A DNA stretch of 64,000 nt from Candidatus Brocadia pituitae (GTDB lineage: Bacteria > Planctomycetota > Brocadiia > Brocadiales > Brocadiaceae): assembly GCA_017347445.1 (NCBI GenBank), contig AP021856.1:938613-1002612 (forward strand), read 5' to 3'. A program made the translations under genes and the position numbers. Positions 1-64,000 of this stretch are shown here, piece by piece; positions within the stretch are counted from its first letter, which is position 1, and every line of letters starts with the position of its first letter. The notes under the pieces were generated by a model, which saw only the letters and a program-made list of their open reading frames with translations, was not told the origin of the DNA and did no database searches.

Positions 1-2
1 CC

Positions 3-1916
3 GGGACGCCGGTGGCGAGCGATGCATCTTCTCAGACATCTGCAGAGAAGATCCCTGAGAAGCCCCCCTCTCAAACGTCCGAAACGTTCCCCGGCAATCC
101 CACTAGTAATATACAGCAAGGGCAGGAATTTGTCAATCCCATTCCAGACATCCAGCTCATGCCTTCCCTGAAAGGTCTCGTTGGCACCGGCAAGCTATCC
201 ATCGAAGATGCCCTGGAGATTGATGACGTGGCGCGCCAGAATAACTGGTCGGACGATACCGTTAAACAATTCCATAAAAGCGCAATAGAAGGGCTGGGTA
301 TTCAGAACGCAGAGACGCAAGGCCTTGCGTCTCTGCTGGTCACCGCCAGGATTAAAGAAGCGGTTTACAAACAGAACGCAGAAAAATACAAACAGGAACT
401 TGCCGAGGCTGAATCGCAGATCGAACGTATCTCCAAACTCCTGAAGATCGAAGGCGGCGCACCAGATAAATACGAAGGCATCGCCAGAGACTTTCTGAAA
501 AATCTTGGGGATATGAAAGACCTCAAGCCGGAAGAAATTATCCAAAAGGCACAGGAGGAATTTGCCTTAAACCTCGGACGCCTCGATACCGGCATGGACG
601 TTAAAACGCTTATTACGGCAGCCGTGCAGACGATCAACGAAGCCGAAGGTATTTCCAAAGAGACCATCTCCCACGAACAGACCGTCAACGAAGCGTTAAA
701 AGAATTACCAGGGATATACAGCAAGGTCATGGGTATGAAACGGGGCAAGACCCTTACCCGCCCACAACAGTTGGCAGCCCGCATGCTGGGCACCGCCCTC
801 TTTGAGACCTTCAACAAAACAAAATTGTTGGGTATGGCAAACCCGACAGATCAAAAACTTTATCAGCAGGCACAGGCGAACTTAGTAGAACTGGGACAGT
901 ATTGGTCGAAAGTGCTGGCATCGTCCAGTGAGATCGGCAGGATGCTCGAGGCACAGAAGATCATAGAAAAGGTAGGCGCCGACATCCCGGCCACAGAAGA
1001 ATTCCAGAAGGTATTGGAGATGCTCACCGGCCAAAAGGAGATTACCCCGGAACAATTCTACCAGCTCACCGGTATGTTAAAGACCCCTGACCAGCTTGCA
1101 GAGATGACCAGGGAACTGGCAAAGCCGGTGACACGGCGCATCCAGGATATCTTCCTCGAGGCGTGGATCAACGGGCTGCTCTCCAATCCCCAGACCCATG
1201 CCACCAACGTCCTCTCCAACCTCTACACTACTTTTGCCAGCATCCCGGAAAGATATCTGGCATCGAAGACACGCTATGGAGACAAGCCTGGCGTGGTGGA
1301 TGGTGAGGCAAAGGCGATGCTCTACGGCATGCAGATGGGATTCTGGGACGCCGTCAAAGCGGCAAGGCTTGTATGGGCAACCGAGACGGGGCGTTTTGGC
1401 AGAGATGCGCAGAAGGTGGAGAATGCAAAACAGAAGGCGATATCGGCAGAGAATATCAACCGCATCTTAGGGAGGCTTGGGGTAAACCCCATGAACCAGA
1501 CGTTGTCGAATGCCGTTGATTATGTTGGCAAGATATGGAGGCTGCCCACCAGGTCGCTTACGACGGCAGACGAATTCTTTAAGATGATCAACTACCGCAT
1601 GGAGCTCCAGGCCCTTGCCTATCGTCAGGCGGCTATGGAAGGCCTTGTGGGCGACAAGGCAGGGGTAAGGATTGCGGAACTTATCGGGAAGCCTACGGTG
1701 GAGATGCGTGCCCGGGCAATATCCCATGCCAACATCCAGACCTTCACCGGAGAAATGAGTGCATTAGGGAAGGCGATATCCGGCTTTACTGAACGGGTGC
1801 CTATGGCGAAGATCATTGTGCCCTTTGTGCGCACGCCGGAGAATATTTTTACGTATACCTGGGAGCGCACCCCCTTCCTTGCCTACGCCAACAAACAGTG
1901 CGGTAGGTTGGGTTGA
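3..1916 (+). CDS. Phage-type large structural protein, incomplete at both ends
   Basis: The reading frame is open to the left edge, so the GTG at position 12 need not be the start. The first 60 residues are low-complexity and Pro/Ser/Thr-rich. The middle (about residues 105-190) is charged and helical. The C-terminal third carries a block around residue 390 with the pattern GLLSNPQTHATNVLSN, which I associate with very large phage virion or polyvalent proteins in prophages; that assignment is from memory of the family. The protein ends in an arbitrary tail (KQCGRLG) read from a palindromic repeat, so the natural C-terminus has probably been lost. No other phage gene lies in the window, so this is likely the edge of a decayed prophage or phage-derived island continuing to the left. 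Confidence 0.5.
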   Translation, partial: GTPVASDASSQTSAEKIPEKPPSQTSETFPGNPTSNIQQGQEFVNPIPDIQLMPSLKGLVGTGKLSIEDALEIDDVARQNNWSDDTVKQFHKSAIEGLGIQNAETQGLASLLVTARIKEAVYKQNAEKYKQELAEAESQIERISKLLKIEGGAPDKYEGIARDFLKNLGDMKDLKPEEIIQKAQEEFALNLGRLDTGMDVKTLITAAVQTINEAEGISKETISHEQTVNEALKELPGIYSKVMGMKRGKTLTRPQQLAARMLGTALFETFNKTKLLGMANPTDQKLYQQAQANLVELGQYWSKVLASSSEIGRMLEAQKIIEKVGADIPATEEFQKVLEMLTGQKEITPEQFYQLTGMLKTPDQLAEMTRELAKPVTRRIQDIFLEAWINGLLSNPQTHATNVLSNLYTTFASIPERYLASKTRYGDKPGVVDGEAKAMLYGMQMGFWDAVKAARLVWATETGRFGRDAQKVENAKQKAISAENINRILGRLGVNPMNQTLSNAVDYVGKIWRLPTRSLTTADEFFKMINYRMELQALAYRQAAMEGLVGDKAGVRIAELIGKPTVEMRARAISHANIQTFTGEMSALGKAISGFTERVPMAKIIVPFVRTPENIFTYTWERTPFLAYANKQCGRLG

Positions 1917-1938
1917 ATGAAATGAAACCCAACCCTAC
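1903..1938. repeat. Palindromic repeat GTAGGTTGGGTT / AACCCAACCCTAC
   Basis: The arms GTAGGTTGGGTT (1903-1914) and AACCCAACCCTAC (1926-1938) pair with a single bulge around a short GAATGAAATGA loop. This is the widespread GTTGGGTT...AACCCAAC type of REP-like palindrome. It supplies the stop codon of the upstream reading frame and lies directly before the promoter of the next operon. Confidence 0.75.
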
Positions 1939-1949
1939 AAAATAATTTA

Positions 1950-1978
1950 TTGACAATACCAGGATTTATCGTTACAAT
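1950..1978 (+). promoter_or_regulatory. Sigma-70-type promoter of the riboswitch operon
   Basis: TTGACA at 1950-1955 and TACAAT at 1973-1978 are separated by exactly 17 bases. Transcription would start near 1985, about ten bases before the first paired strand of the SAM riboswitch. This is the clearest consensus promoter I saw in the window. Confidence 0.8.
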
Positions 1979-1994
1979 TTGACTAAATTTTTGT

Positions 1995-2114
1995 CTTATC
2001 GAGAGTGGCAGAGGGACTGGCCCTGCGAAGCCACAGCAACCGGTCTTGTCCATCCAACAGGGTGGGTGAGATGCTGGTGCTAATTCCTGTCTCGTGTTTT
2101 TGGGAAAAGATAAG
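1995..2114 (+). promoter_or_regulatory. SAM-I (S-box) riboswitch
   Basis: The RNA shows the conserved S-box blocks in order: CTTATC (P1 5' strand, 1995-2000), GAGAGTGGCAGAGGGACTGGCCC, GAAGCC, CAGCAACCGG, then GGTGCTAATTCC (around 2076-2087) and finally GATAAG (P1 3' strand, 2109-2114). Order, spacing and the P1 complement fit the SAM-I aptamer. Binding of S-adenosylmethionine would stabilise P1 and switch the operon off through the terminator that follows. It sits between a strong promoter and a threonine-synthase-like gene, pointing to control by methionine/SAM status. Confidence 0.93.
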
Positions 2115-2167
2115 ATAGGTGCATGAAAAAGCCTCTTCCTATCTTATATATAGAAAGAGGCTTTTTT
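2111..2167 (+). terminator. Riboswitch attenuator: terminator with overlapping antiterminator
   Basis: The terminator stem pairs 2126-2142 (AAAAAGCCTCTT, mismatch, CTAT) with 2150-2167 (ATAG, AAGAGGCTTTTT) and ends in a T-run. A competing antiterminator pairs TAAGATAGG (2111-2119) with CCTATCTTA (2138-2146), nine perfect pairs. It uses part of P1 (2111-2114) and part of the terminator stem, so P1 and the terminator can coexist while the antiterminator excludes both. This is the logic of an OFF switch. Confidence 0.88.
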
Positions 2168-2229
2168 ATTTGGTTCTTCAGTAACCTTGTGCAGAAAAAC
2201 GGCAGCCACAACCCACAGGTTCTGCTATT

Positions 2230-2255
2230 TTCCGCGGGCTTTAAGCCTGCGGATG
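2230..2255. repeat. Small palindrome in the thrC leader
   Basis: TCCGCGGGCTTT and AAGCCTGCGGA form an almost perfect inverted repeat between the attenuator and the thrC start. It resembles a mini-palindrome found between genes. It lies outside the riboswitch and has no T-run, so I do not call it a second terminator. Confidence 0.5.
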
Positions 2256-2304
2256 CCAATCACAGGAAGTCTGGAAGGACCGCGTATTTAAATGGAGGCG
2301 ATAG

Positions 2305-3546
2305 ATGGGATTTGTAAAAGGTCTGAAATGCCGTGAGTGCGGAAAGCCGTACCCAAAAGAACCTCTGCATGTCTGCAGTTTTTGTTTTGGTCCGCTGGAG
2401 GTTGATTATGATTACGAGGGGATTAAGAAGGTTTTGACCAGGAAACTGATCGAATCCCGCGGGAAGACCATGTGGCGTTACCGGGAACTACTGCCGGTTG
2501 ACGGCGAACCTACGGTAGGCGCACAGGTCGGTTTTACACCGCTTGTCAGGGCAAATAACCTTGCCAGAGTCCTTGGGGTCAGGGAATTGTACGTAAAGAA
2601 TGATTCGGTAAATTATCCTACGTTCTCTTTCAAGGACCGGGTTGTTTCTACCGCCCTGACAAAGGCAAAGGAATTCGGGTACAAGACGGTTGGATGCGCC
2701 ACCACGGGAAATCTGGGGAACTCGGTTGCTGCCCAGGCCGTGCAGGCGTGCCTGGAAAGCTATATCATTATGCCAGCCGATCTTGAGCAGGGCAAGATTG
2801 TCGGCACGTTGATCTACGGCACCAACGTAATAAAGGTCCGGGGAAACTATGATAATGTTAATAAGCTGTGTTCTGAGATTGCGGATAAATACGGGTGGGC
2901 AATTGTAAATGTGAATCTGAGACCTTATTACGGAGAGGGTTCAAAGACCTATGGATATGAGATCCTGGAGCAATTGGGATGGAAAGCGCCGAAACATATC
3001 GTTGTTCCTATGGCAGGCGGTTCTTTAATCACGAAGATAGAAAAGGCGATTAAAGAATTTGTAAAACTGGGGCTTATTGACGGAGCGGATACCAGGCTTC
3101 ATGGAGCCCAGGCGAGTGGTAGCTCGCCGATAACCACGGCTGTTAAGCAGGAAACCGATGTGATAAAACCCGTAAAGCCCAAAACCATTGCGCAGTCAAT
3201 CGCCATTGGCAATCCGGCAGATGGTTATTATTCCGTGAAGTCTATTAACGTATCCGGCGGATGGGCGGAAGATGTAACCGATGACGAGCTTGTGGAAGGC
3301 ATTAAATTGCTTGCCCGCACCGAGGGTATCTTTACGGAAACTGCAGGCGGTGTAACGGTTGCAGTTACAAAAAAACTCATCGAACAGAACAAAATCCCGC
3401 GTGATGAATCTATTGTCATCAGCGTAACGGGCAATGGACTGAAGACGCAGGAAGCAGTTCTGGATAAATTAGAAGTGCCAAGGATTATTAATCCTACCCT
3501 CTCTGAATTTGACGCCATTATGGGTGAGAAGATGGCTGTCGTATAG
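2305..3546 (+). CDS. thrC: Threonine synthase-family PLP enzyme with N-terminal zinc ribbon
   Basis: This is a fold-type II PLP enzyme of 413 residues. Residues 7-27 hold two CxxC pairs (CRECGKPYP and CSFCFGP), the zinc ribbon found in one branch of threonine synthases. The PLP lysine is in SFKDR (about residue 110), followed by TTGNLGNSVAAQA (phosphate/PLP loop) and MAGGSLI. The ATG is chosen because GGAGG lies seven bases upstream. The known reaction of the family converts O-phosphohomoserine to threonine. SAM-riboswitch control and a sulfur-carrier gene 73 bases downstream make a role in homocysteine or cysteine formation a serious alternative. The family assignment is firm; the substrate is inference. 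Confidence 0.9.
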   Translation: MGFVKGLKCRECGKPYPKEPLHVCSFCFGPLEVDYDYEGIKKVLTRKLIESRGKTMWRYRELLPVDGEPTVGAQVGFTPLVRANNLARVLGVRELYVKNDSVNYPTFSFKDRVVSTALTKAKEFGYKTVGCATTGNLGNSVAAQAVQACLESYIIMPADLEQGKIVGTLIYGTNVIKVRGNYDNVNKLCSEIADKYGWAIVNVNLRPYYGEGSKTYGYEILEQLGWKAPKHIVVPMAGGSLITKIEKAIKEFVKLGLIDGADTRLHGAQASGSSPITTAVKQETDVIKPVKPKTIAQSIAIGNPADGYYSVKSINVSGGWAEDVTDDELVEGIKLLARTEGIFTETAGGVTVAVTKKLIEQNKIPRDESIVISVTGNGLKTQEAVLDKLEVPRIINPTLSEFDAIMGEKMAVV

Positions 3547-3619
3547 AAAGGGAAATGAATTTTTTGATGAGGCATTGCCTCAGACCGGTAAAAATCACCA
3601 TTGAACGTTTGAAGGGAGC

Positions 3620-3907
3620 ATGAATATGGCAGTAACGGTACGCATTCCAACCCCGCTGAGAAGCCTTACCAAAGGCGCCGATGAGGTAAAGGTGGAAGGG
3701 AAAACTATTAAGGATATTGTCGAGAGTCTTGAAGCAAACTATAAAGGAATTAAAGAGAGGATTTGTGACAACGACGGACAGATCCGAAGGTTTATTAATT
3801 TTTACCTGAACGATGAGGATATAAGGTTTATGGGCAACCTCAATACGCCGGTCAAAGACGGCGATCATATCTCCATCGTCCCTGCCATTGCCGGCGGGCA
3901 TTCGTAA
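3620..3907 (+). CDS. MoaD/ThiS-family sulfur carrier, CysO-like
   Basis: This is a beta-grasp sulfur carrier of 95 residues. The pattern VRIPTPLRSLT near the start, LEANYKGIKER, RRFINFYLNDEDIRF and the C-terminal VPAIAGG resemble mycobacterial CysO more than MoaD or ThiS; that comparison is from memory. The Gly-Gly that must be activated as thiocarboxylate is followed by two extra residues (HS). A carrier with such an extension needs trimming by a JAMM-type protease, as known for HcyS in Wolinella. It lies in the same operon as the ThrC-like gene under SAM control, so it probably donates sulfur to that enzyme or to a relative elsewhere. No E1-like activating enzyme or JAMM protease is in the window. 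Confidence 0.85.
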   Translation: MNMAVTVRIPTPLRSLTKGADEVKVEGKTIKDIVESLEANYKGIKERICDNDGQIRRFINFYLNDEDIRFMGNLNTPVKDGDHISIVPAIAGGHS

Positions 3908-3936
3908 ATGCAACGGGATTCGACAAGTTTTTTCTA

Positions 3937-4019
3937 TCCCCCCTAACCTCTGAGTAGGTTAACCGTCCCGGTTGATATCATAAGAACAAACAGGGCGCTT
4001 GTTCTTATGATAGGGGGGA
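3937..4019. terminator. Bidirectional hairpin between convergent genes
   Basis: A perfect 13-bp inverted repeat, ATCATAAGAACAA (3977-3989) and TTGTTCTTATGAT (4000-4012), is preceded by TCCCCCCTA and followed by TAGGGGGGA, which can extend the structure. It separates the sulfur-carrier gene from the convergent antiporter gene. A classic T-run is missing, so terminator function is inferred from position. Confidence 0.5.
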
Positions 4020-4052
4020 ATATGGTGGTGGTCTCGGGTGTTCAGGTGTAGC

Positions 4053-5150
4053 TTATAAAAAATAAGCAGTAATGGCAATGATGAGATAAAAGGATAGCAG
4101 TGAAAATCCCTCCCACCAATTACTCTTGTTGTCGTGGACGACAAGCCAGGTGCCGGCGATAGACATGGCAAGGGTAATTAATTCGATCTTATTAAAAATC
4201 AGATTGAAATTTTGTCCAAAAAGGCCTGCAATAAGAACGCAAACGGGAGAAATGAAAAGGGCAATCTGTACACTGCTTTCTGAGGCAATGGCCAGACTCA
4301 GGTTGATTTTATTTTTCATGGCTGAACCAATAGCAACAGAATGCTCGGCTACGTTACCGACCAGTGGCAAGATGATCAAACCAACAAAGGATGGCGGAAT
4401 ATGGGTGGATTCCACCAGGGGTTCTATCTGGTGAACTAATATCTCCGACATGTAGACGAGGCCTCCCGTTGCCGAAATCAGGACGGCCAGACTCATGGTC
4501 AAACTCCACTTGGGCGCGGTGGCTTCAATGTCTTCGTGAATGACCTGAGATATCTCCTTTGTATCACGGTTTATCATGCTATAAAAGACCCCAACAAAGT
4601 AGACTATAAGCAAAACTACGGCGATGCCGATGCTATACTTGTTGAGGGCCAGGACCGAATCCTCTTTTGCAAAGATAGAGGGTACCACAAAACACATGGC
4701 AGCCATGGAGAGGTGGATGGTTGTCGTACCGGAAATAACGGGGCTCAGTTTCAGATTGCCAAATTTTATGCCGCCGACAAAAAGACTTAATCCCAGGATG
4801 AGCAGAATATTACCAATAATTGAACCTATCAGAGAATATTTTACAATATCAATTAAACCGCTTTTAATAGCAAGGATTGCAATCACGAGTTCTGCGGCAT
4901 TGCCAAAGGTGGCATTAATAATGCCGGAGAGGTGTTCACCGGTCTTATCAGAAAGTATCTCCGTTGCTTCTCCCAGGAAGTGAGCCAGCGGGACCAACGC
5001 TGCTGATGCGAAAATAAAGGTGATTACCACAGGGAAGTGGAACCAATAAGCAATCATGGTAACCGGTATCAGTAGCAGGAGATAATGCCAGCAGCCAGGT
5101 TTTGGGGACAACGATAACAATCTTTTTAAAAATAGAATATCGGTAGCCAA
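4053..5150 (-). CDS. cax: Calcium/proton antiporter (CaCA superfamily, CAX type)
   Basis: This is an integral membrane protein of 365 residues with about eleven hydrophobic segments. It has the two inverted CAX repeat motifs: NATFGNAAELVIA in the first half and GNVAEHSVAIG in the second. The acidic residues in these motifs bind Ca2+ in the family. It would export Ca2+ in exchange for protons. It stands alone, convergent with the sulfur-carrier gene and followed upstream by a tRNA gene. The length is normal for bacterial CAX proteins. Confidence 0.92.
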   Translation of the reverse strand: MATDILFLKRLLSLSPKPGCWHYLLLLIPVTMIAYWFHFPVVITFIFASAALVPLAHFLGEATEILSDKTGEHLSGIINATFGNAAELVIAILAIKSGLIDIVKYSLIGSIIGNILLILGLSLFVGGIKFGNLKLSPVISGTTTIHLSMAAMCFVVPSIFAKEDSVLALNKYSIGIAVVLLIVYFVGVFYSMINRDTKEISQVIHEDIEATAPKWSLTMSLAVLISATGGLVYMSEILVHQIEPLVESTHIPPSFVGLIILPLVGNVAEHSVAIGSAMKNKINLSLAIASESSVQIALFISPVCVLIAGLFGQNFNLIFNKIELITLAMSIAGTWLVVHDNKSNWWEGFSLLSFYLIIAITAYFL

Positions 5151-5318
5151 GGGTGCTAATTCAGGTACGATATTGAGAGGCAGGAATCATTTTCAGATGT
5201 TGACCCAGAGTATTGATTTTTATTTTCCAGAAAGATATAACCCTTTTACCATCTTACATCACTCCTGGTGATTCATCCAACTTTATTATGAAAACTCCTA
5301 TTCCCCGTCTCCATAAAG

Positions 5319-5397
<79 letters not shown>

Positions 5398-5499
5398 TAT
5401 TTTCATATTACTTTACCAAAAGACAAAAGGGAAACAAAGAAAAATCTGAATTGTACAAAAATCTTTTCCGGGAATACGCATGAAAATTTTCGTTAGCGC

Positions 5500-7728
5500 T
5501 CATTTCGCTTCAAATTGTACCTTCTCGATTCCAATATTTCCCTCGCTATCAAACGCATTGGCGATCAGCGTATAATCGCCAGGCATCAGGGGTCTGGTGG
5601 TAATTTGAAAGGATTCCTCGAGGCTATCGAAGACTCCGTCCACAGGATAAGCCGAGACCCAATCCTGCCCATCAATGGTGTATTGAACTCTTACAATGTT
5701 GCTGTGCCTGTCCTTCGCTGTGCCTGAAACAACATATCTTCCCCCCGTTCCGGCCACAGCGTTTACCAGCCTGACGTCTGGCCTGGTGTTGTCGATCACT
5801 ACAGGTTCTATCGTTTTCTCTGCACTGGCGGCAGTCTCGGGTGGATTATCGGGATCATCGCTTGCAATGAGTCTTACCTGGTATTTACCGTCAGGCAGGC
5901 GCAAGGTATCCCATGTATACGAGCCCTTTTTTTGTGTGTTCTTATCGATCACCTTCCACATCTTTTCTTCAACGCCACGGTAATATAAGGTCAATTGCAG
6001 CGTGTCGTTATTTATGTCTTCCACCTCCCATTGGATGTTTTTCTGAGCAATCTGGTGATGTGGTTTTTGGCCTGCAGTCCCCTGATGTCTCGATTCTGTC
6101 TTGCTGTCGGTTTTTGACTCCGGCGGCTTTTGTGACGCGGGCGAAGATTCCTTTTCTACCATAAAACTGATTATTCTGGGAGGCTCGTTTTTCGGGAGAT
6201 ATGAGAGTGATACTGCGCTTAACACAGGGGTTACATCACTGTTCCCTGTCTGTAAAATGGCTTTGTATTGTATAAACCGCGCGGGGGGGCTGGTGATTCT
6301 CTCTCCATGTATTGCATAAGGTGCAGACCAGCCACTCCATGTGGCATCAGGTTTTTCACCGTTTCCGGTACGGGTGGACAAGGCGAGTTTTGTGCCTACC
6401 GGCTCTATGCCTGTCCAATAGATACATCCCCAACCCGATGGCGCAGCGGTATCGAGCACGTTCGACAGGAAACTTCCCTCTTGCATGAACGACGGTGAAA
6501 TCTTATAAACTCTTCCGACATTGCCCGTGCCAAAATAGAGTTCATTATTGGCGGTATTGAGACAGCATAACGCCTGCACTTCCTCTATACGCGCCAGACT
6601 GCTTGTGTCTTCATCGTTGGAAATTTTATACACCCCGGCGGTGTTTCCCGTAACTATGTATAGATTATCGTGCGCATCGCTGGACATACCAAGGACAAAA
6701 GACTGACTGGTTTCCAGTATTTTTTGTGCGAGTCCTTCCCGGCTGATTTTATAAACGTAGTTCGGTACCATGGGAAGGCCTGTGGTCTTGGGCGGCATAT
6801 CTATCCCCTTTGCTGTCGCTTTTGGTTGTTGCAGGGATGCCGTTTGTGCCATGGGGAGATCTTCCGGGAGATTCCAATCCCATGACTTTCCTTCCTTAAA
6901 AAGGGTGGTAATAGCCCCCGCCTGCACGGGTGGCGGGGAAACCGGAGCCGCAGGCACTTGTGCCTGGGTGCCCGATGCCGTTCCGGCGTATATAGTACCC
7001 GTGGAATCCGTTGCAAGGCAATGGATCTCACTTTCGTTTGCATCATAGAGCACCTGTGCCTGCCCTGACGGCGTTACTTTATATACCAGGCCGTTCGGTT
7101 CTGTGCCAAGATAGATATTATCATACCCGTCATGCAGTACGTCCAGGAGGTTGGTCTCCGGTGAATCGAAAAAAACGGACGGTGTACCATCCGGAGATAT
7201 TTTGAACAGAATGCCGTCATTTCCTGTGGCGGCAAAGAGATTGGAGTTATTGTCAAAGGACATGTCCCATATATAGGGAACCGGCAAGCTGCAAAATACG
7301 GAAGCCTCTCCATGATTGTTTATTTTATAGATGATGCCTCTGGGTGCAGTTCCTGCATAGAGATTGCCGGCGGTATCCGTTGCAAGGCTCTGGATATATA
7401 ATTCCGGAGATTTGAAGAGTTCCACAGCCTCTGAGCCGTCCTTTATCAGGTAGACCACTCCCGGGTCACCCGTGCCAACAAATACCCGGTTTTGGAGATC
7501 CGTGGCGATGGACCAGACAAAAGCGCTTTTGAGTCCCGCGACAGCCTCTATTTTTTGAGCAAGCCGTATTTCTCCTTTGTTATTGACAGAGACATCCTGG
7601 GTACTGCCTTTACTGAAATCAGATTCAGTCGATTGTGTCCATGTGTTTGTTGTTACGCCAAAGGCATAAGAATTCAGGAACATAAGGGAAAATACCGTAC
7701 AGATTGTTATTACCTCAAGACCTTTCAT
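5500..7728 (-). CDS. Secreted beta-propeller protein with C-terminal Ig-like region
   Basis: The 742-residue protein begins with a signal peptide (hydrophobic residues 4-22). Residues about 60-420 hold a series of 40-50-residue repeats with the pattern G..YKI...G.A.V......I..L..D..GN.Y.GT, as in NHL/YncE-like beta-propellers. The remainder contains a Pro/Ser/Lys-rich linker (about 545-570) and two beta-sandwich-like stretches ending in a Gly/Asp-rich Ig-like fold. No catalytic motif is visible; a binding or scaffold role outside the cytoplasm is likely. It lies 11 bases downstream of the S55 peptidase gene and is probably co-transcribed, so the pair may act together at the envelope. Confidence 0.75.
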   Translation of the reverse strand: MKGLEVITICTVFSLMFLNSYAFGVTTNTWTQSTESDFSKGSTQDVSVNNKGEIRLAQKIEAVAGLKSAFVWSIATDLQNRVFVGTGDPGVVYLIKDGSEAVELFKSPELYIQSLATDTAGNLYAGTAPRGIIYKINNHGEASVFCSLPVPYIWDMSFDNNSNLFAATGNDGILFKISPDGTPSVFFDSPETNLLDVLHDGYDNIYLGTEPNGLVYKVTPSGQAQVLYDANESEIHCLATDSTGTIYAGTASGTQAQVPAAPVSPPPVQAGAITTLFKEGKSWDWNLPEDLPMAQTASLQQPKATAKGIDMPPKTTGLPMVPNYVYKISREGLAQKILETSQSFVLGMSSDAHDNLYIVTGNTAGVYKISNDEDTSSLARIEEVQALCCLNTANNELYFGTGNVGRVYKISPSFMQEGSFLSNVLDTAAPSGWGCIYWTGIEPVGTKLALSTRTGNGEKPDATWSGWSAPYAIHGERITSPPARFIQYKAILQTGNSDVTPVLSAVSLSYLPKNEPPRIISFMVEKESSPASQKPPESKTDSKTESRHQGTAGQKPHHQIAQKNIQWEVEDINNDTLQLTLYYRGVEEKMWKVIDKNTQKKGSYTWDTLRLPDGKYQVRLIASDDPDNPPETAASAEKTIEPVVIDNTRPDVRLVNAVAGTGGRYVVSGTAKDRHSNIVRVQYTIDGQDWVSAYPVDGVFDSLEESFQITTRPLMPGDYTLIANAFDSEGNIGIEKVQFEAK

Positions 7729-7739
7729 GTTGGTTCCTT

Positions 7740-9554
7740 TTATTTAACTGATATGGGGATCGTTTGATTTCCGTTTAAGACGTATTCCATCGGAATCCGT
7801 GATACAACTTCGTCAAAAAGAGGGCCGATGCCGCTGTAGTTGGAATAACTCATAATGGAAAGCATGGATGCCGGAAGCGATGGAAACCCCTCTCCCTTAT
7901 AGGTAAGTCCCTTTTTTGCCAGCAGGATGCGCACCGTGAGATTATTGTTTCGCTCCATATTTTCGACATAGCGTACGAGTTGTTCAAAATTCGTGGGAAA
8001 ATACTTTCCGGCAGACCGTCCTAAATTCAACGTCTGGCCATAGGTAGCGTCACAGGCGGTAAGGTTCAGGATACTACCGGGCAGCGTATCTTCTGGTATG
8101 CGCATGAATACGGTTTGATAGAATTTTTCACCGGTAAAAGGTTTCAGACAAACGTCTACCTGAAGCGTATCTCCGGGTTTTACCTGTTTTTTATCCACCC
8201 TGATCGATTCGATATAAGCTGTTTTCCGGAAGTCCAATACTGATATTTTCAGATCGATGCTGGTTAGATGCACATCCCGGAACTGATTGTTGATGATCAT
8301 GGTGAAAGGCTGGACGATATGGTTCAGAGAAAACCATGGCTGGTCGAGTTCATAAAAAACGTTTTCAATAACGACAGGCTTTTCACGACCTTCGATGTGA
8401 GCTGATAATGTTATCCGTACCGATTTTTCCCCTACCTTCCGTTCGGTGGACAACACAGCGCTTTGGGCAGCCATGAGAGTAAGGCTGGGGGTTAATAGTT
8501 TATTATTCACGATCTCAAAGTTGTATTTAAGTCTTTGCGATCCTTCCACTTCAATATGACACGGTATCATCCTGGGCGATTCTCCAAGAATACCCGCAAT
8601 ACCGGCTCTCCGGTCCTGATGTATCCTGCCAACGATTTCTACCGGTGATGCCATTTTCACAGAATTCGACTGGCTGCTGAGAACGGTATAAACATAGGCT
8701 GACGCCATGGGAAGGTCTGCGTTTCCTGTCTGTAAAAAAGGATGTCCAAAGGCAAGCACCTTGTCTCCCTCCACGTACGTCACCGTACCTACAACGGCTG
8801 CACTCAAGTCTCCCCTGATCAGGATGGCTGCCACGGACGCCCCAGGAACAAGCCTGCTCCTTTCCGGGTTGTCCGGATGAGGAGCGGAACTCCCGCCCTG
8901 AACGGGATACAATCCATATGCATGAAAAAACGGTTGCATTTTTTGCAAGATGTCGCTTTCAACACCCGATACTGCCAAGGGAGAGAGGATCGGTGTAAGG
9001 GTTGTTTTTCCTGCATCGTAGTCCGATACTTCCGGTGGTATCATAGCAGTTGTCGCCGATGGTGTAATCAGGCTATCCTGAGAAAGCGACGGGATGTCCC
9101 ATCCTGAGACCGGTAATGTGCCTTTTTCCCGAGACGGGATATTGAGCAGGGTGTCTTTCATTTCGTTAATCGGGGTAACTCCTGCAATGGGTTCCTTTGC
9201 AAAGCTCCATCCGTAGGCTACAGCGCCAATAAGCCGGTTACTGATATAAACCGGGCTGCCGCTCATACCGGCGATAATACCCGTCTTCTCGAGAGGGCCA
9301 CCCGACATCCTGATTAAAATCATATTGCTCTTCGCTTCCCAGTTTCGTAAGATACCCAGTACCTCGACATTAAATATTTCTATCCGGCCACCGGTGAAAA
9401 CGGTTTTGCCGTATCCCTTCATACCCGGCATAATTTCATCAACGTTCATAGTATCTTCTGCAGAGAGGATAGAAGGTGTGCCGTGGGAAATGAAGGCGGA
9501 AAAAATACTGAAAATTACGAACAGATAGGGTAGCTTGTGAGTCTTTCGTTTCAT
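7740..9554 (-). CDS. SpoIVB-like peptidase S55 domain protein, secreted
   Basis: This is a 604-residue protein with an N-terminal signal or anchor (residues 9-25). It then has the start of an S55 domain (DEIMPGMKGYGKTVF), ILIRMSGGPL, and the nucleophile motif GMSGSP with Ser near residue 98. A second conserved block, AFGHPFLQTGNADLPMA, lies near residue 270. S55 is known from SpoIVB, a serine protease of sporulation signalling, but homologues also occur in non-sporulating Acidobacteria and Planctomycetes. The C-terminal 250 residues look like beta-sandwich material. First gene of a two-gene operon with the beta-propeller protein. Family firm, substrate unknown. Confidence 0.85.
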   Translation of the reverse strand: MKRKTHKLPYLFVIFSIFSAFISHGTPSILSAEDTMNVDEIMPGMKGYGKTVFTGGRIEIFNVEVLGILRNWEAKSNMILIRMSGGPLEKTGIIAGMSGSPVYISNRLIGAVAYGWSFAKEPIAGVTPINEMKDTLLNIPSREKGTLPVSGWDIPSLSQDSLITPSATTAMIPPEVSDYDAGKTTLTPILSPLAVSGVESDILQKMQPFFHAYGLYPVQGGSSAPHPDNPERSRLVPGASVAAILIRGDLSAAVVGTVTYVEGDKVLAFGHPFLQTGNADLPMASAYVYTVLSSQSNSVKMASPVEIVGRIHQDRRAGIAGILGESPRMIPCHIEVEGSQRLKYNFEIVNNKLLTPSLTLMAAQSAVLSTERKVGEKSVRITLSAHIEGREKPVVIENVFYELDQPWFSLNHIVQPFTMIINNQFRDVHLTSIDLKISVLDFRKTAYIESIRVDKKQVKPGDTLQVDVCLKPFTGEKFYQTVFMRIPEDTLPGSILNLTACDATYGQTLNLGRSAGKYFPTNFEQLVRYVENMERNNNLTVRILLAKKGLTYKGEGFPSLPASMLSIMSYSNYSGIGPLFDEVVSRIPMEYVLNGNQTIPISVK

Positions 9555-9784
9555 GCAGCAAACTCTACCAAATTTTGCAATTTATTGTCAAGGTATAAAA
9601 GAAGTTGCAATCTTGATGTTCAGGATTTACACTATTGAAACTGCCGGTATGTTTTCGGACAAAGAACCCGAACGTAATTGGATAGAGAATTATGGTGCAA
9701 CATTGTGGGAAACGGTTCCTTGCTGAAAATGAAAGAGGGATGTTTCGTAAATCTTTTCCGGTTCATTCGAATTAGGCTGTAGCA

Positions 9785-10411
9785 ATGGAAACGAAAGTCC
9801 TGAACCTGAAAGATCAAAATCTGTATTCAGGCCGCATAGCTGAGGCGGCTTATGCATTACGGGATGGAGAGGTCGTTGCCTTTCCTACGGAAACGGTATA
9901 TGGATTAGGGGTGCATCGGGATTACGCGAAGGCGATTGAACGTATCTATAAAATAAAGAAACGAGGTGAAGAAAAGAGACTCACCCTGATGATTGCCGAC
10001 GCGGATGATCTAAAGAAGTATGTCGGACATGTTTCCCGCACCGCAAAGAAATTGATGAAATTTTTTTGGCCTGGGCCGTTAGCAATTGTTTTCCCTTTAA
10101 AGGATGGGACAGATATAAGTATACGATTCCCCGATGATATGGCAGCAAGGGATTTGATCCGGGCTGCACAGGTGCCGGTTTTTACTACAAGTGCAAATAT
10201 TTCCGGATATCCCCCATCAACAGATGCGCAACAGGTGTTAATGGATTTTAAAGGGAAGATCAGGATTATTCTCGACGGCGGTTCGACGCGCCTTCGTTCA
10301 CCTTCTACGGTTCTGAAGCTGAAGGATGAAGGCTATGAGATCATTCGTCCCGGTATTATTTCAGAGGGCATGATACGGAGTTGTCTTGAAAGTACCCTGG
10401 TAAAAGCGTAA
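9785..10411 (+). CDS. tsaC: L-threonylcarbamoyladenylate synthase (Sua5/YciO/YrdC family)
   Basis: This enzyme makes threonylcarbamoyl-AMP from threonine, bicarbonate and ATP, the first step of t6A37 tRNA modification. The 208 residues carry the family blocks VVAFPTETVYGLG (about residues 31-43), KIKKRGEEKRL, KKLMKFFWPGPLAIVF, SIRFPDD and TTSANISG, all matching YrdC. The C-terminal Sua5 extension is absent, so this is the short TsaC-type form. It begins at the ATG after a 230-base gap from the divergent S55 gene and is followed by a terminator-like hairpin. Confidence 0.92.
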   Translation: METKVLNLKDQNLYSGRIAEAAYALRDGEVVAFPTETVYGLGVHRDYAKAIERIYKIKKRGEEKRLTLMIADADDLKKYVGHVSRTAKKLMKFFWPGPLAIVFPLKDGTDISIRFPDDMAARDLIRAAQVPVFTTSANISGYPPSTDAQQVLMDFKGKIRIILDGGSTRLRSPSTVLKLKDEGYEIIRPGIISEGMIRSCLESTLVKA

Positions 10412-10745
10412 TATCTGTTATTTTGTACACCCGCAATCCAATTCCCAGTACCAAAGGGATAACAACCCCCTTGGATTTCCCTTAATAAACGGTGAGTCAA
10501 GGGGTTGTTTTAACCAGCATTTATCGTTATCTAAAAAGTCGCTGTCACAGGAAACTTGTTTAATGTTAAGGAATTTCAATCACCCCCTCACATTCTCCCA
10601 GTTTACTGGGGGGGGAATGTCGTTGAAGGTCTAATTCGAAACAAAAAAAAATTTTTAAGAGTACCATAGTAAACGTCAAAAATAAGTTGACGTGAGTTTG
10701 TTATTTTTTTAAACGGAAAGAACATTTTAAGAAGATACTATCATA
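10412..10745. other. Intergenic stretch before rpiB
   Basis: Besides the terminator-like hairpin it contains a second G/C-run hairpin at about 10591-10620 (ACATTCTCCCAGT...ACTGGGGGGGAATGT) and an A-rich run at 10643-10655. No reading frame with coding character is visible. Confidence 0.5.
10461..10512 (+). terminator. Hairpin after tsaC
   Basis: AACAACCCCCTTG and CAAGGGGTTGTTTT form a long stem with one bulge and a T-run on the plus strand. It ends the tsaC transcript. The same CAACCCC/GGGGTTG arm type recurs elsewhere in the window (near 34450 and 63080), so it may also be a repeat. Confidence 0.55.
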
Positions 10746-11198
10746 ATGAAGATTGCATTAGCGTCAGACCACAGAGGTTTTGATTTTAAAAAACGTGTCG
10801 CAACCATGCTTACCCAGGCGGGTCACACGGTGAAGGATTTTGGTACGGATAAAAATAACGAATCGGTAGACTACCCTGATTACGGTTTACTAGCAGCCCG
10901 TGCCGTTGGATCGGGAGAATGCGAACGGGGAATCCTGATCTGTGGTACGGGAATTGGGATGTCTCTCATAGCGAATAAAGTAAGAGGCGTACGGGCTGCA
11001 TGCTGTCATAATCTTTACACCGTAGAGATGAGCCGGCGGCACAATGATTCGAATGTGCTGTGCATCGGCGCTGATGTTATCGATGAAGAGCTTCTGGAAC
11101 AGAAGGTCAAGCTGTGGATGGAAACTCCCTTTGAGGGCGGAAGACATGCCCGCCGCGTGGAAAAGATCATGGAAGTAGAAAATGGCGAAGGGATTTAG
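10746..11198 (+). CDS. rpiB: Ribose-5-phosphate isomerase B
   Basis: This enzyme interconverts ribulose-5-phosphate and ribose-5-phosphate in the pentose phosphate pathway. The 150-residue protein has SDHRGFDFK at residues 7-15, the catalytic cysteine block ILICGTGIGMS (about 63-73), RHNDSNVLCIG and the C-terminal phosphate-binding EGGRHARRVEKI. All expected RpiB motifs are present and the length is usual. Confidence 0.95.
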   Translation: MKIALASDHRGFDFKKRVATMLTQAGHTVKDFGTDKNNESVDYPDYGLLAARAVGSGECERGILICGTGIGMSLIANKVRGVRAACCHNLYTVEMSRRHNDSNVLCIGADVIDEELLEQKVKLWMETPFEGGRHARRVEKIMEVENGEGI

Positions 11199-11308
11199 CG
11201 TTTATTTGTTAAGCGAACTACCGTTCGAAATAACGAGTCGCATTTTCATGGAAATCCGGGTATGTTGAAAAATAAAAATTTCAAAAAGACAAAGCATCAA
11301 ATGATTCA

Positions 11309-11330
11309 AATCATCAAATAATCGATGATT
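11309..11330. repeat. Hairpin just past the DUF1566 gene
   Basis: AATCATC (11309-11315) and GATGATT (11324-11330) pair perfectly around an 8-base loop. It begins only a few bases after the stop codon of the DUF1566 gene. In diversity-generating retroelements a hairpin or cruciform shortly after the variable region helps retrohoming. Here that role is only suggested by position. Confidence 0.45.
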
Positions 11331-11334
11331 GTCC

Positions 11335-12540
11335 TCAACGAACTGCACGTACATAGGAGTCGAGGCCGAAGACGCCGTAGCCGCAATAACCGGTGCCGAA
11401 ACCGACAACCCAGGCGCTCGAGGCACTAGAAAGATCAGATGTCCAAACCCACTTTTGTTCATCATTAAATAAAGAGTCAACATACAAACCTTTATCCGTT
11501 TTCCCAGGCTTTAATAAAGTTATGGCTTCCTTTAATGTAGGTAGACGCCAATCGCTGTAGCTAGCAAAACCTTTTTGATTAAGTTGCCTTATATAATTAT
11601 GTGCTTTATTATATGTCATGTTCTTCTCTGAGCCAGACTGCTGCCACATGAGGCCAGTGGCTTTGTCGTAAATCACTTTGCCGTCTTTTTGTACTTCAAA
11701 TTCATTCTTCGTGTAATTCTTTGGTTTTAGGTTTTCATCTAACAGAAAACTTTGAGTCTTTTCGTAAGTAAGATATGCGCCCGATTTTTCTGGTAAGGGA
11801 GATAACTGGGCTTGTAGTCGAACAACCTCGGCTTCGAGTTTTCTTACTTCATCTTCATCTTTTCCGCCTTCTTTTTGTGCTTCAGCTAACTCGCCCTTTG
11901 TCTTCTCAAGTTCTTTTATTGTGTCAATTATTCCGCATCGATAGGTCTCCCATCTTTTCTGCAAATCTGCAGAAATTGTGAGTTTTGCAAAATAATCTGC
12001 AAAACGGAGACGCTTTTCATGGTCGTCTGCCAAAGCATACGTAATAAAATCGCCCAAATATTTCATTTCAGCCTGACGACGCTCAGCCTCTGCCTTTGCA
12101 TTTTGTAAGTTAAGTTCTGCTTTTTCTTTGTTTTCCTGTAATTTTAATTCAGCATTACGAAGTACTTCTTGCTGTTTAAGCTGCCTATTTTGGAACTTAT
12201 TATTAATTAATACTCCAAGAGCGGTTCCAAACACAACCGTAATGGCAACCGTAATAATTTCCTTCCATACCTTAAACCGTTCAAGCCTCAGCTTCTCAAA
12301 TTCAAGAGAAGCCGTTGCAGTTGCTATGTTTTTATTTACTTCGATTTGGCTCTGGTCTGCCTCGGCTTTGGCATCCTGTAATGTGAGTGAAAAATGAAGA
12401 CATGCAATAAGAATGCTTGCAGACAAGACTGTACGTGTGCTTGTAACAATTTTGCTTAACAGGTTAAGTCGTTTAATTCTAAGCTGTACAGTTTCAAGGA
12501 AAACAGGTTCATTTACCATGGTGTTATTCCTTTTCTTCAC
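11335..12540 (-). CDS. DUF1566 (Lcl C-terminal) domain membrane protein
   Basis: The 401-residue protein has two hydrophobic segments (about residues 32-50 and 92-112), a long Glu/Lys/Ala-rich coiled coil (about 115-165 and 205-250), and a C-terminal DUF1566 domain starting near VIYDKATGLMWQQ with YSDWRLPTLKEA and ending YVRAVR. DUF1566 has a C-type-lectin-like use as a ligand-binding scaffold in Legionella Lcl and in several retroelement targets. The C-terminus carries the variable-region codon pattern described separately. A RelE-type toxin-antitoxin pair lies directly upstream on the same strand. Function probably surface or envelope binding; domain call sure, role inferred. Confidence 0.8.
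   Translation of the reverse strand: MKKRNNTMVNEPVFLETVQLRIKRLNLLSKIVTSTRTVLSASILIACLHFSLTLQDAKAEADQSQIEVNKNIATATASLEFEKLRLERFKVWKEIITVAITVVFGTALGVLINNKFQNRQLKQQEVLRNAELKLQENKEKAELNLQNAKAEAERRQAEMKYLGDFITYALADDHEKRLRFADYFAKLTISADLQKRWETYRCGIIDTIKELEKTKGELAEAQKEGGKDEDEVRKLEAEVVRLQAQLSPLPEKSGAYLTYEKTQSFLLDENLKPKNYTKNEFEVQKDGKVIYDKATGLMWQQSGSEKNMTYNKAHNYIRQLNQKGFASYSDWRLPTLKEAITLLKPGKTDKGLYVDSLFNDEQKWVWTSDLSSASSAWVVGFGTGYCGYGVFGLDSYVRAVR
11338..11430 (-). other. Putative DGR-type variable region (C-terminal codons of DUF1566 gene)
   Basis: Read on the minus strand, about 25 consecutive codons almost all end in C or T (23 of 25): GCC, AGC, GTC, GGT, TTC, GGC, TAT, TGC, TAC, CTC, GAC, TCC. This is the product expected when AAC/AAT codons are mutagenised at their adenines by a retroelement reverse transcriptase. 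The stretch is much richer in G+C than the rest of the gene. The peptide keeps the fixed positions usual for this domain (AW near the start, YVR.VR at the end). I saw neither a template repeat nor a reverse transcriptase in the window. Confidence 0.6.
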
Positions 12541-12555
12541 GTAAAAATTACTTGC

Positions 12556-12819
12556 TTACTTGTAAATATCCCGCCTGTGTCCTATCTTATGGACGGTAAT
12601 AACTCTGCTGTTATGGTCTATTCCGTAAACAATCCGATAGTCACCAACCTTCAATTTACAAAGTCCGGAAAAACTGCCAGTAAGTGGTAAAATATTTACT
12701 ATTTCAATATTTTCTGAAAACCACGCTAGTTTATCGGTAATTCTCTTTGCTATAGGCTTATCAAGTTTTGATAGCGTATCAAATGCTTTAAGCAGAATGA
12801 TTACGCTGTATTCATTCAA
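12556..12819 (-). CDS. RelE/ParE-family toxin
   Basis: The 87-residue protein has the compact RelE/ParE fold signature: an N-terminal strand, helices with LDKPIAKRITDKL, then LTGSFSGLCKLKVGDYRIVY and the C-terminal VHKIGHRRDIYK. The conserved Arg and His residues near the end match ribosome-dependent mRNA interferases. It overlaps the antitoxin gene by eight bases, as usual for translationally coupled pairs. Confidence 0.85.
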   Translation of the reverse strand: MNEYSVIILLKAFDTLSKLDKPIAKRITDKLAWFSENIEIVNILPLTGSFSGLCKLKVGDYRIVYGIDHNSRVITVHKIGHRRDIYK

Positions 12820-13036
12820 GACCCAGTTCCTTTATAACAGTTTCAAGCGGTAGCCCTTTTTCCTTAGCCTTTATAGATCCTCTTAATTCTTCTTCAACCC
12901 CCGGTCTCAATTCAAGTCCATAGTCTGGGTCTATAACCTCTAATACCGTGTCCTTAATAAGTTTCTTAAGCTCTCTAACGGTCATATCGCCTACCTTTTT
13001 GTCTATTGTTTTTTTGTTTAATGCTTTTGTAGCCAT
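12812..13036 (-). CDS. Antitoxin partner of RelE-type toxin
   Basis: A 74-residue, mostly charged protein with an N-terminal VRELKKLI helix and a Glu/Lys-rich middle, in the position of an antitoxin. It precedes and overlaps the toxin gene. AAGAAGGTGAG upstream of the ATG is a good ribosome binding site. I do not recognise a named DNA-binding fold with certainty. Confidence 0.75.
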   Translation of the reverse strand: MATKALNKKTIDKKVGDMTVRELKKLIKDTVLEVIDPDYGLELRPGVEEELRGSIKAKEKGLPLETVIKELGLE

Positions 13037-13050
13037 AAACTCACCTTCTT

Positions 13051-13150
13051 AATAAAATAAAAAGGCTAACGGCAGAATGTCACGGCTCGCACAGTTAGCC
13101 TTTATACTCGAAGATCGCTATCCGATTATTATTCTGCAACTTCCGTGACC
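13051..13150 (-). promoter_or_regulatory. Structured leader with terminator-like hairpin before the toxin-antitoxin genes
   Basis: On the minus strand a perfect 10-bp stem (AAAGGCTAAC/GTTAGCCTTT, 13103-13094 with 13070-13061) is followed by TTTTATTTTATT and, within 25 bases, by the antitoxin start. The hairpin loop can instead pair upstream through GTCACGG/CCGTGAC (13149-13143 with 13085-13079) or GCAGAAT/ATTCTGC, so alternative folds exist. This looks like an attenuator or a small RNA end. I do not match it to a known riboswitch class. Confidence 0.45.
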
Positions 13151-13342
13151 CAATTACAGCTTATTTCAGATTATACTACCATTTAGACTCTTGTTGTCAA
13201 GCGAATCTATTGGTAAGGACTCCCCTATCCCCTGGAATCTAAAGGAATGCCAAAACCTCTCGCAGGGGGGGGATTGTTACAAACTTGCAAAAACGGGGAA
13301 TGGGGAAAGAAAGATTTTATACGGTAATACCAGAACCCCTTT

Positions 13343-14182
13343 TTAGTTCAGGGTAATTATGTGTGCTCCTTCTGGAATGGTGAGGGTGAAGAGCTTTGGG
13401 TCGATCACGCAGTTTACGGCAATATCAGAAAACGTTATGCTCAGGGTGGTGTCATATGCCGGCCAGCGAACGTCAATCTTTTGTGGTATCCGGCATTCAT
13501 TTTGTGTTGTGTAATTGGTAAATACCGCCTGTAGCCGGACCGAACCGTCCGGATTAAACAGTTCACAGCGAACAACCTCTGCATTAACCCTGTCAATCAA
13601 AAGATTTCCTTTCAGATTCACATCCTCCTTATCCACTTCAAGCATATGGATCAGCCAATAGGCAGGCCAGGTCTCCAGGGTAGGGCTTTTTCCCTGCAAA
13701 ATTTCCCGGTAATTAAATAAGCTGGCCATATCACCAGGAAAGATGCTGATGCCAAACGCATCAATCCTGTGAAAGGTATTGGATGCACCGGTGTATGCGA
13801 GGTTTTCCGGAGGGATGTATAACCAGAACCGGTTACCATCGGAAGACATATCAAACAGCGTTGTGGCAAACTTAGCGCCTATCGCCCGCAAGCTCCCGGG
13901 GCTTTGATATAATATCAACCCCGTACAGCGGACAGGACCCTTGGCGTCCGGTGTTGTAAGAGCCAAGTCTGCCTTCGCACGAAACCCGGTAAGCTTGGAA
14001 CTGTTAGTAATCAGGGTGTCTCTGATCTGTTGCAACGAGAGATTCTGTTTTTCCCCCTGGATATTTGCCAGGATGGCTGAAGTATCCTCCCAAACCGGTT
14101 TGTGCAAAACTGGAGTTTTAAAGGTTGCACAACCGGACACGAGCGTGAGGAACACGGAGAAAATGCGTACAGACGATTTCAT
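13343..14182 (-). CDS. LolA-like outer-membrane lipoprotein (DUF4292-type)
   Basis: The 279-residue protein begins with a lipoprotein signal peptide ending in the lipobox LVSGC (Cys near residue 18). The rest alternates strands as in LolA/LolB/DUF4292 folds: FRAKADLALTTPDAKG, LILYQSPGSLRAIG, DMSSDGNRFWLYIPPEN, and a C-terminal half with IDVRWPAY and FTLTIPEGA. Such proteins bind lipids or lipoproteins at the outer membrane. It precedes the polyferredoxin gene region in reverse order, separated by a 187-base gap with a repeat. The fold assignment is probable, the exact substrate unknown. Confidence 0.65.
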   Translation of the reverse strand: MKSSVRIFSVFLTLVSGCATFKTPVLHKPVWEDTSAILANIQGEKQNLSLQQIRDTLITNSSKLTGFRAKADLALTTPDAKGPVRCTGLILYQSPGSLRAIGAKFATTLFDMSSDGNRFWLYIPPENLAYTGASNTFHRIDAFGISIFPGDMASLFNYREILQGKSPTLETWPAYWLIHMLEVDKEDVNLKGNLLIDRVNAEVVRCELFNPDGSVRLQAVFTNYTTQNECRIPQKIDVRWPAYDTTLSITFSDIAVNCVIDPKLFTLTIPEGAHIITLN

Positions 14183-14369
14183 GGTACAATACCAGGATAA
14201 GTCAAAAAGAATGTTTTCCCGTTTCTCACACTAAGACACCAAGAAATAGATAAAAAATTGAATAATGAATATCGAACAAGGAATTTTGAATCGTGAGGTT
14301 TTCTTGATAAAAAATTCTTAGTTTTTACGGCTTCGTGTCTTTGTGTGAGTAATTTTTCAAATTCATCAT

Positions 14370-15704
14370 TTATTCCATCTCAAACTGGCCAGCCTTGTGC
14401 ATATACTTTGGATTGTCAAGTTCTGATACCCTCAGGATATATTCGGCATCTGATATCCTGGTATACCAGTGTCCTGTGGCGCGTGCTGTATTTGTTACGG
14501 CAACGTACAAACCAACGAGCAGAATGGCATAGAGCGCGTAGTGAATCTTTTTCCGGTCACCAACGAGTTTCATATCAAGCGCTCCGTTCACCGGACATGC
14601 ATTGACACAGTCGTAGCAGGCCACACATTCATGAGTCAGGACATGTTTCTTCTTTTCAACGAGGATGTGCATGGCACAAGCCTTCGTACATTTTCCGCAA
14701 TCGATACATTTCCCCGTGTCACGGGTAATTCTCATAGGGCTTACGTATCCAATAATACCCAACAAAGCGCCATAGGGGCAGAAGAAACGGCACCAGTAGT
14801 TTTTGTTAATTAGGGATATGATGAAAATGGTCAGGATGACAGATAAAGCCATACCGGACATGTTCATGAAAAATTTGAGCATTTTAATGTCTGCAACACG
14901 AACAAAAGGGGCTCGCGTGTATAAGACCTCCAGTTGTTCAATGGGCATTTTGATGAAAATAACTTGAATAAAAAAGGCAAGGATCGCGAATTTCCATGCC
15001 CTTGCAAGTATATCATTAACTTTATCCGGCCAGATTTTTCTGGGGATCGCAAATGGCAGCACCATCGCCAGGATATAGGCGGGGGTCAGGTATCTGAACA
15101 GAGGAGATTTAAAGGACTCCATCGTTATGACCTCCAGGATCAGCAAGGCGATGATGGGAGTGAAGACAAGGCTCAAACCCGCCGTGAATCTGGTTGGGAC
15201 GTTTCGCATTACGTATGAAACCCGTTGAGGGAGTTTTTTCAGAAACCAGTCACCAAAACGCCATTCCCATTCAGAAACGGTGCCAATAGGGCAAATCCAC
15301 CCGCAGAACCCACGCTTGAAAAATAAGGCGGTAAGGAGTAATGTCCCGAAGATAACGAAACCGGCTGGATGGATGGGATTAATTTTTCCTGTTCCAAAAA
15401 AGTATTTTGTACCCATCAGGGCGCTGATGGGCAGGAAGGATTCAACACCGGGCGGGCGCGGCAGGTAAAATCCCTTACCGCCCGCCTCACAGTATTTAAC
15501 AAAGGTATAGAACTGCCAGCCGATGACAAGAACGACAATAAAAAATGCTATTTGTACACACCAACGCAGTTTTTGAGAAGTAAACCCTTTTCGGTTTTTT
15601 TTACCTGGTTTTCTGGTTTCCATCCGTTTGTTTTTGCCATAAACTTCCTGCCCGGAAGCAGAAGATGAACTCTGTCTTATTTCTTCCACTTGACGTATCT
15701 CCAT
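14370..15704 (-). CDS. NapH/NosR-like membrane polyferredoxin
   Basis: This is a membrane electron-transfer protein of 444 residues with about five transmembrane helices. The two membrane-associated CxxxCP motifs are CGWICPIG (about residue 135) and CRFFCPYG (about 308). Two [4Fe-4S] ferredoxin motifs follow: CIDCGKCTKACAM and CVACYDCVNACPV. This layout fits NapH/NosR/RdxA-type proteins that pass electrons from quinol to periplasmic partners. The first 27 residues are unusually polar; an internal Met at 15623 is an alternative start, because the longer form overlaps the neighbouring HEPN remnant. No dedicated reductase lies next to it, so its partner is unknown. Confidence 0.85.
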   Translation of the reverse strand: MEIRQVEEIRQSSSSASGQEVYGKNKRMETRKPGKKNRKGFTSQKLRWCVQIAFFIVVLVIGWQFYTFVKYCEAGGKGFYLPRPPGVESFLPISALMGTKYFFGTGKINPIHPAGFVIFGTLLLTALFFKRGFCGWICPIGTVSEWEWRFGDWFLKKLPQRVSYVMRNVPTRFTAGLSLVFTPIIALLILEVITMESFKSPLFRYLTPAYILAMVLPFAIPRKIWPDKVNDILARAWKFAILAFFIQVIFIKMPIEQLEVLYTRAPFVRVADIKMLKFFMNMSGMALSVILTIFIISLINKNYWCRFFCPYGALLGIIGYVSPMRITRDTGKCIDCGKCTKACAMHILVEKKKHVLTHECVACYDCVNACPVNGALDMKLVGDRKKIHYALYAILLVGLYVAVTNTARATGHWYTRISDAEYILRVSELDNPKYMHKAGQFEME

Positions 15705-15928
15705 GCTTTTTTAATCTTTATCAAAATTGAATGGTTCATGAAAGGAATGTCTGGAATTTCTTTAATAGACCTTCCATCTTTGAAAAATTTCCATAAGGCT
15801 TCAAACGTATATTCAAAACGCTGAATTGTGGCGTCTCTTACAATGGTCGAAAATGGTTGCTGTAAAATTTCACCGAGGGTATGCAAGGCTCGCAAGGCAT
15901 CTTTATATCTCAGTACTAGTCTTTCCAC
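15677..15928 (-). pseudogene. Truncated HEPN (HI0074-type) protein
   Basis: The first 50 residues match the N-terminal half of HI0074-type nucleotidyltransferase-binding HEPN proteins (FEYTFEALWKFFKD). After that the sequence no longer follows the family and the RxxxxH active-site half is missing. The normal length is about 130 residues; here 83, ending in unrelated basic residues. It overlaps the MNT gene by 13 bases. Probably a non-functional toxin half. Confidence 0.6.
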
Positions 15929-16224
15929 ACAATAAAATCCTTCATGATCTCATTTCTAAATTCTTCTGAAACTTCCGACAAATTTACAATGTCTACCTTA
16001 TAGGGGATATTTAAATTTTCTATCTTTTCTTTGAGGAGGGTAATCGGCTTTTCATCAAACCGGCCAGCCGGTATGATTCCTATGTCAACATCAGAAGATA
16101 GGTGATTATTGCCCCTTGCACGGGAGCCGAAAAGTATTATTTTTACCCTTTCATTTTTTAATGACGTCGTCACCGTTTCTTTCAATGCACGGAGACACTC
16201 TCTATCGGCTTTTGTTTTTTCCAT
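15916..16224 (-). CDS. MNT-type minimal nucleotidyltransferase (antitoxin of HEPN/MNT)
   Basis: I take the start at the internal ATG (16224), since the upstream codons are not part of the family. The protein has the nucleotidyltransferase motif GSRARG followed by SDVDIGII (metal-binding Asp pair) and a third acidic residue in KVDIVNL. MNT proteins neutralise HEPN RNases by AMPylation. The HEPN partner directly downstream is truncated, so this gene may be an orphan antitoxin. It is divergent from era. Confidence 0.8.
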   Translation of the reverse strand: MEKTKADRECLRALKETVTTSLKNERVKIILFGSRARGNNHLSSDVDIGIIPAGRFDEKPITLLKEKIENLNIPYKVDIVNLSEVSEEFRNEIMKDFIVWKD

Positions 16225-16362
16225 CGGTTGTATTATTAAAAGACTTGATTCAATATAAGGCAAAGTATAGAATTTATCAGGCAAACACGACACTTGACGT
16301 CTCAAATACAATCATAATCGATATTAACCTTTGTATGCAAGGAATTTTGGTAGAGGTATTTT

Positions 16363-17262
16363 ATGCAACCAGACAAAAAACCTTTTAAATCCGGATATGT
16401 TGCTATCGCTGGCAGACCGAACGTGGGGAAGTCGACCATGATCAACGATTTTATGGATTGTAAATTATCCATCGTTACGCCGAAACCTCAGACGACCCGG
16501 AAAAAAATTATGGGGGTACTAACCAGGGAAGACTATCAGATCGTCTTTTACGATACCCCGGGTATTATGAATCCGGAATATGAATTACAGGAATACATGG
16601 TAAAAACTGCCTATGATGCCATAGAAGATGCAGACGTGATCCTGTTCCTGGCGGAGCCATTTAAACCACCTGCTACCCTGGACAAGAAAATATTTGAAAG
16701 GTTATCACACTTCCATATACCCGTGATTTTGGCTATTAATAAGGTAGATCTGGTGGAAAAGGACAGTCTGATACCCATCATTTCTGCATATGACCAGCAG
16801 TTCAAATTTACTGAGATTGTGCCGGTTTCTGCCTTAAAGGGGACTAACCTCGATCTGATGCTTTCTCTTATTGTGAAATATCTGCCCGAAGGAGAACCTT
16901 TTTATCCGGAAGATTACATGACCGATTACAACGAACGCTTCCTCGCTTCTGAAATCATCAGGGAAAAGGTCTTCGAGTTTTACGGGGAGGAAATCCCCTA
17001 TTCCACCACGGTTGAAATTGAGGAGTTCAAAGAACGCGAGGCTGGCAAGGATTTTATCAAGGCCATAATCTATGTAGAACGTGACTCACAAAAGGGCATT
17101 ATTATCGGTGAAAACGGCAAGGCTATCAAGCGGGTTGGGGTCATCGCCAGGGAAGAGATCGAGAAACAAATTGGCCGGAAGGTATTTCTCGAACTCCGGG
17201 TCAAGGTGATGGAAAAATGGCGGAAAGATAAAAGCAAACTCCATAAGCTGGGATACAAGTAG
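16363..17262 (+). CDS. era: GTPase Era
   Basis: Era binds 16S rRNA and assists 30S subunit maturation. The 299 residues show G1 GRPNVGKST (residues 17-25), G2 in PQTTRKKIMG, G3 DTPG, G4 NKVD and G5 SALKG, followed by a C-terminal KH domain with GIIIGENGKAIKRVG. All parts are present at normal length. The next 300 bases downstream hold repeats and a vsr fragment. Confidence 0.97.
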   Translation: MQPDKKPFKSGYVAIAGRPNVGKSTMINDFMDCKLSIVTPKPQTTRKKIMGVLTREDYQIVFYDTPGIMNPEYELQEYMVKTAYDAIEDADVILFLAEPFKPPATLDKKIFERLSHFHIPVILAINKVDLVEKDSLIPIISAYDQQFKFTEIVPVSALKGTNLDLMLSLIVKYLPEGEPFYPEDYMTDYNERFLASEIIREKVFEFYGEEIPYSTTVEIEEFKEREAGKDFIKAIIYVERDSQKGIIIGENGKAIKRVGVIAREEIEKQIGRKVFLELRVKVMEKWRKDKSKLHKLGYK

Positions 17263-17581
17263 TGGTGTTTGAAGGAATTTTACTTTTTGTAAGTGTTTTA
17301 CTTCCAAAATTTTTCTCCGTGCCCTTCGTGGTCTTTGTGGTTAAAATCTTTTTGGTTGTAGTAATAAAGAAAATGCCTGATTATCAGGAAAACTAAAATC
17401 CGTGGCAGATGTCCATAATAAGGAAACCAGAAGTTATAATATGTCCATGATCAGGAGCAAGGACACACCTGCCAGACCTGCAGGCGGGAAACCGGAAATC
17501 ACCGTCAGAAAATTCCTTATAAATTAAAGTTTTTAAATATGGTTCTTATCCCAATTAATCAATGAAATGAGGGAAGGAAAG
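17263..17581. other. Gap after era with repeats and a vsr fragment
   Basis: The first part holds a common intergenic repeat (CCGTGCCCTTCGTGGTCTTTGTGG, near 17319-17342). From 17402 a fragment of a vsr gene follows (listed separately). No complete gene is visible. Confidence 0.6.
17402..17527 (+). pseudogene. vsr 5' fragment, copy 1
   Basis: Starting at GTG, this reads VADVHNKETRSYNMSMIRSKDT, then an in-frame seven-residue insertion (PARPAGG, encoded by a small palindromic sequence), then KPEITVRKFL and a stop. It matches the first 33 residues of the intact Vsr gene at 18817, at both DNA and protein level. The rest of the gene is missing. One of three vsr 5' ends within 1.5 kb. Confidence 0.8.
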
Positions 17582-17827
17582 ATGAATACTGAACAGTTAT
17601 TAGACAGAATCACCATTAATCCTGAAGTGATGGTTGGTAAACCTACCATCAGAGGTTTGAGAATCACGGTTGAGCAGATTTTGAAGACATTAGCTGGCGG
17701 GATTACGACCCAGGAACTTCTTGGAGATTACCCTGAATTAGAACCCGGAGATATTCAAGCCGTTTTACTCTATGCGGCTGAGTTAGTGGGCGAAGAACAA
17801 GTATTTGAAGTTGGTAAAGGTGCTTAA
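17582..17827 (+). CDS. DUF433 antitoxin, module 1
   Basis: A DUF433 protein with ITINPEVMVGKPTIRGLRITVEQIL and DYPELEPGDIQAVLLYAAEL, a winged or helix-turn-helix antitoxin of the VapB type. I choose the ATG at 17582, preceded by GAAGGAAAG, over the ATG at 17567. The DUF5615 toxin gene follows after two bases. One of three such modules in the window. Confidence 0.85.
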   Translation: MNTEQLLDRITINPEVMVGKPTIRGLRITVEQILKTLAGGITTQELLGDYPELEPGDIQAVLLYAAELVGEEQVFEVGKGA

Positions 17828-17829
17828 CA

Positions 17830-18192
17830 GTGGAGCAAATAAAGTTAAAATTCTTAGACGATGTCAGGGTAGGCAAAAAGGCAGAAAAATGGCTTGCGAA
17901 TCAGGGATATGATACAACGAGCGTGAGGGATATAGATCCGCGCCTCCCTGACAAAGAAATATTGGAAATTGCCGTCTCAGAGAAACGAATGGTTGTTACT
18001 ATGGATAAGGATTTTGGGGAATTAATCTATAATTCAGGATTATTGCATGGAGGAGTTTTACTGCTACGACTCGAAGATGCGAAGTCTGATGAAAAAATAA
18101 AAATCGTAGAAAATATTTTAGTGAAATATGCCGACAAGTTGCCAAATAAATTCTGCGTTTATAAGAATGGAAGACTGAGAATCAGAAAATAG
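17830..18192 (+). CDS. DUF5615 PIN-like toxin, module 1
   Basis: The 120-residue PIN-like protein starts at GTG. It has the family pattern LKFLDDVRVGKKAEKWL, GYDTTSVRDIDPRLPDKEIL, and VVTMDKDFGEL with the conserved acidic residues of the presumed RNase centre. It is directly downstream of its DUF433 partner, and the pair is a type II toxin-antitoxin module by context. Confidence 0.83.
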   Translation: MEQIKLKFLDDVRVGKKAEKWLANQGYDTTSVRDIDPRLPDKEILEIAVSEKRMVVTMDKDFGELIYNSGLLHGGVLLLRLEDAKSDEKIKIVENILVKYADKLPNKFCVYKNGRLRIRK

Positions 18193-18243
18193 AAGTCATA
18201 GTCAGAAAACGAAAATCTTCAATTATTAAATAGAAAAAAGTTC

Positions 18244-18324
18244 ATGGCTGATGTTCATAACAAGAAAACCAGAAGTTATAATATGTCCATGATCAGGGGC
18301 AAGGACACAAAAAAAGACATTTAG
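18244..18324 (+). pseudogene. vsr 5' fragment, copy 2
   Basis: The 26-codon frame MADVHNKKTRSYNMSMIRGK followed by DTKKDI and a stop repeats the first 22 residues of Vsr almost exactly. It sits just after the DUF5615 gene and just before hicB. Confidence 0.8.
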
Positions 18325-18344
18325 AAATCAATAGAGGTGATTCT

Positions 18345-18548
18345 ATGAAGCTAAAAGTGGTAGTTCATACGGCAGAGGAAGGTGGTTATTGGGCGGAAGT
18401 TCCTGCTATCCCAGGCTGTTTTACACAGGGTGATACATGGGAAGAATTATTGCAGAATATATATGAAGCAATCGAGGCATGTCTTTCGGTTGAAGTTGAA
18501 AGTGTTCAAATAAAACCGGACGACAAGGTGCTGGAAATTGCTGTATGA
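18345..18548 (+). CDS. hicB: HicB-family antitoxin
   Basis: A 67-residue protein with the HicB fold pattern LKVVVHTAEEGGYWAEVPAIPGCFTQGDTWEELLQNIYEAI, the partial RNase H-like domain that binds HicA. A C-terminal DNA-binding domain is lacking, as in short HicB forms. Its stop codon overlaps the hicA start by four bases. Confidence 0.88.
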   Translation: MKLKVVVHTAEEGGYWAEVPAIPGCFTQGDTWEELLQNIYEAIEACLSVEVESVQIKPDDKVLEIAV

Positions 18549-18751
18549 AAAGTATCTCTGGTAAGAATTTATGCAAAATGCTGGAAAAGAAAGGCTGGGA
18601 GTTAAAAACAATCCGTGGAAGTCACCATGTGTATATGAAGGCAGGAAGGAAAGAACGGATAAGCGTTCCGGTTCATGGGAATAAAGATTTAAAAGTAGGT
18701 TTGCTAAGAGCAATCATGAAAATTGCCGAAATAGAAGATAATGAATTGTAG
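18545..18751 (+). CDS. hicA: HicA-family mRNA interferase toxin
   Basis: A 68-residue dsRBD-like toxin with SGKNLCKMLEKKGWELKTIRGSHHVYMK, where the catalytic His in GSHHV is present, and VPVHGNKDLKVGLLRAIMK. The family cleaves mRNA. The gene overlaps hicB (ATGA). Here the antitoxin comes first, reverse of the classic hicAB order but common for this subgroup. Confidence 0.9.
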   Translation: MKSISGKNLCKMLEKKGWELKTIRGSHHVYMKAGRKERISVPVHGNKDLKVGLLRAIMKIAEIEDNEL

Positions 18752-18816
18752 TTGGTTGCTTGAAGAATGAGCTGCTTTTAAACTAACAAATTCATGAAAC
18801 AGGAAAAGGAAGATTC

Positions 18817-19233
18817 ATGGCGGACGTTCACAACAAGAAAACCAGAAGTTATAATATGTCCATGATCAGGAGCAAGGACACAAAACCGGAAATCATCGTC
18901 AGGAAATTCCTCTTTGGTAATGGTTTCCGGTATAAACTTCATGATAAAATGCTGCCTGGCAAGCCAGACCTTGTCTTCCCGAAATATAAAACGGTTGTAT
19001 TTATCCATGGTTGCTTCTGGCATGGTCATGAGGGCTGTAAATATTTCGTAGTACCCAAAACACGGACGAAATGGTGGCTGAATAAAATTAACCGGAATAA
19101 ACAGCTTGATGCTGAAAACGCAGGCAAATTAAAAAAGCTGGGCTGGAAAATCTTAACTGTGTTTGAGTGCAAATTGAAACTTGGTAACATGGGAAAAACC
19201 CTGAATCAGTTAGCAATTAGATTAACAAAATGA
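18817..19233 (+). CDS. vsr: Very short patch repair endonuclease Vsr
   Basis: Vsr nicks DNA 5' of T:G mismatches formed by deamination of 5-methylcytosine. The 138-residue protein keeps RSYNMSMIRSKDTKPEIIVRK, PGKPDLVFP with catalytic Asp51, and IHGCFWHGHEGCKY with His64, His69 and His71 and the zinc cysteines. The numbering agrees with E. coli Vsr. It overlaps the methyltransferase gene by four bases, the classical pairing. Two fragments of its own 5' end lie upstream. Confidence 0.95.
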   Translation: MADVHNKKTRSYNMSMIRSKDTKPEIIVRKFLFGNGFRYKLHDKMLPGKPDLVFPKYKTVVFIHGCFWHGHEGCKYFVVPKTRTKWWLNKINRNKQLDAENAGKLKKLGWKILTVFECKLKLGNMGKTLNQLAIRLTK

Positions 19234-20453
19234 GATTTATTGATTTATTTGCAGGGGCAGGTGGTTTTGCAGAAGGTTTCAAAAGGGCTGGTTTTGAACC
19301 TGTAGCTCATGTTGAAATTGATCCCGCCGCATGTTTTACCCTAAAAACAAGGCTTTCCTACCATTATCTCAAAGAAAATAACAAGCTTGGTATTTATATC
19401 AAATACCTTAAAGGAGAAATAAGCAGAGAGCAACTTTATTCGATTATCCCTTTCAGTATGCTGGAATCTGTAATTAATCTGTCTATCAGTGATGAAAATA
19501 ACTCTAAGATTTTTCAGATAATAGAAAGACTAAATGGTAAAAAAGATATTGATATTATAGTGGGTGGACCTCCATGCCAGGCATATTCCCTGGTTGGCCG
19601 GGCGCGTGACAAAAATGGAATGCAGGGGGATCCGAGAAATTATCTATACGTTCAGTATGGAAGATTTCTTAAGAAGTACAATCCGAAAATGTTCGTTTTT
19701 GAAAATGTGATCGGGCTATTGTCTGCGGAAAATGGAAAGTATTTTAAGAATATCCAGTCATATTTCAAACATTTTGGATATGTTGTAGAACCATTCATAG
19801 TAAACGCGAATGAATTCGGAGTGCTTCAGAATAGAAGGAGAATAATAATCATAGGGTGGAAGAAAGACCTGAATGCTCCTATTGGCAATCTGGCTAATCA
19901 ATGCAACTTCAAATATAAAGTGGAATCAATTTTTAAAGACCTACCAAAATTACATGCAGGCGGAGGCATAGACAAATATCTTACCTATACCACAGAAATT
20001 AACGAGTATCTGTATTTTGCAAAAATAAGAAATGGTTTTGATGTCCTGACGCAACACGTTACAAGATCACACACAGAGCAGGATAAAGAAATTTACAGAA
20101 TTACAGTTGAAAAATGGAAAAGAAACAAGGAAAGACTTGATTATAACGATCTTCCGGAAAGGCTTAAAACCCATAATAACAGGAATGCTTTCCTTGACAG
20201 ATTCAAGGTTGTAGCTGATAACATGTCGTATTCACAAACAGTTGTAGCACATATTGCCAAAGACGGGCACTATTACATTCATCCTGATATAGAACAGAAT
20301 CGTTCAATCTCAGTTCGTGAGGCTGCCAGGCTTCAGTCATTTCCTGACGATTATTATTTTGAAGGAATTAAAGAGGGACAAAACAGAATTCCCTCTTATA
20401 GACAGATCGGCAATGCTATAATGCCTCTTATTGCTGGAAAATTTGCCGCATAG
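19230..20453 (+). CDS. dcm: DNA (cytosine-5-)-methyltransferase
   Basis: This C5 methyltransferase of 407 residues has motif I DLFAGAGGFAEGF (residues 5-17), motif IV GGPPCQAYS with catalytic Cys116, motif VI FENVIGLL (about 157-164), motif VIII QNRRRIIIIG and the C-terminal RQIGNAIMPL of motif X. An 80-residue insertion between motifs I and IV is longer than in small Dcm proteins. It is coupled to vsr. In this island it could serve as the modification arm for the HNH nuclease or act as the DISARM methyltransferase DrmMII; the target sequence is unknown. Confidence 0.92.
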   Translation: MRFIDLFAGAGGFAEGFKRAGFEPVAHVEIDPAACFTLKTRLSYHYLKENNKLGIYIKYLKGEISREQLYSIIPFSMLESVINLSISDENNSKIFQIIERLNGKKDIDIIVGGPPCQAYSLVGRARDKNGMQGDPRNYLYVQYGRFLKKYNPKMFVFENVIGLLSAENGKYFKNIQSYFKHFGYVVEPFIVNANEFGVLQNRRRIIIIGWKKDLNAPIGNLANQCNFKYKVESIFKDLPKLHAGGGIDKYLTYTTEINEYLYFAKIRNGFDVLTQHVTRSHTEQDKEIYRITVEKWKRNKERLDYNDLPERLKTHNNRNAFLDRFKVVADNMSYSQTVVAHIAKDGHYYIHPDIEQNRSISVREAARLQSFPDDYYFEGIKEGQNRIPSYRQIGNAIMPLIAGKFAA

Positions 20454-20462
20454 TTTTTTACC

Positions 20463-20735
20463 ATGACAGAATTATTGGAAAAATGTTTAACTGAATGGAA
20501 TTGCAAAATTGAATGCAGATGCAATTTTGAAGCATCACAACAAAAGAGAATTTTGAAAGAGAAAAAAGAAGCCAATGTTACAATTGTTTTAAGAGGTAAT
20601 AATGGAAGATATTTTATTGAAGAATACAAAGGCAAAACAATGTATCCAGCAGTTTACAAAGTATTCTATGAAGAACCTTCTTATGAAATTACAGAAGAAG
20701 AATATCAACGCTGGCTAAATAAAAAATCAAAATAA
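20463..20735 (+). CDS. Small protein in the methyltransferase/HNH operon, unknown
   Basis: I do not recognise this 90-residue protein. It is mixed alpha/beta and charged, with VTIVLRGNNGRYFIEEYKGK and EEEYQRWL near the end. It starts nine bases after the methyltransferase and ends twelve bases before the HNH gene, so it belongs to the same transcript. A regulatory or specificity role is possible but unsupported. Confidence 0.65.
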   Translation: MTELLEKCLTEWNCKIECRCNFEASQQKRILKEKKEANVTIVLRGNNGRYFIEEYKGKTMYPAVYKVFYEEPSYEITEEEYQRWLNKKSK

Positions 20736-20747
20736 CATTTAAAAAAT

Positions 20748-21518
20748 ATGGCAACCAATCTTTGGACAAGGGATGGGTTAATACTTGCTTTTAATCTTTA
20801 CCTGAAATTGCCATTTGGTAAAATGCACAGTCGTACTCCAGAGATTATTCATTTAGCTAACATTATTGGAAGAACACCAGATTCAGTTGCAATTCGCCTG
20901 ACAAATTTTGCACATATTGACCCTTATCATCAACAAAGAGGAGTTAAAGGAATGTCAGGAGGAAGAAAACAAGTTGAACCTATTTGGAATGAATTTATCA
21001 ACGATAAGGATAAACTGGTTTTTGAAAGTGAAAAGATTTTAGCAGAAAAAGAAAACATGACAATTGAAACAAAGTTTTCTGAAATTCTTCACGACACTAA
21101 AGACCTGAAAGGCGAAAACAAAATCAGAGAAGTAAAAACAAGAATCAATCAAAATTTTTTCAGGCAAGTTGTAATTGCAAATTATTCAGGAAAATGTGCA
21201 ATTACCGGAATTGATATTCCAGACTTGCTTGTAGCAAGTCACATTATTCCCTGGTCGAAAAATGAAGAAGAAAGATTAAATCCGGAAAACGGAATTTGTT
21301 TTTGTGCTTTATATGACAAGGCATTTGATAAAGGATATATCGCTATCACAGAAAAGTATGAAATCTTAATTTCGGCAGCTTTGAAGAAAAAAGAAAAAGA
21401 AGATTATTATTCAAAATACTTTTCTCATTTGTCTGGAACTAAATTATCGCTTCCTAAAAAATATCATCCAAAAAAAGATTTTCTCCAATATCATCTTGAT
21501 TCAATTTTCAAAGGGTAG
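20748..21518 (+). CDS. HNH endonuclease, restriction-type
   Basis: The 256-residue protein has a C-terminal HNH nuclease: CAITGIDIPDLLVASHIIPW (His and metal-binding residues), EERLNPENGICFCALYDKAFDKGYI. The N-terminal half (HSRTPEIIHLANIIGRTPDSVAIRLTNF) looks like a DNA-recognition helix region found in HNH restriction enzymes. It lies in an operon with the C5 methyltransferase and Vsr, so a type II-like restriction-modification role is likely. Confidence 0.85.
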   Translation: MATNLWTRDGLILAFNLYLKLPFGKMHSRTPEIIHLANIIGRTPDSVAIRLTNFAHIDPYHQQRGVKGMSGGRKQVEPIWNEFINDKDKLVFESEKILAEKENMTIETKFSEILHDTKDLKGENKIREVKTRINQNFFRQVVIANYSGKCAITGIDIPDLLVASHIIPWSKNEEERLNPENGICFCALYDKAFDKGYIAITEKYEILISAALKKKEKEDYYSKYFSHLSGTKLSLPKKYHPKKDFLQYHLDSIFKG

Positions 21519-21531
21519 ATTTTCAGTGTGA

Positions 21532-21714
21532 GGGATTGAAGAAGAAATTCTTTTTGCTGGATCGGTATTGTATTTTGGGCAAAAAGATTGTAGTGAAAAG
21601 CTCGGCACGAAGGGATATGTCCAAGTAATTTCTTCAGATTTGAATTTCACCCAATCGGGCTTTCAAATTGATGAATCGGGCAATGTTGCTTCAGCAACTT
21701 CATTACAGCATTGA
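21532..21714 (+). other. Unidentified reading-frame remnant before the helicase
   Basis: An open stretch without a start codon reads GIEEEILFAGSVLYFGQKD and continues for about 60 codons, overlapping the helicase start in another frame. It has coding-like composition but I cannot name it. It may be what is left of a deleted gene or of the missing helicase N-terminus. Confidence 0.35.
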
Positions 21715-23836
21715 AACACGAAACTGGATAATTGAAAATGGAAACATAACCGGACTGAAAGATGCAACAATTCCAGATATAAATGATAGCACAACATGGA
21801 AAACCGGTCTTGGTTCCTGGAGGCCTTTTCAGCTTGCATTTATTCTGATGAATCTGAATTCTATGCTAGATGCAAACCACCCCGACAGAGAAATGGTAGA
21901 CTTGATTTGGTTTCCTACTGGTGGAGGAAAAACAGAAGCATATCTGGGTTTATCTGCATTTACAATTTTCCTGAAAAGATTGAAGGATAAAAACGATGCA
22001 GGCACAACAGTAATAATGCGATACACATTGCGTTTGCTGACAGCACAACAATTTCAGAGAGCAGCCTCTTTGATTTGTGCCTGTGATAAAATCAGAAAAG
22101 AAAATGAGGAAGAGTTGGGAACAGCAAGAATTTCAATCGGGCTTTGGGTGGGAGAAAGTTTAACACCGACTTATCGTGAAGATGCAAGAAAAATATTTAA
22201 AAAGATGGAACTAGGCAGAGAAGAAGATAATCCTTTCGTTGTTCAGAAATGTCCCTGGTGCGGTTCTCAAATGGGTTATCTGAAAGATGAAAAGCGAAAT
22301 AAAGTAAAAGGTTATAAAAGAAAAAAAGTTGGAACAACAGAAACTATCATTTACCAATGTGACAATTCGGAATGTAATTTTTCAAAAACTGATTTCAATT
22401 TACCCTTGTTTGTTATTGATGAAGACATTTATGATAATCCCCCTACTTTGTTAATCGGAACAGTTGACAAGTTTGCAATGCTCACATGGAGACCTGAAGC
22501 GAGAACGCTTTTTGGTTTTAGAGATACTGGGGAAAGATTATCACCACCAGAGCTAATTATTCAGGATGAGTTACATCTGATTTCGGGGCCGCTGGGTTCA
22601 ATGGTTGGATTGTATGAAACAATGATTGAAGAACTTTGTACAGCAAATAATGTAAAGCCAAAAATTATCGCATCAACAGCAACAATCAGCAGGGCAAAAG
22701 AACAAATCGATTCCCTTTACGGCAGAGGAACACAGGATGTAAATATTTTTCCGGCTCAATGTTTAAGTGCTGGTGATTCATTCTTTGCATACGAGGATAA
22801 TGCAAGCACAGGCAGATTGTATGTGGGCATATTTGCATCGGCATTGCCTTCTCATGCAACAGCACAGGTTAGAGTTTTATCCGCACTGCTTCAATCAGTC
22901 AAATCAATACCTGTAGCAGACGAAATGGAACGAGACCCTTATTGGACAGCATTGACTTACTTTAATAGTATCCGTGAGTTAGGTCATGCGGCAACTTTGA
23001 TCAGAGCAGATATAAGCGAATACCTTTATTCAATGTGGATCAGAAAAGGTATTAAGGGTGATGAAAAGAGATTTATCAATAAGGATATTGAGTTAACCAG
23101 TCGAATTAATAGCATGGATATTCCAGAATATCTTGAAGAATTATCAAAATCCTATCAAAAAGAAAAGTATCCTGTGGATGTTTGCCTTGCAACAAATATG
23201 ATTTCGGTTGGTGTTGATATTCAACGACTAGGCTTAATGACTGTAATTGGCCAACCAAAAACAACGTCTGAATATATTCAGGCAACAAGCCGTGTTGGCC
23301 GTTCTAAGAAGGGACCCGGACTTGTTTTTACAATTTACAATTGTTCCAAGCCAAGAGACCGTTCCCATTTTGAACACTTTCAGGAATACCATTCAAAAAT
23401 TTATAGCAAGGTTGAACCAACAAGTGTAACACCCTTTTCAGCACCGGCTAGAGAAAGAGCATTACATGCAATCTTAATTGGATTGATACGATTTTATTCA
23501 GAGCAAAGCAGAAATTCTCCAAAACCTTTTCCTGCAAGTGAAACAATAGAGAGAGTGAAGCAGATAATTTTTGACAGAGTGAATTTGATTGACGATGTTG
23601 AGTATGAAAAAACGCTTGAACTAATTGAAGGAAAATTGGAGTATTGGAAAAATGAATTGCCGTTAATTTATGGTTCATTCGGACAAACGACAAACATTCC
23701 ACTGATGTACCCGGCCGGAACAAATCCGCCAGAAGATATTAAAGAAAGGGCATGGTCAACGCCAACATCAATGAGAAATGTTGATTCAACCTGTGATGCA
23801 ATCGTAATAACTGACTACATAAACATTGACAACTAA
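21668..23836 (+). CDS. DISARM DrmA-like helicase, probably N-terminally truncated
   Basis: The 722-residue SF2 helicase has Walker A PTGGGKTEAYLG (residues 83-94), DExH box IIQDELHLI (about 298), motif III STATISRA (about 338), a C-terminal helicase domain with CLATNMISVGVDIQRL and motif VI QATSRVGRS (about 540). A zinc-knuckle-like insertion CPWCGSQM...CDNSEC lies between. In larger relatives I recall several hundred residues before the NRAMLLQQLHYS block with which this protein starts, so the N-terminal half is probably missing. The gene is followed two bases later by DrmB, the DISARM partner. Function as an intact defence helicase is therefore doubtful. Confidence 0.75.
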   Translation: MMNRAMLLQQLHYSIETRNWIIENGNITGLKDATIPDINDSTTWKTGLGSWRPFQLAFILMNLNSMLDANHPDREMVDLIWFPTGGGKTEAYLGLSAFTIFLKRLKDKNDAGTTVIMRYTLRLLTAQQFQRAASLICACDKIRKENEEELGTARISIGLWVGESLTPTYREDARKIFKKMELGREEDNPFVVQKCPWCGSQMGYLKDEKRNKVKGYKRKKVGTTETIIYQCDNSECNFSKTDFNLPLFVIDEDIYDNPPTLLIGTVDKFAMLTWRPEARTLFGFRDTGERLSPPELIIQDELHLISGPLGSMVGLYETMIEELCTANNVKPKIIASTATISRAKEQIDSLYGRGTQDVNIFPAQCLSAGDSFFAYEDNASTGRLYVGIFASALPSHATAQVRVLSALLQSVKSIPVADEMERDPYWTALTYFNSIRELGHAATLIRADISEYLYSMWIRKGIKGDEKRFINKDIELTSRINSMDIPEYLEELSKSYQKEKYPVDVCLATNMISVGVDIQRLGLMTVIGQPKTTSEYIQATSRVGRSKKGPGLVFTIYNCSKPRDRSHFEHFQEYHSKIYSKVEPTSVTPFSAPARERALHAILIGLIRFYSEQSRNSPKPFPASETIERVKQIIFDRVNLIDDVEYEKTLELIEGKLEYWKNELPLIYGSFGQTTNIPLMYPAGTNPPEDIKERAWSTPTSMRNVDSTCDAIVITDYINIDN

Positions 23837-23838
23837 CT

Positions 23839-25719
23839 ATGCCAGCAAAAAAACCAATTAGAAGGTCGCAGCTTATCTCCCCCTGGGGCGTTGGACAAAT
23901 GATTAATTTTCCAAAGGATGAATCATTAATGGTTGCGGGACTTGATTTGTGGGAAGATAAATTCAGAACCATATCTGAACTTGAAGAATTTAAAGTCCAA
24001 GAGCCACGGCTTGCAAAACGTTTAGGTGTAAAGGATTTCAGGCTACCGCCTGATTTCAGAGATCCCGAGCCAGGAGTTACAAATCCATCATTAAAAATTC
24101 CTTTTGTAAGATTTCCAAGGTGGCATTACTGCACATGGTGCGGACATATGGAAAAGATTTCATTTTACTCTTCACAAAAACCAACTTGTTCGTTTTTATC
24201 AGATAACCCCAAAAGGTCATGTTCTAATCTATCTTCCAATAGACGCCGGAAGCTCATCCCGGTTCGTTTTATTGCTATTTGTCCACATGGACACATACAG
24301 GATTTTCCATTCATGGAATGGGTTCATGGCTCAACATCAACAGAAGGAAATCATCAATTAAGATTGAGAGCAGGCAGAAGTTCTGGAGCATTGTCAGGTA
24401 TTGAAATTACTTGCAGTTGTGGTGCACACAAAACAATGGCGGGAGCGTTCAACGAAGCTGCATTACATAAAACCGGGGTTGATTGTTCAGGAGATAGACC
24501 TTGGTTGGGTGAAGAAGCAGAAAGAAATAACACACAACATTGTGGGCAACATTTGGTAGTAGTTCAAAAAGGTGCATCTAACGTATACTTCTCACAGATT
24601 CGCAGTTCAATTTATCTACCTCAATGGGAAAAATCAGTTGGCAGAAGATTAGTTGAAGTTTTGGAAAAAAATTGGGGCTTTCTCACAACAGGAATGGAGA
24701 ATGGTAATTTTCAAAAAATGCGATTTGAATTAGTTGCTGAAAGGAATTTTGCAGAGGATAAAAAAGAATTTTATGCGGAAAAATTATTAGAAGCGGCTAC
24801 AAAACGGTTAACGAGTGCAGATAATTCTATTACAGATGATTCAGAGGAAAAGTACAGAAAAATGGAATATGACGCAATTCTTTCAGAAGCAGGCGGAGAA
24901 AATCAGGATTTCTACGTTACTAAAATTATGGCCGACATTTATGATGACGCAGAAACCGGAGGTACAATCAATAAAGGTTTTACAAGTGTAGGTTTACTTC
25001 ATAAGTTGAGGGAAACAAGGGCATTTGTAGGTTTTTCAAGATGGATTCCTGACGATGGCAAAAGCTTAGAAGCGCGAAAGGATTTTATAAAACTTGGCAA
25101 GAGTATCACATGGCTTCCTGCAGTTGTGGTAAGAGGCGAAGGGGTGTTTTTTGAATTTAATGAAAAGCGATTGAATGAGTGGGCAACAAAGAAAGGGGTT
25201 ATTGAGAGAATAAAAAAGCTATCCGATAATTATAATCAGGAAAGATTGAAAAGAGGGCAAAAAGCAAGAATTATTATACCCCAATTTATACTAATACACA
25301 CCTTTGCTCATCTTGTAATTAATCAGTTCAGTTATGAATGTGGTTATGGGAGTTCTGCATTAAGAGAAAGAATTTATTGCAATCTTGAATCGCAAACAGA
25401 CATTATGAATGGTGTTTTGATTTACACTGCATCTGGTGATTCAGAAGGTTCATTAGGCGGACTTGTGCGACAAGGGAAACCCGGTAATCTTGAAACGATT
25501 GTTTATAATGCAATCGAAAATGCAAGATGGTGTTCAAGTGATCCAATTTGTATTGACACAAAAGGACAAGGGCCAAACTCATGTAATCTTGCAGCTTGTC
25601 ATAATTGTACTTTGTTACCCGAAACTTGCTGTGAAGAATCAAATATGTTGCTTGACAGAGCAGTGTTAATTGGAACTTTAGACAATCCTTCAATAGGGTA
25701 TTTTAACATCGTAATTTAA
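23839..25719 (+). CDS. drmB: DrmB-type DUF1998 protein
   Basis: The 626-residue protein begins with the typical RRSQLISPWGVGQMINFP and MVAGLDLW. It has zinc-binding Cys pairs (HYCTWCGHMEK and CSCGAHK) and the DUF1998 domain near the C-terminus (FILIHTFAHLVINQFSYECGYG, LIYTASGDSEGSLGGLVRQG), ending in a Cys cluster (CNLAACHNCTLLPETCCEE). DUF1998 partners DrmA in DISARM. It is complete in length. The phospholipase-D gene drmC that often follows is not seen; instead repeats begin. Confidence 0.88.
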   Translation: MPAKKPIRRSQLISPWGVGQMINFPKDESLMVAGLDLWEDKFRTISELEEFKVQEPRLAKRLGVKDFRLPPDFRDPEPGVTNPSLKIPFVRFPRWHYCTWCGHMEKISFYSSQKPTCSFLSDNPKRSCSNLSSNRRRKLIPVRFIAICPHGHIQDFPFMEWVHGSTSTEGNHQLRLRAGRSSGALSGIEITCSCGAHKTMAGAFNEAALHKTGVDCSGDRPWLGEEAERNNTQHCGQHLVVVQKGASNVYFSQIRSSIYLPQWEKSVGRRLVEVLEKNWGFLTTGMENGNFQKMRFELVAERNFAEDKKEFYAEKLLEAATKRLTSADNSITDDSEEKYRKMEYDAILSEAGGENQDFYVTKIMADIYDDAETGGTINKGFTSVGLLHKLRETRAFVGFSRWIPDDGKSLEARKDFIKLGKSITWLPAVVVRGEGVFFEFNEKRLNEWATKKGVIERIKKLSDNYNQERLKRGQKARIIIPQFILIHTFAHLVINQFSYECGYGSSALRERIYCNLESQTDIMNGVLIYTASGDSEGSLGGLVRQGKPGNLETIVYNAIENARWCSSDPICIDTKGQGPNSCNLAACHNCTLLPETCCEESNMLLDRAVLIGTLDNPSIGYFNIVI

Positions 25720-26157
25720 AGATAAAACGAAACTTTTGTTTTGCAAGAGGGGAAGAGTGGCTGTCTAAGTCTAAGGGATATGGTCTTTCAAATTAACAAA
25801 TTATATCTGACGAAAAAGTTCAAGGCGCTTTTTTCTCCACTTCTGTGAGGACAGGGCTATTACGAAAGACGGGGGTTACTTGCAAAGCCAGGATAAATAA
25901 CCCAAAGTAAAAGAATATGATGCCACATTGACCCCGTTAGATTATAAGTATTAACGAGGCTGACCAGTTTGGCTATCAGGGACTTTGAATACAAAAGCAG
26001 TCTGGCCAAAATAGAGGCTAAAGGCTGATTTAATCCGACCTTCGCGATTCGCGGGGCGTATAAGCAGCTAAGCCAGTGAATTCAGGGGATCGCCTCAAAA
26101 TGTCTGCAGCGTAATAACGCTGTTATTGTTGAAATTTTTCAATAGAAGGGAAAATCT
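25720..26157. other. Repeat-rich gap downstream of drmB
   Basis: It contains direct repeat copy A (25785-25929) and a short coding remnant at 25981-26028 reading DFEYKSSLAKIEAKG and a stop, which recurs at 27714. No intact gene is present. Confidence 0.65.
25785..25929. repeat. 145-bp direct repeat, copy A
   Basis: The stretch from CTTTCAAATTAACAAATTAT to GATGCCACATT recurs at 26796-26942 in the same orientation with roughly 85 percent identity by eye. Copies A and B flank the second DUF433/DUF5615 module. Confidence 0.8.
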
Positions 26158-26373
26158 ATGTTTGGCAGAATTACCTTTGATTCAAAGATTATGGGAGGAC
26201 GCGCGTGTATTAGGGGGATGAGGATCCCGGTATCCGTCATTGTAGGACAAATAGCCCATGGAGCCACTTTTGAGGAAATCCTGGAAGGCTATCCGGATTT
26301 AGAGAAGGAAGATATCCAACAAGCACTGGAATATGCAGCATGGCTGGCTCAGGAAGAGGTTCATTCCACCTAG
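26158..26373 (+). CDS. DUF433 antitoxin, module 2
   Basis: A 71-residue DUF433 protein with ITFDSKIMGGRACIRGMRIPVSVIV and GYPDLEKEDIQQALEYAAWLAQEE. A ribosome binding site (GAAGGGAAA) precedes the ATG. The toxin gene follows after nine bases. Same family as module 1 but clearly diverged. Confidence 0.87.
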   Translation: MFGRITFDSKIMGGRACIRGMRIPVSVIVGQIAHGATFEEILEGYPDLEKEDIQQALEYAAWLAQEEVHST

Positions 26374-26382
26374 GAGGATAAT

Positions 26383-26751
26383 TTGCGATTCCTCGGAGAC
26401 GCATGTATCGATATAAGGGTTATCAAGTGGCTGCGAAGTCAGGGATATGATGCTATCCATCTCCGTGAGGAGGGACTGCAACGGCTGCCAGATGAAGAAA
26501 TCTTCAAAAAGGCCATTTCAGAAAATCGTGTAATTCTGACGTTTGATATGGATTTTGGAGAGATAATCGCCCTCTCGAAAGGGGAAAAGGCAAGTGTTAT
26601 TCTATTCCGATTCCATAATACCCGGACATCGCAAGTGATAGTTCGCTTATCAACGGTTCTTGCTGATTCCAAGGATGCCCTTGATAAAGGGGCTGTAATT
26701 ATTATTGAAGAATCACGTCATCGCATCAGGTATTTTCCAATTGGAAGCTAG
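26383..26751 (+). CDS. DUF5615 PIN-like toxin, module 2
   Basis: The 122-residue protein begins at TTG, placed after TAGGAGGATAA, a strong ribosome binding site. It has RFLGDACIDIRVIKWL, GYDAIHLREEGLQRLPDEEIF and VILTFDMDFGEII, the same acidic pattern as module 1. PIN-like RNase by family. Confidence 0.85.
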   Translation: MRFLGDACIDIRVIKWLRSQGYDAIHLREEGLQRLPDEEIFKKAISENRVILTFDMDFGEIIALSKGEKASVILFRFHNTRTSQVIVRLSTVLADSKDALDKGAVIIIEESRHRIRYFPIGS

Positions 26752-27134
26752 GAGATAATTTAATATGAGCGAGATTATAGTCCAAGGGATCGAATCTTTC
26801 AAATTAACAAATTATATCTGATGAAAAAGCTCAAGGCGCATTTTTTCCCCACTTCTGTGAGGACAGGGCTATTACGAAAGACGGGGATTACTTGAAAGGT
26901 TAGGGGGAAACAACCCAAAGTAAAAGAATAGGATGCCACATTCGAGGTTGACCAACTTGTCTGTAAACTTTACGACCTCACGCAGAATAAGATTGCCACG
27001 TGGAGAAGGAAAGATGAATGCCGTCTGTATGGGAAAAAATCAGACTGGGAAGGTAAACAGTGCGATTGTTATAATAGGAAAAACAAATAGAGTATTAAAA
27101 CACAGAACAATTTAAAAAAAAGGCGACTCGTGAA
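26752..27134. other. Gap between modules 2 and 3
   Basis: Mostly repeat copy B. The remainder (26943-27120) has short frames without recognisable coding character. Confidence 0.5.
26796..26942. repeat. 147-bp direct repeat, copy B
   Basis: Second copy of the repeat at 25785-25929, same orientation. It starts about 45 bases after the DUF5615 stop codon, so the module sits exactly between two copies. Confidence 0.8.
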
Positions 27135-27362
27135 ATGAATAAGGCAATCGAGAGAATAGCGATCGATCCAAAGATATGCAGCGGGAAACCCTGTATTAAA
27201 GGCACAAGAATACCCGTACATATAATACTTGACCTTCTTGCCGCCGGAGAAGATTTTGATGGTATAAAAAAGGCATATCCCAACATTTCTGATAAAGATA
27301 TCAGGGCATGCCTGAATTATGCGGCAGTTCTTGCAGATGAAGAAGCCGGGGTTACAGCATGA
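27135..27362 (+). CDS. DUF433 antitoxin, module 3
   Basis: A 75-residue DUF433 protein (IAIDPKICSGKPCIKGTRIPVHIIL, AYPNISDKDIRACLNYAAVLADEE). It is intact, and its stop overlaps the start of the broken toxin gene by four bases (ATGA). It is therefore probably an orphan antitoxin. Confidence 0.87.
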   Translation: MNKAIERIAIDPKICSGKPCIKGTRIPVHIILDLLAAGEDFDGIKKAYPNISDKDIRACLNYAAVLADEEAGVTA

Positions 27363-27525
27363 AGATTTTTGCCAATGAAAACCTTTTCGAGCCAATTATT
27401 GATTATTTAATGAGACGCTTGCAATATTCAAAAAATATTACCTGACTATCAAGGAAGAAGATATAAAAAAGAATCTGGTTATTATTACCCCAGAAGGCAT
27501 ACGGATAAAAAGATCAGCAAGATGA
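27359..27525 (+). pseudogene. DUF5615 toxin, internally deleted
   Basis: The N-terminal frame reads MKIFANENLFEPIIDYL and stops after 28 codons. A C-terminal piece (EDIKKNLVIITPEGIRIKRSAR) follows in another frame up to the stop at 27525. The central PIN core with its acidic residues is missing, so the toxin of module 3 is dead. Confidence 0.75.
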
Positions 27526-28082
27526 CAGAACATTCAACATTGCCTCACAATCTAAGTCTACGGGACATAAATACAGTCGAGAGAGTATGCTCTGGCTATT
27601 TGAAATTATTATTTCCGGATTTTAATCTTTTAAATATGGAATAATTTGTTGAATATTGTCTGAATCCTGTTAAGCAATTAAGAGCAATCATCCGACAACC
27701 GTTGTCTATTAAGGACTATGAGTATAAAAGCAGTTTGGCAAAAATAGAGACTAAAGGCTGATTTAATTTGCTACTTATTGTTCACAATTTATTGAGTTTT
27801 TTGAATACCTGAAAGACAGGAGACTAATAAAAGGTGTATTTAGGAGCAAACTTGAAGATAGATTTTGCGGAGGCATAAACGGGGAGAAAAAATTACTGAA
27901 CAAAATAGGAACTAATCCTTTGATATTTAAATATTGTTGAAGGAATAAAGACATCTGGATTCCCGCTTTCGCAGGAATGACAAACGTAGGCTTTCGCGGG
28001 CGTGGGCTGGAATGACAAGCAAAAAAGGGGGAACGACAAAGAATGTAGGAAACGGGAACCCAAACCGACGGGATTTATCTTT
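27526..28082. other. Decayed region with gene fragments
   Basis: At 27714-27761 a 15-codon remnant (DYEYKSSLAKIETKG, stop) repeats the one at 25981. At 27771-27940 an open frame without start (YCSQFIEFFEYLKDRRLIKG and onward) looks like the C-terminus of an unidentified gene. From 27951 a palindromic repeat of the GGATTCCCGCTTTCGC...GGAATGAC type begins. Confidence 0.55.
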
Positions 28083-28379
28083 ATGAGTTACGATAAGCAC
28101 TACTTTGTTTACATTCTGGCAACTAAAAGAAACGGGACTTTATACATTGGCGTTACTAATAATCTGATAAGAAGGGTTAGTGAGCATAAAAATGATTTAA
28201 TAGAGGGATTTACTAAAAAGTATAGGATTCATCATCTTGTTTATTATGAAATGACGAATGATGTAAAAAGTGCCATAGAGAGAGAAAAACGGTTAAAGAA
28301 ATGGAATAGAAAGTGGAAGTTGGAATTGATTGAAAAGATGAATCCTCAATGGAAGGATTTATATGACAGACTGGTTTAA
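28083..28379 (+). CDS. GIY-YIG endonuclease domain protein
   Basis: A small nuclease of 98 residues from the ATG at 28083: YFVYILATKRNGTLYIGVTNNLIRRVSEHK carries the GIY-YIG strands and the conserved Arg, and IEREKRLKKWNRKWKLELIE is typical for the stand-alone UPF0213-like group. The longer frame from 28002 runs through a repeat and is unlikely. It is flanked on both sides by GGAATGAC-type palindromic repeats, so it may be mobile. Confidence 0.88.
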   Translation: MSYDKHYFVYILATKRNGTLYIGVTNNLIRRVSEHKNDLIEGFTKKYRIHHLVYYEMTNDVKSAIEREKRLKKWNRKWKLELIEKMNPQWKDLYDRLV

Positions 28380-28404
28380 TGATGCTATTTATTTTCTTTA
28401 AAGG

Positions 28405-28500
28405 TCATTCCCGTGTAAACGGGAATCTAGAGTAGAGAAGCAAGCGGCGAAGGATACTGGATTCCCACTTGCGTGGGAATGACAAGCAAAATACAGGAAT
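28405..28500. repeat. Palindromic GGGAATGAC-type repeat
   Basis: CATTCCCGTGTAAACGGGAAT and TGGATTCCCACTTGCGTGGGAATGAC are two short palindromes in a row. Related palindromes at 27951-28020 lie on the other side of the GIY-YIG gene. Confidence 0.6.
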
Positions 28501-28547
28501 GACAAGAGAAAAATAAAAATTTTTATACAAGAAATTTAAAGTGTTCA

Positions 28548-30128
28548 ATGCTTGACCTCAATAAATATCTCACAGATTGTTTTTCACCTGTCTACCGGCA
28601 GATTGTAAGCTCTTGTTATACCAGTGAAGATGATGAAAGGGCGAACGGCAGTTCGCCCCTGCGAGTCCTGGAAGGCGCAGAAAGACTAATTAAGGAAGAA
28701 TTGGTCCGATGTATCTGGTTCGGGCAACATATCAAAAAGGATAAGCTTTTTACCGACGATGGTTTACGTATCGAGATTCTTTCGCCAGGCTGGTGGAATT
28801 CCGAAGGCGGACCTGATTTCAGACATGCAGAAATTCTCCTGGAAGGCAAAGGGCTGGTAAAGGGTGACGTCGAGGTGCATGTGCTCACATCTGACTGGAA
28901 ACGGCATCAGCACGAAAAACAACATACTTACGATACGGTATGTTTGCACGTGGTTATGTGGAACGATAGTGAGGGAGAGAAGATTACAAATTGCAGCGGA
29001 CAAGGTATTCCCCAGGTAACATTATCAAAATATTTAGACGCCGAGTTGGATGAAATTATTGACGTAATAAATGTTGCGGCATGTCTGAAAGATGGAAAGG
29101 TAAACCCTGGTCATTGTCAGACGGCGATGGACAATCATAAAGCCGATGAGAAATGGTTGGGTTCTTTCCTTGATTTTGCAGGTGACGAGCGCATCCTTCA
29201 AAAGGCAAAGAGATATGAGCAATGGGTAGAAAAAAGACCGTTTGAACAGGTGCTCTACGAGGCGATTATGGAATCGCTGGGATACAAAAACAATAAGGAA
29301 CCGTTCTTAACGTTAGCCTCTCGCCTGTCGCTTGAAGACATCAGATATTTAATCCCGGAAGACGCCTCCGTTCAGAGGAAGAAGATGGCTATCCAATCGC
29401 TCCTCCTGGGTGAGGCAGGTTTGCTGCCGCATCAGGGGAATGCAATATCGTCGCGTGACAAAGAAACTGAAGAGTACATATGCAGCGTTGAAGATGCATG
29501 GTGCGAACTCCAAAAGAAAACTGGCCGGGCTTCTATGGAGAGAAAAGACTGGAACTATGCAGGGATCAGGCCTGCAAATTTCCCGGAAAGAAGGATTGCA
29601 GCCATAGCCAACATCCTTTCCGCATGTTCATCTCTCAGCATCTTCCGGCACATCTTATCGGTACTTGAAAAGGTGGAAGGTTGCCAGGAAGAGCAGAAAA
29701 TCATGAAAACGTTTCCGGAGCATATCCAATCCCTTTTTCTAGACATTTCCGATTCCTATTGGTCGCACCACTATACCCTGCAGGGGAAGAAACTGGCGAA
29801 ACCCGTTAAATTGCTTGGAAAAGAGCGGGTATCCCATATCTTCATCAATGTTATTATTCCCATTCTGCTTGTCTATGCCAGAAGGCATCATAACACAAAA
29901 TGGGAAAAGATACTCCATCTCACGTACCGGAATTATACCCCCCTTCCCGGCACCAGCGTGACAAAATTCATGAGCAGTCGTATCTTTGGACAACCAGATG
30001 CGCCAAAAAAACTTATCACATCTGCCAGGCGGCAACAGGGATTGTATCAAGTCTTTAAGGATTTTTGTGAGAACGACAATATGAGTTGCAACAGATGCGC
30101 CTTGTATCTGTCAATAGGGAAAAGATAA
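28548..30128 (+). CDS. DUF2851 family protein
   Basis: The 526-residue protein has the DUF2851 pattern: LRIEILSPGWWNSEGGPDFRHA, GDVEVHVLTSDWKRHQHEKQHTYDTVCLHVVMW near residues 75-145 and a Cys pattern at the end (NMSCNRCALYLS). A nuclease-like PD-(D/E)XK relation is possible for the N-terminal block (EGGPDF...GDVEVH); that is inference. Residues 31-37 are encoded by a small palindrome inserted in frame. Confidence 0.82.
   Translation: MLDLNKYLTDCFSPVYRQIVSSCYTSEDDERANGSSPLRVLEGAERLIKEELVRCIWFGQHIKKDKLFTDDGLRIEILSPGWWNSEGGPDFRHAEILLEGKGLVKGDVEVHVLTSDWKRHQHEKQHTYDTVCLHVVMWNDSEGEKITNCSGQGIPQVTLSKYLDAELDEIIDVINVAACLKDGKVNPGHCQTAMDNHKADEKWLGSFLDFAGDERILQKAKRYEQWVEKRPFEQVLYEAIMESLGYKNNKEPFLTLASRLSLEDIRYLIPEDASVQRKKMAIQSLLLGEAGLLPHQGNAISSRDKETEEYICSVEDAWCELQKKTGRASMERKDWNYAGIRPANFPERRIAAIANILSACSSLSIFRHILSVLEKVEGCQEEQKIMKTFPEHIQSLFLDISDSYWSHHYTLQGKKLAKPVKLLGKERVSHIFINVIIPILLVYARRHHNTKWEKILHLTYRNYTPLPGTSVTKFMSSRIFGQPDAPKKLITSARRQQGLYQVFKDFCENDNMSCNRCALYLSIGKR
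28638..28660. repeat. Palindrome inserted in frame in the DUF2851 gene
   Basis: AGGGCGAAC GGCA GTTCGCCCCT forms a nine-pair hairpin inside the coding region and encodes ERANGSSPL. This sequence type is normally intergenic, and its stay in frame suggests a tolerated insertion. Confidence 0.6.
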
Positions 30129-30133
30129 TAATT

Positions 30134-30350
30134 TACCGCAGAGCACGCGGAGGTCGCAGAAATGGATAAAGAAGAAAGACTTAACAAGATAACAAAAACA
30201 ATTATTAGTGTGGCTATTCATATCCATCGTTCGTTAGGACCAGGACTCCTTGAATTCGCTTATGAAGCATGTTGAAATATTAAAAGACGGTACTCAGCAA
30301 GTTGTTAATAATTTTCCTGATTCTCTGCGATCTCAGCGTTCTCTGCGGTG
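30134..30350. mobile_element. Small element with terminal inverted repeats and a GxxExxY remnant
   Basis: The ends ACCGCAGAGCACGCGGAGGTCGCAGA (30134-30159) and TCTGCGATCTCAGCGTTCTCTGCGGT (about 30322-30349) are imperfect inverted repeats of about 26 bases. Between them lies a truncated GxxExxY gene. Such repeat/GxxExxY combinations look like a miniature or decayed mobile unit. Its right end contains the GTG upstream of the next gene. Confidence 0.55.
30162..30275 (+). pseudogene. GxxExxY-family protein fragment
   Basis: The 37-residue frame [20 protein letters not shown] continues with [17 protein letters not shown] and a stop. It matches the first third of GxxExxY proteins (normally 120-130 residues), including the GxGLLE motif, but ends where the Glu and Tyr signature follows. 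Confidence 0.75.
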
Positions 30351-30359
30351 AAACAAACA

Positions 30360-31010
30360 ATGAAAAAATTAAAATTCTTCATCGTGGGAATGCTGGGTGC
30401 CTGGTTTATAAGATTACTGGCCTTAACTATCCGTATTCAGGACGACCCCAGAGGATATAATCAAAAGATCACAACCACGCATGCTATTTACACCTTCTGG
30501 CATTGCCTGATGCTCGTCCCTGCCTATGTGGGACGCAATAAGAATATCCAGGTACTCATTAGCCAGCACTCTGACGGTGAATATATTGCACAGGTAATAC
30601 AGCGGCTTGGCTTTGGTGTTATACGAGGATCAACCACGCGGGGCGGCGCACGGGCAGTAAAGGCCATGGTTGACAAGATCCGGGAAGGATATCCGGTTGC
30701 AATTACCCCGGATGGGCCCCGGGGCCCCCGATGCATCGTCCAACCAGGATGTATCTATCTCAGTCAAAAGACAAGACTCCCAATTATTCCGGTTGGTATT
30801 GGATTATCCCGTTATTGGAAACTTCCCAGTTGGGATGAATTCCGCATCCCAAAGCCCTTTTCCCGTGCATTGGTGGTGTACGGCGACCCGATCCATATCC
30901 CACCCAAACTTACTGAGGAGGAAGCGGAACACTACCGGCTTCTGGTAGAAAACGTTATGAAAGAAATGACGGAAAAAGCGGATAACTTAGTCAGCGGAAA
31001 AAAACGGTGA
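30360..31010 (+). CDS. DUF374-type lysophospholipid acyltransferase
   Basis: I take the ATG at 30360; the GTG at 30348 lies in the neighbouring repeat. The protein has one N-terminal membrane helix, then IYTFWHCLMLVP, ISQHSDGEYIAQVIQRLGFGVIRGSTTRGGARA and AITPDGPRGPR, the blocks of the DUF374 acyltransferase branch. The family probably acylates lipid A or lysophospholipid precursors at the inner membrane. Length about 216 residues is normal. Confidence 0.87.
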   Translation: MKKLKFFIVGMLGAWFIRLLALTIRIQDDPRGYNQKITTTHAIYTFWHCLMLVPAYVGRNKNIQVLISQHSDGEYIAQVIQRLGFGVIRGSTTRGGARAVKAMVDKIREGYPVAITPDGPRGPRCIVQPGCIYLSQKTRLPIIPVGIGLSRYWKLPSWDEFRIPKPFSRALVVYGDPIHIPPKLTEEEAEHYRLLVENVMKEMTEKADNLVSGKKR

Positions 31011-31468
31011 ATCGGCCTGTTTGTAATAATTTAGCATTTGAAAAATTCCATTAATAACGCTGTTTGCCTCATGGTGTAGGGGCGAAGCATTTGCTATCAT
31101 TGGCATATATGCGTTCATATCCAAACTGGCAAATGCTTCGCCCTTACTTTTTCAAAAAACTAAATTGTTATCCCTGTTTTATTCTGCGGTCTTTCGATAT
31201 TAATATCTCTTGTTTTTGCAGATATTACTTCGATGTATTCTTCCTCTTACGCCTTATTATGGAAAAATATATTGCCCACAAGGCAACAAAACCGACAGCA
31301 TAGAGTATTACAAAACCGGTATGGTTCATTCCTTAAAAAAACCCGAGTGATACGCTGTCAGTTACAGAGAAACCCTGGCATGCACAGGATAGCAATCAGG
31401 TGCAAGAATGCCTTTAAAAAATTACCTTAGCCCTGACGCAAAGAGAGTAACAATTTTGGATTGTTTCA
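31011..31468. other. Gap between acyltransferase and PPDK genes
   Basis: It contains the palindromic element at 31076-31147. The rest is AT-rich, without a gene I can support. The two genes are convergent; no clear terminator T-run was found. Confidence 0.5.
31076..31147. repeat. 72-bp palindromic element, copy 1
   Basis: GTAGGGGCGAAGCATTTGC and GCAAATGCTTCGCCCTTAC are inverted arms separated by about 35 bases. A second copy with the same arms but a different centre is at 52347-52416. This looks like a REPIN/MITE family. Confidence 0.75.
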
Positions 31469-34240
31469 TCAAACCGTTGCCCGCGATATTGGCTGCTGTA
31501 GCGATGCCTGTGCAGCGGCAAGCCGGGCAATGGGTACTCTGAATGGTGAACAACTCACGTAGTTCATTCCTACGTTATGACAAAACGAAATCGTCTGTGG
31601 ATTGCCGCCGTGCTCGCCACAGATCCCAACCTTTAGCTGCGGACGCGTGCTTCTTCCTTTTTTTATACCGATTTCCACCAGTTGCCCTGTGCCCTCCTGA
31701 TCTATTACCTGGAACGGGTCTTTTTCAAGAATACCTTTTTCAAGATATTCGGGCACAAAGGAACCCACGTCATCACGGCTAAAACCAAAGGTCATCTGGG
31801 TAAGGTCATTTGTCCCGAAGGAAAAGAATTCGGCATGTTTTGCGATCTTGTCAGCAATCAGGGCGGCACGGGGGAGCTCAATCATGGTGCCTACCATATA
31901 CTCAATCTGGATACCCTTCTTCTTCATAACATCTTTCGCAATGTTATGGACATTGTCCTTTAAGAGATTGAATTCCTGCTCCGTACTAATGATGGGTAAC
32001 ATGATCTCCGGATAAACGGCAATGCCTTTTTTCTTCACGTTGCAGGCAGCCTCAATGATCGCCTGCGCCTGCATATCGTAGATTTCCGGGTATGTAACAC
32101 CCAGCCTGCAGCCACGATGACCCAGCATGGGATTTAACTCATGAAGCGCAGCTACTTTTTCCTGAACCTCTTTCAGGCTGATCTTCATCTGCCTTGCCAT
32201 TTCCTTCTGGTTGTATTCTTCCTGAGGAAGAAATTCATGAAGAGGCGGATCGAGGAATCGTATCGTAACCGGGAGTCCGTTCATCGCTGTGAATATTTGT
32301 TCAAAATCACGCCGCTGCACGGGAAGCAATTTTTTCAGGGCTGAGGTATATAGATTCAATGGTTCTTTGAGCTCTTTTTTGACTTGAATTAATTCCTTTT
32401 TAATGGCGTCTGTTTTATTATGGGTCGCCTTCGCCAGTTCCTTTTCCAGCGCAGCAATCTTTATATTTAAATTTTTTACGTCCGGGGCGGAAAGGATCAT
32501 CTGTCGTACGGAGTCAATCCTGTTTTCCCCAAAGAACATATGTTCTGTCCTGCAGAGCCCGATACCTTCTGCTCCCAGTTCCCTCGCCTTTTTTGCATCC
32601 GTCGGCGTGTCAGCATTGGTTCTGATCTTCAGTTTGCGCACTTCATCAGCCCATTGCATAAGGGTGGCAAAGTCTCCGCTGAGCCTTGGCTCAATGGTAG
32701 GTACCATTCCCAGCATTACTTCACCCGTACTTCCGTCGATCGAGATATAATCTCCTTTTTTTATGACCTTTCCATCCACTTTAAAGGTTTGACTTTTATA
32801 ATCTACCTGTAAGGAACCGCATCCGGCAACACAGCATTTCCCCATCCCTCTTGCCACCACGGCTGCGTGGGACGTCATGCCGCCGCGCGTTGTCAGGATA
32901 CCCCGGGAAACATGCATTCCTCCGATGTCCTCAGGAGAGGTCTCCTTTCTTACGAGGATAACCTTTTCTTTCTTGTCCAGAGCCCATTTTTCAGCATCTT
33001 CCGCATTGAACACTACCCTTCCTGTTGCAGCACCAGGAGATGCCGGAAGTCCTGTGGCAATGACCTGTTTTTTTGCTTTAGGGTCAAAGGTGGGATGCAA
33101 CAACTGATCAAGCTCGCTGGGGTTGATGCGCGCAATGGCAGTTTTCTTGTCAATCAATCCTTCTTTGACCATGTCAACTGCAATCCTGACTGCCGCCTGG
33201 GTAGTGCGTTTCCCCGTCCGTGTCTGCAACATGAACAGCCGGTTTTCCTGTATGGTAAATTCTATGTCCTGTACGTCTTTAAAGTGGTTTTCCAGTGTGT
33301 TTTTATAGGTAACAAGCTGTTTATATACCTCTGGCATTTCTTTTTCCAGATGCGCAATCGGTTCAGGGGTACGGATTCCTGCTACAACGTCCTCACCCTG
33401 GGCATTAATAAGAAATTCGCCATAGAATTTGTTTTCGCCCGTTGAAGGATTCCTGGTAAAGCATACCCCGGTGGCAGAGTGATTTCCCATATTTCCAAAG
33501 ACCATGGCCTGGATATTTACGGCCGTTCCCAGGAGCCCTTTGATTTCATAGAGTTGCCGGTATTTAACGGCACGCGGGTTATTCCAGGATGCAAACACGG
33601 CGTTTATTGCCTTCTGGAGCTGTACCTTTGGATCGGTTGGAAAGTCTTCGCGGGTCTTTTTTTTGTAAACAGATTTAAACTCGTCAACAATTTTTTTTAA
33701 CTGATCAGACGTCAGTTCTGTGTCATTTTTTATCCGCGCCTTCTTTTTGTATTTATCAAGAATCTCTTCAAAATAATGACGCTCAACACCCATAACAACG
33801 TCGCCAAACATGGTGATAAACCGCCGGTAGGCATCCAACACAAAGCGTTCGTTGCCGGTCTTTTTTATAAGTCCGGTAACGGCATCCGGCGTTAACCCAA
33901 GATTTAAAACCGTATCCATCATGCCGGGCATGGATGCCGCTGCTCCGCTTCGCACAGAAACCAGGAGCGGATTGGACGGGTCACCCAGCCTTGCTCCCAT
34001 GAGTTTCTCCAGGCGCGAGAGATTCTGTTCTATTTCTTTGGCAAGACCATTAGGGTACTGTTTATTGTTCTTATAATATGCATCGCAAACCTCAGTTGTG
34101 ATGGTAAACCCCGGAGGTACGGGAATACCCAGATTGGTCATTTCTGCAAGATTGGCCCCCTTGCCTCCAAGCAGGTGTTTCATATCAGATTTCCCGTCAG
34201 CAGTGCCATTGCCAAAGAAATAGACATACTTAGGCGCCAT
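31469..34240 (-). CDS. ppdK: Pyruvate, phosphate dikinase
   Basis: This enzyme interconverts pyruvate, ATP and phosphate with phosphoenolpyruvate, AMP and pyrophosphate. From the ATG at 34240 (AGGAG eight bases upstream, better than the ATG at 34300) the protein has 923 residues. The N-terminal ATP-grasp part starts [12 protein letters not shown] and [12 protein letters not shown]. The phospho-His motif [21 protein letters not shown] lies in the middle, and the PEP-binding barrel ends with [10 protein letters not shown] holding the catalytic Cys. All parts are present. It suits an anaerobe that makes PEP from pyruvate. Confidence 0.95.
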
Positions 34241-34918
34241 CCAGCTACTCCTTTCACAAATAGTATTATAGAGCCGTGTAAAGAATTCTTTTTTTAGCAA
34301 GACTTGATTTCCCCTTCATCGTTCGGCTAAGTGCTTACGAAGAAGTCCTCATCCTTATGTAGGATGGGAATCAGGGATGGTCAATTTGTTTGTGGTTTAC
34401 TACGCTATAGTATCACCGTGTAAAAACTTCTTTTTTTGTAAGTTTTTTCAACCCCCTAGTTTTCTAAGGGGATCTCTTAATTTCCCCTTAACACATCGGG
34501 ATACCTGGGGAGTTGTTTCCCTTACTTCATGGGCTTTGGTTGTGGCATACCTGCACCAGGAAATTATTTGCTGCCAAAAGCACGGTTTTTCTCTGTTTCA
34601 TGCGCTTAACATATCCATAAAATAGGGCATGTATGCTAACAAAAACAAATTTGACGTGCAAGAGAATTTCGGGAATGATTAAAAGTTATATGAATGTCAA
34701 AAAAAATATGATACCATAAAGAAGTAGGACTGCAATCAAATAAGCAATAACGTGCAAAAACAACAAGCATCGGGCACTCAGTAACACATGAATAGTAATG
34801 TTTCGTAACCATAGAGTTCTTGAAGAACTCTTATAGTATCCTGATATAGTTTGTCGCATAAAATCTTTTTTTCAGGAGTTTTTTTGCACCAACCCTTCTG
34901 CCGCCTCTCCCCACTCGG
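34241..34918. other. Gap upstream of the PPDK gene
   Basis: Contains the PPDK leader, repeats of the CAACCCC...GGGG type (34448-34520), and a perfect 19-base palindrome AGAGTTCTTGAAGAACTCT at 34813-34831 that could be an operator. No coding region supported. Confidence 0.5.
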
Positions 34919-34960
34919 ATGGGGATAAAGGGGGGGATGGGGTTGCAGTTTTGCTGCGGT

Positions 34961-35665
34961 ATGAAAAAAGGTACAAAAGATATCCATCATGCAAAAGCCG
35001 CATTTTTCTCTGGCATGATCTCTCATCTTCTTGAATTCCTGAATAATTGTTTCTTCTTTGTGCTCAAGGCGACGGGTGTTGTGTTGTTGAAAGGGTTTTT
35101 TCATATCCAGGTTTATAATGCAGGATATGTCCCCCGGAAAGGACCCCTAATTGTTGCCGCGAATCATTTCAGTTATATGGACCCCGTGGCGCTTCAATCC
35201 ATGTTTCCAAGGCGCATCGCCTTCATGATGACAGAACTTTATTATGAGGGCCGCGGGAAATGGCTTTTTCAATTGCTGCATTGTATCTGTGTTAAAGAGC
35301 AAGGTTCAAACAGGGCTGCACTGAAACAGGGCATGGAGGTGCTGAATAAAAACGATGTTTTAGGTATTTTCCCCGAAGGAGGGGTAAGCAGGGAAGGTCT
35401 CCTTCAGGAAGGAAACCCGGGCATCGGTTTTCTGGCTATAAAGAGCGGTGCGCCCGTTATTCCTGCATTTATCTCCGGCACTTACCATGCATTACCAAAG
35501 GGCGCAAAGATACCAAAAATTTCCCGAATTACGATAATCTTCGGCAAGCCGATGACATTCCCACATGCAGGCGACCTGGGAAAAAAGAAGGGGATGGAGG
35601 AGATTACCAAGGCGATTATGGAGCACATTAAACAATTATCTTTTTCTGACAAACAAGAGAAATAG
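34961..35665 (+). CDS. 1-acyl-sn-glycerol-3-phosphate acyltransferase (PlsC family)
   Basis: The first ATG of the frame (34919) lies in repeat-like sequence, so I prefer the internal Met at 34961; a Met at 35015 is also possible. The PlsC motifs are NHFSYMDP (HX4D catalytic), RIAFMMTELYYEGRGKW, FPEGGVSREG and VIPAFISGT. It transfers acyl chains to lysophosphatidic acid in phospholipid synthesis. The next gene, an alpha/beta hydrolase, follows after 73 bases. Confidence 0.87.
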   Translation: MKKGTKDIHHAKAAFFSGMISHLLEFLNNCFFFVLKATGVVLLKGFFHIQVYNAGYVPRKGPLIVAANHFSYMDPVALQSMFPRRIAFMMTELYYEGRGKWLFQLLHCICVKEQGSNRAALKQGMEVLNKNDVLGIFPEGGVSREGLLQEGNPGIGFLAIKSGAPVIPAFISGTYHALPKGAKIPKISRITIIFGKPMTFPHAGDLGKKKGMEEITKAIMEHIKQLSFSDKQEK

Positions 35666-35738
35666 CTTTAATAATTATTGTTGATAGAATCAAAACAAAG
35701 GTAAAATATTTGAAAGGAAAAAACATAACGTAAAAACC

Positions 35739-36521
35739 ATGGCAAACAATTCAATACTCGATGATTTATCAATTTACAGCAGGGAATTTATGCTTGGCCA
35801 CGGCAAGGTGGCATGCCTCCTTGTGCATGGCTTTGGCTGCGGACCCATCCAGATGCGTGAACTTGCAGAAAATCTAAGTAAATGGGGCTTTACTGCCAGG
35901 GGCATACTTTTGCCAGGGCATTGCAGAAATATGGGTGGATATTCACTAAACGTGCATCATGATTGGATGGCAAAGGTAGAGTCTGAATATCATCAGTTAA
36001 AAAGTGCATATCAGGAGGTTGTTGTTATCGGGTTTTCACTCGGTGCGCTTCTAACCTTGCACTTATCTATGCACTATGCTCCGGAAAAAATAATCCTTAT
36101 GGGTACCCCTCTGTATTTAATCCGGAGGTATCTGCCAATACCCTCTGTCATCAGAGTATGCAAACGATTCTTCAAACAGGTCAAAACCCGGAAGAGGAGA
36201 TGCTACATGGAATCGGAAGGATACACCGGATATCTGCACCAGCCAGCCGATACCCATTTTTCAATTCCCGCATTATACGGACTTACCGAGATCATTACGG
36301 CTGTCGATCTCGGACTCAAGGCGGTAAGGTCGCCTGCACTGGTTATCCATTCCAAAAAAGACCTGATCGCTGCCCCGGCAAGTGCAAGGCGCGTTATGAA
36401 ACACCTTGGTTCCGGTGATAAACGTCTGGTGTGGCTTGAACGAAGCCATCACCTCATGATGTACGATAAGGAAAAGGATATGGTTTTCCGGGCGATAAGG
36501 GAATTTATAGCATATACCTGA
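35739..36521 (+). CDS. Alpha/beta hydrolase, carboxylesterase/monoglyceride lipase type
   Basis: The 260-residue protein has CLLVHGFGCGPIQM (oxyanion region) near residue 27, the nucleophile elbow GFSLGALL (Ser around 96), an acidic residue in HSKKDLIAAP and the catalytic His in ERSHHLMMYD. No signal peptide. It is in tandem with the PlsC-type gene, so lipid ester turnover is plausible; substrate unknown. Confidence 0.85.
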   Translation: MANNSILDDLSIYSREFMLGHGKVACLLVHGFGCGPIQMRELAENLSKWGFTARGILLPGHCRNMGGYSLNVHHDWMAKVESEYHQLKSAYQEVVVIGFSLGALLTLHLSMHYAPEKIILMGTPLYLIRRYLPIPSVIRVCKRFFKQVKTRKRRCYMESEGYTGYLHQPADTHFSIPALYGLTEIITAVDLGLKAVRSPALVIHSKKDLIAAPASARRVMKHLGSGDKRLVWLERSHHLMMYDKEKDMVFRAIREFIAYT

Positions 36522-36556
36522 CCCGAACGAGCCGGAAAAGACAAAGTCTGCGTCCT

Positions 36557-38050
36557 TCATTTCAAAAGGCTCGGTTTGTTTCGATGCAAGAGGTCATTTG
36601 TCGGTTCAACACCGGGTAATTTCCATTTGCCTTTGAGTGCCTTGTCTTTTGGTTGCCACAGATGAAGCATCAGCCAGAACTCCCCTTTCGGCGCGGGAAG
36701 CCAGTTGCATTTTTCCTTCTGGTCTGTGGGCTCATCTGCCTGAATGAGGATGGTCAAACTGCCGTCTTTATGATACTCAAGTCCGCTGGTTATGCTGCTT
36801 ATGCTGTAGCGGTTTGCGGGATTTCCGAACATTATACCATTGTTATCATACAGGGCAAGCGCCCATGCCCCGTCAACAGGGGGTAATCCGTCTTTAAAAT
36901 GGAGTTTGTATCTTTTCTTTGCGCCATCCAGTTTTTCACCGTGAATATCCGTATTTGTGCGTGGGCAAAGCTGTTCAACGGCGAGACCTGCAAATGGGTC
37001 GAATGCATAACACATGGCCGCACGGTCAAGGAACCGCAATCCTGACCACCCTGTTGCCAGGGCTGGATAAAACCAGCCGCTGGTATAGGTAAAGAGAGAC
37101 TGTGCGCGTGAAACCATCATCTGCCGGGCTTCCGGAACGGCCTTTTTTAATCCGGCCTTAGCGTGTTCCCCAAGGGCGCCGTAATCAAATCCATACTCGG
37201 AAAGACCTATGGTCTTGAACAATGCATACATACCACGCTCTTCCTCCCGCGGGGACACGATTTTCATTGTTTCACCCAATATGTGGAAAAACTGCAGATC
37301 CTGCGGTACGAGACCCGGATTTACTTTTTCAGAGGATTGAAACGGTTTGGGAGGCAAAGAAGGGTCGAGCCACCGGCTATAGGGGATCACGCTATAGTAC
37401 TGCCGCATGATATTTACCACGGTTGCGATTTCGGCTGGGTCTTCCTTCTTTACGACGATCCTTCCCTGACCATATACATATCGGGTTGGACATGGAATGA
37501 CGTTGAGTGTCGGGAACGATTCTCCCCTGAAATGCGGGCCAACCAGGAGAAATTCCCCGCCTTTGCCTCCTGTGGCGCGTGTTCCAATTGTCCGGATGAG
37601 GTCTCCGCGGTAATCGTAGAAAGATATACTGAAATATCGTCCGCCGTGATCGTCGGGAATCTCCATCACCATCGGTTCTTCTGACAGATCGAGCCAGACC
37701 TGGCCAAAGATAACCTCATGGCTGGCGAAACGGGCCTTCCACTCCGGTCCTAATAATCTTCTGCTTGGGTTTAACACATTTAATGGTGCGTAAATTCCGC
37801 TTGGCAGTGGCTTTTCAACTGCACTCATTGCAAGACGATGATTATGATTCATTACCAGGGGATAGCCCCACAGGTAAGCCAGCACACCGATATGGAATGC
37901 CTCGGTTTCCTGGAGTTGTTCTTTCGAAAGCAGGGTGGTTTCCTTTTCTTGTTCCTGGAGTAACTGCGCAAATGACAGGGGTGCCATCATGCTTGTGCTG
38001 ATGAGTACAAAGATAGCCGCGGTAGCGGCTTTTTTGAATGTTTGCTTCAT
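36557..38050 (-). CDS. Secreted DUF1254/DUF1214 protein
   Basis: I choose the ATG at 38050 (AGGAAAGG before it), which gives a signal peptide (AAIFVLISTSMMAPLSFA). The mature part has DUF1254 (AYLWGYPLVMNHNHRLAM, FGQVWLDLSEEPMVMEIPD, GRYFSISFYDYRGDLI) and a C-terminal DUF1214 (YSISSITSGLEYHKDGSLTILIQADEP, WLPAPKGEFWLMLHLWQPK). The function of this periplasmic family is not established. Length 497 residues is normal. Confidence 0.87.
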   Translation of the reverse strand: MKQTFKKAATAAIFVLISTSMMAPLSFAQLLQEQEKETTLLSKEQLQETEAFHIGVLAYLWGYPLVMNHNHRLAMSAVEKPLPSGIYAPLNVLNPSRRLLGPEWKARFASHEVIFGQVWLDLSEEPMVMEIPDDHGGRYFSISFYDYRGDLIRTIGTRATGGKGGEFLLVGPHFRGESFPTLNVIPCPTRYVYGQGRIVVKKEDPAEIATVVNIMRQYYSVIPYSRWLDPSLPPKPFQSSEKVNPGLVPQDLQFFHILGETMKIVSPREEERGMYALFKTIGLSEYGFDYGALGEHAKAGLKKAVPEARQMMVSRAQSLFTYTSGWFYPALATGWSGLRFLDRAAMCYAFDPFAGLAVEQLCPRTNTDIHGEKLDGAKKRYKLHFKDGLPPVDGAWALALYDNNGIMFGNPANRYSISSITSGLEYHKDGSLTILIQADEPTDQKEKCNWLPAPKGEFWLMLHLWQPKDKALKGKWKLPGVEPTNDLLHRNKPSLLK

Positions 38051-38478
38051 GCCAGCCTTTCCTTTTTTAAGAATTACATTGTCAAATTTTTGTAAGTTTT
38101 TTAACTCCCCACTCTGTCCCTTTACAAAGGAGATAGAGGAATGGGGACTTCGGTTGCGGTGATGTTGTACAACGACCTTTTTCATTGTAAAAAGTGTCGC
38201 GGTGATTTTCAATTTATTTTTGGAGAATTGGAAAGTATAATCATCAATAAAAAAGCGTCACACCCTTTTACAAACAAACCCTGGCAATTCCAAGAAAATG
38301 AAAGCATTGTCTCAGATTCCTGACAAACCTGATGATGATGCAAACAAGCCGGTTTTTTGTCGGGGGGTCTAACTAATTATCTTAACAATAATTAAGGATC
38401 TTTTGCTTTTTAAGGCCGGAGCTTTAGCATACATATTGATTATGAGTGCATCATAAGATATAATGTGGGGAAAAAATA
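38051..38478. other. Gap between divergent DUF1254 and ferritin-like genes
   Basis: Holds both promoters. A hairpin-like pair of short repeats near 38100-38150 (CTCCCCACTCTGTCC ... GGGGACT) and GGTTTTTTGTCGGGGGGTC near 38350. No coding evidence. Confidence 0.45.
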
Positions 38479-39021
38479 ATGAGTGACACTTTGAAAGAGA
38501 TAAAATCAATTGCGCTCCAGATGGAGACTGATGGAGTGAAGTTTTATAGCGAATTGGCTGAAAAAACCCTGCATCCTATGGGACGGGCTATGTTCGTGTC
38601 GTTTGTTGAGGATGAAAAATCACATATTAAAAGGCTTCGTGCCCTGTTGTCCGGCCATAGCGGGAAAAATCAAACGCAGGAAAAGGGCCAGGCAAGTCCC
38701 CGCAAAAGATTGATCACCATCTTCAGTCAGATGGGTGAAGAGGCAAAGAAAAAGGTGGATGCCGGCACAAACGATATCGCGGCTGTTAAGCTTGCAATGG
38801 AGCTTGAGGAAAAGGGAGTGGAGTTTTATGAAAAGGCTGCCCGTGAGACGCCTGATGCCGTTGACCGGGAGACCTATCGCTTCCTTGCGGATGAAGAGAA
38901 GATACATTTTGACATATTGAAAAACACCCTTGAATTTTTGGGGAAAACAGAATTGTGGGAGGCCGAACAAGAGGGCCGTATTTATGATATGTGGATTAAT
39001 ATGATAAATAAGAACAGGTAG
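38479..39021 (+). CDS. Ferritin-like (rubrerythrin-type) diiron protein, A
   Basis: The 180-residue four-helix protein has paired Glu and ExxH motifs: ALQMETDGVKFYSELAEK, FVEDEKSHIKRL, LAMELEEKGVEFYEKAARE and LADEEKIHFDIL. These are the diiron ligands of the rubrerythrin/ferritin-like family. No C-terminal rubredoxin domain; a separate rubredoxin gene follows 2 kb later. First gene of the redox cluster. Confidence 0.85.
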   Translation: MSDTLKEIKSIALQMETDGVKFYSELAEKTLHPMGRAMFVSFVEDEKSHIKRLRALLSGHSGKNQTQEKGQASPRKRLITIFSQMGEEAKKKVDAGTNDIAAVKLAMELEEKGVEFYEKAARETPDAVDRETYRFLADEEKIHFDILKNTLEFLGKTELWEAEQEGRIYDMWINMINKNR

Positions 39022-39035
39022 AGGAGATACCCCCG

Positions 39036-40454
39036 TTGGCATTTCGCATAGAAAAAGACTATCTCGGTGAGATGAACGTGCCCTTAACGGCTTATTACGG
39101 GGTCCAAACTGCCCGGGCACGGGAGAATTTTCCTATCAGCGGGCAGACATCACTGCCGGTATTTACCCTTGCCATGGTTTTCATTAAAAAAGCCGCAGCG
39201 ATGGTTAATATTGGACTAGGCTGTCTCGACGAGAAGATTGGCAATATGATAATCCAGGCATGTGATCGCATAGTAAACGGTGAGTTTCGTGATCAGTTTC
39301 TGGTGGATGTGTATCAGGCCGGTGCAGGGACGTCTCATCACATGAACGTCAATGAGGTTATTGCTAATGTTGCAATTGAAATGCTTGGCGGGGTAAAAGG
39401 GGATTATTCAGTTGTCCACCCGAATGATCATGTTAACTACGGTCAGTCAACGAATGATGTATATCCTACTGCCATGCGCATCGCCGCCTTGCAATTGTCA
39501 GAAAGGCTGGTGAAGAATCTGGATGACCTGACGGAGACATTTAAGAAAAAGGCGCAATCTTTTGATTCCATCGTAAAATCCGGGCGTACCCATCTGCAGG
39601 ATGCTGTACCCATTCGTGTGGGGCAGGAATTTTCTGGTTACGCAGATTCCCTCGCCAAGGCAACCAGGGGGGTTGAAAAGGCCGGTGAATCGTTAAAAGA
39701 ATTGGGCATTGGTGGAAGTGCAGCGGGCACAGGTATTAATACCCATCCGGAATACGCTTTCAGGATTGTAGAGGTACTGAAAAAAATTGTCGGCTTGGAC
39801 ATAAGACGGGCAAAAAACCGGTTTGAGGCCATGCAAAGTAATGCTTCCTGCGTTGAACTCTCCGGTGCGCTTCGCACCCTTGCCGTGGAATTTATCCGTA
39901 TTGCGAATGACCTCAGATTGATGTATTCAGGGCCCAATACCGGGCTGGCCGAGATTGAGCTTCCGGCAGTGCAGCCAGGGTCTTCTATCATGCCGGGGAA
40001 AGTTAATCCTGTCATCCCTGAAATGATGAATATGGTCTGTTTTTCGGTTATGGGTAATGATCTTTCTGTTGCGATGGCAGCACAAGCCGGACAATTTGAA
40101 TTGAACGTCATGATGCCTCTCATCCAATATAAATTGCTCGATTCCCTCTCGATACTGAGCAACGCAACGAAGATATTCCATGAAAAATGTATAAAAGGTC
40201 TTTCCGTCAACGAAAAAAGGTGCCAGGATTATGCCCTGCGAAGCCTCGGCATTGTCACCGTATTAAATCCGGTTATCGGCTATGCAAAGGCGTCAGAAGT
40301 GGTTAAAGAATCAATGAGGACAGGGAAATCACCACAGGAGATTATTCTGGAACGTGAGATACTCTCCGTGGAGGAGGTGAATGAGGTATTATCTCCCATG
40401 TCGATGACAGAACCCTGTGTTCAGCGTTATAAGACAAAAGGCAAGATTTTGTAA
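39036..40454 (+). CDS. aspA: Aspartate ammonia-lyase / fumarase-family enzyme
   Basis: The start is TTG at 39036, preceded by GAGGAG. The 472 residues have the aspartase/fumarase blocks AGAGTSHHMNVNEVIAN, HPNDHVNYGQSTNDVYPTA, SGRTHLQDAVPIR and the signature GSSIMPGKVNPVIPEM. It fits aspartase better than fumarase in the N-terminal LTAYYGVQTARARENFPISG, but the two cannot be separated with certainty by eye. It is 14 bases downstream of ferritin-like protein A. Confidence 0.88.
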   Translation: MAFRIEKDYLGEMNVPLTAYYGVQTARARENFPISGQTSLPVFTLAMVFIKKAAAMVNIGLGCLDEKIGNMIIQACDRIVNGEFRDQFLVDVYQAGAGTSHHMNVNEVIANVAIEMLGGVKGDYSVVHPNDHVNYGQSTNDVYPTAMRIAALQLSERLVKNLDDLTETFKKKAQSFDSIVKSGRTHLQDAVPIRVGQEFSGYADSLAKATRGVEKAGESLKELGIGGSAAGTGINTHPEYAFRIVEVLKKIVGLDIRRAKNRFEAMQSNASCVELSGALRTLAVEFIRIANDLRLMYSGPNTGLAEIELPAVQPGSSIMPGKVNPVIPEMMNMVCFSVMGNDLSVAMAAQAGQFELNVMMPLIQYKLLDSLSILSNATKIFHEKCIKGLSVNEKRCQDYALRSLGIVTVLNPVIGYAKASEVVKESMRTGKSPQEIILEREILSVEEVNEVLSPMSMTEPCVQRYKTKGKIL

Positions 40455-40495
40455 TTTATTTCTTTATATGGTTATTTTAGAGAAAGGGGTGTAAT

Positions 40496-41023
40496 GTGAA
40501 AAAGGTGACTCTGTTGATTGTGGGTATCTGTAGCATAGGTTTTGCTGGATTGACACACAGCGTTTGCACGCGTACAGTGAGTGCGGCTGAGGAAACGGCA
40601 ATTTCCCATGAGGGGGTTGCACTTCCGACCAGGATGTTGATGAGTAGTATAGCAAAGCGGATGAGCAACATACTCGAGGGAACGCTTGCAGGCAGCTTTA
40701 AATACGTTGCCCAGGAGGCCGGCAGCGTTGTAGATGATAGTTATAAGATAAACGAAGTTTTCTTTCCCGGTGACCCAAAGGAAAACAAGTGGTTCCAGCG
40801 AGCAAACATTGACCCTAATGACTCAAAAAAGATCACAAAACTGAAGGAAGGATTCCATGTCTATATGAAAAGCATAGCGTCTTCTGCACTCGAAATTCAA
40901 AGGGCTGCAAAGTCGGAAGATCAGAAAGCAACGTTTAAAGCCTTTACGAATATGGTGGAAAAGACGTGTTTTGAGTGTCACGCAGAGACCCGTGACAAAA
41001 TGATACCAATTGAAAATCGTTAA
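40496..41023 (+). CDS. Monoheme c-type cytochrome (class II-like)
   Basis: A periplasmic protein of 175 residues with a signal peptide ending around SVCTRTVSAA. The mature part is mostly helical with a single CFECH heme motif near the C-terminus, the arrangement of cytochrome c'/c556-type proteins. It starts at GTG after AGAAAGGGG. A strong terminator follows. Probable electron carrier or gas-binding cytochrome; partner unknown. Confidence 0.8.
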   Translation: MKKVTLLIVGICSIGFAGLTHSVCTRTVSAAEETAISHEGVALPTRMLMSSIAKRMSNILEGTLAGSFKYVAQEAGSVVDDSYKINEVFFPGDPKENKWFQRANIDPNDSKKITKLKEGFHVYMKSIASSALEIQRAAKSEDQKATFKAFTNMVEKTCFECHAETRDKMIPIENR

Positions 41024-41051
41024 TCGCCAGAAATCGGGCACGAACGGCGGG

Positions 41052-41094
41052 AAAGAAAGTGCAGATGATGAGGATTCTGCACTTTCTTTATTTT
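41052..41094 (+). terminator. Rho-independent terminator between the two parts of the redox cluster
   Basis: AAAGAAAGTGCAGA (41052-41065) and TCTGCACTTTCTTT (41076-41089) form a perfect 14-bp stem followed by ATTTTA. It separates the cytochrome gene from the rubredoxin operon. Confidence 0.85.
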
Positions 41095-41157
41095 AAAGGT
41101 TGATTACAGAAGAGGAAGTAGAGTAAAATATTTCATATTTTTTGTTGGAGATGACCT

Positions 41158-41322
41158 ATGTCGAAGTGGGAATGTCGTGTGTGTGGTTACATTTATGACC
41201 CGGAAAAGGGTGATCCGGATAACGGAGTTAGACCGGGGACGTCATTTGAGCAGTTGCCGGATGGGTGGGTTTGTCCAGTCTGTGGCGCAAGCAAAGATCT
41301 TTTTGATAAGCTTGACTCATAA
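41158..41322 (+). CDS. Rubredoxin
   Basis: A 54-residue protein with both iron-binding CxxC pairs: [19 protein letters not shown] and [11 protein letters not shown]. The spacing and the aromatic residues (W4, Y11, Y13 region, W39 region) are those of typical rubredoxins. GGAG lies ten bases upstream of the ATG. It opens the second half of the cluster and probably carries electrons to the ferritin-like proteins or from thioredoxin reductase. Confidence 0.96.
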
Positions 41323-41360
41323 CTCTTTTCATACGCATGTTTTTTTAAGGAAAATATTTC

Positions 41361-41957
41361 GTGTTAGCATTGGCAAACAGACAATATGCAACAGCTTGTC
41401 TCATAATTGCAGGTCTTATAGCATGTTTTTCTCTGGAAGGCCTTTCTCTGTCTCATGCTGGACCGGTAGAAAAAGTTGCCCCTAATGTTACCTATTCAAA
41501 TCCGTATTTTAAGGGCACCAGGGAGGATAAGGACGCTCAAATCAGGAGGATAACGTCGCTCTTCGGAGTGGAATGTGATTTTTGCCATAATGAAGACTTA
41601 ACCATCTTTACGGAAGAAGGGAAAAAATCGAAGGAGATGATGAAGGCCTCTGTTGCGCTAGGGGTTGAGTGTGATTACTGTCACCTGGACAGGAAGCGGT
41701 ATAAAGAAAACGAACAGCAGGCAAAAAAAATGTTTGAGCTTAGTGAAATCATGGGTACAGAGTGTAATTTTTGCCATGCCGGAAAAGGCAAGCTTACCCC
41801 GAAAGGAGAGACATCGAAGACGGCATTTGTGACGCGCGATTGGGCAACTGAAGGGACGAAACGGTGTTTGGAGTGCCATATCGAAAAAAAGCAGTTTGCA
41901 TTGAATTTTTATGGATGGCAGGTCTTAAATGCCTTGAAAGGACTTAAGGGAATGTGA
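41361..41957 (+). CDS. Tetraheme c-type cytochrome, reaction-centre-cytochrome-like
   Basis: The 198-residue secreted protein has four heme motifs: CDFCH (72-76), CDYCH (104-108), CNFCH (135-139) and CLECH (169-173). The second and third are preceded by a Met-containing helix (MMKASVALGVEC, MFELSEIMGTEC), the pattern of the photosynthetic reaction centre cytochrome subunit, where that Met is the axial ligand. It starts at GTG; the N-terminus has a signal peptide. Its stop overlaps the trxB start by four bases, so the two are translationally coupled. Confidence 0.85.
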   Translation: MLALANRQYATACLIIAGLIACFSLEGLSLSHAGPVEKVAPNVTYSNPYFKGTREDKDAQIRRITSLFGVECDFCHNEDLTIFTEEGKKSKEMMKASVALGVECDYCHLDRKRYKENEQQAKKMFELSEIMGTECNFCHAGKGKLTPKGETSKTAFVTRDWATEGTKRCLECHIEKKQFALNFYGWQVLNALKGLKGM

Positions 41958-42928
41958 ACACTGATTACGACGTGATTATTGTCGGCGGAGGACCGGCTGC
42001 CCTTGCTGCGGCCGTTTATACCTGCCGTGCCTTATTGAAGACCGTGATCTTTGAAAAACAATATGTGGGCGGGCAGTTGGTTGGCACCGATCTGATTGAG
42101 AATTATCCGGGTTTTCCTGAAGTTATCAGCGGTGTTGACTTGATACAGCGCATGGAAGCCCAGGCCAGACGATTTGGCGTCGAGATACGGTATGAAGAGG
42201 TCATGAAATTACAGGTCGAAAACGGCCTTAAAATTGTGACGACCGATACGGGCACCTATGGAAGCCACGCTGTTATCTTAGCCGCTGGTGCAGAACCAAA
42301 AAAATTGGGCGTGCCTGGTGAAAAAGAATTGTATGGGAAAGGGGTGAGTTATTGCGCTACCTGCGACGGCGCATTCTTCCGGGGGAAGGACGTTGTTGTC
42401 GTCGGGGGAGGTGATTCTGCAATAACGGAGGCTATCTTCCTGACCAAATACGCAAACACCGTAAACATTATCCACAGAAGGGGTGAGTTCAGGGCCACAA
42501 AAATTTATCTGGATGAAGCGATGTCAAATCCAAAGATCAAGGTTGCCTTTAATACTATCATTGAAAGTATTCATGGGCAGGATAAGGTGGATGGTATCGT
42601 AGCCCAAAATGTTATAACAAAAGACAAGAAAGAGATGCCGTGTCAGGGGGTGTTTGTTTTCATTGGAAGCGTGCCCAACACGGGTTTTTTAGGCGATTTA
42701 CTCTGTGTGGACGTCGGGTGTCATATTGAAACGAATATCCACATGGAAACATCCATAGAAGGGTTGTATGCCGTTGGTGACATCAGGAAAAATTCGTACC
42801 GGCAGATTGCAACTGCCATAGGAGAGGGAGTTACCGCCGCAATTGCTGCGGAACATAAGCTTTCCGAATTAAGGGCATTAGGCAAAGAGAAAAAAATTGA
42901 TTTAGGAAAAACAAAAAAGGAGGATTGA
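41954..42928 (+). CDS. trxB: Thioredoxin reductase-like flavoprotein
   Basis: The 324-residue enzyme has FAD-binding IVGGGPAALAA (9-19), the redox-active CATCDG (134-139), NAD(P)H-binding VVVGGGDSAITEA and the C-terminal FAD motif GLYAVGDIRK. It starts at GTG inside the cytochrome stop codon. The context of rubredoxin, cytochrome and ferritin-like proteins suggests it may reduce one of these instead of, or in addition to, thioredoxin. The NADPH-specific HRR motif seems present (HRRGEFRA). Confidence 0.92.
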   Translation: MNTDYDVIIVGGGPAALAAAVYTCRALLKTVIFEKQYVGGQLVGTDLIENYPGFPEVISGVDLIQRMEAQARRFGVEIRYEEVMKLQVENGLKIVTTDTGTYGSHAVILAAGAEPKKLGVPGEKELYGKGVSYCATCDGAFFRGKDVVVVGGGDSAITEAIFLTKYANTVNIIHRRGEFRATKIYLDEAMSNPKIKVAFNTIIESIHGQDKVDGIVAQNVITKDKKEMPCQGVFVFIGSVPNTGFLGDLLCVDVGCHIETNIHMETSIEGLYAVGDIRKNSYRQIATAIGEGVTAAIAAEHKLSELRALGKEKKIDLGKTKKED

Positions 42929-43381
42929 ATGGCTACGTTGGATGTAAAAGAAATTATAAAACAGGCTGCACAGCAAGAGGATAAGGCGTATAAATTTTAT
43001 ATGGATGCATTAAAATTTGTTAAAGACCCGGCATCGCAGATATGGTTAAAGGAACTTGCTGATGAAGAGCTAAAGCATAAGGAGATGTTGCAGAATTTTG
43101 ATGTCGCCAAGGTGAAAAAATTTGAGCCGGAAAAAATTCATGATCTGCATATTACCGAATATCTGGTAGATAAAGATATTACTGAAGTTAAAAATTTTCA
43201 GGATGTATTGATTGTAGCAATGAAGAAGGAGCAAAAATCCTATAATTTCTATGTAGGAATGGCCAAATCCTCTGACAATCCAGACATGAAAAACTTATGC
43301 AAAATTCTGGCACAGGAAGAACTCAAGCACAAACACAAGCTCGAGCTGTATTATGATGATAATATATACCAATGGGACTAA
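42929..43381 (+). CDS. Ferritin-like (rubrerythrin-type) diiron protein, B
   Basis: A 150-residue four-helix protein with QAAQQEDKAYKFYMDAL, LADEELKHKEML, AMKKEQKSYNFYVGMA and LAQEELKHKHKL, the repeated E..Y and ExxH ligands of the family. It begins directly after the trxB stop (TGAATG). Together with protein A it brackets the redox cluster. Confidence 0.87.
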   Translation: MATLDVKEIIKQAAQQEDKAYKFYMDALKFVKDPASQIWLKELADEELKHKEMLQNFDVAKVKKFEPEKIHDLHITEYLVDKDITEVKNFQDVLIVAMKKEQKSYNFYVGMAKSSDNPDMKNLCKILAQEELKHKHKLELYYDDNIYQWD

Positions 43382-43438
43382 TGCGTTGTCGTGGACTTGC
43401 GCACGCCTTTCCAATTAAAACAGCCTGTGAATAAAACT

Positions 43439-43471
43439 AACCCTGTCAGAGTTTAAAACCCTGACAGGGTT
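43439..43471. terminator. Palindrome after the redox operon
   Basis: AACCCTGTCAG and CTGACAGGGTT flank a ten-base centre rich in A/T. A stable hairpin and possible terminator. This sequence type is also a common intergenic palindrome, so function is uncertain. Confidence 0.5.
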
Positions 43472-44380
43472 GACTTACGAATTCTCACGCCTCAGATTTT
43501 GCTTTTTCCGACTCGTTCTGGCCCAGTATAATCGGTATACCCTATCTTAAAAGCATTCCGTTTTCCTGTTTTATTTCCCCACACAGCAGTACGTTTCCCA
43601 GAAATCAGGTAAAATTAAATTTTCAACAGAAATGTTTAAAAGTTATACGTTGTTTCCTGACAAGAATACGGATAATTAACAAAAATACCGGTAAATCAGG
43701 GTGTTTTTGTTGCAGGCACATCGGTTTTCACATCCTTTATGGCAATGGATAGAGAGGTAATTTATCTATTTTCATGCCCTTCTGTGTATTGGTAAAGTAA
43801 CAATAGTTTATAAAGCTTTACCTTACTACAGGATAAGGCTGCCATCCCTATTAAGACCAAAAACTATCGTCACCAAAGCCATTTCAACAGTGGCAGAAAT
43901 ATTGGTATAGGGGTTGCTCAGATTAGAGGCCTGTCTCATGAAGTTTTTGACATCTGACTATTTCCCAGTGCTCTTTTCCGAAGAAGTTTTAAACCGGAAA
44001 GAGCCCAAATCTAAAAAATTTTCCGTTTCAGAAGAAAAATTGGAAAATATTCGAAATGAGATGAAATGGTTATTGGAAAAAATGGAGGTAACCAATGCGA
44101 CCCGGCACAAAGCGAAGCTGAACAAGTCGCCGGGCATCGTATCGGTAATTATGGCAGACGAGCGTGTTTAAAGATTCGGTGGAAAGCGATTTCCAGACAA
44201 CGCTCGACATCTCTTGTCTCCCTTTGGGTTCCCCACGGCATCACAGGCGCTGAGCAGGGTGGAAGATTGGGACAGGAATATGGCCTGGACTGAAGGCGGA
44301 TTCAGTTATCATTTCAACATTTGAATAAACAATGCAATGCAGACCACTCAAGCACAAGGCATTAAGCAGTATTGAAAAAA

Positions 44381-44516
44381 CACGGACAAGCATGCAGACT
44401 GGGTCAAATGAGTATTTTGCGGTCATATATAGCAGTTGTAAATTTACACACTACAATATGATGTACAGCAATCTCTAAAAAATGGCCATTTGACCCAGTC
44501 TGATGGCTTGTCCGTG
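44381..44516. repeat. MITE-like pair of 30-bp inverted repeats
   Basis: CACGGACAAGCATGCAGACT (and ten further bases, 44381-44410) is repeated in inverted form at 44487-44516 with only about three differences. The enclosed 76 bases have no coding frame. The pair looks like the ends of a miniature transposable element. Confidence 0.6.
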
Positions 44517-44910
44517 ACACCCCGTTAGATTATAACGACTCCGTGTCAAGTTTATAAATCCACGAATTGTGAGCCGCATGAGTATACATCCATAGTTGCT
44601 TCAACGAACTGATTGTCTCCGACACCTTTTCGGCTTTTGAAATGACACTACAATACGAAAATTCCGGACATGGGCATATTCAGGGTGTCAAGATGGAGGC
44701 GAAGATCGCTATAAGCAACGGAAAATTATTTATTTATGAACTATACCTTTCAGAATGCAGAAGATGGGGACGGAGAGGGAAAACAACCGCCCATTCAGCA
44801 CAAAGCACAAGAGCAATTTTGGGGTGGGCGTACATCTATCAGTTTTAAGAACTAGCAAAGCGGGAGATGCTCTTTTCACCCCTTCGGGGCTGATTGTGGC
44901 CGTTATGCTA

Positions 44911-46118
44911 GTGTGGTGTCCCGTAAATAGCTAGACATAATTGGAGAAAGGTGCTATGATTTGTGGCATGGCGAGAACCAGTCCATCAGTGGAATTGTCG
45001 GCTGCGGATCAAATGCGGCTGCAGCAGTGGCAGTCGGCTCACGGCACGCCGCAGCAGGTCGCGTTGCGGTGTCGGTTGGTCTTGGCCGCTGCGGCGGGAC
45101 AACAAGACTTGGCCATCGCTTCTGCCTATGGAGTCAACCGCCATACCGCCGCACTGTGGCGGGGGCGAGTTTTGGAAGCCGGGATCAACGCGGTCTGGGA
45201 GACAAAAGCCGGTCGGGGTCGTAAACCGCAGTATGACCTGTCCCAGCGCGATGCGCTGATTGCCGCCACCTTGCAGACCAAGCCCAAGGGCATGACCCAC
45301 TGGAGTTGCCGACTGATGGCCAATGCCCAAGGCGTGAGCAAGAACACGGTCAACCGGCTCTGGCAATTGCATAACCTCAAGCCGCACCTCAGCCGAACCT
45401 TTAAGCTGTCGCGGGATTCGAAGTTTGTGGAGAAGCTGACCGATGTGGTAGGTTTGTATCTGAATCCGCCGCAGAAGGCACTGGTACTATGTGTCGATGG
45501 GAAGAGTCAGATTCAGGCGTTGGATCGGACACAGCCCGGACTGCCGTTGAAGAAGGGTCGGTGTGGCACGATAACCCACGACTACAAGCGCCACGGCACG
45601 ACTACGCTCTTTGCCGCTTTAAGTTTGTTGGACGGCAAAGTGATCGGGCAGTGCCAAGCCCGACACCGCCATCAGGAGTTTCTGAAATTCCTGCGGCGGT
45701 TGGACCGGGAGTTTCCTGGGGAGCAACAACTGCATCTGGTGCTGGACAATTACGGCACGCACAAGACACCGCAGGTGCAAGCCTGGCTGAGAACCCATCG
45801 GCGGTTTGTGCCCCACTTCATTCCCACCAGTTCGAGTTGGCTGAACGTGGTGGAGCGGTGGTTTGGGGAGTTAACAGAGAAAGCGATCCGGCGCGGTGCT
45901 TTTGTCAGCGTTCCAGAATTGGTGCAGACCATCGAAACCTTTCTCGCCGCCTGGAATGCCAACCCGCAGCCGTTTGTCTGGACGGCCAAGTTGGAGGACA
46001 TCCTCCGTAAGATCGAGCGGGCTCGGGCCAAGCTGGAGTCCATCCAGCCTGGCTGCATGCAGCCACGGCGCCAAAAACGGGAAGAGTGATATGTCTAGTT
46101 ATTTACGGGACACCACAC
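44911..46118 (+). mobile_element. IS630-family insertion sequence, complete
   Basis: The 29-bp terminal inverted repeats GTGTGGTGTCCCGTAAATAG... (44911-44939) and its complement (46090-46118) differ at one base. TA duplicates flank the element (44909-44910 and 46119-46120), the target duplication of IS630. Its G+C content is clearly higher than its surroundings, a sign of recent arrival. It interrupts an intergenic repeat of which an empty copy exists near 48485. Confidence 0.93.
44941..46089 (+). CDS. IS630-family transposase
   Basis: The 382-residue DDE transposase (start possibly at the internal ATG 44956 or 44968) has an N-terminal helix-turn-helix region (LAIASAYGVNRHTAALWRGR), a winged part (MTHWSCRLMANAQGVSKNTV), and the catalytic Asp/Asp/Glu in CVDGKSQIQALDR, LVLDNYGTHK and WLNVVERWFGEL. 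No frameshift; the element is probably active or recently so. Confidence 0.93.
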   Translation: MEKGAMICGMARTSPSVELSAADQMRLQQWQSAHGTPQQVALRCRLVLAAAAGQQDLAIASAYGVNRHTAALWRGRVLEAGINAVWETKAGRGRKPQYDLSQRDALIAATLQTKPKGMTHWSCRLMANAQGVSKNTVNRLWQLHNLKPHLSRTFKLSRDSKFVEKLTDVVGLYLNPPQKALVLCVDGKSQIQALDRTQPGLPLKKGRCGTITHDYKRHGTTTLFAALSLLDGKVIGQCQARHRHQEFLKFLRRLDREFPGEQQLHLVLDNYGTHKTPQVQAWLRTHRRFVPHFIPTSSSWLNVVERWFGELTEKAIRRGAFVSVPELVQTIETFLAAWNANPQPFVWTAKLEDILRKIERARAKLESIQPGCMQPRRQKREE

Positions 46119-46210
46119 TAGTTTAGGGGGGGATCACGCCATAAGTGCTAAGTTGTTTTTGATATTTTTTACAGGGAATCCAATATCGAGTATCGAACAA
46201 GGAACAATGA

Positions 46211-46321
46211 ATGCCGAAGGATAAGAGGATATTTGATCTTGAAGAACGCTTCATAGAATTTGCCGTAAGAATTATTCGTGCAGCAGCATCCTTGTCAAAA
46301 ACAAGGGCGGGAAATCACTGA
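46211..46321 (+). pseudogene. Four-helix-bundle (IVS/S23-type) protein fragment
   Basis: MPKDKRIFDLEERFIEFAVR continues with IIRAAASLSKTRAGNH and a stop. It matches the first 36 residues of the four-helix-bundle proteins often encoded by 23S rRNA intervening sequences (normally about 120 residues). The upstream TCGAGTATCGAACAAGGAA repeat also occurs near 14265 and, inverted, near 48660. Confidence 0.65.
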
Positions 46322-46356
46322 AAATGAATTTCAAAAGATTGTGGTGACGCTGCGTT

Positions 46357-48387
46357 ATGAATAAGCAAAAGAGGCTATTTCGCATAGTGTTCGGAGTGGG
46401 AATGCTGGTCATTTTTGCAATCTCCCGTATTTGTTATTCAGCATCAGAGGAATCGGCTGAGTCAGAAACCATGAGCGAAGACACCATGCTTTTCCAGGAA
46501 ATACCATCGGTCTTCGGCGCCTCAAAGTATGAGCAGAAGGTAACCGAGGCCCCTTCATCAATAAGTATCATTACCGCTGATGAGATAAAAAAATACGGCT
46601 ACCGGAATTTTGCTGAGATTTTGAGGAGTATACGGGGATTTCATCTGACCTACGATAGAATTTATCATTATCTTGGGACAAGGGGTTTTGGATTACCAAG
46701 GGATTATAATACCCGTGTCCTTCTGCTCATTGACGGCCACCGGACAAATGACAATGTCTACGATCAGGCAATGCTCGGAACAGAATTTCCCCTTGATATT
46801 GACCTCATTGACCGGGTAGAGATCATCCGTGGTTCTGGTTCTTCGCTGTATGGATCCAATGCATTTTTTGCCGTCATCAACGTGCTTACCAGAAAGGGAA
46901 GGGACGTCAAGGGCTTCGAGACTTCCGGAGAAGCCGGAAGTTATGAAACCTATAAGAGTCGTTTCAGTTACGGCAACCGATTCCAGAATGGACTGGAGAT
47001 GCTCCTTTCCGGCTCTTACTATGACAGTGGAGGACACGACAGATTGTTCTTTCAGGAATATGATGATCCTCAGACAAACAACGGTGTTGCGGAAGACCTG
47101 GATTATCAGCGATTGGGCAGTTTTTTTGCCGAAATCTCATTTCGTGACTTTACCTTGCAAGGAAATTATTCTCAGAGAAAGAAAGGTATTCCGACCGCGT
47201 CCTGGGGAACCGTATTTAACGAAGATGAATATTTTTTTGATGAAAATGCCTGGGCCGATTTGAAGTTCGAGCACGTTTACGACGAACAATTAGGGGTTTT
47301 GGCGCGGATCAGCTACAATCATTCCTATTTCGACGGGAAATATCCCTATGAATCAGGAAATGCCAATTCTGGTATAGATACCTATCGCGATCTCACTACA
47401 GGCCGGTGGCTCCGAAGTGAGATACAGGCTACCAAAACCCTCTTTGATGTGCACAAAGTGACAGGGGGCATCGACTACCAATATAATCTTCGCCAGGATC
47501 AGCTTAACGAAAATGAAAGCGTTGCCGACGGTGTGACTCTTGACGACCGCCGCGATTCACAGTATGCGGGAATTTACCTGCAGGATGAATTTCCCCTCCT
47601 TGATACCCTCACCTTAAATACCGGTGTCCGTTTTGATTATTACGACCTCTTCGGAGGTACCATCAATCCGCATGGCGCCCTCATTTATAATCCCTTTGAG
47701 AAGACTATATTCAAGTTTATTTATGGCCGGGCATTTCGTTCCCCGAATGCATTTGAGCTCTACTACAATGATGGTGGTTTTTCACAAAAGCCCAACCCCG
47801 ATCTCGACACAGAAACCATCGATAGCTATGAAGCTGTGTACGAGCAATACCTGGGAAAGAGCTATCGCGGAACGATCGTTATTTTTTATAATTCCATGAA
47901 AGACCTCATTAGTTTAACAACCGATCCAGGCGATGGCCTTCTGGTTTTTAATAATGTAGATAATGTTGACGCAAAAGGGATTGAGCTGGAAATGGAGGGA
48001 AAATGGCCTGGCGGTCATGAGGGCAGAATCAGTTACACCCTTCAGGAAACGGAAAACAAAGAGACGGGTAAAACCGTGGTAAATTCTCCGGAACATCTGC
48101 TCAAGCTTAATCTCATTGGCGCATTGCTCAAAGAAAAGGTCTTTTTGGGAGTGGAGGAACAGTACACGGGCAGGAGAAAAACTGTTTCAGATAATTTTGC
48201 AGAAGACTTTTTCATCACCAACGTAACCTTGTATACAAGGAATATATTTAAGACGCTGGAAATTTCAGGCAGCGTCTATAATGTGTTTGACAAAAGATAT
48301 GATGATCCGGGGGATGATGCGCAATTGCAGGATGTGATCGAACAGGACGGACGGACGTTCCGGTTCAAGCTTACGTATGCTTTTTAA
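46357..48387 (+). CDS. TonB-dependent outer-membrane receptor
   Basis: The 676-residue protein has a signal peptide (LVIFAISRICYSA). The plug domain follows: EQKVTEAPSSISIITADEIKKYGYRNFAEILRSIRG and LLIDGHRTNDNVYDQA, DRVEIIRGSGSSLYGSNAFFAVINVLTRKG. The beta-barrel ends with Phe (LTYAF), as required for outer-membrane insertion. No substrate can be read from it. It precedes an orphan periplasmic binding protein and a two-component system, which suggests a shared sensing or uptake role. Confidence 0.92.
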   Translation: MNKQKRLFRIVFGVGMLVIFAISRICYSASEESAESETMSEDTMLFQEIPSVFGASKYEQKVTEAPSSISIITADEIKKYGYRNFAEILRSIRGFHLTYDRIYHYLGTRGFGLPRDYNTRVLLLIDGHRTNDNVYDQAMLGTEFPLDIDLIDRVEIIRGSGSSLYGSNAFFAVINVLTRKGRDVKGFETSGEAGSYETYKSRFSYGNRFQNGLEMLLSGSYYDSGGHDRLFFQEYDDPQTNNGVAEDLDYQRLGSFFAEISFRDFTLQGNYSQRKKGIPTASWGTVFNEDEYFFDENAWADLKFEHVYDEQLGVLARISYNHSYFDGKYPYESGNANSGIDTYRDLTTGRWLRSEIQATKTLFDVHKVTGGIDYQYNLRQDQLNENESVADGVTLDDRRDSQYAGIYLQDEFPLLDTLTLNTGVRFDYYDLFGGTINPHGALIYNPFEKTIFKFIYGRAFRSPNAFELYYNDGGFSQKPNPDLDTETIDSYEAVYEQYLGKSYRGTIVIFYNSMKDLISLTTDPGDGLLVFNNVDNVDAKGIELEMEGKWPGGHEGRISYTLQETENKETGKTVVNSPEHLLKLNLIGALLKEKVFLGVEEQYTGRRKTVSDNFAEDFFITNVTLYTRNIFKTLEISGSVYNVFDKRYDDPGDDAQLQDVIEQDGRTFRFKLTYAF

Positions 48388-48755
48388 CACAACATGGTTG
48401 CAGAGCGATGAGGCTCGTCGCTCAAACATTTCGGTTCAACGGGGGTGGCTGAACCAGAGAAAACATTACGTGGCGGGATGTTTTTTTCTCCCCTTCAGAG
48501 TTGATTGTGGTCGTTACGCGAGTTCCGGGGGGGCACCCCATAAGCGCTGGCGTCAAAGTATGAACCCCTGATTCTTGAGAATGACGGGCCTATTTCTCTT
48601 TTTGTAATAAGCGTAAAAACCGCGACACAAAGGGAGGTAAGAAAACTTCATAATTCAAAATTCCTTGTTCGATACTCGTTATTCGATACACGGTTACATT
48701 AATCGATAATTTTCATTTAGCGCTTACGGGGTGAAGCCCCCTGACAATTGCGATC
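48388..48755. other. Gap after the TonB receptor with repeats
   Basis: At about 48485-48555 lies an uninterrupted copy of the repeat into which the IS630 element is inserted (CCCCTTCAGAGTTGATTGTGG ... CCCCATAAGCGCTGG). At 48655-48690 lies an inverted copy of the TCGAACAAGGAAT repeat. At 48717-48745 the AGCGCTTACGGGGTGAAGCCCC half appears again. No gene. Confidence 0.6.
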
Positions 48756-49706
48756 ATGGGTACTGGTAAAACAATAAGCATTACGAAACGGGCGATGGTC
48801 GCACTTTTTGTATTGTGCATCATGGTGAGTGCTGTTTACGCGAAAGACGTTAAGAATGTAGCTCTTTTAAGCAATAGCACCGTGCCCTATAAGGATGTCT
48901 TTACAGGGTTTCAAAGCTATCTCAGCAAGCATGGAGCGAAGGTAAATTACCATATACATATCATGGACGATGATATATTCAAACCAAAGCAGGTTATTCA
49001 AAAAATGAAAGAGGAAAAAACAGATGTAATATTTGTCGTGGGAAATAAAGCTGCAGATGTAGCTCTGGATTATAGTGCCGACACGCCCGTAGTCTTCAGC
49101 ATGATTTTAAAGAATAAGAAGCTCAGGAATGCAAAAAACGCAACGGGCGTGATACTCGAATTTCCTGTAGAAACGGAGTTTTCATTTTTAAGACAGATGC
49201 TTCCGGAAGTCAGAAGGATTGGAGTTGTTTATAATCCAAAGGAAAACAGCGAGAAAATTGCCGTAGCTGAAGGCGTAGCAAAAGAAATGGGACTTGTTCT
49301 CTATGCCCAGGAGGTGAATAACCCGAAAGCCCTGCCAAATGCATTAAAAAACATAGCGAAACACAGTGATGTATTATGGGGAATATCAGACAGCCTGGTG
49401 CTCAATGCCCAGACAGCAAAGCAAATCCTGCTCTTTTCGTTCAGGAATAACATCCCCTTTTGCGGCCTGAGCCCAAGTTGGGTGGAGGCTGGAGCACTCT
49501 ACTCCCTTGGCTGGGATTATACCGATATTGGGACTCAGGGCGGAGAGGCTGCGTGGAAGATACGTCAGGGAAATGAACCGAACGATGTGCCCGTTGTCGC
49601 TCCCCGCACGATACGGTATTCATTGAATCTGAAGACAGCAAAGCACATGAAAATAAAGATCACAGAAGAATTAATTAGCAATGCTCATCAGGTATTTAAG
49701 GAGTAA
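48756..49706 (+). CDS. ABC-type substrate-binding protein (PF04392 type), orphan
   Basis: A periplasmic protein of 316 residues with a signal peptide (MVALFVLCIMVSAVYA). The body follows the ABC_sub_bind pattern: FTGFQSYLSKHGAKV, IFVVGNKAADVAL, TPVVFSMIL, ATGVILEFPVETEFSFLRQMLPEVRRIGVVYNP and FCGLSPSWVEAGALYSLGWDYTDIGTQ. No permease or ATPase is nearby. It lies three bases before the histidine kinase gene, so it likely acts as a sensory input subunit. Ligand unknown. Confidence 0.87.
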   Translation: MGTGKTISITKRAMVALFVLCIMVSAVYAKDVKNVALLSNSTVPYKDVFTGFQSYLSKHGAKVNYHIHIMDDDIFKPKQVIQKMKEEKTDVIFVVGNKAADVALDYSADTPVVFSMILKNKKLRNAKNATGVILEFPVETEFSFLRQMLPEVRRIGVVYNPKENSEKIAVAEGVAKEMGLVLYAQEVNNPKALPNALKNIAKHSDVLWGISDSLVLNAQTAKQILLFSFRNNIPFCGLSPSWVEAGALYSLGWDYTDIGTQGGEAAWKIRQGNEPNDVPVVAPRTIRYSLNLKTAKHMKIKITEELISNAHQVFKE

Positions 49707-49709
49707 TGT

Positions 49710-51342
49710 ATGCATGCCGCACGAGAAAAAAAACGTTTCACCCTTGCCACGAAATTTAATCTTTTAACGATAGGTTTAATCTTGCTTACTGCGGTGGGAC
49801 TCAGCATCTCTCTCATCCGGTCGCAAATTTCGCACTCGTATCGCAACCTGCTGAATCATGGCCTAAGCGTTGCCGCTATGGTAGCACAGAACAGCGAATA
49901 TGGCATCTATACAGAAGACAAAGAAGCCATTGGACAAATCGTCAAAAGCCTTGCCGTGGATGCGGATGTTGCCTATGTATGTCTGTACAAGAAAAAACGG
50001 AAACTGATTTGTGAAAGTTTTCAATCAGAGATGAAAATGCCCGGTCTCCATCATTATAAGAAGGCCTATCGATCCTTAAAAATTCTGAATGAAGAGTTTA
50101 TAAATAAAAAGGACAGTCTCCGGTATATTGACATTTTGGCTCCGGTTATAAGTGCCACCGACAGTGATTCAGTTGACGTTTTAGGAAATGGACAGGGCGT
50201 AACTAAGCAAAAAATTATCGGATATGTCCAACTGGGGTTAACACAGGCCGGGCAGCGGAAGAGGGTCCGTCAAATCATTACAACCACAGGGTATTTTACG
50301 GTTCTCTGCGTTTTAGTGGGTGTTGCAGTTACCCTCTATTTAACAAGAAGAATCACCTTACCAATCAGAGACCTTAATATCGCGACACAAAAGATATCTG
50401 AGGGAATTCTTGTGCAGCATATCAGAACTACAAGCCGTGATGAAATAGCGGAACTTGCGCAGGCCTTCAACCACATGCTGGGACGGTTGCGAAACTTCCG
50501 GAATCAGGTAGAGGAACGTACCACACAACTGGTCCTTGCAAATAAAAAGATGGCACAGGAGATTTCCGAACGTAGACGGGTAGAACGTGCCCTGGAATTA
50601 AAGACGAAGGAACTCAGCCGTTCTAATTCCGAATTAGAGCAGTTTGCCTATATCGTGTCGCATGATTTACAAGATTATGGCCTTCGGTGACCGCCTGCTT
50701 GATAAATGCGGTGAGACGATCAGCAATGACGGGAAGGAATATATCACAAGAATGCAGAACGCATCTCAGCGCATGAAGACGCTGATAACAGACCTGCTGG
50801 TGTTTTCCAGGCTGCGGACAAAGGCTCAACCCTTTACTCAGGTCGATCTTGCCAAGGTAGCACGGGAAGTATTGTCGGATCTGGAAATTAAAATCGAACA
50901 GACCGGGGGTGTCGTAAAATTGGGAGATTTGCCAACTATTGACGCGGATCCTTTGCAGATGCGTCAATTATTTCAGAACCTTATCGGCAATGCATTGAAA
51001 TTTCACCGGAAAGGGGAATCGCCGGTTGTTGACGTACAGGTCTGTATGCTTGACAACCAGGAGGATGGTTCCGGCGGAAATGGTCATGCTGCCTTGTGCC
51101 AGATTACCTTTGAAGACAACGGAATCGGATTTGATGAGAAATATGCGGACCGTATATTCGGCGTGTTTCAACGATTGCATGGACGCGATGAATATGAGGG
51201 AACGGGCATCGGTTTATCCATTTGCCAAAAGATCGTCGAACGTCACGAAGGGACGATAAAAGCAAAAAGTGCGACGGGAAAGGGAGCAAAATTTATCATA
51301 ACACTGCCGGTGAAACAATCAAAAGGAGGAAGCCATGAGTGA
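49710..51342 (+). pseudogene. CHASE8-like/HAMP histidine kinase with frameshift
   Basis: Residues 1-326 hold two membrane helices, a periplasmic CHASE8-like sensor (HGLSVAAMVAQNSEYGIYTEDKEAI), HAMP (RRITLPIRDLNIAT) and a coiled coil up to SNSELEQFAYIVSHDLQ, where the phospho-His stands. The frame then ends at 50690. The kinase continues in another frame from about 50671 (KIMAFGDRLLDKCGE, then NLIGNALKFHRKG, FEDNGIGFDEKYADRIFGVFQRLH, GTGIGLSICQKI). The expected EPLR after HDLQ is missing, fitting a 14-base deletion between AAG repeats. Either a true inactivation or an error in the sequence. Confidence 0.85.
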
Positions 51343-51775
51343 AAAGAAAAAACCCATTACCATTCTGATGGCCGATGACGATCCGGATGATCGCTTTATG
51401 ACGAAGGAGGCGTTCAAGGAGGCAATGCTGATCAACGATCTGCGCTTTGTGGAGGATGGTGAGGAGTTGCTGGAATATCTTTACCATCGCGGCCGGTACT
51501 CTGATCCTGAGAGTGCGCCGAGGCCGGGACTTATCCTGCTGGATCTGAACATGCCCAGGAAAGACGGGCGTGAGGCGCTCTCAGAAATTAAGGCAGATCA
51601 GGATTTGCGCCGTATTCCGATTGTGATCTTAACAACTTCAAAGGCAGAGGAGGATATTGTTCGCACCTATGATCTGGGCTCCAATTCCTACATCACCAAG
51701 CCGGTGTCGTTTGAGTCTCTGGTCACGATCATGAAAGCTCTGTCGAAATACTGGCTGGAAATCGTACTTTTGTAG
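51335..51775 (+). CDS. Response regulator, Rcp1/CheY type, copy 1
   Basis: A single receiver domain of 146 residues with the acidic pocket MADDDPDDRF, phospho-Asp in LILLDLNMPRKDGREAL, TTSKAEEDIV and Lys in SYITKPVSF. There is no output domain. The long loop after helix 1 is typical of regulators paired with CHASE/PAS kinases and phytochromes. It overlaps the kinase gene by eight bases. Confidence 0.92.
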   Translation: MSEKKKPITILMADDDPDDRFMTKEAFKEAMLINDLRFVEDGEELLEYLYHRGRYSDPESAPRPGLILLDLNMPRKDGREALSEIKADQDLRRIPIVILTTSKAEEDIVRTYDLGSNSYITKPVSFESLVTIMKALSKYWLEIVLL

Positions 51776-51789
51776 AAAAGGAGAAAATC

Positions 51790-52239
51790 ATGCGTGAAAC
51801 GAAAGAATCAATCACCATTCTGATGGCGGATGATGATCCGGATGATCGCTTTATGACAAAGGACGCATTTAAAGAGACGCGGCTATTGAACGATCTGCGT
51901 TTTGTTGAGAACGGTGAGGAATTAATCGACTACCTGCGTCGTCGTGGGAAGTATGTGGACGTCAAGGACTCACCACGGCCTGGCTTGATCCTGCTGGACT
52001 TGAATATGCCCAGGAAGGACGGGCGTGAGGCGCTTGCGGAAATTAAGGCAGATACGGATTTGCGGCGCATTCCGGTTGTGATTTTAACAACTTCAAAGGC
52101 GGAGGAGGATGTTGTCCGTACCTACAACCTGGGTTCAAATTCATATATAACAAAACCAGTGTCATTTGAGGGCTTAGTCACAACCATAAAGGCTCTGACA
52201 GATTATTGGCTGGAAATCGTGCAACTACCAACCAGTTAA
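51790..52239 (+). CDS. Response regulator, Rcp1/CheY type, copy 2
   Basis: A receiver domain of 149 residues, nearly the same as the preceding gene over its whole length (MADDDPDDRFMTKDAFKET, LLDLNMPRKDGREALAEIKAD). It is a tandem duplicate, separated by 14 bases with its own ribosome binding site (AAAGGAGAAA). Differences are spread along the gene, so it is not a recent copy. Confidence 0.92.
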   Translation: MRETKESITILMADDDPDDRFMTKDAFKETRLLNDLRFVENGEELIDYLRRRGKYVDVKDSPRPGLILLDLNMPRKDGREALAEIKADTDLRRIPVVILTTSKAEEDVVRTYNLGSNSYITKPVSFEGLVTTIKALTDYWLEIVQLPTS

Positions 52240-52907
52240 ATGGGATGACGGGAGATAATCGAGGAGAGAAGCAATCGCGCAAAGAACAAAGAATGATGAT
52301 GAAAACGAAATTGGGGAAATGGTAACAATGTAGTTTTTATGAAACAGTAGGGGCGAAGCATTTGCTATAATTGTCATGAACGTAATCACACCAAAACGGG
52401 CAAATGCTTCGCCCCTGCCCTGCATGACAAATATCGCAATTATTGGAAATTTTCAAAAAATTAAATTGTTAAGAAAAATGTTATTTGGTCTAATTAGAAA
52501 TTTAAGCCCTTAATTTTAAAACCTTGGTACTGGCAACCGGAGACTGAGAATGGAATGCAGGGGACAGTGGCCAGATGACAGGGAAAGACTACGTATTCTT
52601 CTGACTGATGTTTGGCAACTGGCAACTGGAAACTGGAAACTGATATCTGATCATGGTCTGATGAATAAGGGGATTGAGATGTAGTGCAGTGCACTGTAGA
52701 ATTCTGATGACAGACTAAAAACAACGTAATTATCTACAGGCTGAAGAATGGGTGGTACGGACAAACCATGTCCCACTATCTTTTAATCTGGGATCGTTTA
52801 TCCGTGCCACCTACGTTGAATGAAAACAGGTGCATCAATTTCCAAAAACTAAATACTCATGTACAGAGATCTTCAGAAAATAATCTTTTTAGGTAAAGGT
52901 AATAAAC
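52240..52907. other. Gap between response regulators and DUF4438 gene
   Basis: Holds copy 2 of the palindromic element (52347-52416). Short tandem-like words (CAACTGGAAACTGG, near 52620-52645) follow. No coding frame with support. Confidence 0.5.
52347..52416. repeat. 70-bp palindromic element, copy 2
   Basis: GTAGGGGCGAAGCATTTGC and GGCAAATGCTTCGCCCCTGC are inverted arms, the same as at 31076-31147, with a different centre. Two copies in 64 kb imply a larger family in the genome. Confidence 0.75.
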
Positions 52908-53804
52908 ATGGAAACCAATGAAAAGAATCTCGTGGAAATTTCGGTTGCCGGCGAGGTTTCAAGTCCGCAAAGTGGTTCGTCACCATACAGTATAACCCCC
53001 GACGGGAAGCCTAAAGTATTGCCGGGTATAGGTGGAATTACTTATAATGTCAAAGTGGGTGACAACGCTATCCAATGGGAAGCCGATCATGTAGAACCCT
53101 GCGTATCCATGAGAAACAAGGACAGGGAGGAAAATGGCGCATTGAATTTGCTGTCCTGTATTGGAAATGTTGCCAGGGTGATAACGGGCGATGCAAAGGG
53201 TAGTACGGGTATCGTAACAGGAAAACATGGTGGTATTGAAAACGTCCTGGTTGATTTTGAAGATAAGACGCTGGAAAGGCTTGCTATCGGGGACAAAATA
53301 CTTGTTCGTGGCGTTGGTGTAGGCATGTCTCTTTTCAGGTACCCGCATATTAAACTATTGAACATGTCTCCCCGTCTCTTGAAAGCGCTTCCCATTCGTG
53401 AAGAGAAATCGAGGCATATCTTGCACATCCCTGTGACGCATGTTATTCCTGCGGCTATCATGGGCTCGGGTTTGGGGTCTCAGCACTGTTATCGCGGAGA
53501 TTATGATATACAACTTTTTGACCAACAAACCGTAGAGCAGTATCATCTGCGGACGTTGCGTTTTGGTGATATCGTGGCAATTATGGATGCTGACCATACC
53601 TATGGAAGGATCTATAAAACAGGATCGGTAAGCATCGGGGTGATTGTACACAGTAATTGTGTTACCGCAGGGCATGGCCCCGGCGTAACTACTTTGCTTA
53701 CCTCTGCTGAAGGCAAAATAGTTCCCTTTCTGGATAGTACAGCGAATCTCGGCATATACCTGAAGATTGGACGGTTTCGAAAGGGAACAACAAGGAAAGG
53801 GTGA
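52908..53804 (+). CDS. DUF4438 family protein
   Basis: The 298-residue protein follows DUF4438 throughout: VEISVAGEVSSPQ, YNVKVGDNAIQWEADHVEPCVS, GDAKGSTGIVTGKHGGIENVLVDF and AIMDADHTYGRIYKTGSVSIGVIVHSNCVTAGHGPGVTTLLTS. The function is not known; the His/Asp/Cys-rich C-terminal block could bind a metal. It stands alone before the ribosomal block. Confidence 0.85.
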   Translation: METNEKNLVEISVAGEVSSPQSGSSPYSITPDGKPKVLPGIGGITYNVKVGDNAIQWEADHVEPCVSMRNKDREENGALNLLSCIGNVARVITGDAKGSTGIVTGKHGGIENVLVDFEDKTLERLAIGDKILVRGVGVGMSLFRYPHIKLLNMSPRLLKALPIREEKSRHILHIPVTHVIPAAIMGSGLGSQHCYRGDYDIQLFDQQTVEQYHLRTLRFGDIVAIMDADHTYGRIYKTGSVSIGVIVHSNCVTAGHGPGVTTLLTSAEGKIVPFLDSTANLGIYLKIGRFRKGTTRKG

Positions 53805-53928
53805 GGGTCGTTTTGGTTGCAGTCTGCCCTTATGAAAATAAGCTTGACATTTCATCCATAACGAATATAATTTTACATCTTCTAAATAGAATATCTTGAT
53901 TTCATTTATTAACAGGAGAGGAGATGAT

Positions 53929-54633
53929 TTGTCTACGGTGAGTATTCAGGAATTAGTGGATGCGGGATTCCATTTTGGTCACAGGACAAGCAAATGGAAT
54001 CCGAAGATGAGGCCTTTTATCTTTGGCAAGAGGAATTTGATTCACATTATTAATTTGCGTGAGACGGTAAAGGGACTCGTGACCGCAAGTAAGTTTTTAA
54101 CGAATCTTGTCCAGACAAGAAAAGATGTGCTTTTTGTAGGCACCAAATGGCAGGCGCGGGATATAACGATCCGTGAGGCGAAGCGTTGCGGTATGCATTA
54201 CGTGAGCGAACGCTGGTTGGGAGGCACATTAACCAATTTTGATACCATTCGGAAACGGTTAGAACGTCTGGAAGAACTGGAAAACCTGGAAAAAACCGGT
54301 GGCATTCATCAGTTTAGCAAAAAGGCAATTTCCTCTCTTAACCGGGAACGGAAAAAGATCCTGACAAACCTTGAGGGTATCCGTAAGATGAACTCTCTTC
54401 CCGGGGTGCTGGTAATTGTCGATCCAAAGCACGAACATAATGCTGTCAATGAGGCAAAAAAGCTTGGAATTCCAACAGTATGTCTGGCCGATACAGACTG
54501 CGATCCTGATTTAATCGATATTTGTGTACCGGGGAACGACGATGCTATCCGGTCGATTGATCTCTTTTTAACGAGGACGGCAAGTGCTGTTTTGTCTGGA
54601 AAAGAACTCATGACTGCTGGTGCAAAGGTTTGA
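53929..54633 (+). CDS. rpsB: 30S ribosomal protein S2
   Basis: S2 of about 234 residues. I choose TTG at 53929 because AGGAGAGG precedes it and the family starts just before SIQELVDAGFHFGH. Motifs: TSKWNPKMRPFIFGKRN, FVGTKWQARD, YVSERWLGGTLTNF, PGVLVIVDPKHEHNAVNEA and PTVCLADTDCDPD. First gene of the conserved rpsB-tsf-pyrH-frr order. Confidence 0.95.
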   Translation: MSTVSIQELVDAGFHFGHRTSKWNPKMRPFIFGKRNLIHIINLRETVKGLVTASKFLTNLVQTRKDVLFVGTKWQARDITIREAKRCGMHYVSERWLGGTLTNFDTIRKRLERLEELENLEKTGGIHQFSKKAISSLNRERKKILTNLEGIRKMNSLPGVLVIVDPKHEHNAVNEAKKLGIPTVCLADTDCDPDLIDICVPGNDDAIRSIDLFLTRTASAVLSGKELMTAGAKV

Positions 54634-54835
54634 CATGAATAGAGAAGGTTCTAAATAAAATCCTTCCAAATCCTGTAGAAGATAGACGTTTTTTTCCGCT
54701 CCATTGCAAGTCTGACTACTGCCTTTAAAGATCATTTCAAAAGGATTCTGTTTTTGGATTATTTTTTGCAGCCGAAATTAACGTAACTGAAAAATAATAT
54801 ATGTTATACTTTTCCGTAGAGAGTGGAGGGTCTTC

Positions 54836-55423
54836 ATGGCGGATACATCGAGTATCATGAAGTTGAGAGAGCAGACAGGCGCCGGAATATTGGAGTGCAG
54901 AAACGCCTTAGATGAGGTGAAAGGGGATTTTGAAAAAGCCCTGGAAATTATCAAAAAAAAGGGGATAGCCAAGGCAGCAAAAAAGGAACAACGAACGACC
55001 GCGGAAGGCAGGATTGGCACCTATATCCATACAAATGGGAAGCTGGGGGTAATGGTAGAGTTGAATTGTGAAACGGATTTTGTGGCAAAAAATGAGGTCT
55101 TTCAGCAATTATTAAAAGATATTTGCATGCAAGTCGCTGCCACAAAACCGCTTGCCGTAAGAAGAGAGGATGTTCCCGGACATCTTATCGAAGAGCAAAA
55201 AAAGATATTTAGTGAAGAAGCAAAGGGGAAGCCAGCCAACATACTGGAAAAGATTACGGGCGGAAAGATGGATAGCTTTTATAAAGAGAAATGCCTGATG
55301 GAACAGCCCTTCATAAAAGACAACACTCAGACGATCCAGGATTTATTAGTTGCAAATATCGCTAAAATAGGGGAAAATATCAAAATTAATCGATTTATCC
55401 GGTTTGAGGTTGGTGAATGCTAA
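54836..55423 (+). CDS. tsf: Elongation factor Ts
   Basis: EF-Ts exchanges GDP on EF-Tu. The 195-residue protein has KLREQTGAGILECRNALDEVKGDFEKA, KKGIAKAAKK and NCETDFVAKN. It is the short form with one dimerisation half, as in Thermus and cyanobacteria. GGAG before the ATG. About 200 bases separate it from rpsB. Confidence 0.95.
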   Translation: MADTSSIMKLREQTGAGILECRNALDEVKGDFEKALEIIKKKGIAKAAKKEQRTTAEGRIGTYIHTNGKLGVMVELNCETDFVAKNEVFQQLLKDICMQVAATKPLAVRREDVPGHLIEEQKKIFSEEAKGKPANILEKITGGKMDSFYKEKCLMEQPFIKDNTQTIQDLLVANIAKIGENIKINRFIRFEVGEC

Positions 55424-55456
55424 CCACTGCGTACCTATTGTTCTGTCTCTCCATTC

Positions 55457-56176
55457 ATGAAAAGAGCTATTCATTATAAGCGTGTATTGTTGAAATTGAG
55501 CGGTGAAGGTTTTGGAAACAATGACGGACGCGGCCTTGAAATGGAACGGTTTATTGCCTTGGCGAAAGAGATTCGGAAGCTTTCCCGGTCGGGTATCGAA
55601 CTGGCGATTGTTGTGGGCGGTGGTAATATCCTCCGTGGTGCAAAATTTGGTGGTATGGGCATATCAAGGGTACAGGCAGATCAGGCAGGCATGATTGCCA
55701 CCGCAGTCAATGCGCTCCTCCTCCAGGATACCTTAGAAAGATATGGTGTTAATGCGCGCGTTGTCAGCGCCATAGAAATTAAAAGCATAGCTGAACCCAT
55801 TGTGTTGCGAAAGTGTTTGCAGTACTTAAAGGAAAACAATGTGGTTATCTTTGCTGGCGGAACAGGAAACCCTTATTTTACAACCGATACTGCAGCGGTG
55901 CTTCGGGCAGTTGAGATCGGCGCGGATGTCATGTTAAAGGCCACACAGGTTGATGGCGTATATACGGATGATCCCGTGAAAAATCCATCCGCCACATTAT
56001 ATAAAAAACTGAGTTATATGGACGTCCTGAATAAACGGCTGGGGGTAATGGACCTCACGGCAATTTCATTGGGTATGGAAAATAAATTACCTATTATTGT
56101 TTTCAACATCAATAAACACGAAAACGTTGGAAAGGCAATTTCAGGAAAACCGGTTGGAACGTATATCGGGGAATAA
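55457..56176 (+). CDS. pyrH: UMP kinase
   Basis: A 239-residue amino-acid-kinase-family enzyme that phosphorylates UMP. It has VLLKLSGEGFG, VVGGGNILRG, FAGGTGNPYFTTDTAAVLRAVEI and KATQVDGVYTDDP. It starts 33 bases after tsf and ends six bases before frr. Confidence 0.96.
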   Translation: MKRAIHYKRVLLKLSGEGFGNNDGRGLEMERFIALAKEIRKLSRSGIELAIVVGGGNILRGAKFGGMGISRVQADQAGMIATAVNALLLQDTLERYGVNARVVSAIEIKSIAEPIVLRKCLQYLKENNVVIFAGGTGNPYFTTDTAAVLRAVEIGADVMLKATQVDGVYTDDPVKNPSATLYKKLSYMDVLNKRLGVMDLTAISLGMENKLPIIVFNINKHENVGKAISGKPVGTYIGE

Positions 56177-56182
56177 CGTGAT

Positions 56183-56743
56183 ATGACAAAAGATTTCATA
56201 TGTAAAGAAGCAAGAACGAAAATGGAAAAGGTTGCAGCGCATCTGCAGGAGGAACTGAAGGGATTGAGAACCGGCAGGGCAAGCACCGGGTTAGTGGAAA
56301 ATTTAAGGGTGGAGTGTTATGGCGATCTCTCCCCATTAAAGCAGATAGCAGTCATTTCAACTCCGGATGCCCAGTCCATCCTGATTAAGCCATATGATGC
56401 TTCTCTTGTCTCGAATATTGAAAAGGCGATATTACAGTCAGATATTGGGCTAACACCATCGGCCGAGGGGAAGTTCCTGCGCATCCAGATTCCCCCGCTT
56501 AATGAGGAGCGAAGAAAAAAACTTTCCGCCCACGCAAAAGAATTTGGAGAAACGGCGAAGGTGTCTCTGAGAAATATTAGACACGAAGCGAACAAACAGG
56601 TGGACAAGGAAGAGAAAGAGGGCATTTTAACGGAGGATGACGCCAAGCGGGCCAAAGACGAGATCCAAAAAATTATCCATGAATATGAGGGTAAGCTGAA
56701 CGATTCGGTCAAGAAAAAGATAGAAGAAATACTCAAGGTGTAA
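56183..56743 (+). CDS. frr: Ribosome recycling factor
   Basis: A 186-residue protein that splits the post-termination ribosome. Motifs: LKGLRTGRASTGLVENLRVECYG, SILIKPYDASLVSNIEKAI, PSAEGKFLRIQIPPLNEERRKKL and RNIRHEANKQVDKEEKEG. End of the rpsB operon. Confidence 0.96.
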   Translation: MTKDFICKEARTKMEKVAAHLQEELKGLRTGRASTGLVENLRVECYGDLSPLKQIAVISTPDAQSILIKPYDASLVSNIEKAILQSDIGLTPSAEGKFLRIQIPPLNEERRKKLSAHAKEFGETAKVSLRNIRHEANKQVDKEEKEGILTEDDAKRAKDEIQKIIHEYEGKLNDSVKKKIEEILKV

Positions 56744-56814
56744 GTACAGGATTCAAAAGCAAAAAACGCATAAAATATTTTTTCCGTAGAATGAGAAACA
56801 GAATAGATATAATG

Positions 56815-56887
56815 GGGGGCATAGCTCAGTTGGTAGAGCACCGCCCTTTTAAGGCGGGCGTCGATGGTTCGAGTCCATCTGCCCTCA
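56815..56887 (+). tRNA. tRNA-Lys (anticodon TTT)
   Basis: Acceptor GGGGGCA/TGCCCTC, D-arm GCTCAGTTGGTAGAGC, anticodon stem CCGCC/GGCGG with loop CTTTTAA, and T-arm GATGGTTCGAGTCCATC. CCA is not encoded. Confidence 0.95.
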
Positions 56888-57025
56888 TAATATTATGACA
56901 GATTATTACTGAAAGATACGGACTGTTTCTGAAAAAGTAAGGAGTAAGAAAGCGGTTTTAAGGGTGTGTAGAGTAGGTTTTTTGTTCATGGCCATTGCGT
57001 AATTGTCTGTAGGCAACACTTGCAT

Positions 57026-57100
57026 GGCCCCATCGTCTAGCCTGGTCTAGGACAACAGATTTTCGATCTGTGAACTGGGGTTCAAATCCCCATGGGGTCA
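57026..57100 (+). tRNA. tRNA-Glu (anticodon TTC)
   Basis: Acceptor GGCCCCA/TGGGGTC, anticodon stem ACAGA/TCTGT with loop TTTTCGA, and T-arm CTGGGGTTCAAATCCCCAT. The large D-loop (TCTAGCCTGGTCTAGGA) fits tRNA-Glu. CCA is not encoded. It lies 138 bases after tRNA-Lys and is followed by a terminator. Confidence 0.93.
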
Positions 57101-57110
57101 TATATTTTTG

Positions 57111-57149
57111 AAAAAGCCATGTGATATTTCTATCACATGGCTTTTTGCA
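57111..57149 (+). terminator. Terminator after tRNA-Glu
   Basis: AAAAAGCCATGTGATA and TATCACATGGCTTTTT form a perfect 16-bp stem with a four-base loop and a terminal T-run. Confidence 0.9.
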
Positions 57150-57198
57150 AAAAGATATTTCAATTTTCAGGCTGCATAGATAGCGCTCATCCTCTGTC

Positions 57199-57402
57199 TT
57201 GTTTCATTTTCTGATATCGATACCAATTCTAGTGATCCACTGCGGGTCAAAACCTTTATTTGCGGATCTGAACGCAGATGATTTCAACATTTCATTAGCA
57301 ACGATACGAAAGGTGATCAACCCTGCAACTAAAGTTGTTATGCCGGTGGATTTCCATGTGATTATCCTTCGATTCATGCTTTGGTTTCTTCTCCGGAAGT
57401 GA
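57199..57402 (+). pseudogene. DegT/DnrJ/EryC1 aminotransferase remnant
   Basis: The middle of this frame reads CGSKPLFADLNADDFNISLA and TIRKVINPATKVVMPVDFHV. It matches the conserved GAKPVFVDID...ITPKTKAIMPVH block of DegT-type PLP aminotransferases. Start and end are unrelated, and the catalytic Lys region is absent. A short decayed piece between tRNA-Glu and the ferritin-like gene. Confidence 0.6.
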
Positions 57403-57587
57403 TTAAACTTTTCAGGCCTTCCATGGCTGAGCAAATGAAATTGGGAAGGATTCTGGTGCTTTCCAATACCGCGTAATCCATATGTTTCCGCCTGGATATG
57501 CAAGGGCAAAGCATGTACAAGAGTTGCTATTCATGAGTTTATACGCTAACCGGCTAACATTTCACTCCTACAAGAAAAGGTTAAGCT

Positions 57588-58073
57588 ATGTCATATGATG
57601 CAAAAAGTATTTTGGAAACGGCCATTTCTGAGGAGATCAAGGCAAGCCGGTTTTACTCAAACCTGGCGCTCCAGATGGAAGAAAAGGGAGTGCGTCTTAA
57701 ATTTGATGACATGGCCGCCATTGAAATGAACCACTATGAGCTGCTCTTCTCGTATTATCAGAAAAAATATCAACAAAGGCCTGTAGTGCGGGAAATGGGG
57801 GAATTAAAAATTGTACGGCCTGAGACTCCCTCCAAAACAGCATCCTTCGCGGACGCCATTAAGGTTATTATGGATACCGAATTCAAGGCGTATGAGTTTT
57901 ACCGAAAGGCCGCTGCCTCCGCAACCGTCGGAAAGGAACAGGAAATGTTTACCATGCTTGCCAGGGTTGAACGATCTCATTATGAGTTTTTCAGGACTGA
58001 ATATCATTATACCACAGAAGCCACGATCCGTTTTGCCAGTGAAGATATCCCATGGATGATGGAAGTGTCGTAA
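57588..58073 (+). CDS. Ferritin-like (rubrerythrin-type) protein, C
   Basis: A 161-residue four-helix protein: ILETAISEEIKASRFYSNLAL, DMAAIEMNHYELLFSYY, VIMDTEFKAYEFYRKAA and LARVERSHYEFF carry the paired Glu and ExxH ligands. It is the third such protein in the window and is followed after 95 bases by the membrane protein gene. Likely peroxide or oxygen defence. Confidence 0.82.
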   Translation: MSYDAKSILETAISEEIKASRFYSNLALQMEEKGVRLKFDDMAAIEMNHYELLFSYYQKKYQQRPVVREMGELKIVRPETPSKTASFADAIKVIMDTEFKAYEFYRKAAASATVGKEQEMFTMLARVERSHYEFFRTEYHYTTEATIRFASEDIPWMMEVS

Positions 58074-58168
58074 CGGGTGCATTCCCGGTTTTTTGTAAAT
58101 CTGGTTATTCTGGCAGGGTGGGCATTGCCCATCAAATGCCTGCGCAAAAAAATTCTTAAAGGTGTCAG

Positions 58169-58909
58169 ATGAAACGTCTGAATTGGCAGATCTCTTTGGG
58201 TTTATCCCTTATTACCGTATCGGCATTCCTGTATTTTATCCATTATAAAATTTTTCAGGATGCTCATCATATTTTTATTTTTCTGTTCGGGGATATTGCG
58301 TTTGTCCCGGTTGAGGTCTTGTTCGTCACTCTGATTATCCATCGGTTGCTCAACGAGCGAGAGAAGCGCGCTGTTATGAAAAAGCTGAATATGGTTATTG
58401 GCGCTTTCTTCAGCGAGGTTGGAATAAAACTCTTACAGTATTTTTCCCAGTTTGACCACAACTTTGATGAGATCAGAGAAAATCTTGTGGTAACGACCAA
58501 TTGGTCAGGAAAAAAATTTTCTGACACGAGTAAAAGCTTGAAAAATTTTGACTACCGCATGGACAGCCAGAAAGGTAATTTGGAAGAATTGCGGAATTTC
58601 CTTTCAGGGAAAAGGGATTTTTTGCTGCGTCTCCTGGAAAATCCCAATCTGCTGGAACATGAGTCATTTACAGAACTTCTGTGGGCTGTATCTCATTTGA
58701 CGGAAGAATTAACCGCAAGGGGGGATGTGGGAAAGTTATCAAATGCCGACTATGCGCATTTTTCTGGCGACATAAAGCGGGCATACCTGGTACTCATTTG
58801 CGAATGGTTGGAATATATGAGACATTTAAAGGATGAATACCCGTATCTCTTTTCCTTTGCCTTGAGAACGAATCCTTTTAATCCGAATGCGGCGCCTGAG
58901 ATCAAATAA
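58169..58909 (+). CDS. Membrane protein of unknown function
   Basis: The 246-residue protein has two hydrophobic segments (about residues 10-25 and 35-60) and a long soluble C-terminal part with many helices (MKKLNMVIGAFFSEVGIKLL, NFLSGKRDFLLRLLENPNLLEHESFTELLWAVSHL, LICEWLEYMRHLKDEYPYLFSFALRTNPF). I do not recognise the family. It is in line with ferritin-like protein C and may share its transcript. Confidence 0.7.
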   Translation: MKRLNWQISLGLSLITVSAFLYFIHYKIFQDAHHIFIFLFGDIAFVPVEVLFVTLIIHRLLNEREKRAVMKKLNMVIGAFFSEVGIKLLQYFSQFDHNFDEIRENLVVTTNWSGKKFSDTSKSLKNFDYRMDSQKGNLEELRNFLSGKRDFLLRLLENPNLLEHESFTELLWAVSHLTEELTARGDVGKLSNADYAHFSGDIKRAYLVLICEWLEYMRHLKDEYPYLFSFALRTNPFNPNAAPEIK

Positions 58910-59016
58910 TGGGTTACACATTCTTGCAAAGCGCTCACCGTTGAAATGCATTGCGGGCGGAAACATCTGCTCAGACACCGTCCACCAGGTATGCACCTAC
59001 AGAAGAAAGGTATTTT

Positions 59017-60255
59017 ATGGTGATTGTAAAGGGAAAATATCTTATTCAAGACCCGGAGAAATGCATTGAAAATGGGGCGGTTGCCATCAAGGGCACAAAG
59101 ATGCATCGTGTTGGCACCTTTGATGAGGTCAAGGCATTGTCTGATGACAATACCATCGTTGATTTAGGAAATGCGGTAATCCTGCCGGGGTTTATTAATA
59201 TCCATACCCACCTTGATTTGACCAATCTGCACAACCGTATGAAACCTACGAATAATTTTACCCATTGGGTCTTTCAGTTGCTGGGTGCAAGGATGCGCTG
59301 GAAAGAGGCTGACTATACCGCATCGGTTGATAAGGGGATTCGGTGCAGCCTTGAGGCAGGCACGACAACGGTTGCAGATATTGCTAATACGGAGTATTCA
59401 TTTTCTGTGCTGAAAAAGAGCCCTTTGCGTAAGGTCGTTTATAAAGAGGTCATAGACCTGAATCCTGAACATGTAAAGGATGTTGTTCTGAAAACGCAGT
59501 CTGAATTGTCTGCATATGAATCAGATGGCTTGTTTCACACAGGACTCTCTCCCCATGCGCCGTATTCTGTCTCGAAGGAGTTATATCATGCGGCGTCTCA
59601 ACTTGCCTTTCAAACAGGTTTGCCTCTTTGTACTCATATTGCAGAGACACAGGACGAGATTGAATTTTTGACGAAGGGCACCGGGAATTTCCCCGCCTTT
59701 TTGCGGCAGTTGCGTGCAATGCCGCCTGACTGGCAACCACCTGGACTCACTCCCATACACTATCTGAAAGGGACGGGAATTTTAGAACATCGTCCCATCC
59801 TCATCCATTGCAATTATATTACCGATGAGGAAATCTCCCTTATTAAATCCTCAGCGTCGAGCGTAGCATTCTGTCCCAGGAGCCACCGTTTCTTTGGTCA
59901 TACGAATCATCCCGTACAAAAACTCCTGGATACAGGGATCAATGTTGGCTTGGGCACCGACAGTCTGGCGAGCAATGATACGTTGAGCATCCTGGATGAG
60001 ATGAAATTCCTGTCGCTTCACCATGCCGTTCGACCAAAGGACTTAATTGCTATGGCTACGGTAAGCGGGGCAAGGGCGCTTGGCATGGAAACACAGACGG
60101 GACAAATCAAGGAGGGGTTTGAGGCAGACCTCTGCGGCATCAGGTTGCCGGATGGCAACTCGGTGGATGTTTACGGCCAACTGCTCGATGTTGCCTCGAA
60201 AAATATATTTACCATGGTTGCCGGTGTTGTTTGCTACAAGGCATCTTTTCCTTAA
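59017..60255 (+). CDS. Amidohydrolase, TRZ/ATZ-type deaminase
   Basis: I take the ATG at 59017 (AGAAAGG upstream). The 412-residue metal-dependent hydrolase has NIHTHLDL (HxH metal ligands), SPHAPYSVSKEL, CTHIAETQDEIEF (metal His), ILIHCNYITDEE and GLGTDSLASND. These mark the deaminase branch acting on S-adenosylhomocysteine, methylthioadenosine or aminodeoxyfutalosine. Which one cannot be told from sequence alone; a SAM-linked or menaquinone role is possible. Confidence 0.85.
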   Translation: MVIVKGKYLIQDPEKCIENGAVAIKGTKMHRVGTFDEVKALSDDNTIVDLGNAVILPGFINIHTHLDLTNLHNRMKPTNNFTHWVFQLLGARMRWKEADYTASVDKGIRCSLEAGTTTVADIANTEYSFSVLKKSPLRKVVYKEVIDLNPEHVKDVVLKTQSELSAYESDGLFHTGLSPHAPYSVSKELYHAASQLAFQTGLPLCTHIAETQDEIEFLTKGTGNFPAFLRQLRAMPPDWQPPGLTPIHYLKGTGILEHRPILIHCNYITDEEISLIKSSASSVAFCPRSHRFFGHTNHPVQKLLDTGINVGLGTDSLASNDTLSILDEMKFLSLHHAVRPKDLIAMATVSGARALGMETQTGQIKEGFEADLCGIRLPDGNSVDVYGQLLDVASKNIFTMVAGVVCYKASFP

Positions 60256-60441
60256 TGATTTTAAAATTTTACAAACAATTCAGCTCATATGTTTACAGGC
60301 AAGCTACACAAAAGAATCTGTAGCGCGGGTGGTTGATCTCCCCCGCACAAACCGCTCATAAGGGGTCTGCGCTACCCTTTGCAAACAACCAGCGCAAATT
60401 CCGGCTTGCTCTGGCCTGGAAGTTATGGTGGAAATGATTCG

Positions 60442-60966
60442 TCACAAATCCTTTGCCAACACGCACACCCGCCTTACCGTACAGGTGTCATCCCAGAGGT
60501 GTGATGGTATCTCGTTCAGCATACTCCAGTAATTCTTGTCGATTAACGGAATAAGCTTGTTTAATGACGATACGATATTTGATACATAGCCCTTGTCCTT
60601 CATCAGGGATTCCGTAAGCGGGCAGTAGTCGTCGATGAGCAGTTCTAATTCTCCGTTATCTGTCAGATTCGGATAAAAGGGATACAAACGACAGGCAATG
60701 GGGCGATGCGCATGGATAAAGCATTGTACTCCATCGGTAAAGTTACACGTGTTGCCAATGATTTCAAGGGTGCCGCCCGGCAGTGTGAGTCTTTCGTTGC
60801 AAATATGTTTTCCGCCTCGTGTGAAGATAAATTCGTCTTCGTACGGCAAGAGCACGGACAACGGTTTCTGTTCGCACCTGCCGTCACATTTCTCTATGCA
60901 GGACATGAAACCAAAACTGGTTGCATAGATTTCAGCATAAGCTTTAAATAATTTCTCTTTGTTCAT
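60442..60966 (-). CDS. YkgJ-type cysteine-cluster protein
   Basis: The 174-residue protein has the Cys pattern of the YkgJ family (metal-chelating CxxxCxxxC region): CIEKCDGRCEQ, CNERLTLPGG, TCNFTDGVQCFIHAHRPIACRLYPFYP and DDYCPLTE. The role of the family is unproven; an iron- or zinc-binding site is likely. Confidence 0.82.
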   Translation of the reverse strand: MNKEKLFKAYAEIYATSFGFMSCIEKCDGRCEQKPLSVLLPYEDEFIFTRGGKHICNERLTLPGGTLEIIGNTCNFTDGVQCFIHAHRPIACRLYPFYPNLTDNGELELLIDDYCPLTESLMKDKGYVSNIVSSLNKLIPLIDKNYWSMLNEIPSHLWDDTCTVRRVCVLAKDL

Positions 60967-61135
60967 AACGCAGCAAAGCCGCCACGAAATCCCACGTCCT
61001 CCCCCTTTATCCCCCTCCGAAGGAGGAGAGGAAGTTACGGCGGGTGGAAAAAAATCTGTTAAAAGATAAGATGTTGCAGATTAATACTATAGTAATTATT
61101 TGACCTCGTATCAACAGGGTATTTTGAATTCGTTA

Positions 61136-62809
61136 TTATTTTTCCAACCCATAGGTCCATGCCAGAATGCTACCGTCCATATACTTTACATTGCTGAAAC
61201 CTGCGTTTTTCAGGATGCGATAGGCATGAGCGGCACGCAGGCCTGCACGACAGTATATAATAATCTCATTGGAACCATCGAGTTCTTGTGTTCGTGAAGC
61301 CAGTTTATCCAGAGGAATATGTTTGCTTCCCTTGATATGACCTCCCTTGTACTCCATTTCCGTCCTGACATCGAGCACAACAAACTCCTCACCTCTGTCA
61401 CGTCTTTCTGCAACCCGAGAAGGAAGGATACCCACCGTCTTTCCCGATAATTTATTCCCTAAGACGTTTGCAGCCACAATGATTGCATCCATAGACATGG
61501 CATAGGGTGGGGCATAGGCCAGATCGAGTTTGGAGATTTGGTCAACCGTTGCGCCAAAGGTCAGGGCAGTTGCAATAATATCGATACGCTTGTCAACCAC
61601 GCCCTCCCCCACGATCTCTGCACCCAGGAGCTTTTTTGTAGTCTTATCGGCAATGAGTTTGATAATAATGTCCTTTGTCTCAGGGTAGTAATGGGACTTG
61701 TCTCCCGCAGGGACAATAGCAGATTCAACCTCAAAACCTTCCTTCAGAGCCTCCCGTTCAGAAAGACCAACCTTTCCCACATTCAATTCGAATACCTTTG
61801 CGATCAGAGTACCCAGAACCCCCTGAAAAGTATCATTGCCACCCGTGGCATTTATGGCGGCAACACGACCCATCTTGGCTGCCGTAGACCCAAGGGGTAC
61901 CCACGCAGGTTTTCCCGTTACCAGATGGACGCTCTCGGCACAATCACCAGCGGCATATACGTCGGGGACATTTGTCTCCATCCGTTCATTTACTTTTATG
62001 GACTGTGAGATGCCAGTCACTATGCCAGACTCCTGGGCCAGTTTGGTATTGGGTTTGATGCCGATAGAGAGGATGACCATATCTGCAGGTAGTTTTTGCT
62101 TGCCCGTAATTACCGTTGTCACAGCGTCACCGCCGTTCCCTGCAAAGGATTTAACACCATCCGATGTAATGACCCCGACTCCCTTTTCCATCACGTGTTT
62201 CTGGACGAGCATCGCCATATCCTTATCCAATGGCGGCAGGATCTGATCGAGGAGTTCAACTACAGTCACCTTGATACCGCGCAGAACCAGATTTTCCGTC
62301 ATTTCCATACCAATAAGCCCGCCACCCACAATCACGGCATTTTTTACCTTTCCGCTATCCACACATGCCCTTATCCTTAACACATCGCTAACCGTTCTCA
62401 GGGTAAAGATATTATCCAGAGAAATTCCTGGCAGGGGAGGAATAATGGGTTGTGCCCCCGTGGCGATAATAAGCTTGTCGTAACTCAGGGTGAGGTCGCT
62501 CTTTTTCTCAAGATCCCTAACGCTAACCTGTTTGGATGTAATGTTAATGGCTGTAGCCTGATGGCGGGTAAAGACGTCGATGTTATGCATGTGCTTAAAA
62601 TAGGGCGGTTCCCGGAGGATGAGTTTTTTCGAATCCTTGATAACATTCCCGATAAAATAGGGCATGCCGCAACCTGCGTAGGAGATGTATGGTTCATCGG
62701 TTACAACGGCAATCCTCATCGCGGGAGACTCACGACGCGCCTTTGCTGCCGCCTTCATCCCCGCTGCCACGCCGCCAATGATAAGAAGGTCTTGACTGTT
62801 GCTTGCCAT
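61136..62809 (-). CDS. CoA-disulfide reductase/NADH oxidase-like protein fused to rhodanese
   Basis: The 557-residue flavoprotein has FAD-binding LLIIGGVAAGMKAAAKARR, active-site SYAGCGMPY with Cys47, NAD-binding AVIVGGGLIGMEMTENL, DVYAAGDCAE and a dimerisation domain ending YAPPYAMSMD. A C-terminal rhodanese domain (about residues 455-557) has EFVVLDVRTEMEYKGGHIKGSKHIP and the active Cys in IIYCRAGLRAAHA. Such fusions reduce CoA disulfide or persulfide/polysulfide. It stands alone and divergent from the repeat region to the right. Confidence 0.92.
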   Translation of the reverse strand: MASNSQDLLIIGGVAAGMKAAAKARRESPAMRIAVVTDEPYISYAGCGMPYFIGNVIKDSKKLILREPPYFKHMHNIDVFTRHQATAINITSKQVSVRDLEKKSDLTLSYDKLIIATGAQPIIPPLPGISLDNIFTLRTVSDVLRIRACVDSGKVKNAVIVGGGLIGMEMTENLVLRGIKVTVVELLDQILPPLDKDMAMLVQKHVMEKGVGVITSDGVKSFAGNGGDAVTTVITGKQKLPADMVILSIGIKPNTKLAQESGIVTGISQSIKVNERMETNVPDVYAAGDCAESVHLVTGKPAWVPLGSTAAKMGRVAAINATGGNDTFQGVLGTLIAKVFELNVGKVGLSEREALKEGFEVESAIVPAGDKSHYYPETKDIIIKLIADKTTKKLLGAEIVGEGVVDKRIDIIATALTFGATVDQISKLDLAYAPPYAMSMDAIIVAANVLGNKLSGKTVGILPSRVAERRDRGEEFVVLDVRTEMEYKGGHIKGSKHIPLDKLASRTQELDGSNEIIIYCRAGLRAAHAYRILKNAGFSNVKYMDGSILAWTYGLEK

Positions 62810-62989
62810 AGTTACCTCAATTCACAATTAAGGGTACCCATAACAAAAAATGGCAACCGTTTCATTTTTGAAAAGCACCAATAGTTAAAAATGTTTTTGA
62901 GATAGCAGGTAGTGGCAATTCATGAATTGCCACTGCCTTGATGCCAAGGAATTTCAAAGTTTATAGCATGGCATACCAGACAACCCCCT

Positions 62990-63085
62990 GAATCCCCCTT
63001 TCTTAAGGGGGACTTCAAAAAATCCCATTAGCAATGGGGAGGACTTGAAGAAATCCCCCTTAAGAAAGCGGGCAAGGGGGTTGTA
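62990..63085. repeat. Inverted repeat CCCCCTTTCTTAAGGGGGA
   Basis: CCCCCTTTCTTAAGGGGGACTT and, 50 bases on, its near-complement AATCCCCCTTAAGAAAGCGGG. Each arm is itself partly palindromic (CCCCTT...AAGGGG). Typical intergenic repeat. Confidence 0.65.
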
Positions 63086-63311
63086 AAAAACCTCCCTATA
63101 ACGGAAAGATTTTACAAGGTAATACGGTAAATATCAATAAACAATCACGAAAATATTTGTATTGTTTCTCTTGACATGAAATTGGGTTCTGCTAAATTAC
63201 TCAGCCACTCAGCTGTCCCTGTGGATATAGGTCATGCTAATAATGAAATAATTGATAAATTATTGTATGGCATGAGATGTCAGAAATACTATTTGCAGAC
63301 ACATCCTTCCT

Positions 63312-63422
63312 CATTGCGTTTTACAACAAGAAAATGCATTAAAAGTTGCAGCCTTTGACCGCCATTTTATAGCGGCCGGTTTTCATGTAATTCCTGAAAG
63401 CAAGGACAGCTCTTTTACTTAA
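63312..63422 (+). pseudogene. PIN-domain (VapC-type) C-terminal remnant
   Basis: The frame HCVLQQENALKVAAFDRHFI continues with AAGFHVIPESKDSSFT and a stop. The AAFDRHF..AGF...P pattern is the C-terminal end of VapC-type PIN toxins. The N-terminal portion is not in this frame upstream. Confidence 0.6.
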
Positions 63423-63489
63423 ATTCTATATTGTGATAAAATGTGCATAATAATTTAAAAAACAATTAGACTAAATAGGAGGTCTTTAA

Positions 63490-63687
63490 ATGCCGGAGTT
63501 AAAAGTGCCTATATCAGCCGATGAAATCATTGAAGCAGTAATGAAAATGAAGAAAAAGGACAGAGAGGCTTTTATCAAGGACCTGCTTGCCATTACATCT
63601 CCTGATTACCTGCAAAGCATACAGGTGGCAAGAGAAGAGTATAAAGCGGGCAAAACGAAATCGCATAATGAGATTTTTGGCGGATGA
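63490..63687 (+). CDS. Small antitoxin-like protein
   Basis: A 65-residue charged protein (IIEAVMKMKKKDREAFIKDLLA, REEYKAGKTKSHNEIFGG) after AGGAGG. Length, charge and its ending in EI.G resemble antitoxins. The next ATG overlaps its stop (ATGA at 63684), where a toxin would start, but that frame has no recognisable toxin and is probably truncated. Confidence 0.5.
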   Translation: MPELKVPISADEIIEAVMKMKKKDREAFIKDLLAITSPDYLQSIQVAREEYKAGKTKSHNEIFGG

Positions 63688-63763
63688 ATTATAAGCTCAA
63701 TCTTATAATCAATGAAATGTTTTTGGAGAGATGTTTCTACTTCTTAAAGAAAGGCATCGGTGT

Positions 63764-64000
63764 TCATCTCTTTTTAAATCCCTTGAGCTTGGACAATACC
63801 AGTAAGAACTCCTTTTTTCCCATCTCCAGCATTTCCCAGTCTATAAAGTCGCTTTCTGTTTCATGACCGTGCCTGTTCTTTATCTTGCCGCTATCCCACA
63901 TTTTTTCAAATTCGCTGAAGGCAACACCGTATTTCTCTTCAAATTTCAGTATCTCCCTGGTGTACTATTCCAGCCTGTTTTCAATTGCGGAAAGGAGTAT
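63764..64000 (-). pseudogene. Antitoxin-like gene with an internal stop, cut by the window edge
   Basis: On the minus strand the frame reads YTREILKFEEKYGVAFSEFEKMW, then GHETESDFIDWEMLEM and LSKLKGFKKR with stop at 63764. Upstream the same frame continues (LLSAIENRLE) but is broken by TAG at 63965-63967. The EILKFEEKYG...FE..W..GKI....E.DF.DWE pattern is one I associate with small antitoxins next to DUF6516-type toxins. The nonsense codon and the window edge prevent a firm call. Confidence 0.5.

Follow-up and report, generated by a model that had tools for sequence, protein, structure and literature searches.

An orphan target of a diversity-generating retroelement, most likely diversified in trans, in Candidatus Brocadia pituitae

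A 64,000-nucleotide stretch of the Candidatus Brocadia pituitae genome (contig AP021856.1, positions 938,613 to 1,002,612; hereafter, the window) contains an Lcl_C (DUF1566) gene, whose end is the variable region of a diversity-generating retroelement (DGR). We consider it very likely that this gene is an orphan target, which was written by a DGR, inserted without the DGR machinery, and then most probably diversified in trans. The features on which this conclusion is based are collected in Table 1.

Table 1. Features of the target locus and the template repeat used as reference (window positions, unless a contig is given).
Feature	Position	Strand	Remarks
Variable region, 19 codons	11356-11412	-	adenine-restricted changes, C/T codon ends
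Variable protein gene	11335-12540	-	N-terminal membrane/coiled-coil part, C-terminal Lcl_C (DUF1566) domain
Invariant 3' end of variable region	11325-11355	-	IMH-like homing sequence TATGTACGTGCAGTTCGTTGAGGACAATCAT; target form GAGGACAATCAT, template form GAGGAAAATCAT
AT-rich inverted repeat	11309-11330	-	7-bp stem, 8-nt loop; from sequence, role doubtful
Insert, ~2.1 kb	11199-13342	.	variable protein and toxin-antitoxin pair; TTTAG at both junctions
rpiB	10746-11198	+	flanks insert
lolB-like gene	13343-14182	-	flanks insert
RelE-like toxin gene (putative)	12556-12819	-	ORF, by eye; absent from G008 copy (blastn of insert)
Antitoxin-like gene (putative)	12812-13036	-	by eye; 90% identical in G008
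Template repeat	G011:C224:3599-3695		beside accessory gene avd

Variable region, its product and its homing sequence

The variable region reads TGG GTT GTC GGT TTC GGC ACC GGT TAT TGC GGC TAC GGC GTC TTC GGC CTC GAC TCC and is followed by codons for YVRAVR. A sequence-only reading of the window had described the codons before YVRAVR as mostly C/T-ending and the stretch as G+C-rich inside an AT-rich gene, and both descriptions were borne out by counting. C or T occupies the third position in 18 of these 19 codons versus 174 of 376 in the remainder of the gene, where the highest count in any other run of 19 codons is 13; the G+C content is 0.63 versus 0.39 upstream.

A cognate template was available from G011, a genome of the same family as the window's host, where avd is followed by the template repeat TGGGTTGTCAATTTCAACAACGGTAATTGCAACAACAACGACATCAGCAACAACAATAACTATGTACGTGCCGTTCGCTGAGGAAAATCATC. 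When the variable region was compared with this template, which comes from another genus and is not the window's own, and with one codon gap placed, 19 of 24 adenines were changed and none of the 36 other bases (Fisher p = 2.1e-11). Alternative placements of the single gap gave p = 4e-10 and 2e-9, and in an automatic alignment of a longer stretch 20 of 23 mismatches fell at adenines (p = 6e-10). The same pattern was seen in targets of G008, G054, G046 (G046a), G011 itself and a Calditrichaceae genome. As judged from nucleotide comparison, this adenine restriction shows that the window carries DGR-written sequence, and the proposal that the gene ends in a DGR-like variable region is upheld.

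The variation among relatives that was expected at these codons was also found: when set against the gene at the corresponding locus of Ca. Brocadia sp. WS118 (G008), its syntenic orthologue, the variable region differs at 14 of 25 adenine sites and at 1 of 35 others, in a comparison of two orthologues, with one genome per species, that cannot date the end of diversification. Differences among seven targets were distributed over first, second and third codon positions as 0.415/0.381/0.092, while in a set of fixed Lcl_C paralogues the distribution was 0.128/0.112/0.371. In the 25 codons just upstream of the variable region, the two Brocadia orthologues show 9, 5 and 9 differences at the three positions; since this stretch is strongly diverged, allelic recombination has probably touched the gene as well.

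The variable protein gene probably starts at an internal ATG near 12519, matching G008. Residues 289-401 of the product correspond to Pfam Lcl_C (PF07603, formerly DUF1566; E = 5.5e-23), and the N-terminal membrane and coiled-coil part was read from the sequence. The solved fold nearest to an AlphaFold2 model of the Lcl_C domain (mean pLDDT 89.8) was the C-terminal domain of Legionella Lcl (8q4e), with C-type lectins next, and the variable codons map to the last strands and loops of the model. By model and fold match, the target codons are thus part of a C-terminal domain with the C-type lectin fold. The gene probably encodes a receptor of this fold, anchored in the membrane, in which the face that would bind a putative ligand was diversified.

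Targets, the window's included, terminate in GAGGACAATCAT, and the templates of G011:C224 and of L138, a locus in a deltaproteobacterial MAG, terminate in GAGGAAAATCAT; this pair stands in the usual relation of IMH in the target to IMH* in the template. The window's gene shares its 3' homing sequence with targets in G008, G003, G011, G012, G046, G054, G417 and Calditrichaceae locus L135. In a pattern scan the sequence was present in 10 of 62 genomes of the order, while a reversed control pattern gave 0 matches. The L135 target (7200-7570) departs from the L138 template at 16 positions, all of them adenines, despite the different phylum, and its gene has an in-frame stop upstream. The Scalindua targets in G046 and G417 have a TIR domain joined to Lcl_C, in place of the membrane/coiled-coil N terminus of the window's protein. 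G046:C20 (L077) carries two such copies ~5 kb apart (5911-6963 and 10752-11594), the second interrupted, and G417:C66 (L183) another, with the same homing sequence in each case.

The hairpin that follows the gene had been read as a homing structure. The 7-bp stem (AATCATC/GATGATT) is indeed perfect, but it folds with no more than ordinary energy (z = -0.98), and only G008 and one Scalindua copy retain the hairpin; its role is doubtful, because it is not conserved among the other homologous targets, and a homing function of this weak, AT-rich element found no support, so that it adds little to the case for a DGR. Phage DGRs have a hairpin with a GC-rich stem and a GRNA tetraloop (PMC3240598), both of which the window's hairpin lacks.

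Search for the cognate machinery

Neither a reverse transcriptase (RT) nor a template had been visible in the window, and this holds genome-wide: a complete DGR is absent from the single-contig, 4.08-Mb assembly, which lacks the DGR RT, the template repeat and a cognate Avd. Of its six RVT_1 matches, five carry the group II intron motif GTPQGxxxSPxLAN, and the sixth, a fragment, resembles these group II RTs; none is of the DGR type, which in related genomes has GLPIGNLxSQxFAN and is detected by the same Pfam model. One group II intron RT fragment, with an internal deletion, lies ~22 kb from the target (genome positions 927549-927752, L006). Whole-genome template searches combined similarity with an adenine-tolerant pattern. 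With the variable region as query, similarity searching returned only the gene itself; a 78-base pattern in which any base may be A matched only the same gene, and a true template repeat used as query likewise retrieved this gene alone and no template. There was no match to the cognate type of Avd at 1e-12, and eight S23-family proteins of the genome were rejected as candidates, not being Avd-like. The gene had been called a remote target; machinery is indeed missing nearby, but the rest of the genome has no template or RT for it either, and the target is an orphan rather than merely remote. Collections of viral, plasmid and phage sequences yielded no near relative of the variable region.

Cassettes with the window's type of homing sequence were found in other genomes. 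At L138 (contig WYBG01000607), a pattern scan of genome contigs revealed a target end, avd, template and RT in a row, with protein families bAvd (PF22296) and RVT_1 and the same 3' homing sequence as in the window. A partner template for the window's target would be expected to be AAC-rich and to carry GAGGAAAATCATC. In G011:C224 (L075, 3058-3695), avd and the template are not followed by an RT; the next gene, on the opposite strand, starts within 200 bases. In another Brocadia genome (G010:C80; L142, L192), an avd fragment comes after a different Lcl_C gene, and neither a template nor an RT was found, marking a second DGR that has decayed in this genus.

The DGR RTs of G006, G011:C198, G012:C153 and G028 were rejected as partners of the window's target, as their templates are FGE-like and end in GFR, and that of G012:C193 was rejected for its different IMH. 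DGRs of this other type, with FGE-like templates ending in GFR, occur in G006:C83 (L116), G011:C198 (L117), G012:C153 (L118), G028:C59 (L120) and G036:C11 (L122), whose hosts are anammox relatives and further members of the order. L122 has two targets, with 17 and 20 mismatches, all at template adenines.

Insertion of the target and alternative explanations

The target lies in an insert whose site is empty in three other Brocadia genomes, G007, G006 and G005, where rpiB directly abuts the lolB-like gene. At exactly the same point, G008 has a 1.8-kb insert with the variable protein and the antitoxin-like gene. Neither copy of the insert contains avd, a template or an RT, and no DGR RT was matched in the G008 draft genome. 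In the flanking rpiB and intergenic DNA, the two genomes share ~95% identity; the high identity of the 3' flank of the target equals this background of neighbouring DNA and was rejected as a sign of functional conservation. Elsewhere in the window, a SAM riboswitch is located at 1993-2116 (Rfam RF00162, 82.7 bits).

The target probably reached Brocadia on its own and owes its diversification to components, since lost or located elsewhere, that acted in trans. In the proposed mechanism, an AAC/AAT-rich template RNA would be reverse-transcribed with random bases placed opposite adenines, and the resulting cDNA would take the place of the gene's 3' end as far as the IMH-like sequence (mutagenic retrohoming). 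The target would have entered the Brocadia lineage in a small insert with a toxin-antitoxin pair and without avd, template or RT, and diversification would have continued after insertion, in trans, by a DGR that has since disappeared or is confined to other strains or replicons. Because the same machinery-free insert is found in G008 and the differences are nearly restricted to adenine sites, the two variable regions most probably diverged after insertion.

An unlikely alternative source of the pattern is a donor's complete DGR, from which the target arrived frozen, to be changed since only by drift or recombination. The lack of machinery in both Brocadia genomes, the many related targets likewise without a nearby RT (for most targets with the homing sequence, none was found within 10-20 kb, or less on short contigs) and the in-frame stop in the Calditrichaceae gene agree with such a fossil. 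Yet the two orthologues share their insertion point and still differ mainly at template-adenine sites, and between flanks this similar, drift would not pick adenines. Post-insertion diversification needs machinery from somewhere, and it is conceivable, if doubtful, that the assembly misses a plasmid, phage or strain-variable element with the DGR components, in which case the target would be an ordinary active remote one. Thiohalocapsa provides documented examples both of DGRs acting in trans and of population variants whose RT is intact (PMC10907252). Against this explanation, the IMH pattern was unmatched in viral contigs and the variable region in plasmid records, and phages yielded no related Avd accompanied by this type of template.

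A purely selective origin, in which the ligand-binding face of a lectin-like domain diversified under ordinary selection and without a retroelement, has next to no probability. In its favour, Lcl_C proteins serve as binding domains, and other parts of the domain also show frequent amino-acid changes, but selection alone fails to generate the observed pattern of adenine sites and codon positions: non-adenine bases are unchanged relative to a template from another genus, third positions are conserved while first and second vary, and the fixed paralogue shows the normal pattern. The shared IMH and the genuine templates with avd and RT elsewhere also speak against it, and in this form the explanation is already refuted by the adenine restriction.

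Significance and comparison with known systems

Anammox bacteria are important in the nitrogen cycle and in wastewater treatment. With this locus they join the organisms that have hypermutated receptor-like proteins, of which the literature searched holds no description in anammox bacteria. What is new is a machinery-free target in a single-contig genome, with its insertion placed by empty sites and a diverged orthologue pair, so that the arrival of a DGR target without machinery is placed on a species tree. The empty sites, the insertion point shared by two species and their differing variable regions make diversification of mobile targets in trans testable. As a tentative and rather speculative generalization, DGR targets might be mobile stand-alone units, in this case accompanied by a toxin-antitoxin pair, crossing species and even phyla with a common homing sequence and diversified by whichever compatible DGR the host population has; if true, target and mutator would be shared resources and not one locus.

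The TIR-Lcl_C targets of Scalindua fit the putative conflict-system sensors described among DGR targets (PMC10907252). The fixed Lcl_C paralogue of Brocadiaceae (genome positions 3327349-3327693, L017) has the same domain as the window's target and a WxVxFDSGFCDYAY...VRAVR end, but is conserved across genera, differs mainly at third positions and has no IMH. Since one relative (G027:C177) still has an IMH-like 3' end, the paralogues may once have been a DGR target that is now frozen.

Among Avd-type DGRs with DUF1566 targets, the BPP-1-like order of target, avd, template repeat and RT is found at L138 together with the window's homing sequence, whereas the window holds the target alone. Remote targets and action in trans are known from cyanobacteria (PMC7517822) and Thiohalocapsa PB-PSB1 (PMC10907252), and contig-based surveys would miss remote targets by design (PMC8144416). 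The window's gene resembles these remote variable proteins in its C-type-lectin-fold product, in the large distance of its 3' variable region from any DGR RT, in adenine-restricted differences and, as we infer, in diversification in trans. It differs in that most remote variable proteins have a matching template and RT in the same genome, while here a single-contig genome has neither; DGR 7 of Thiohalocapsa (PMC10907252) is a partial precedent for a target without same-genome machinery.
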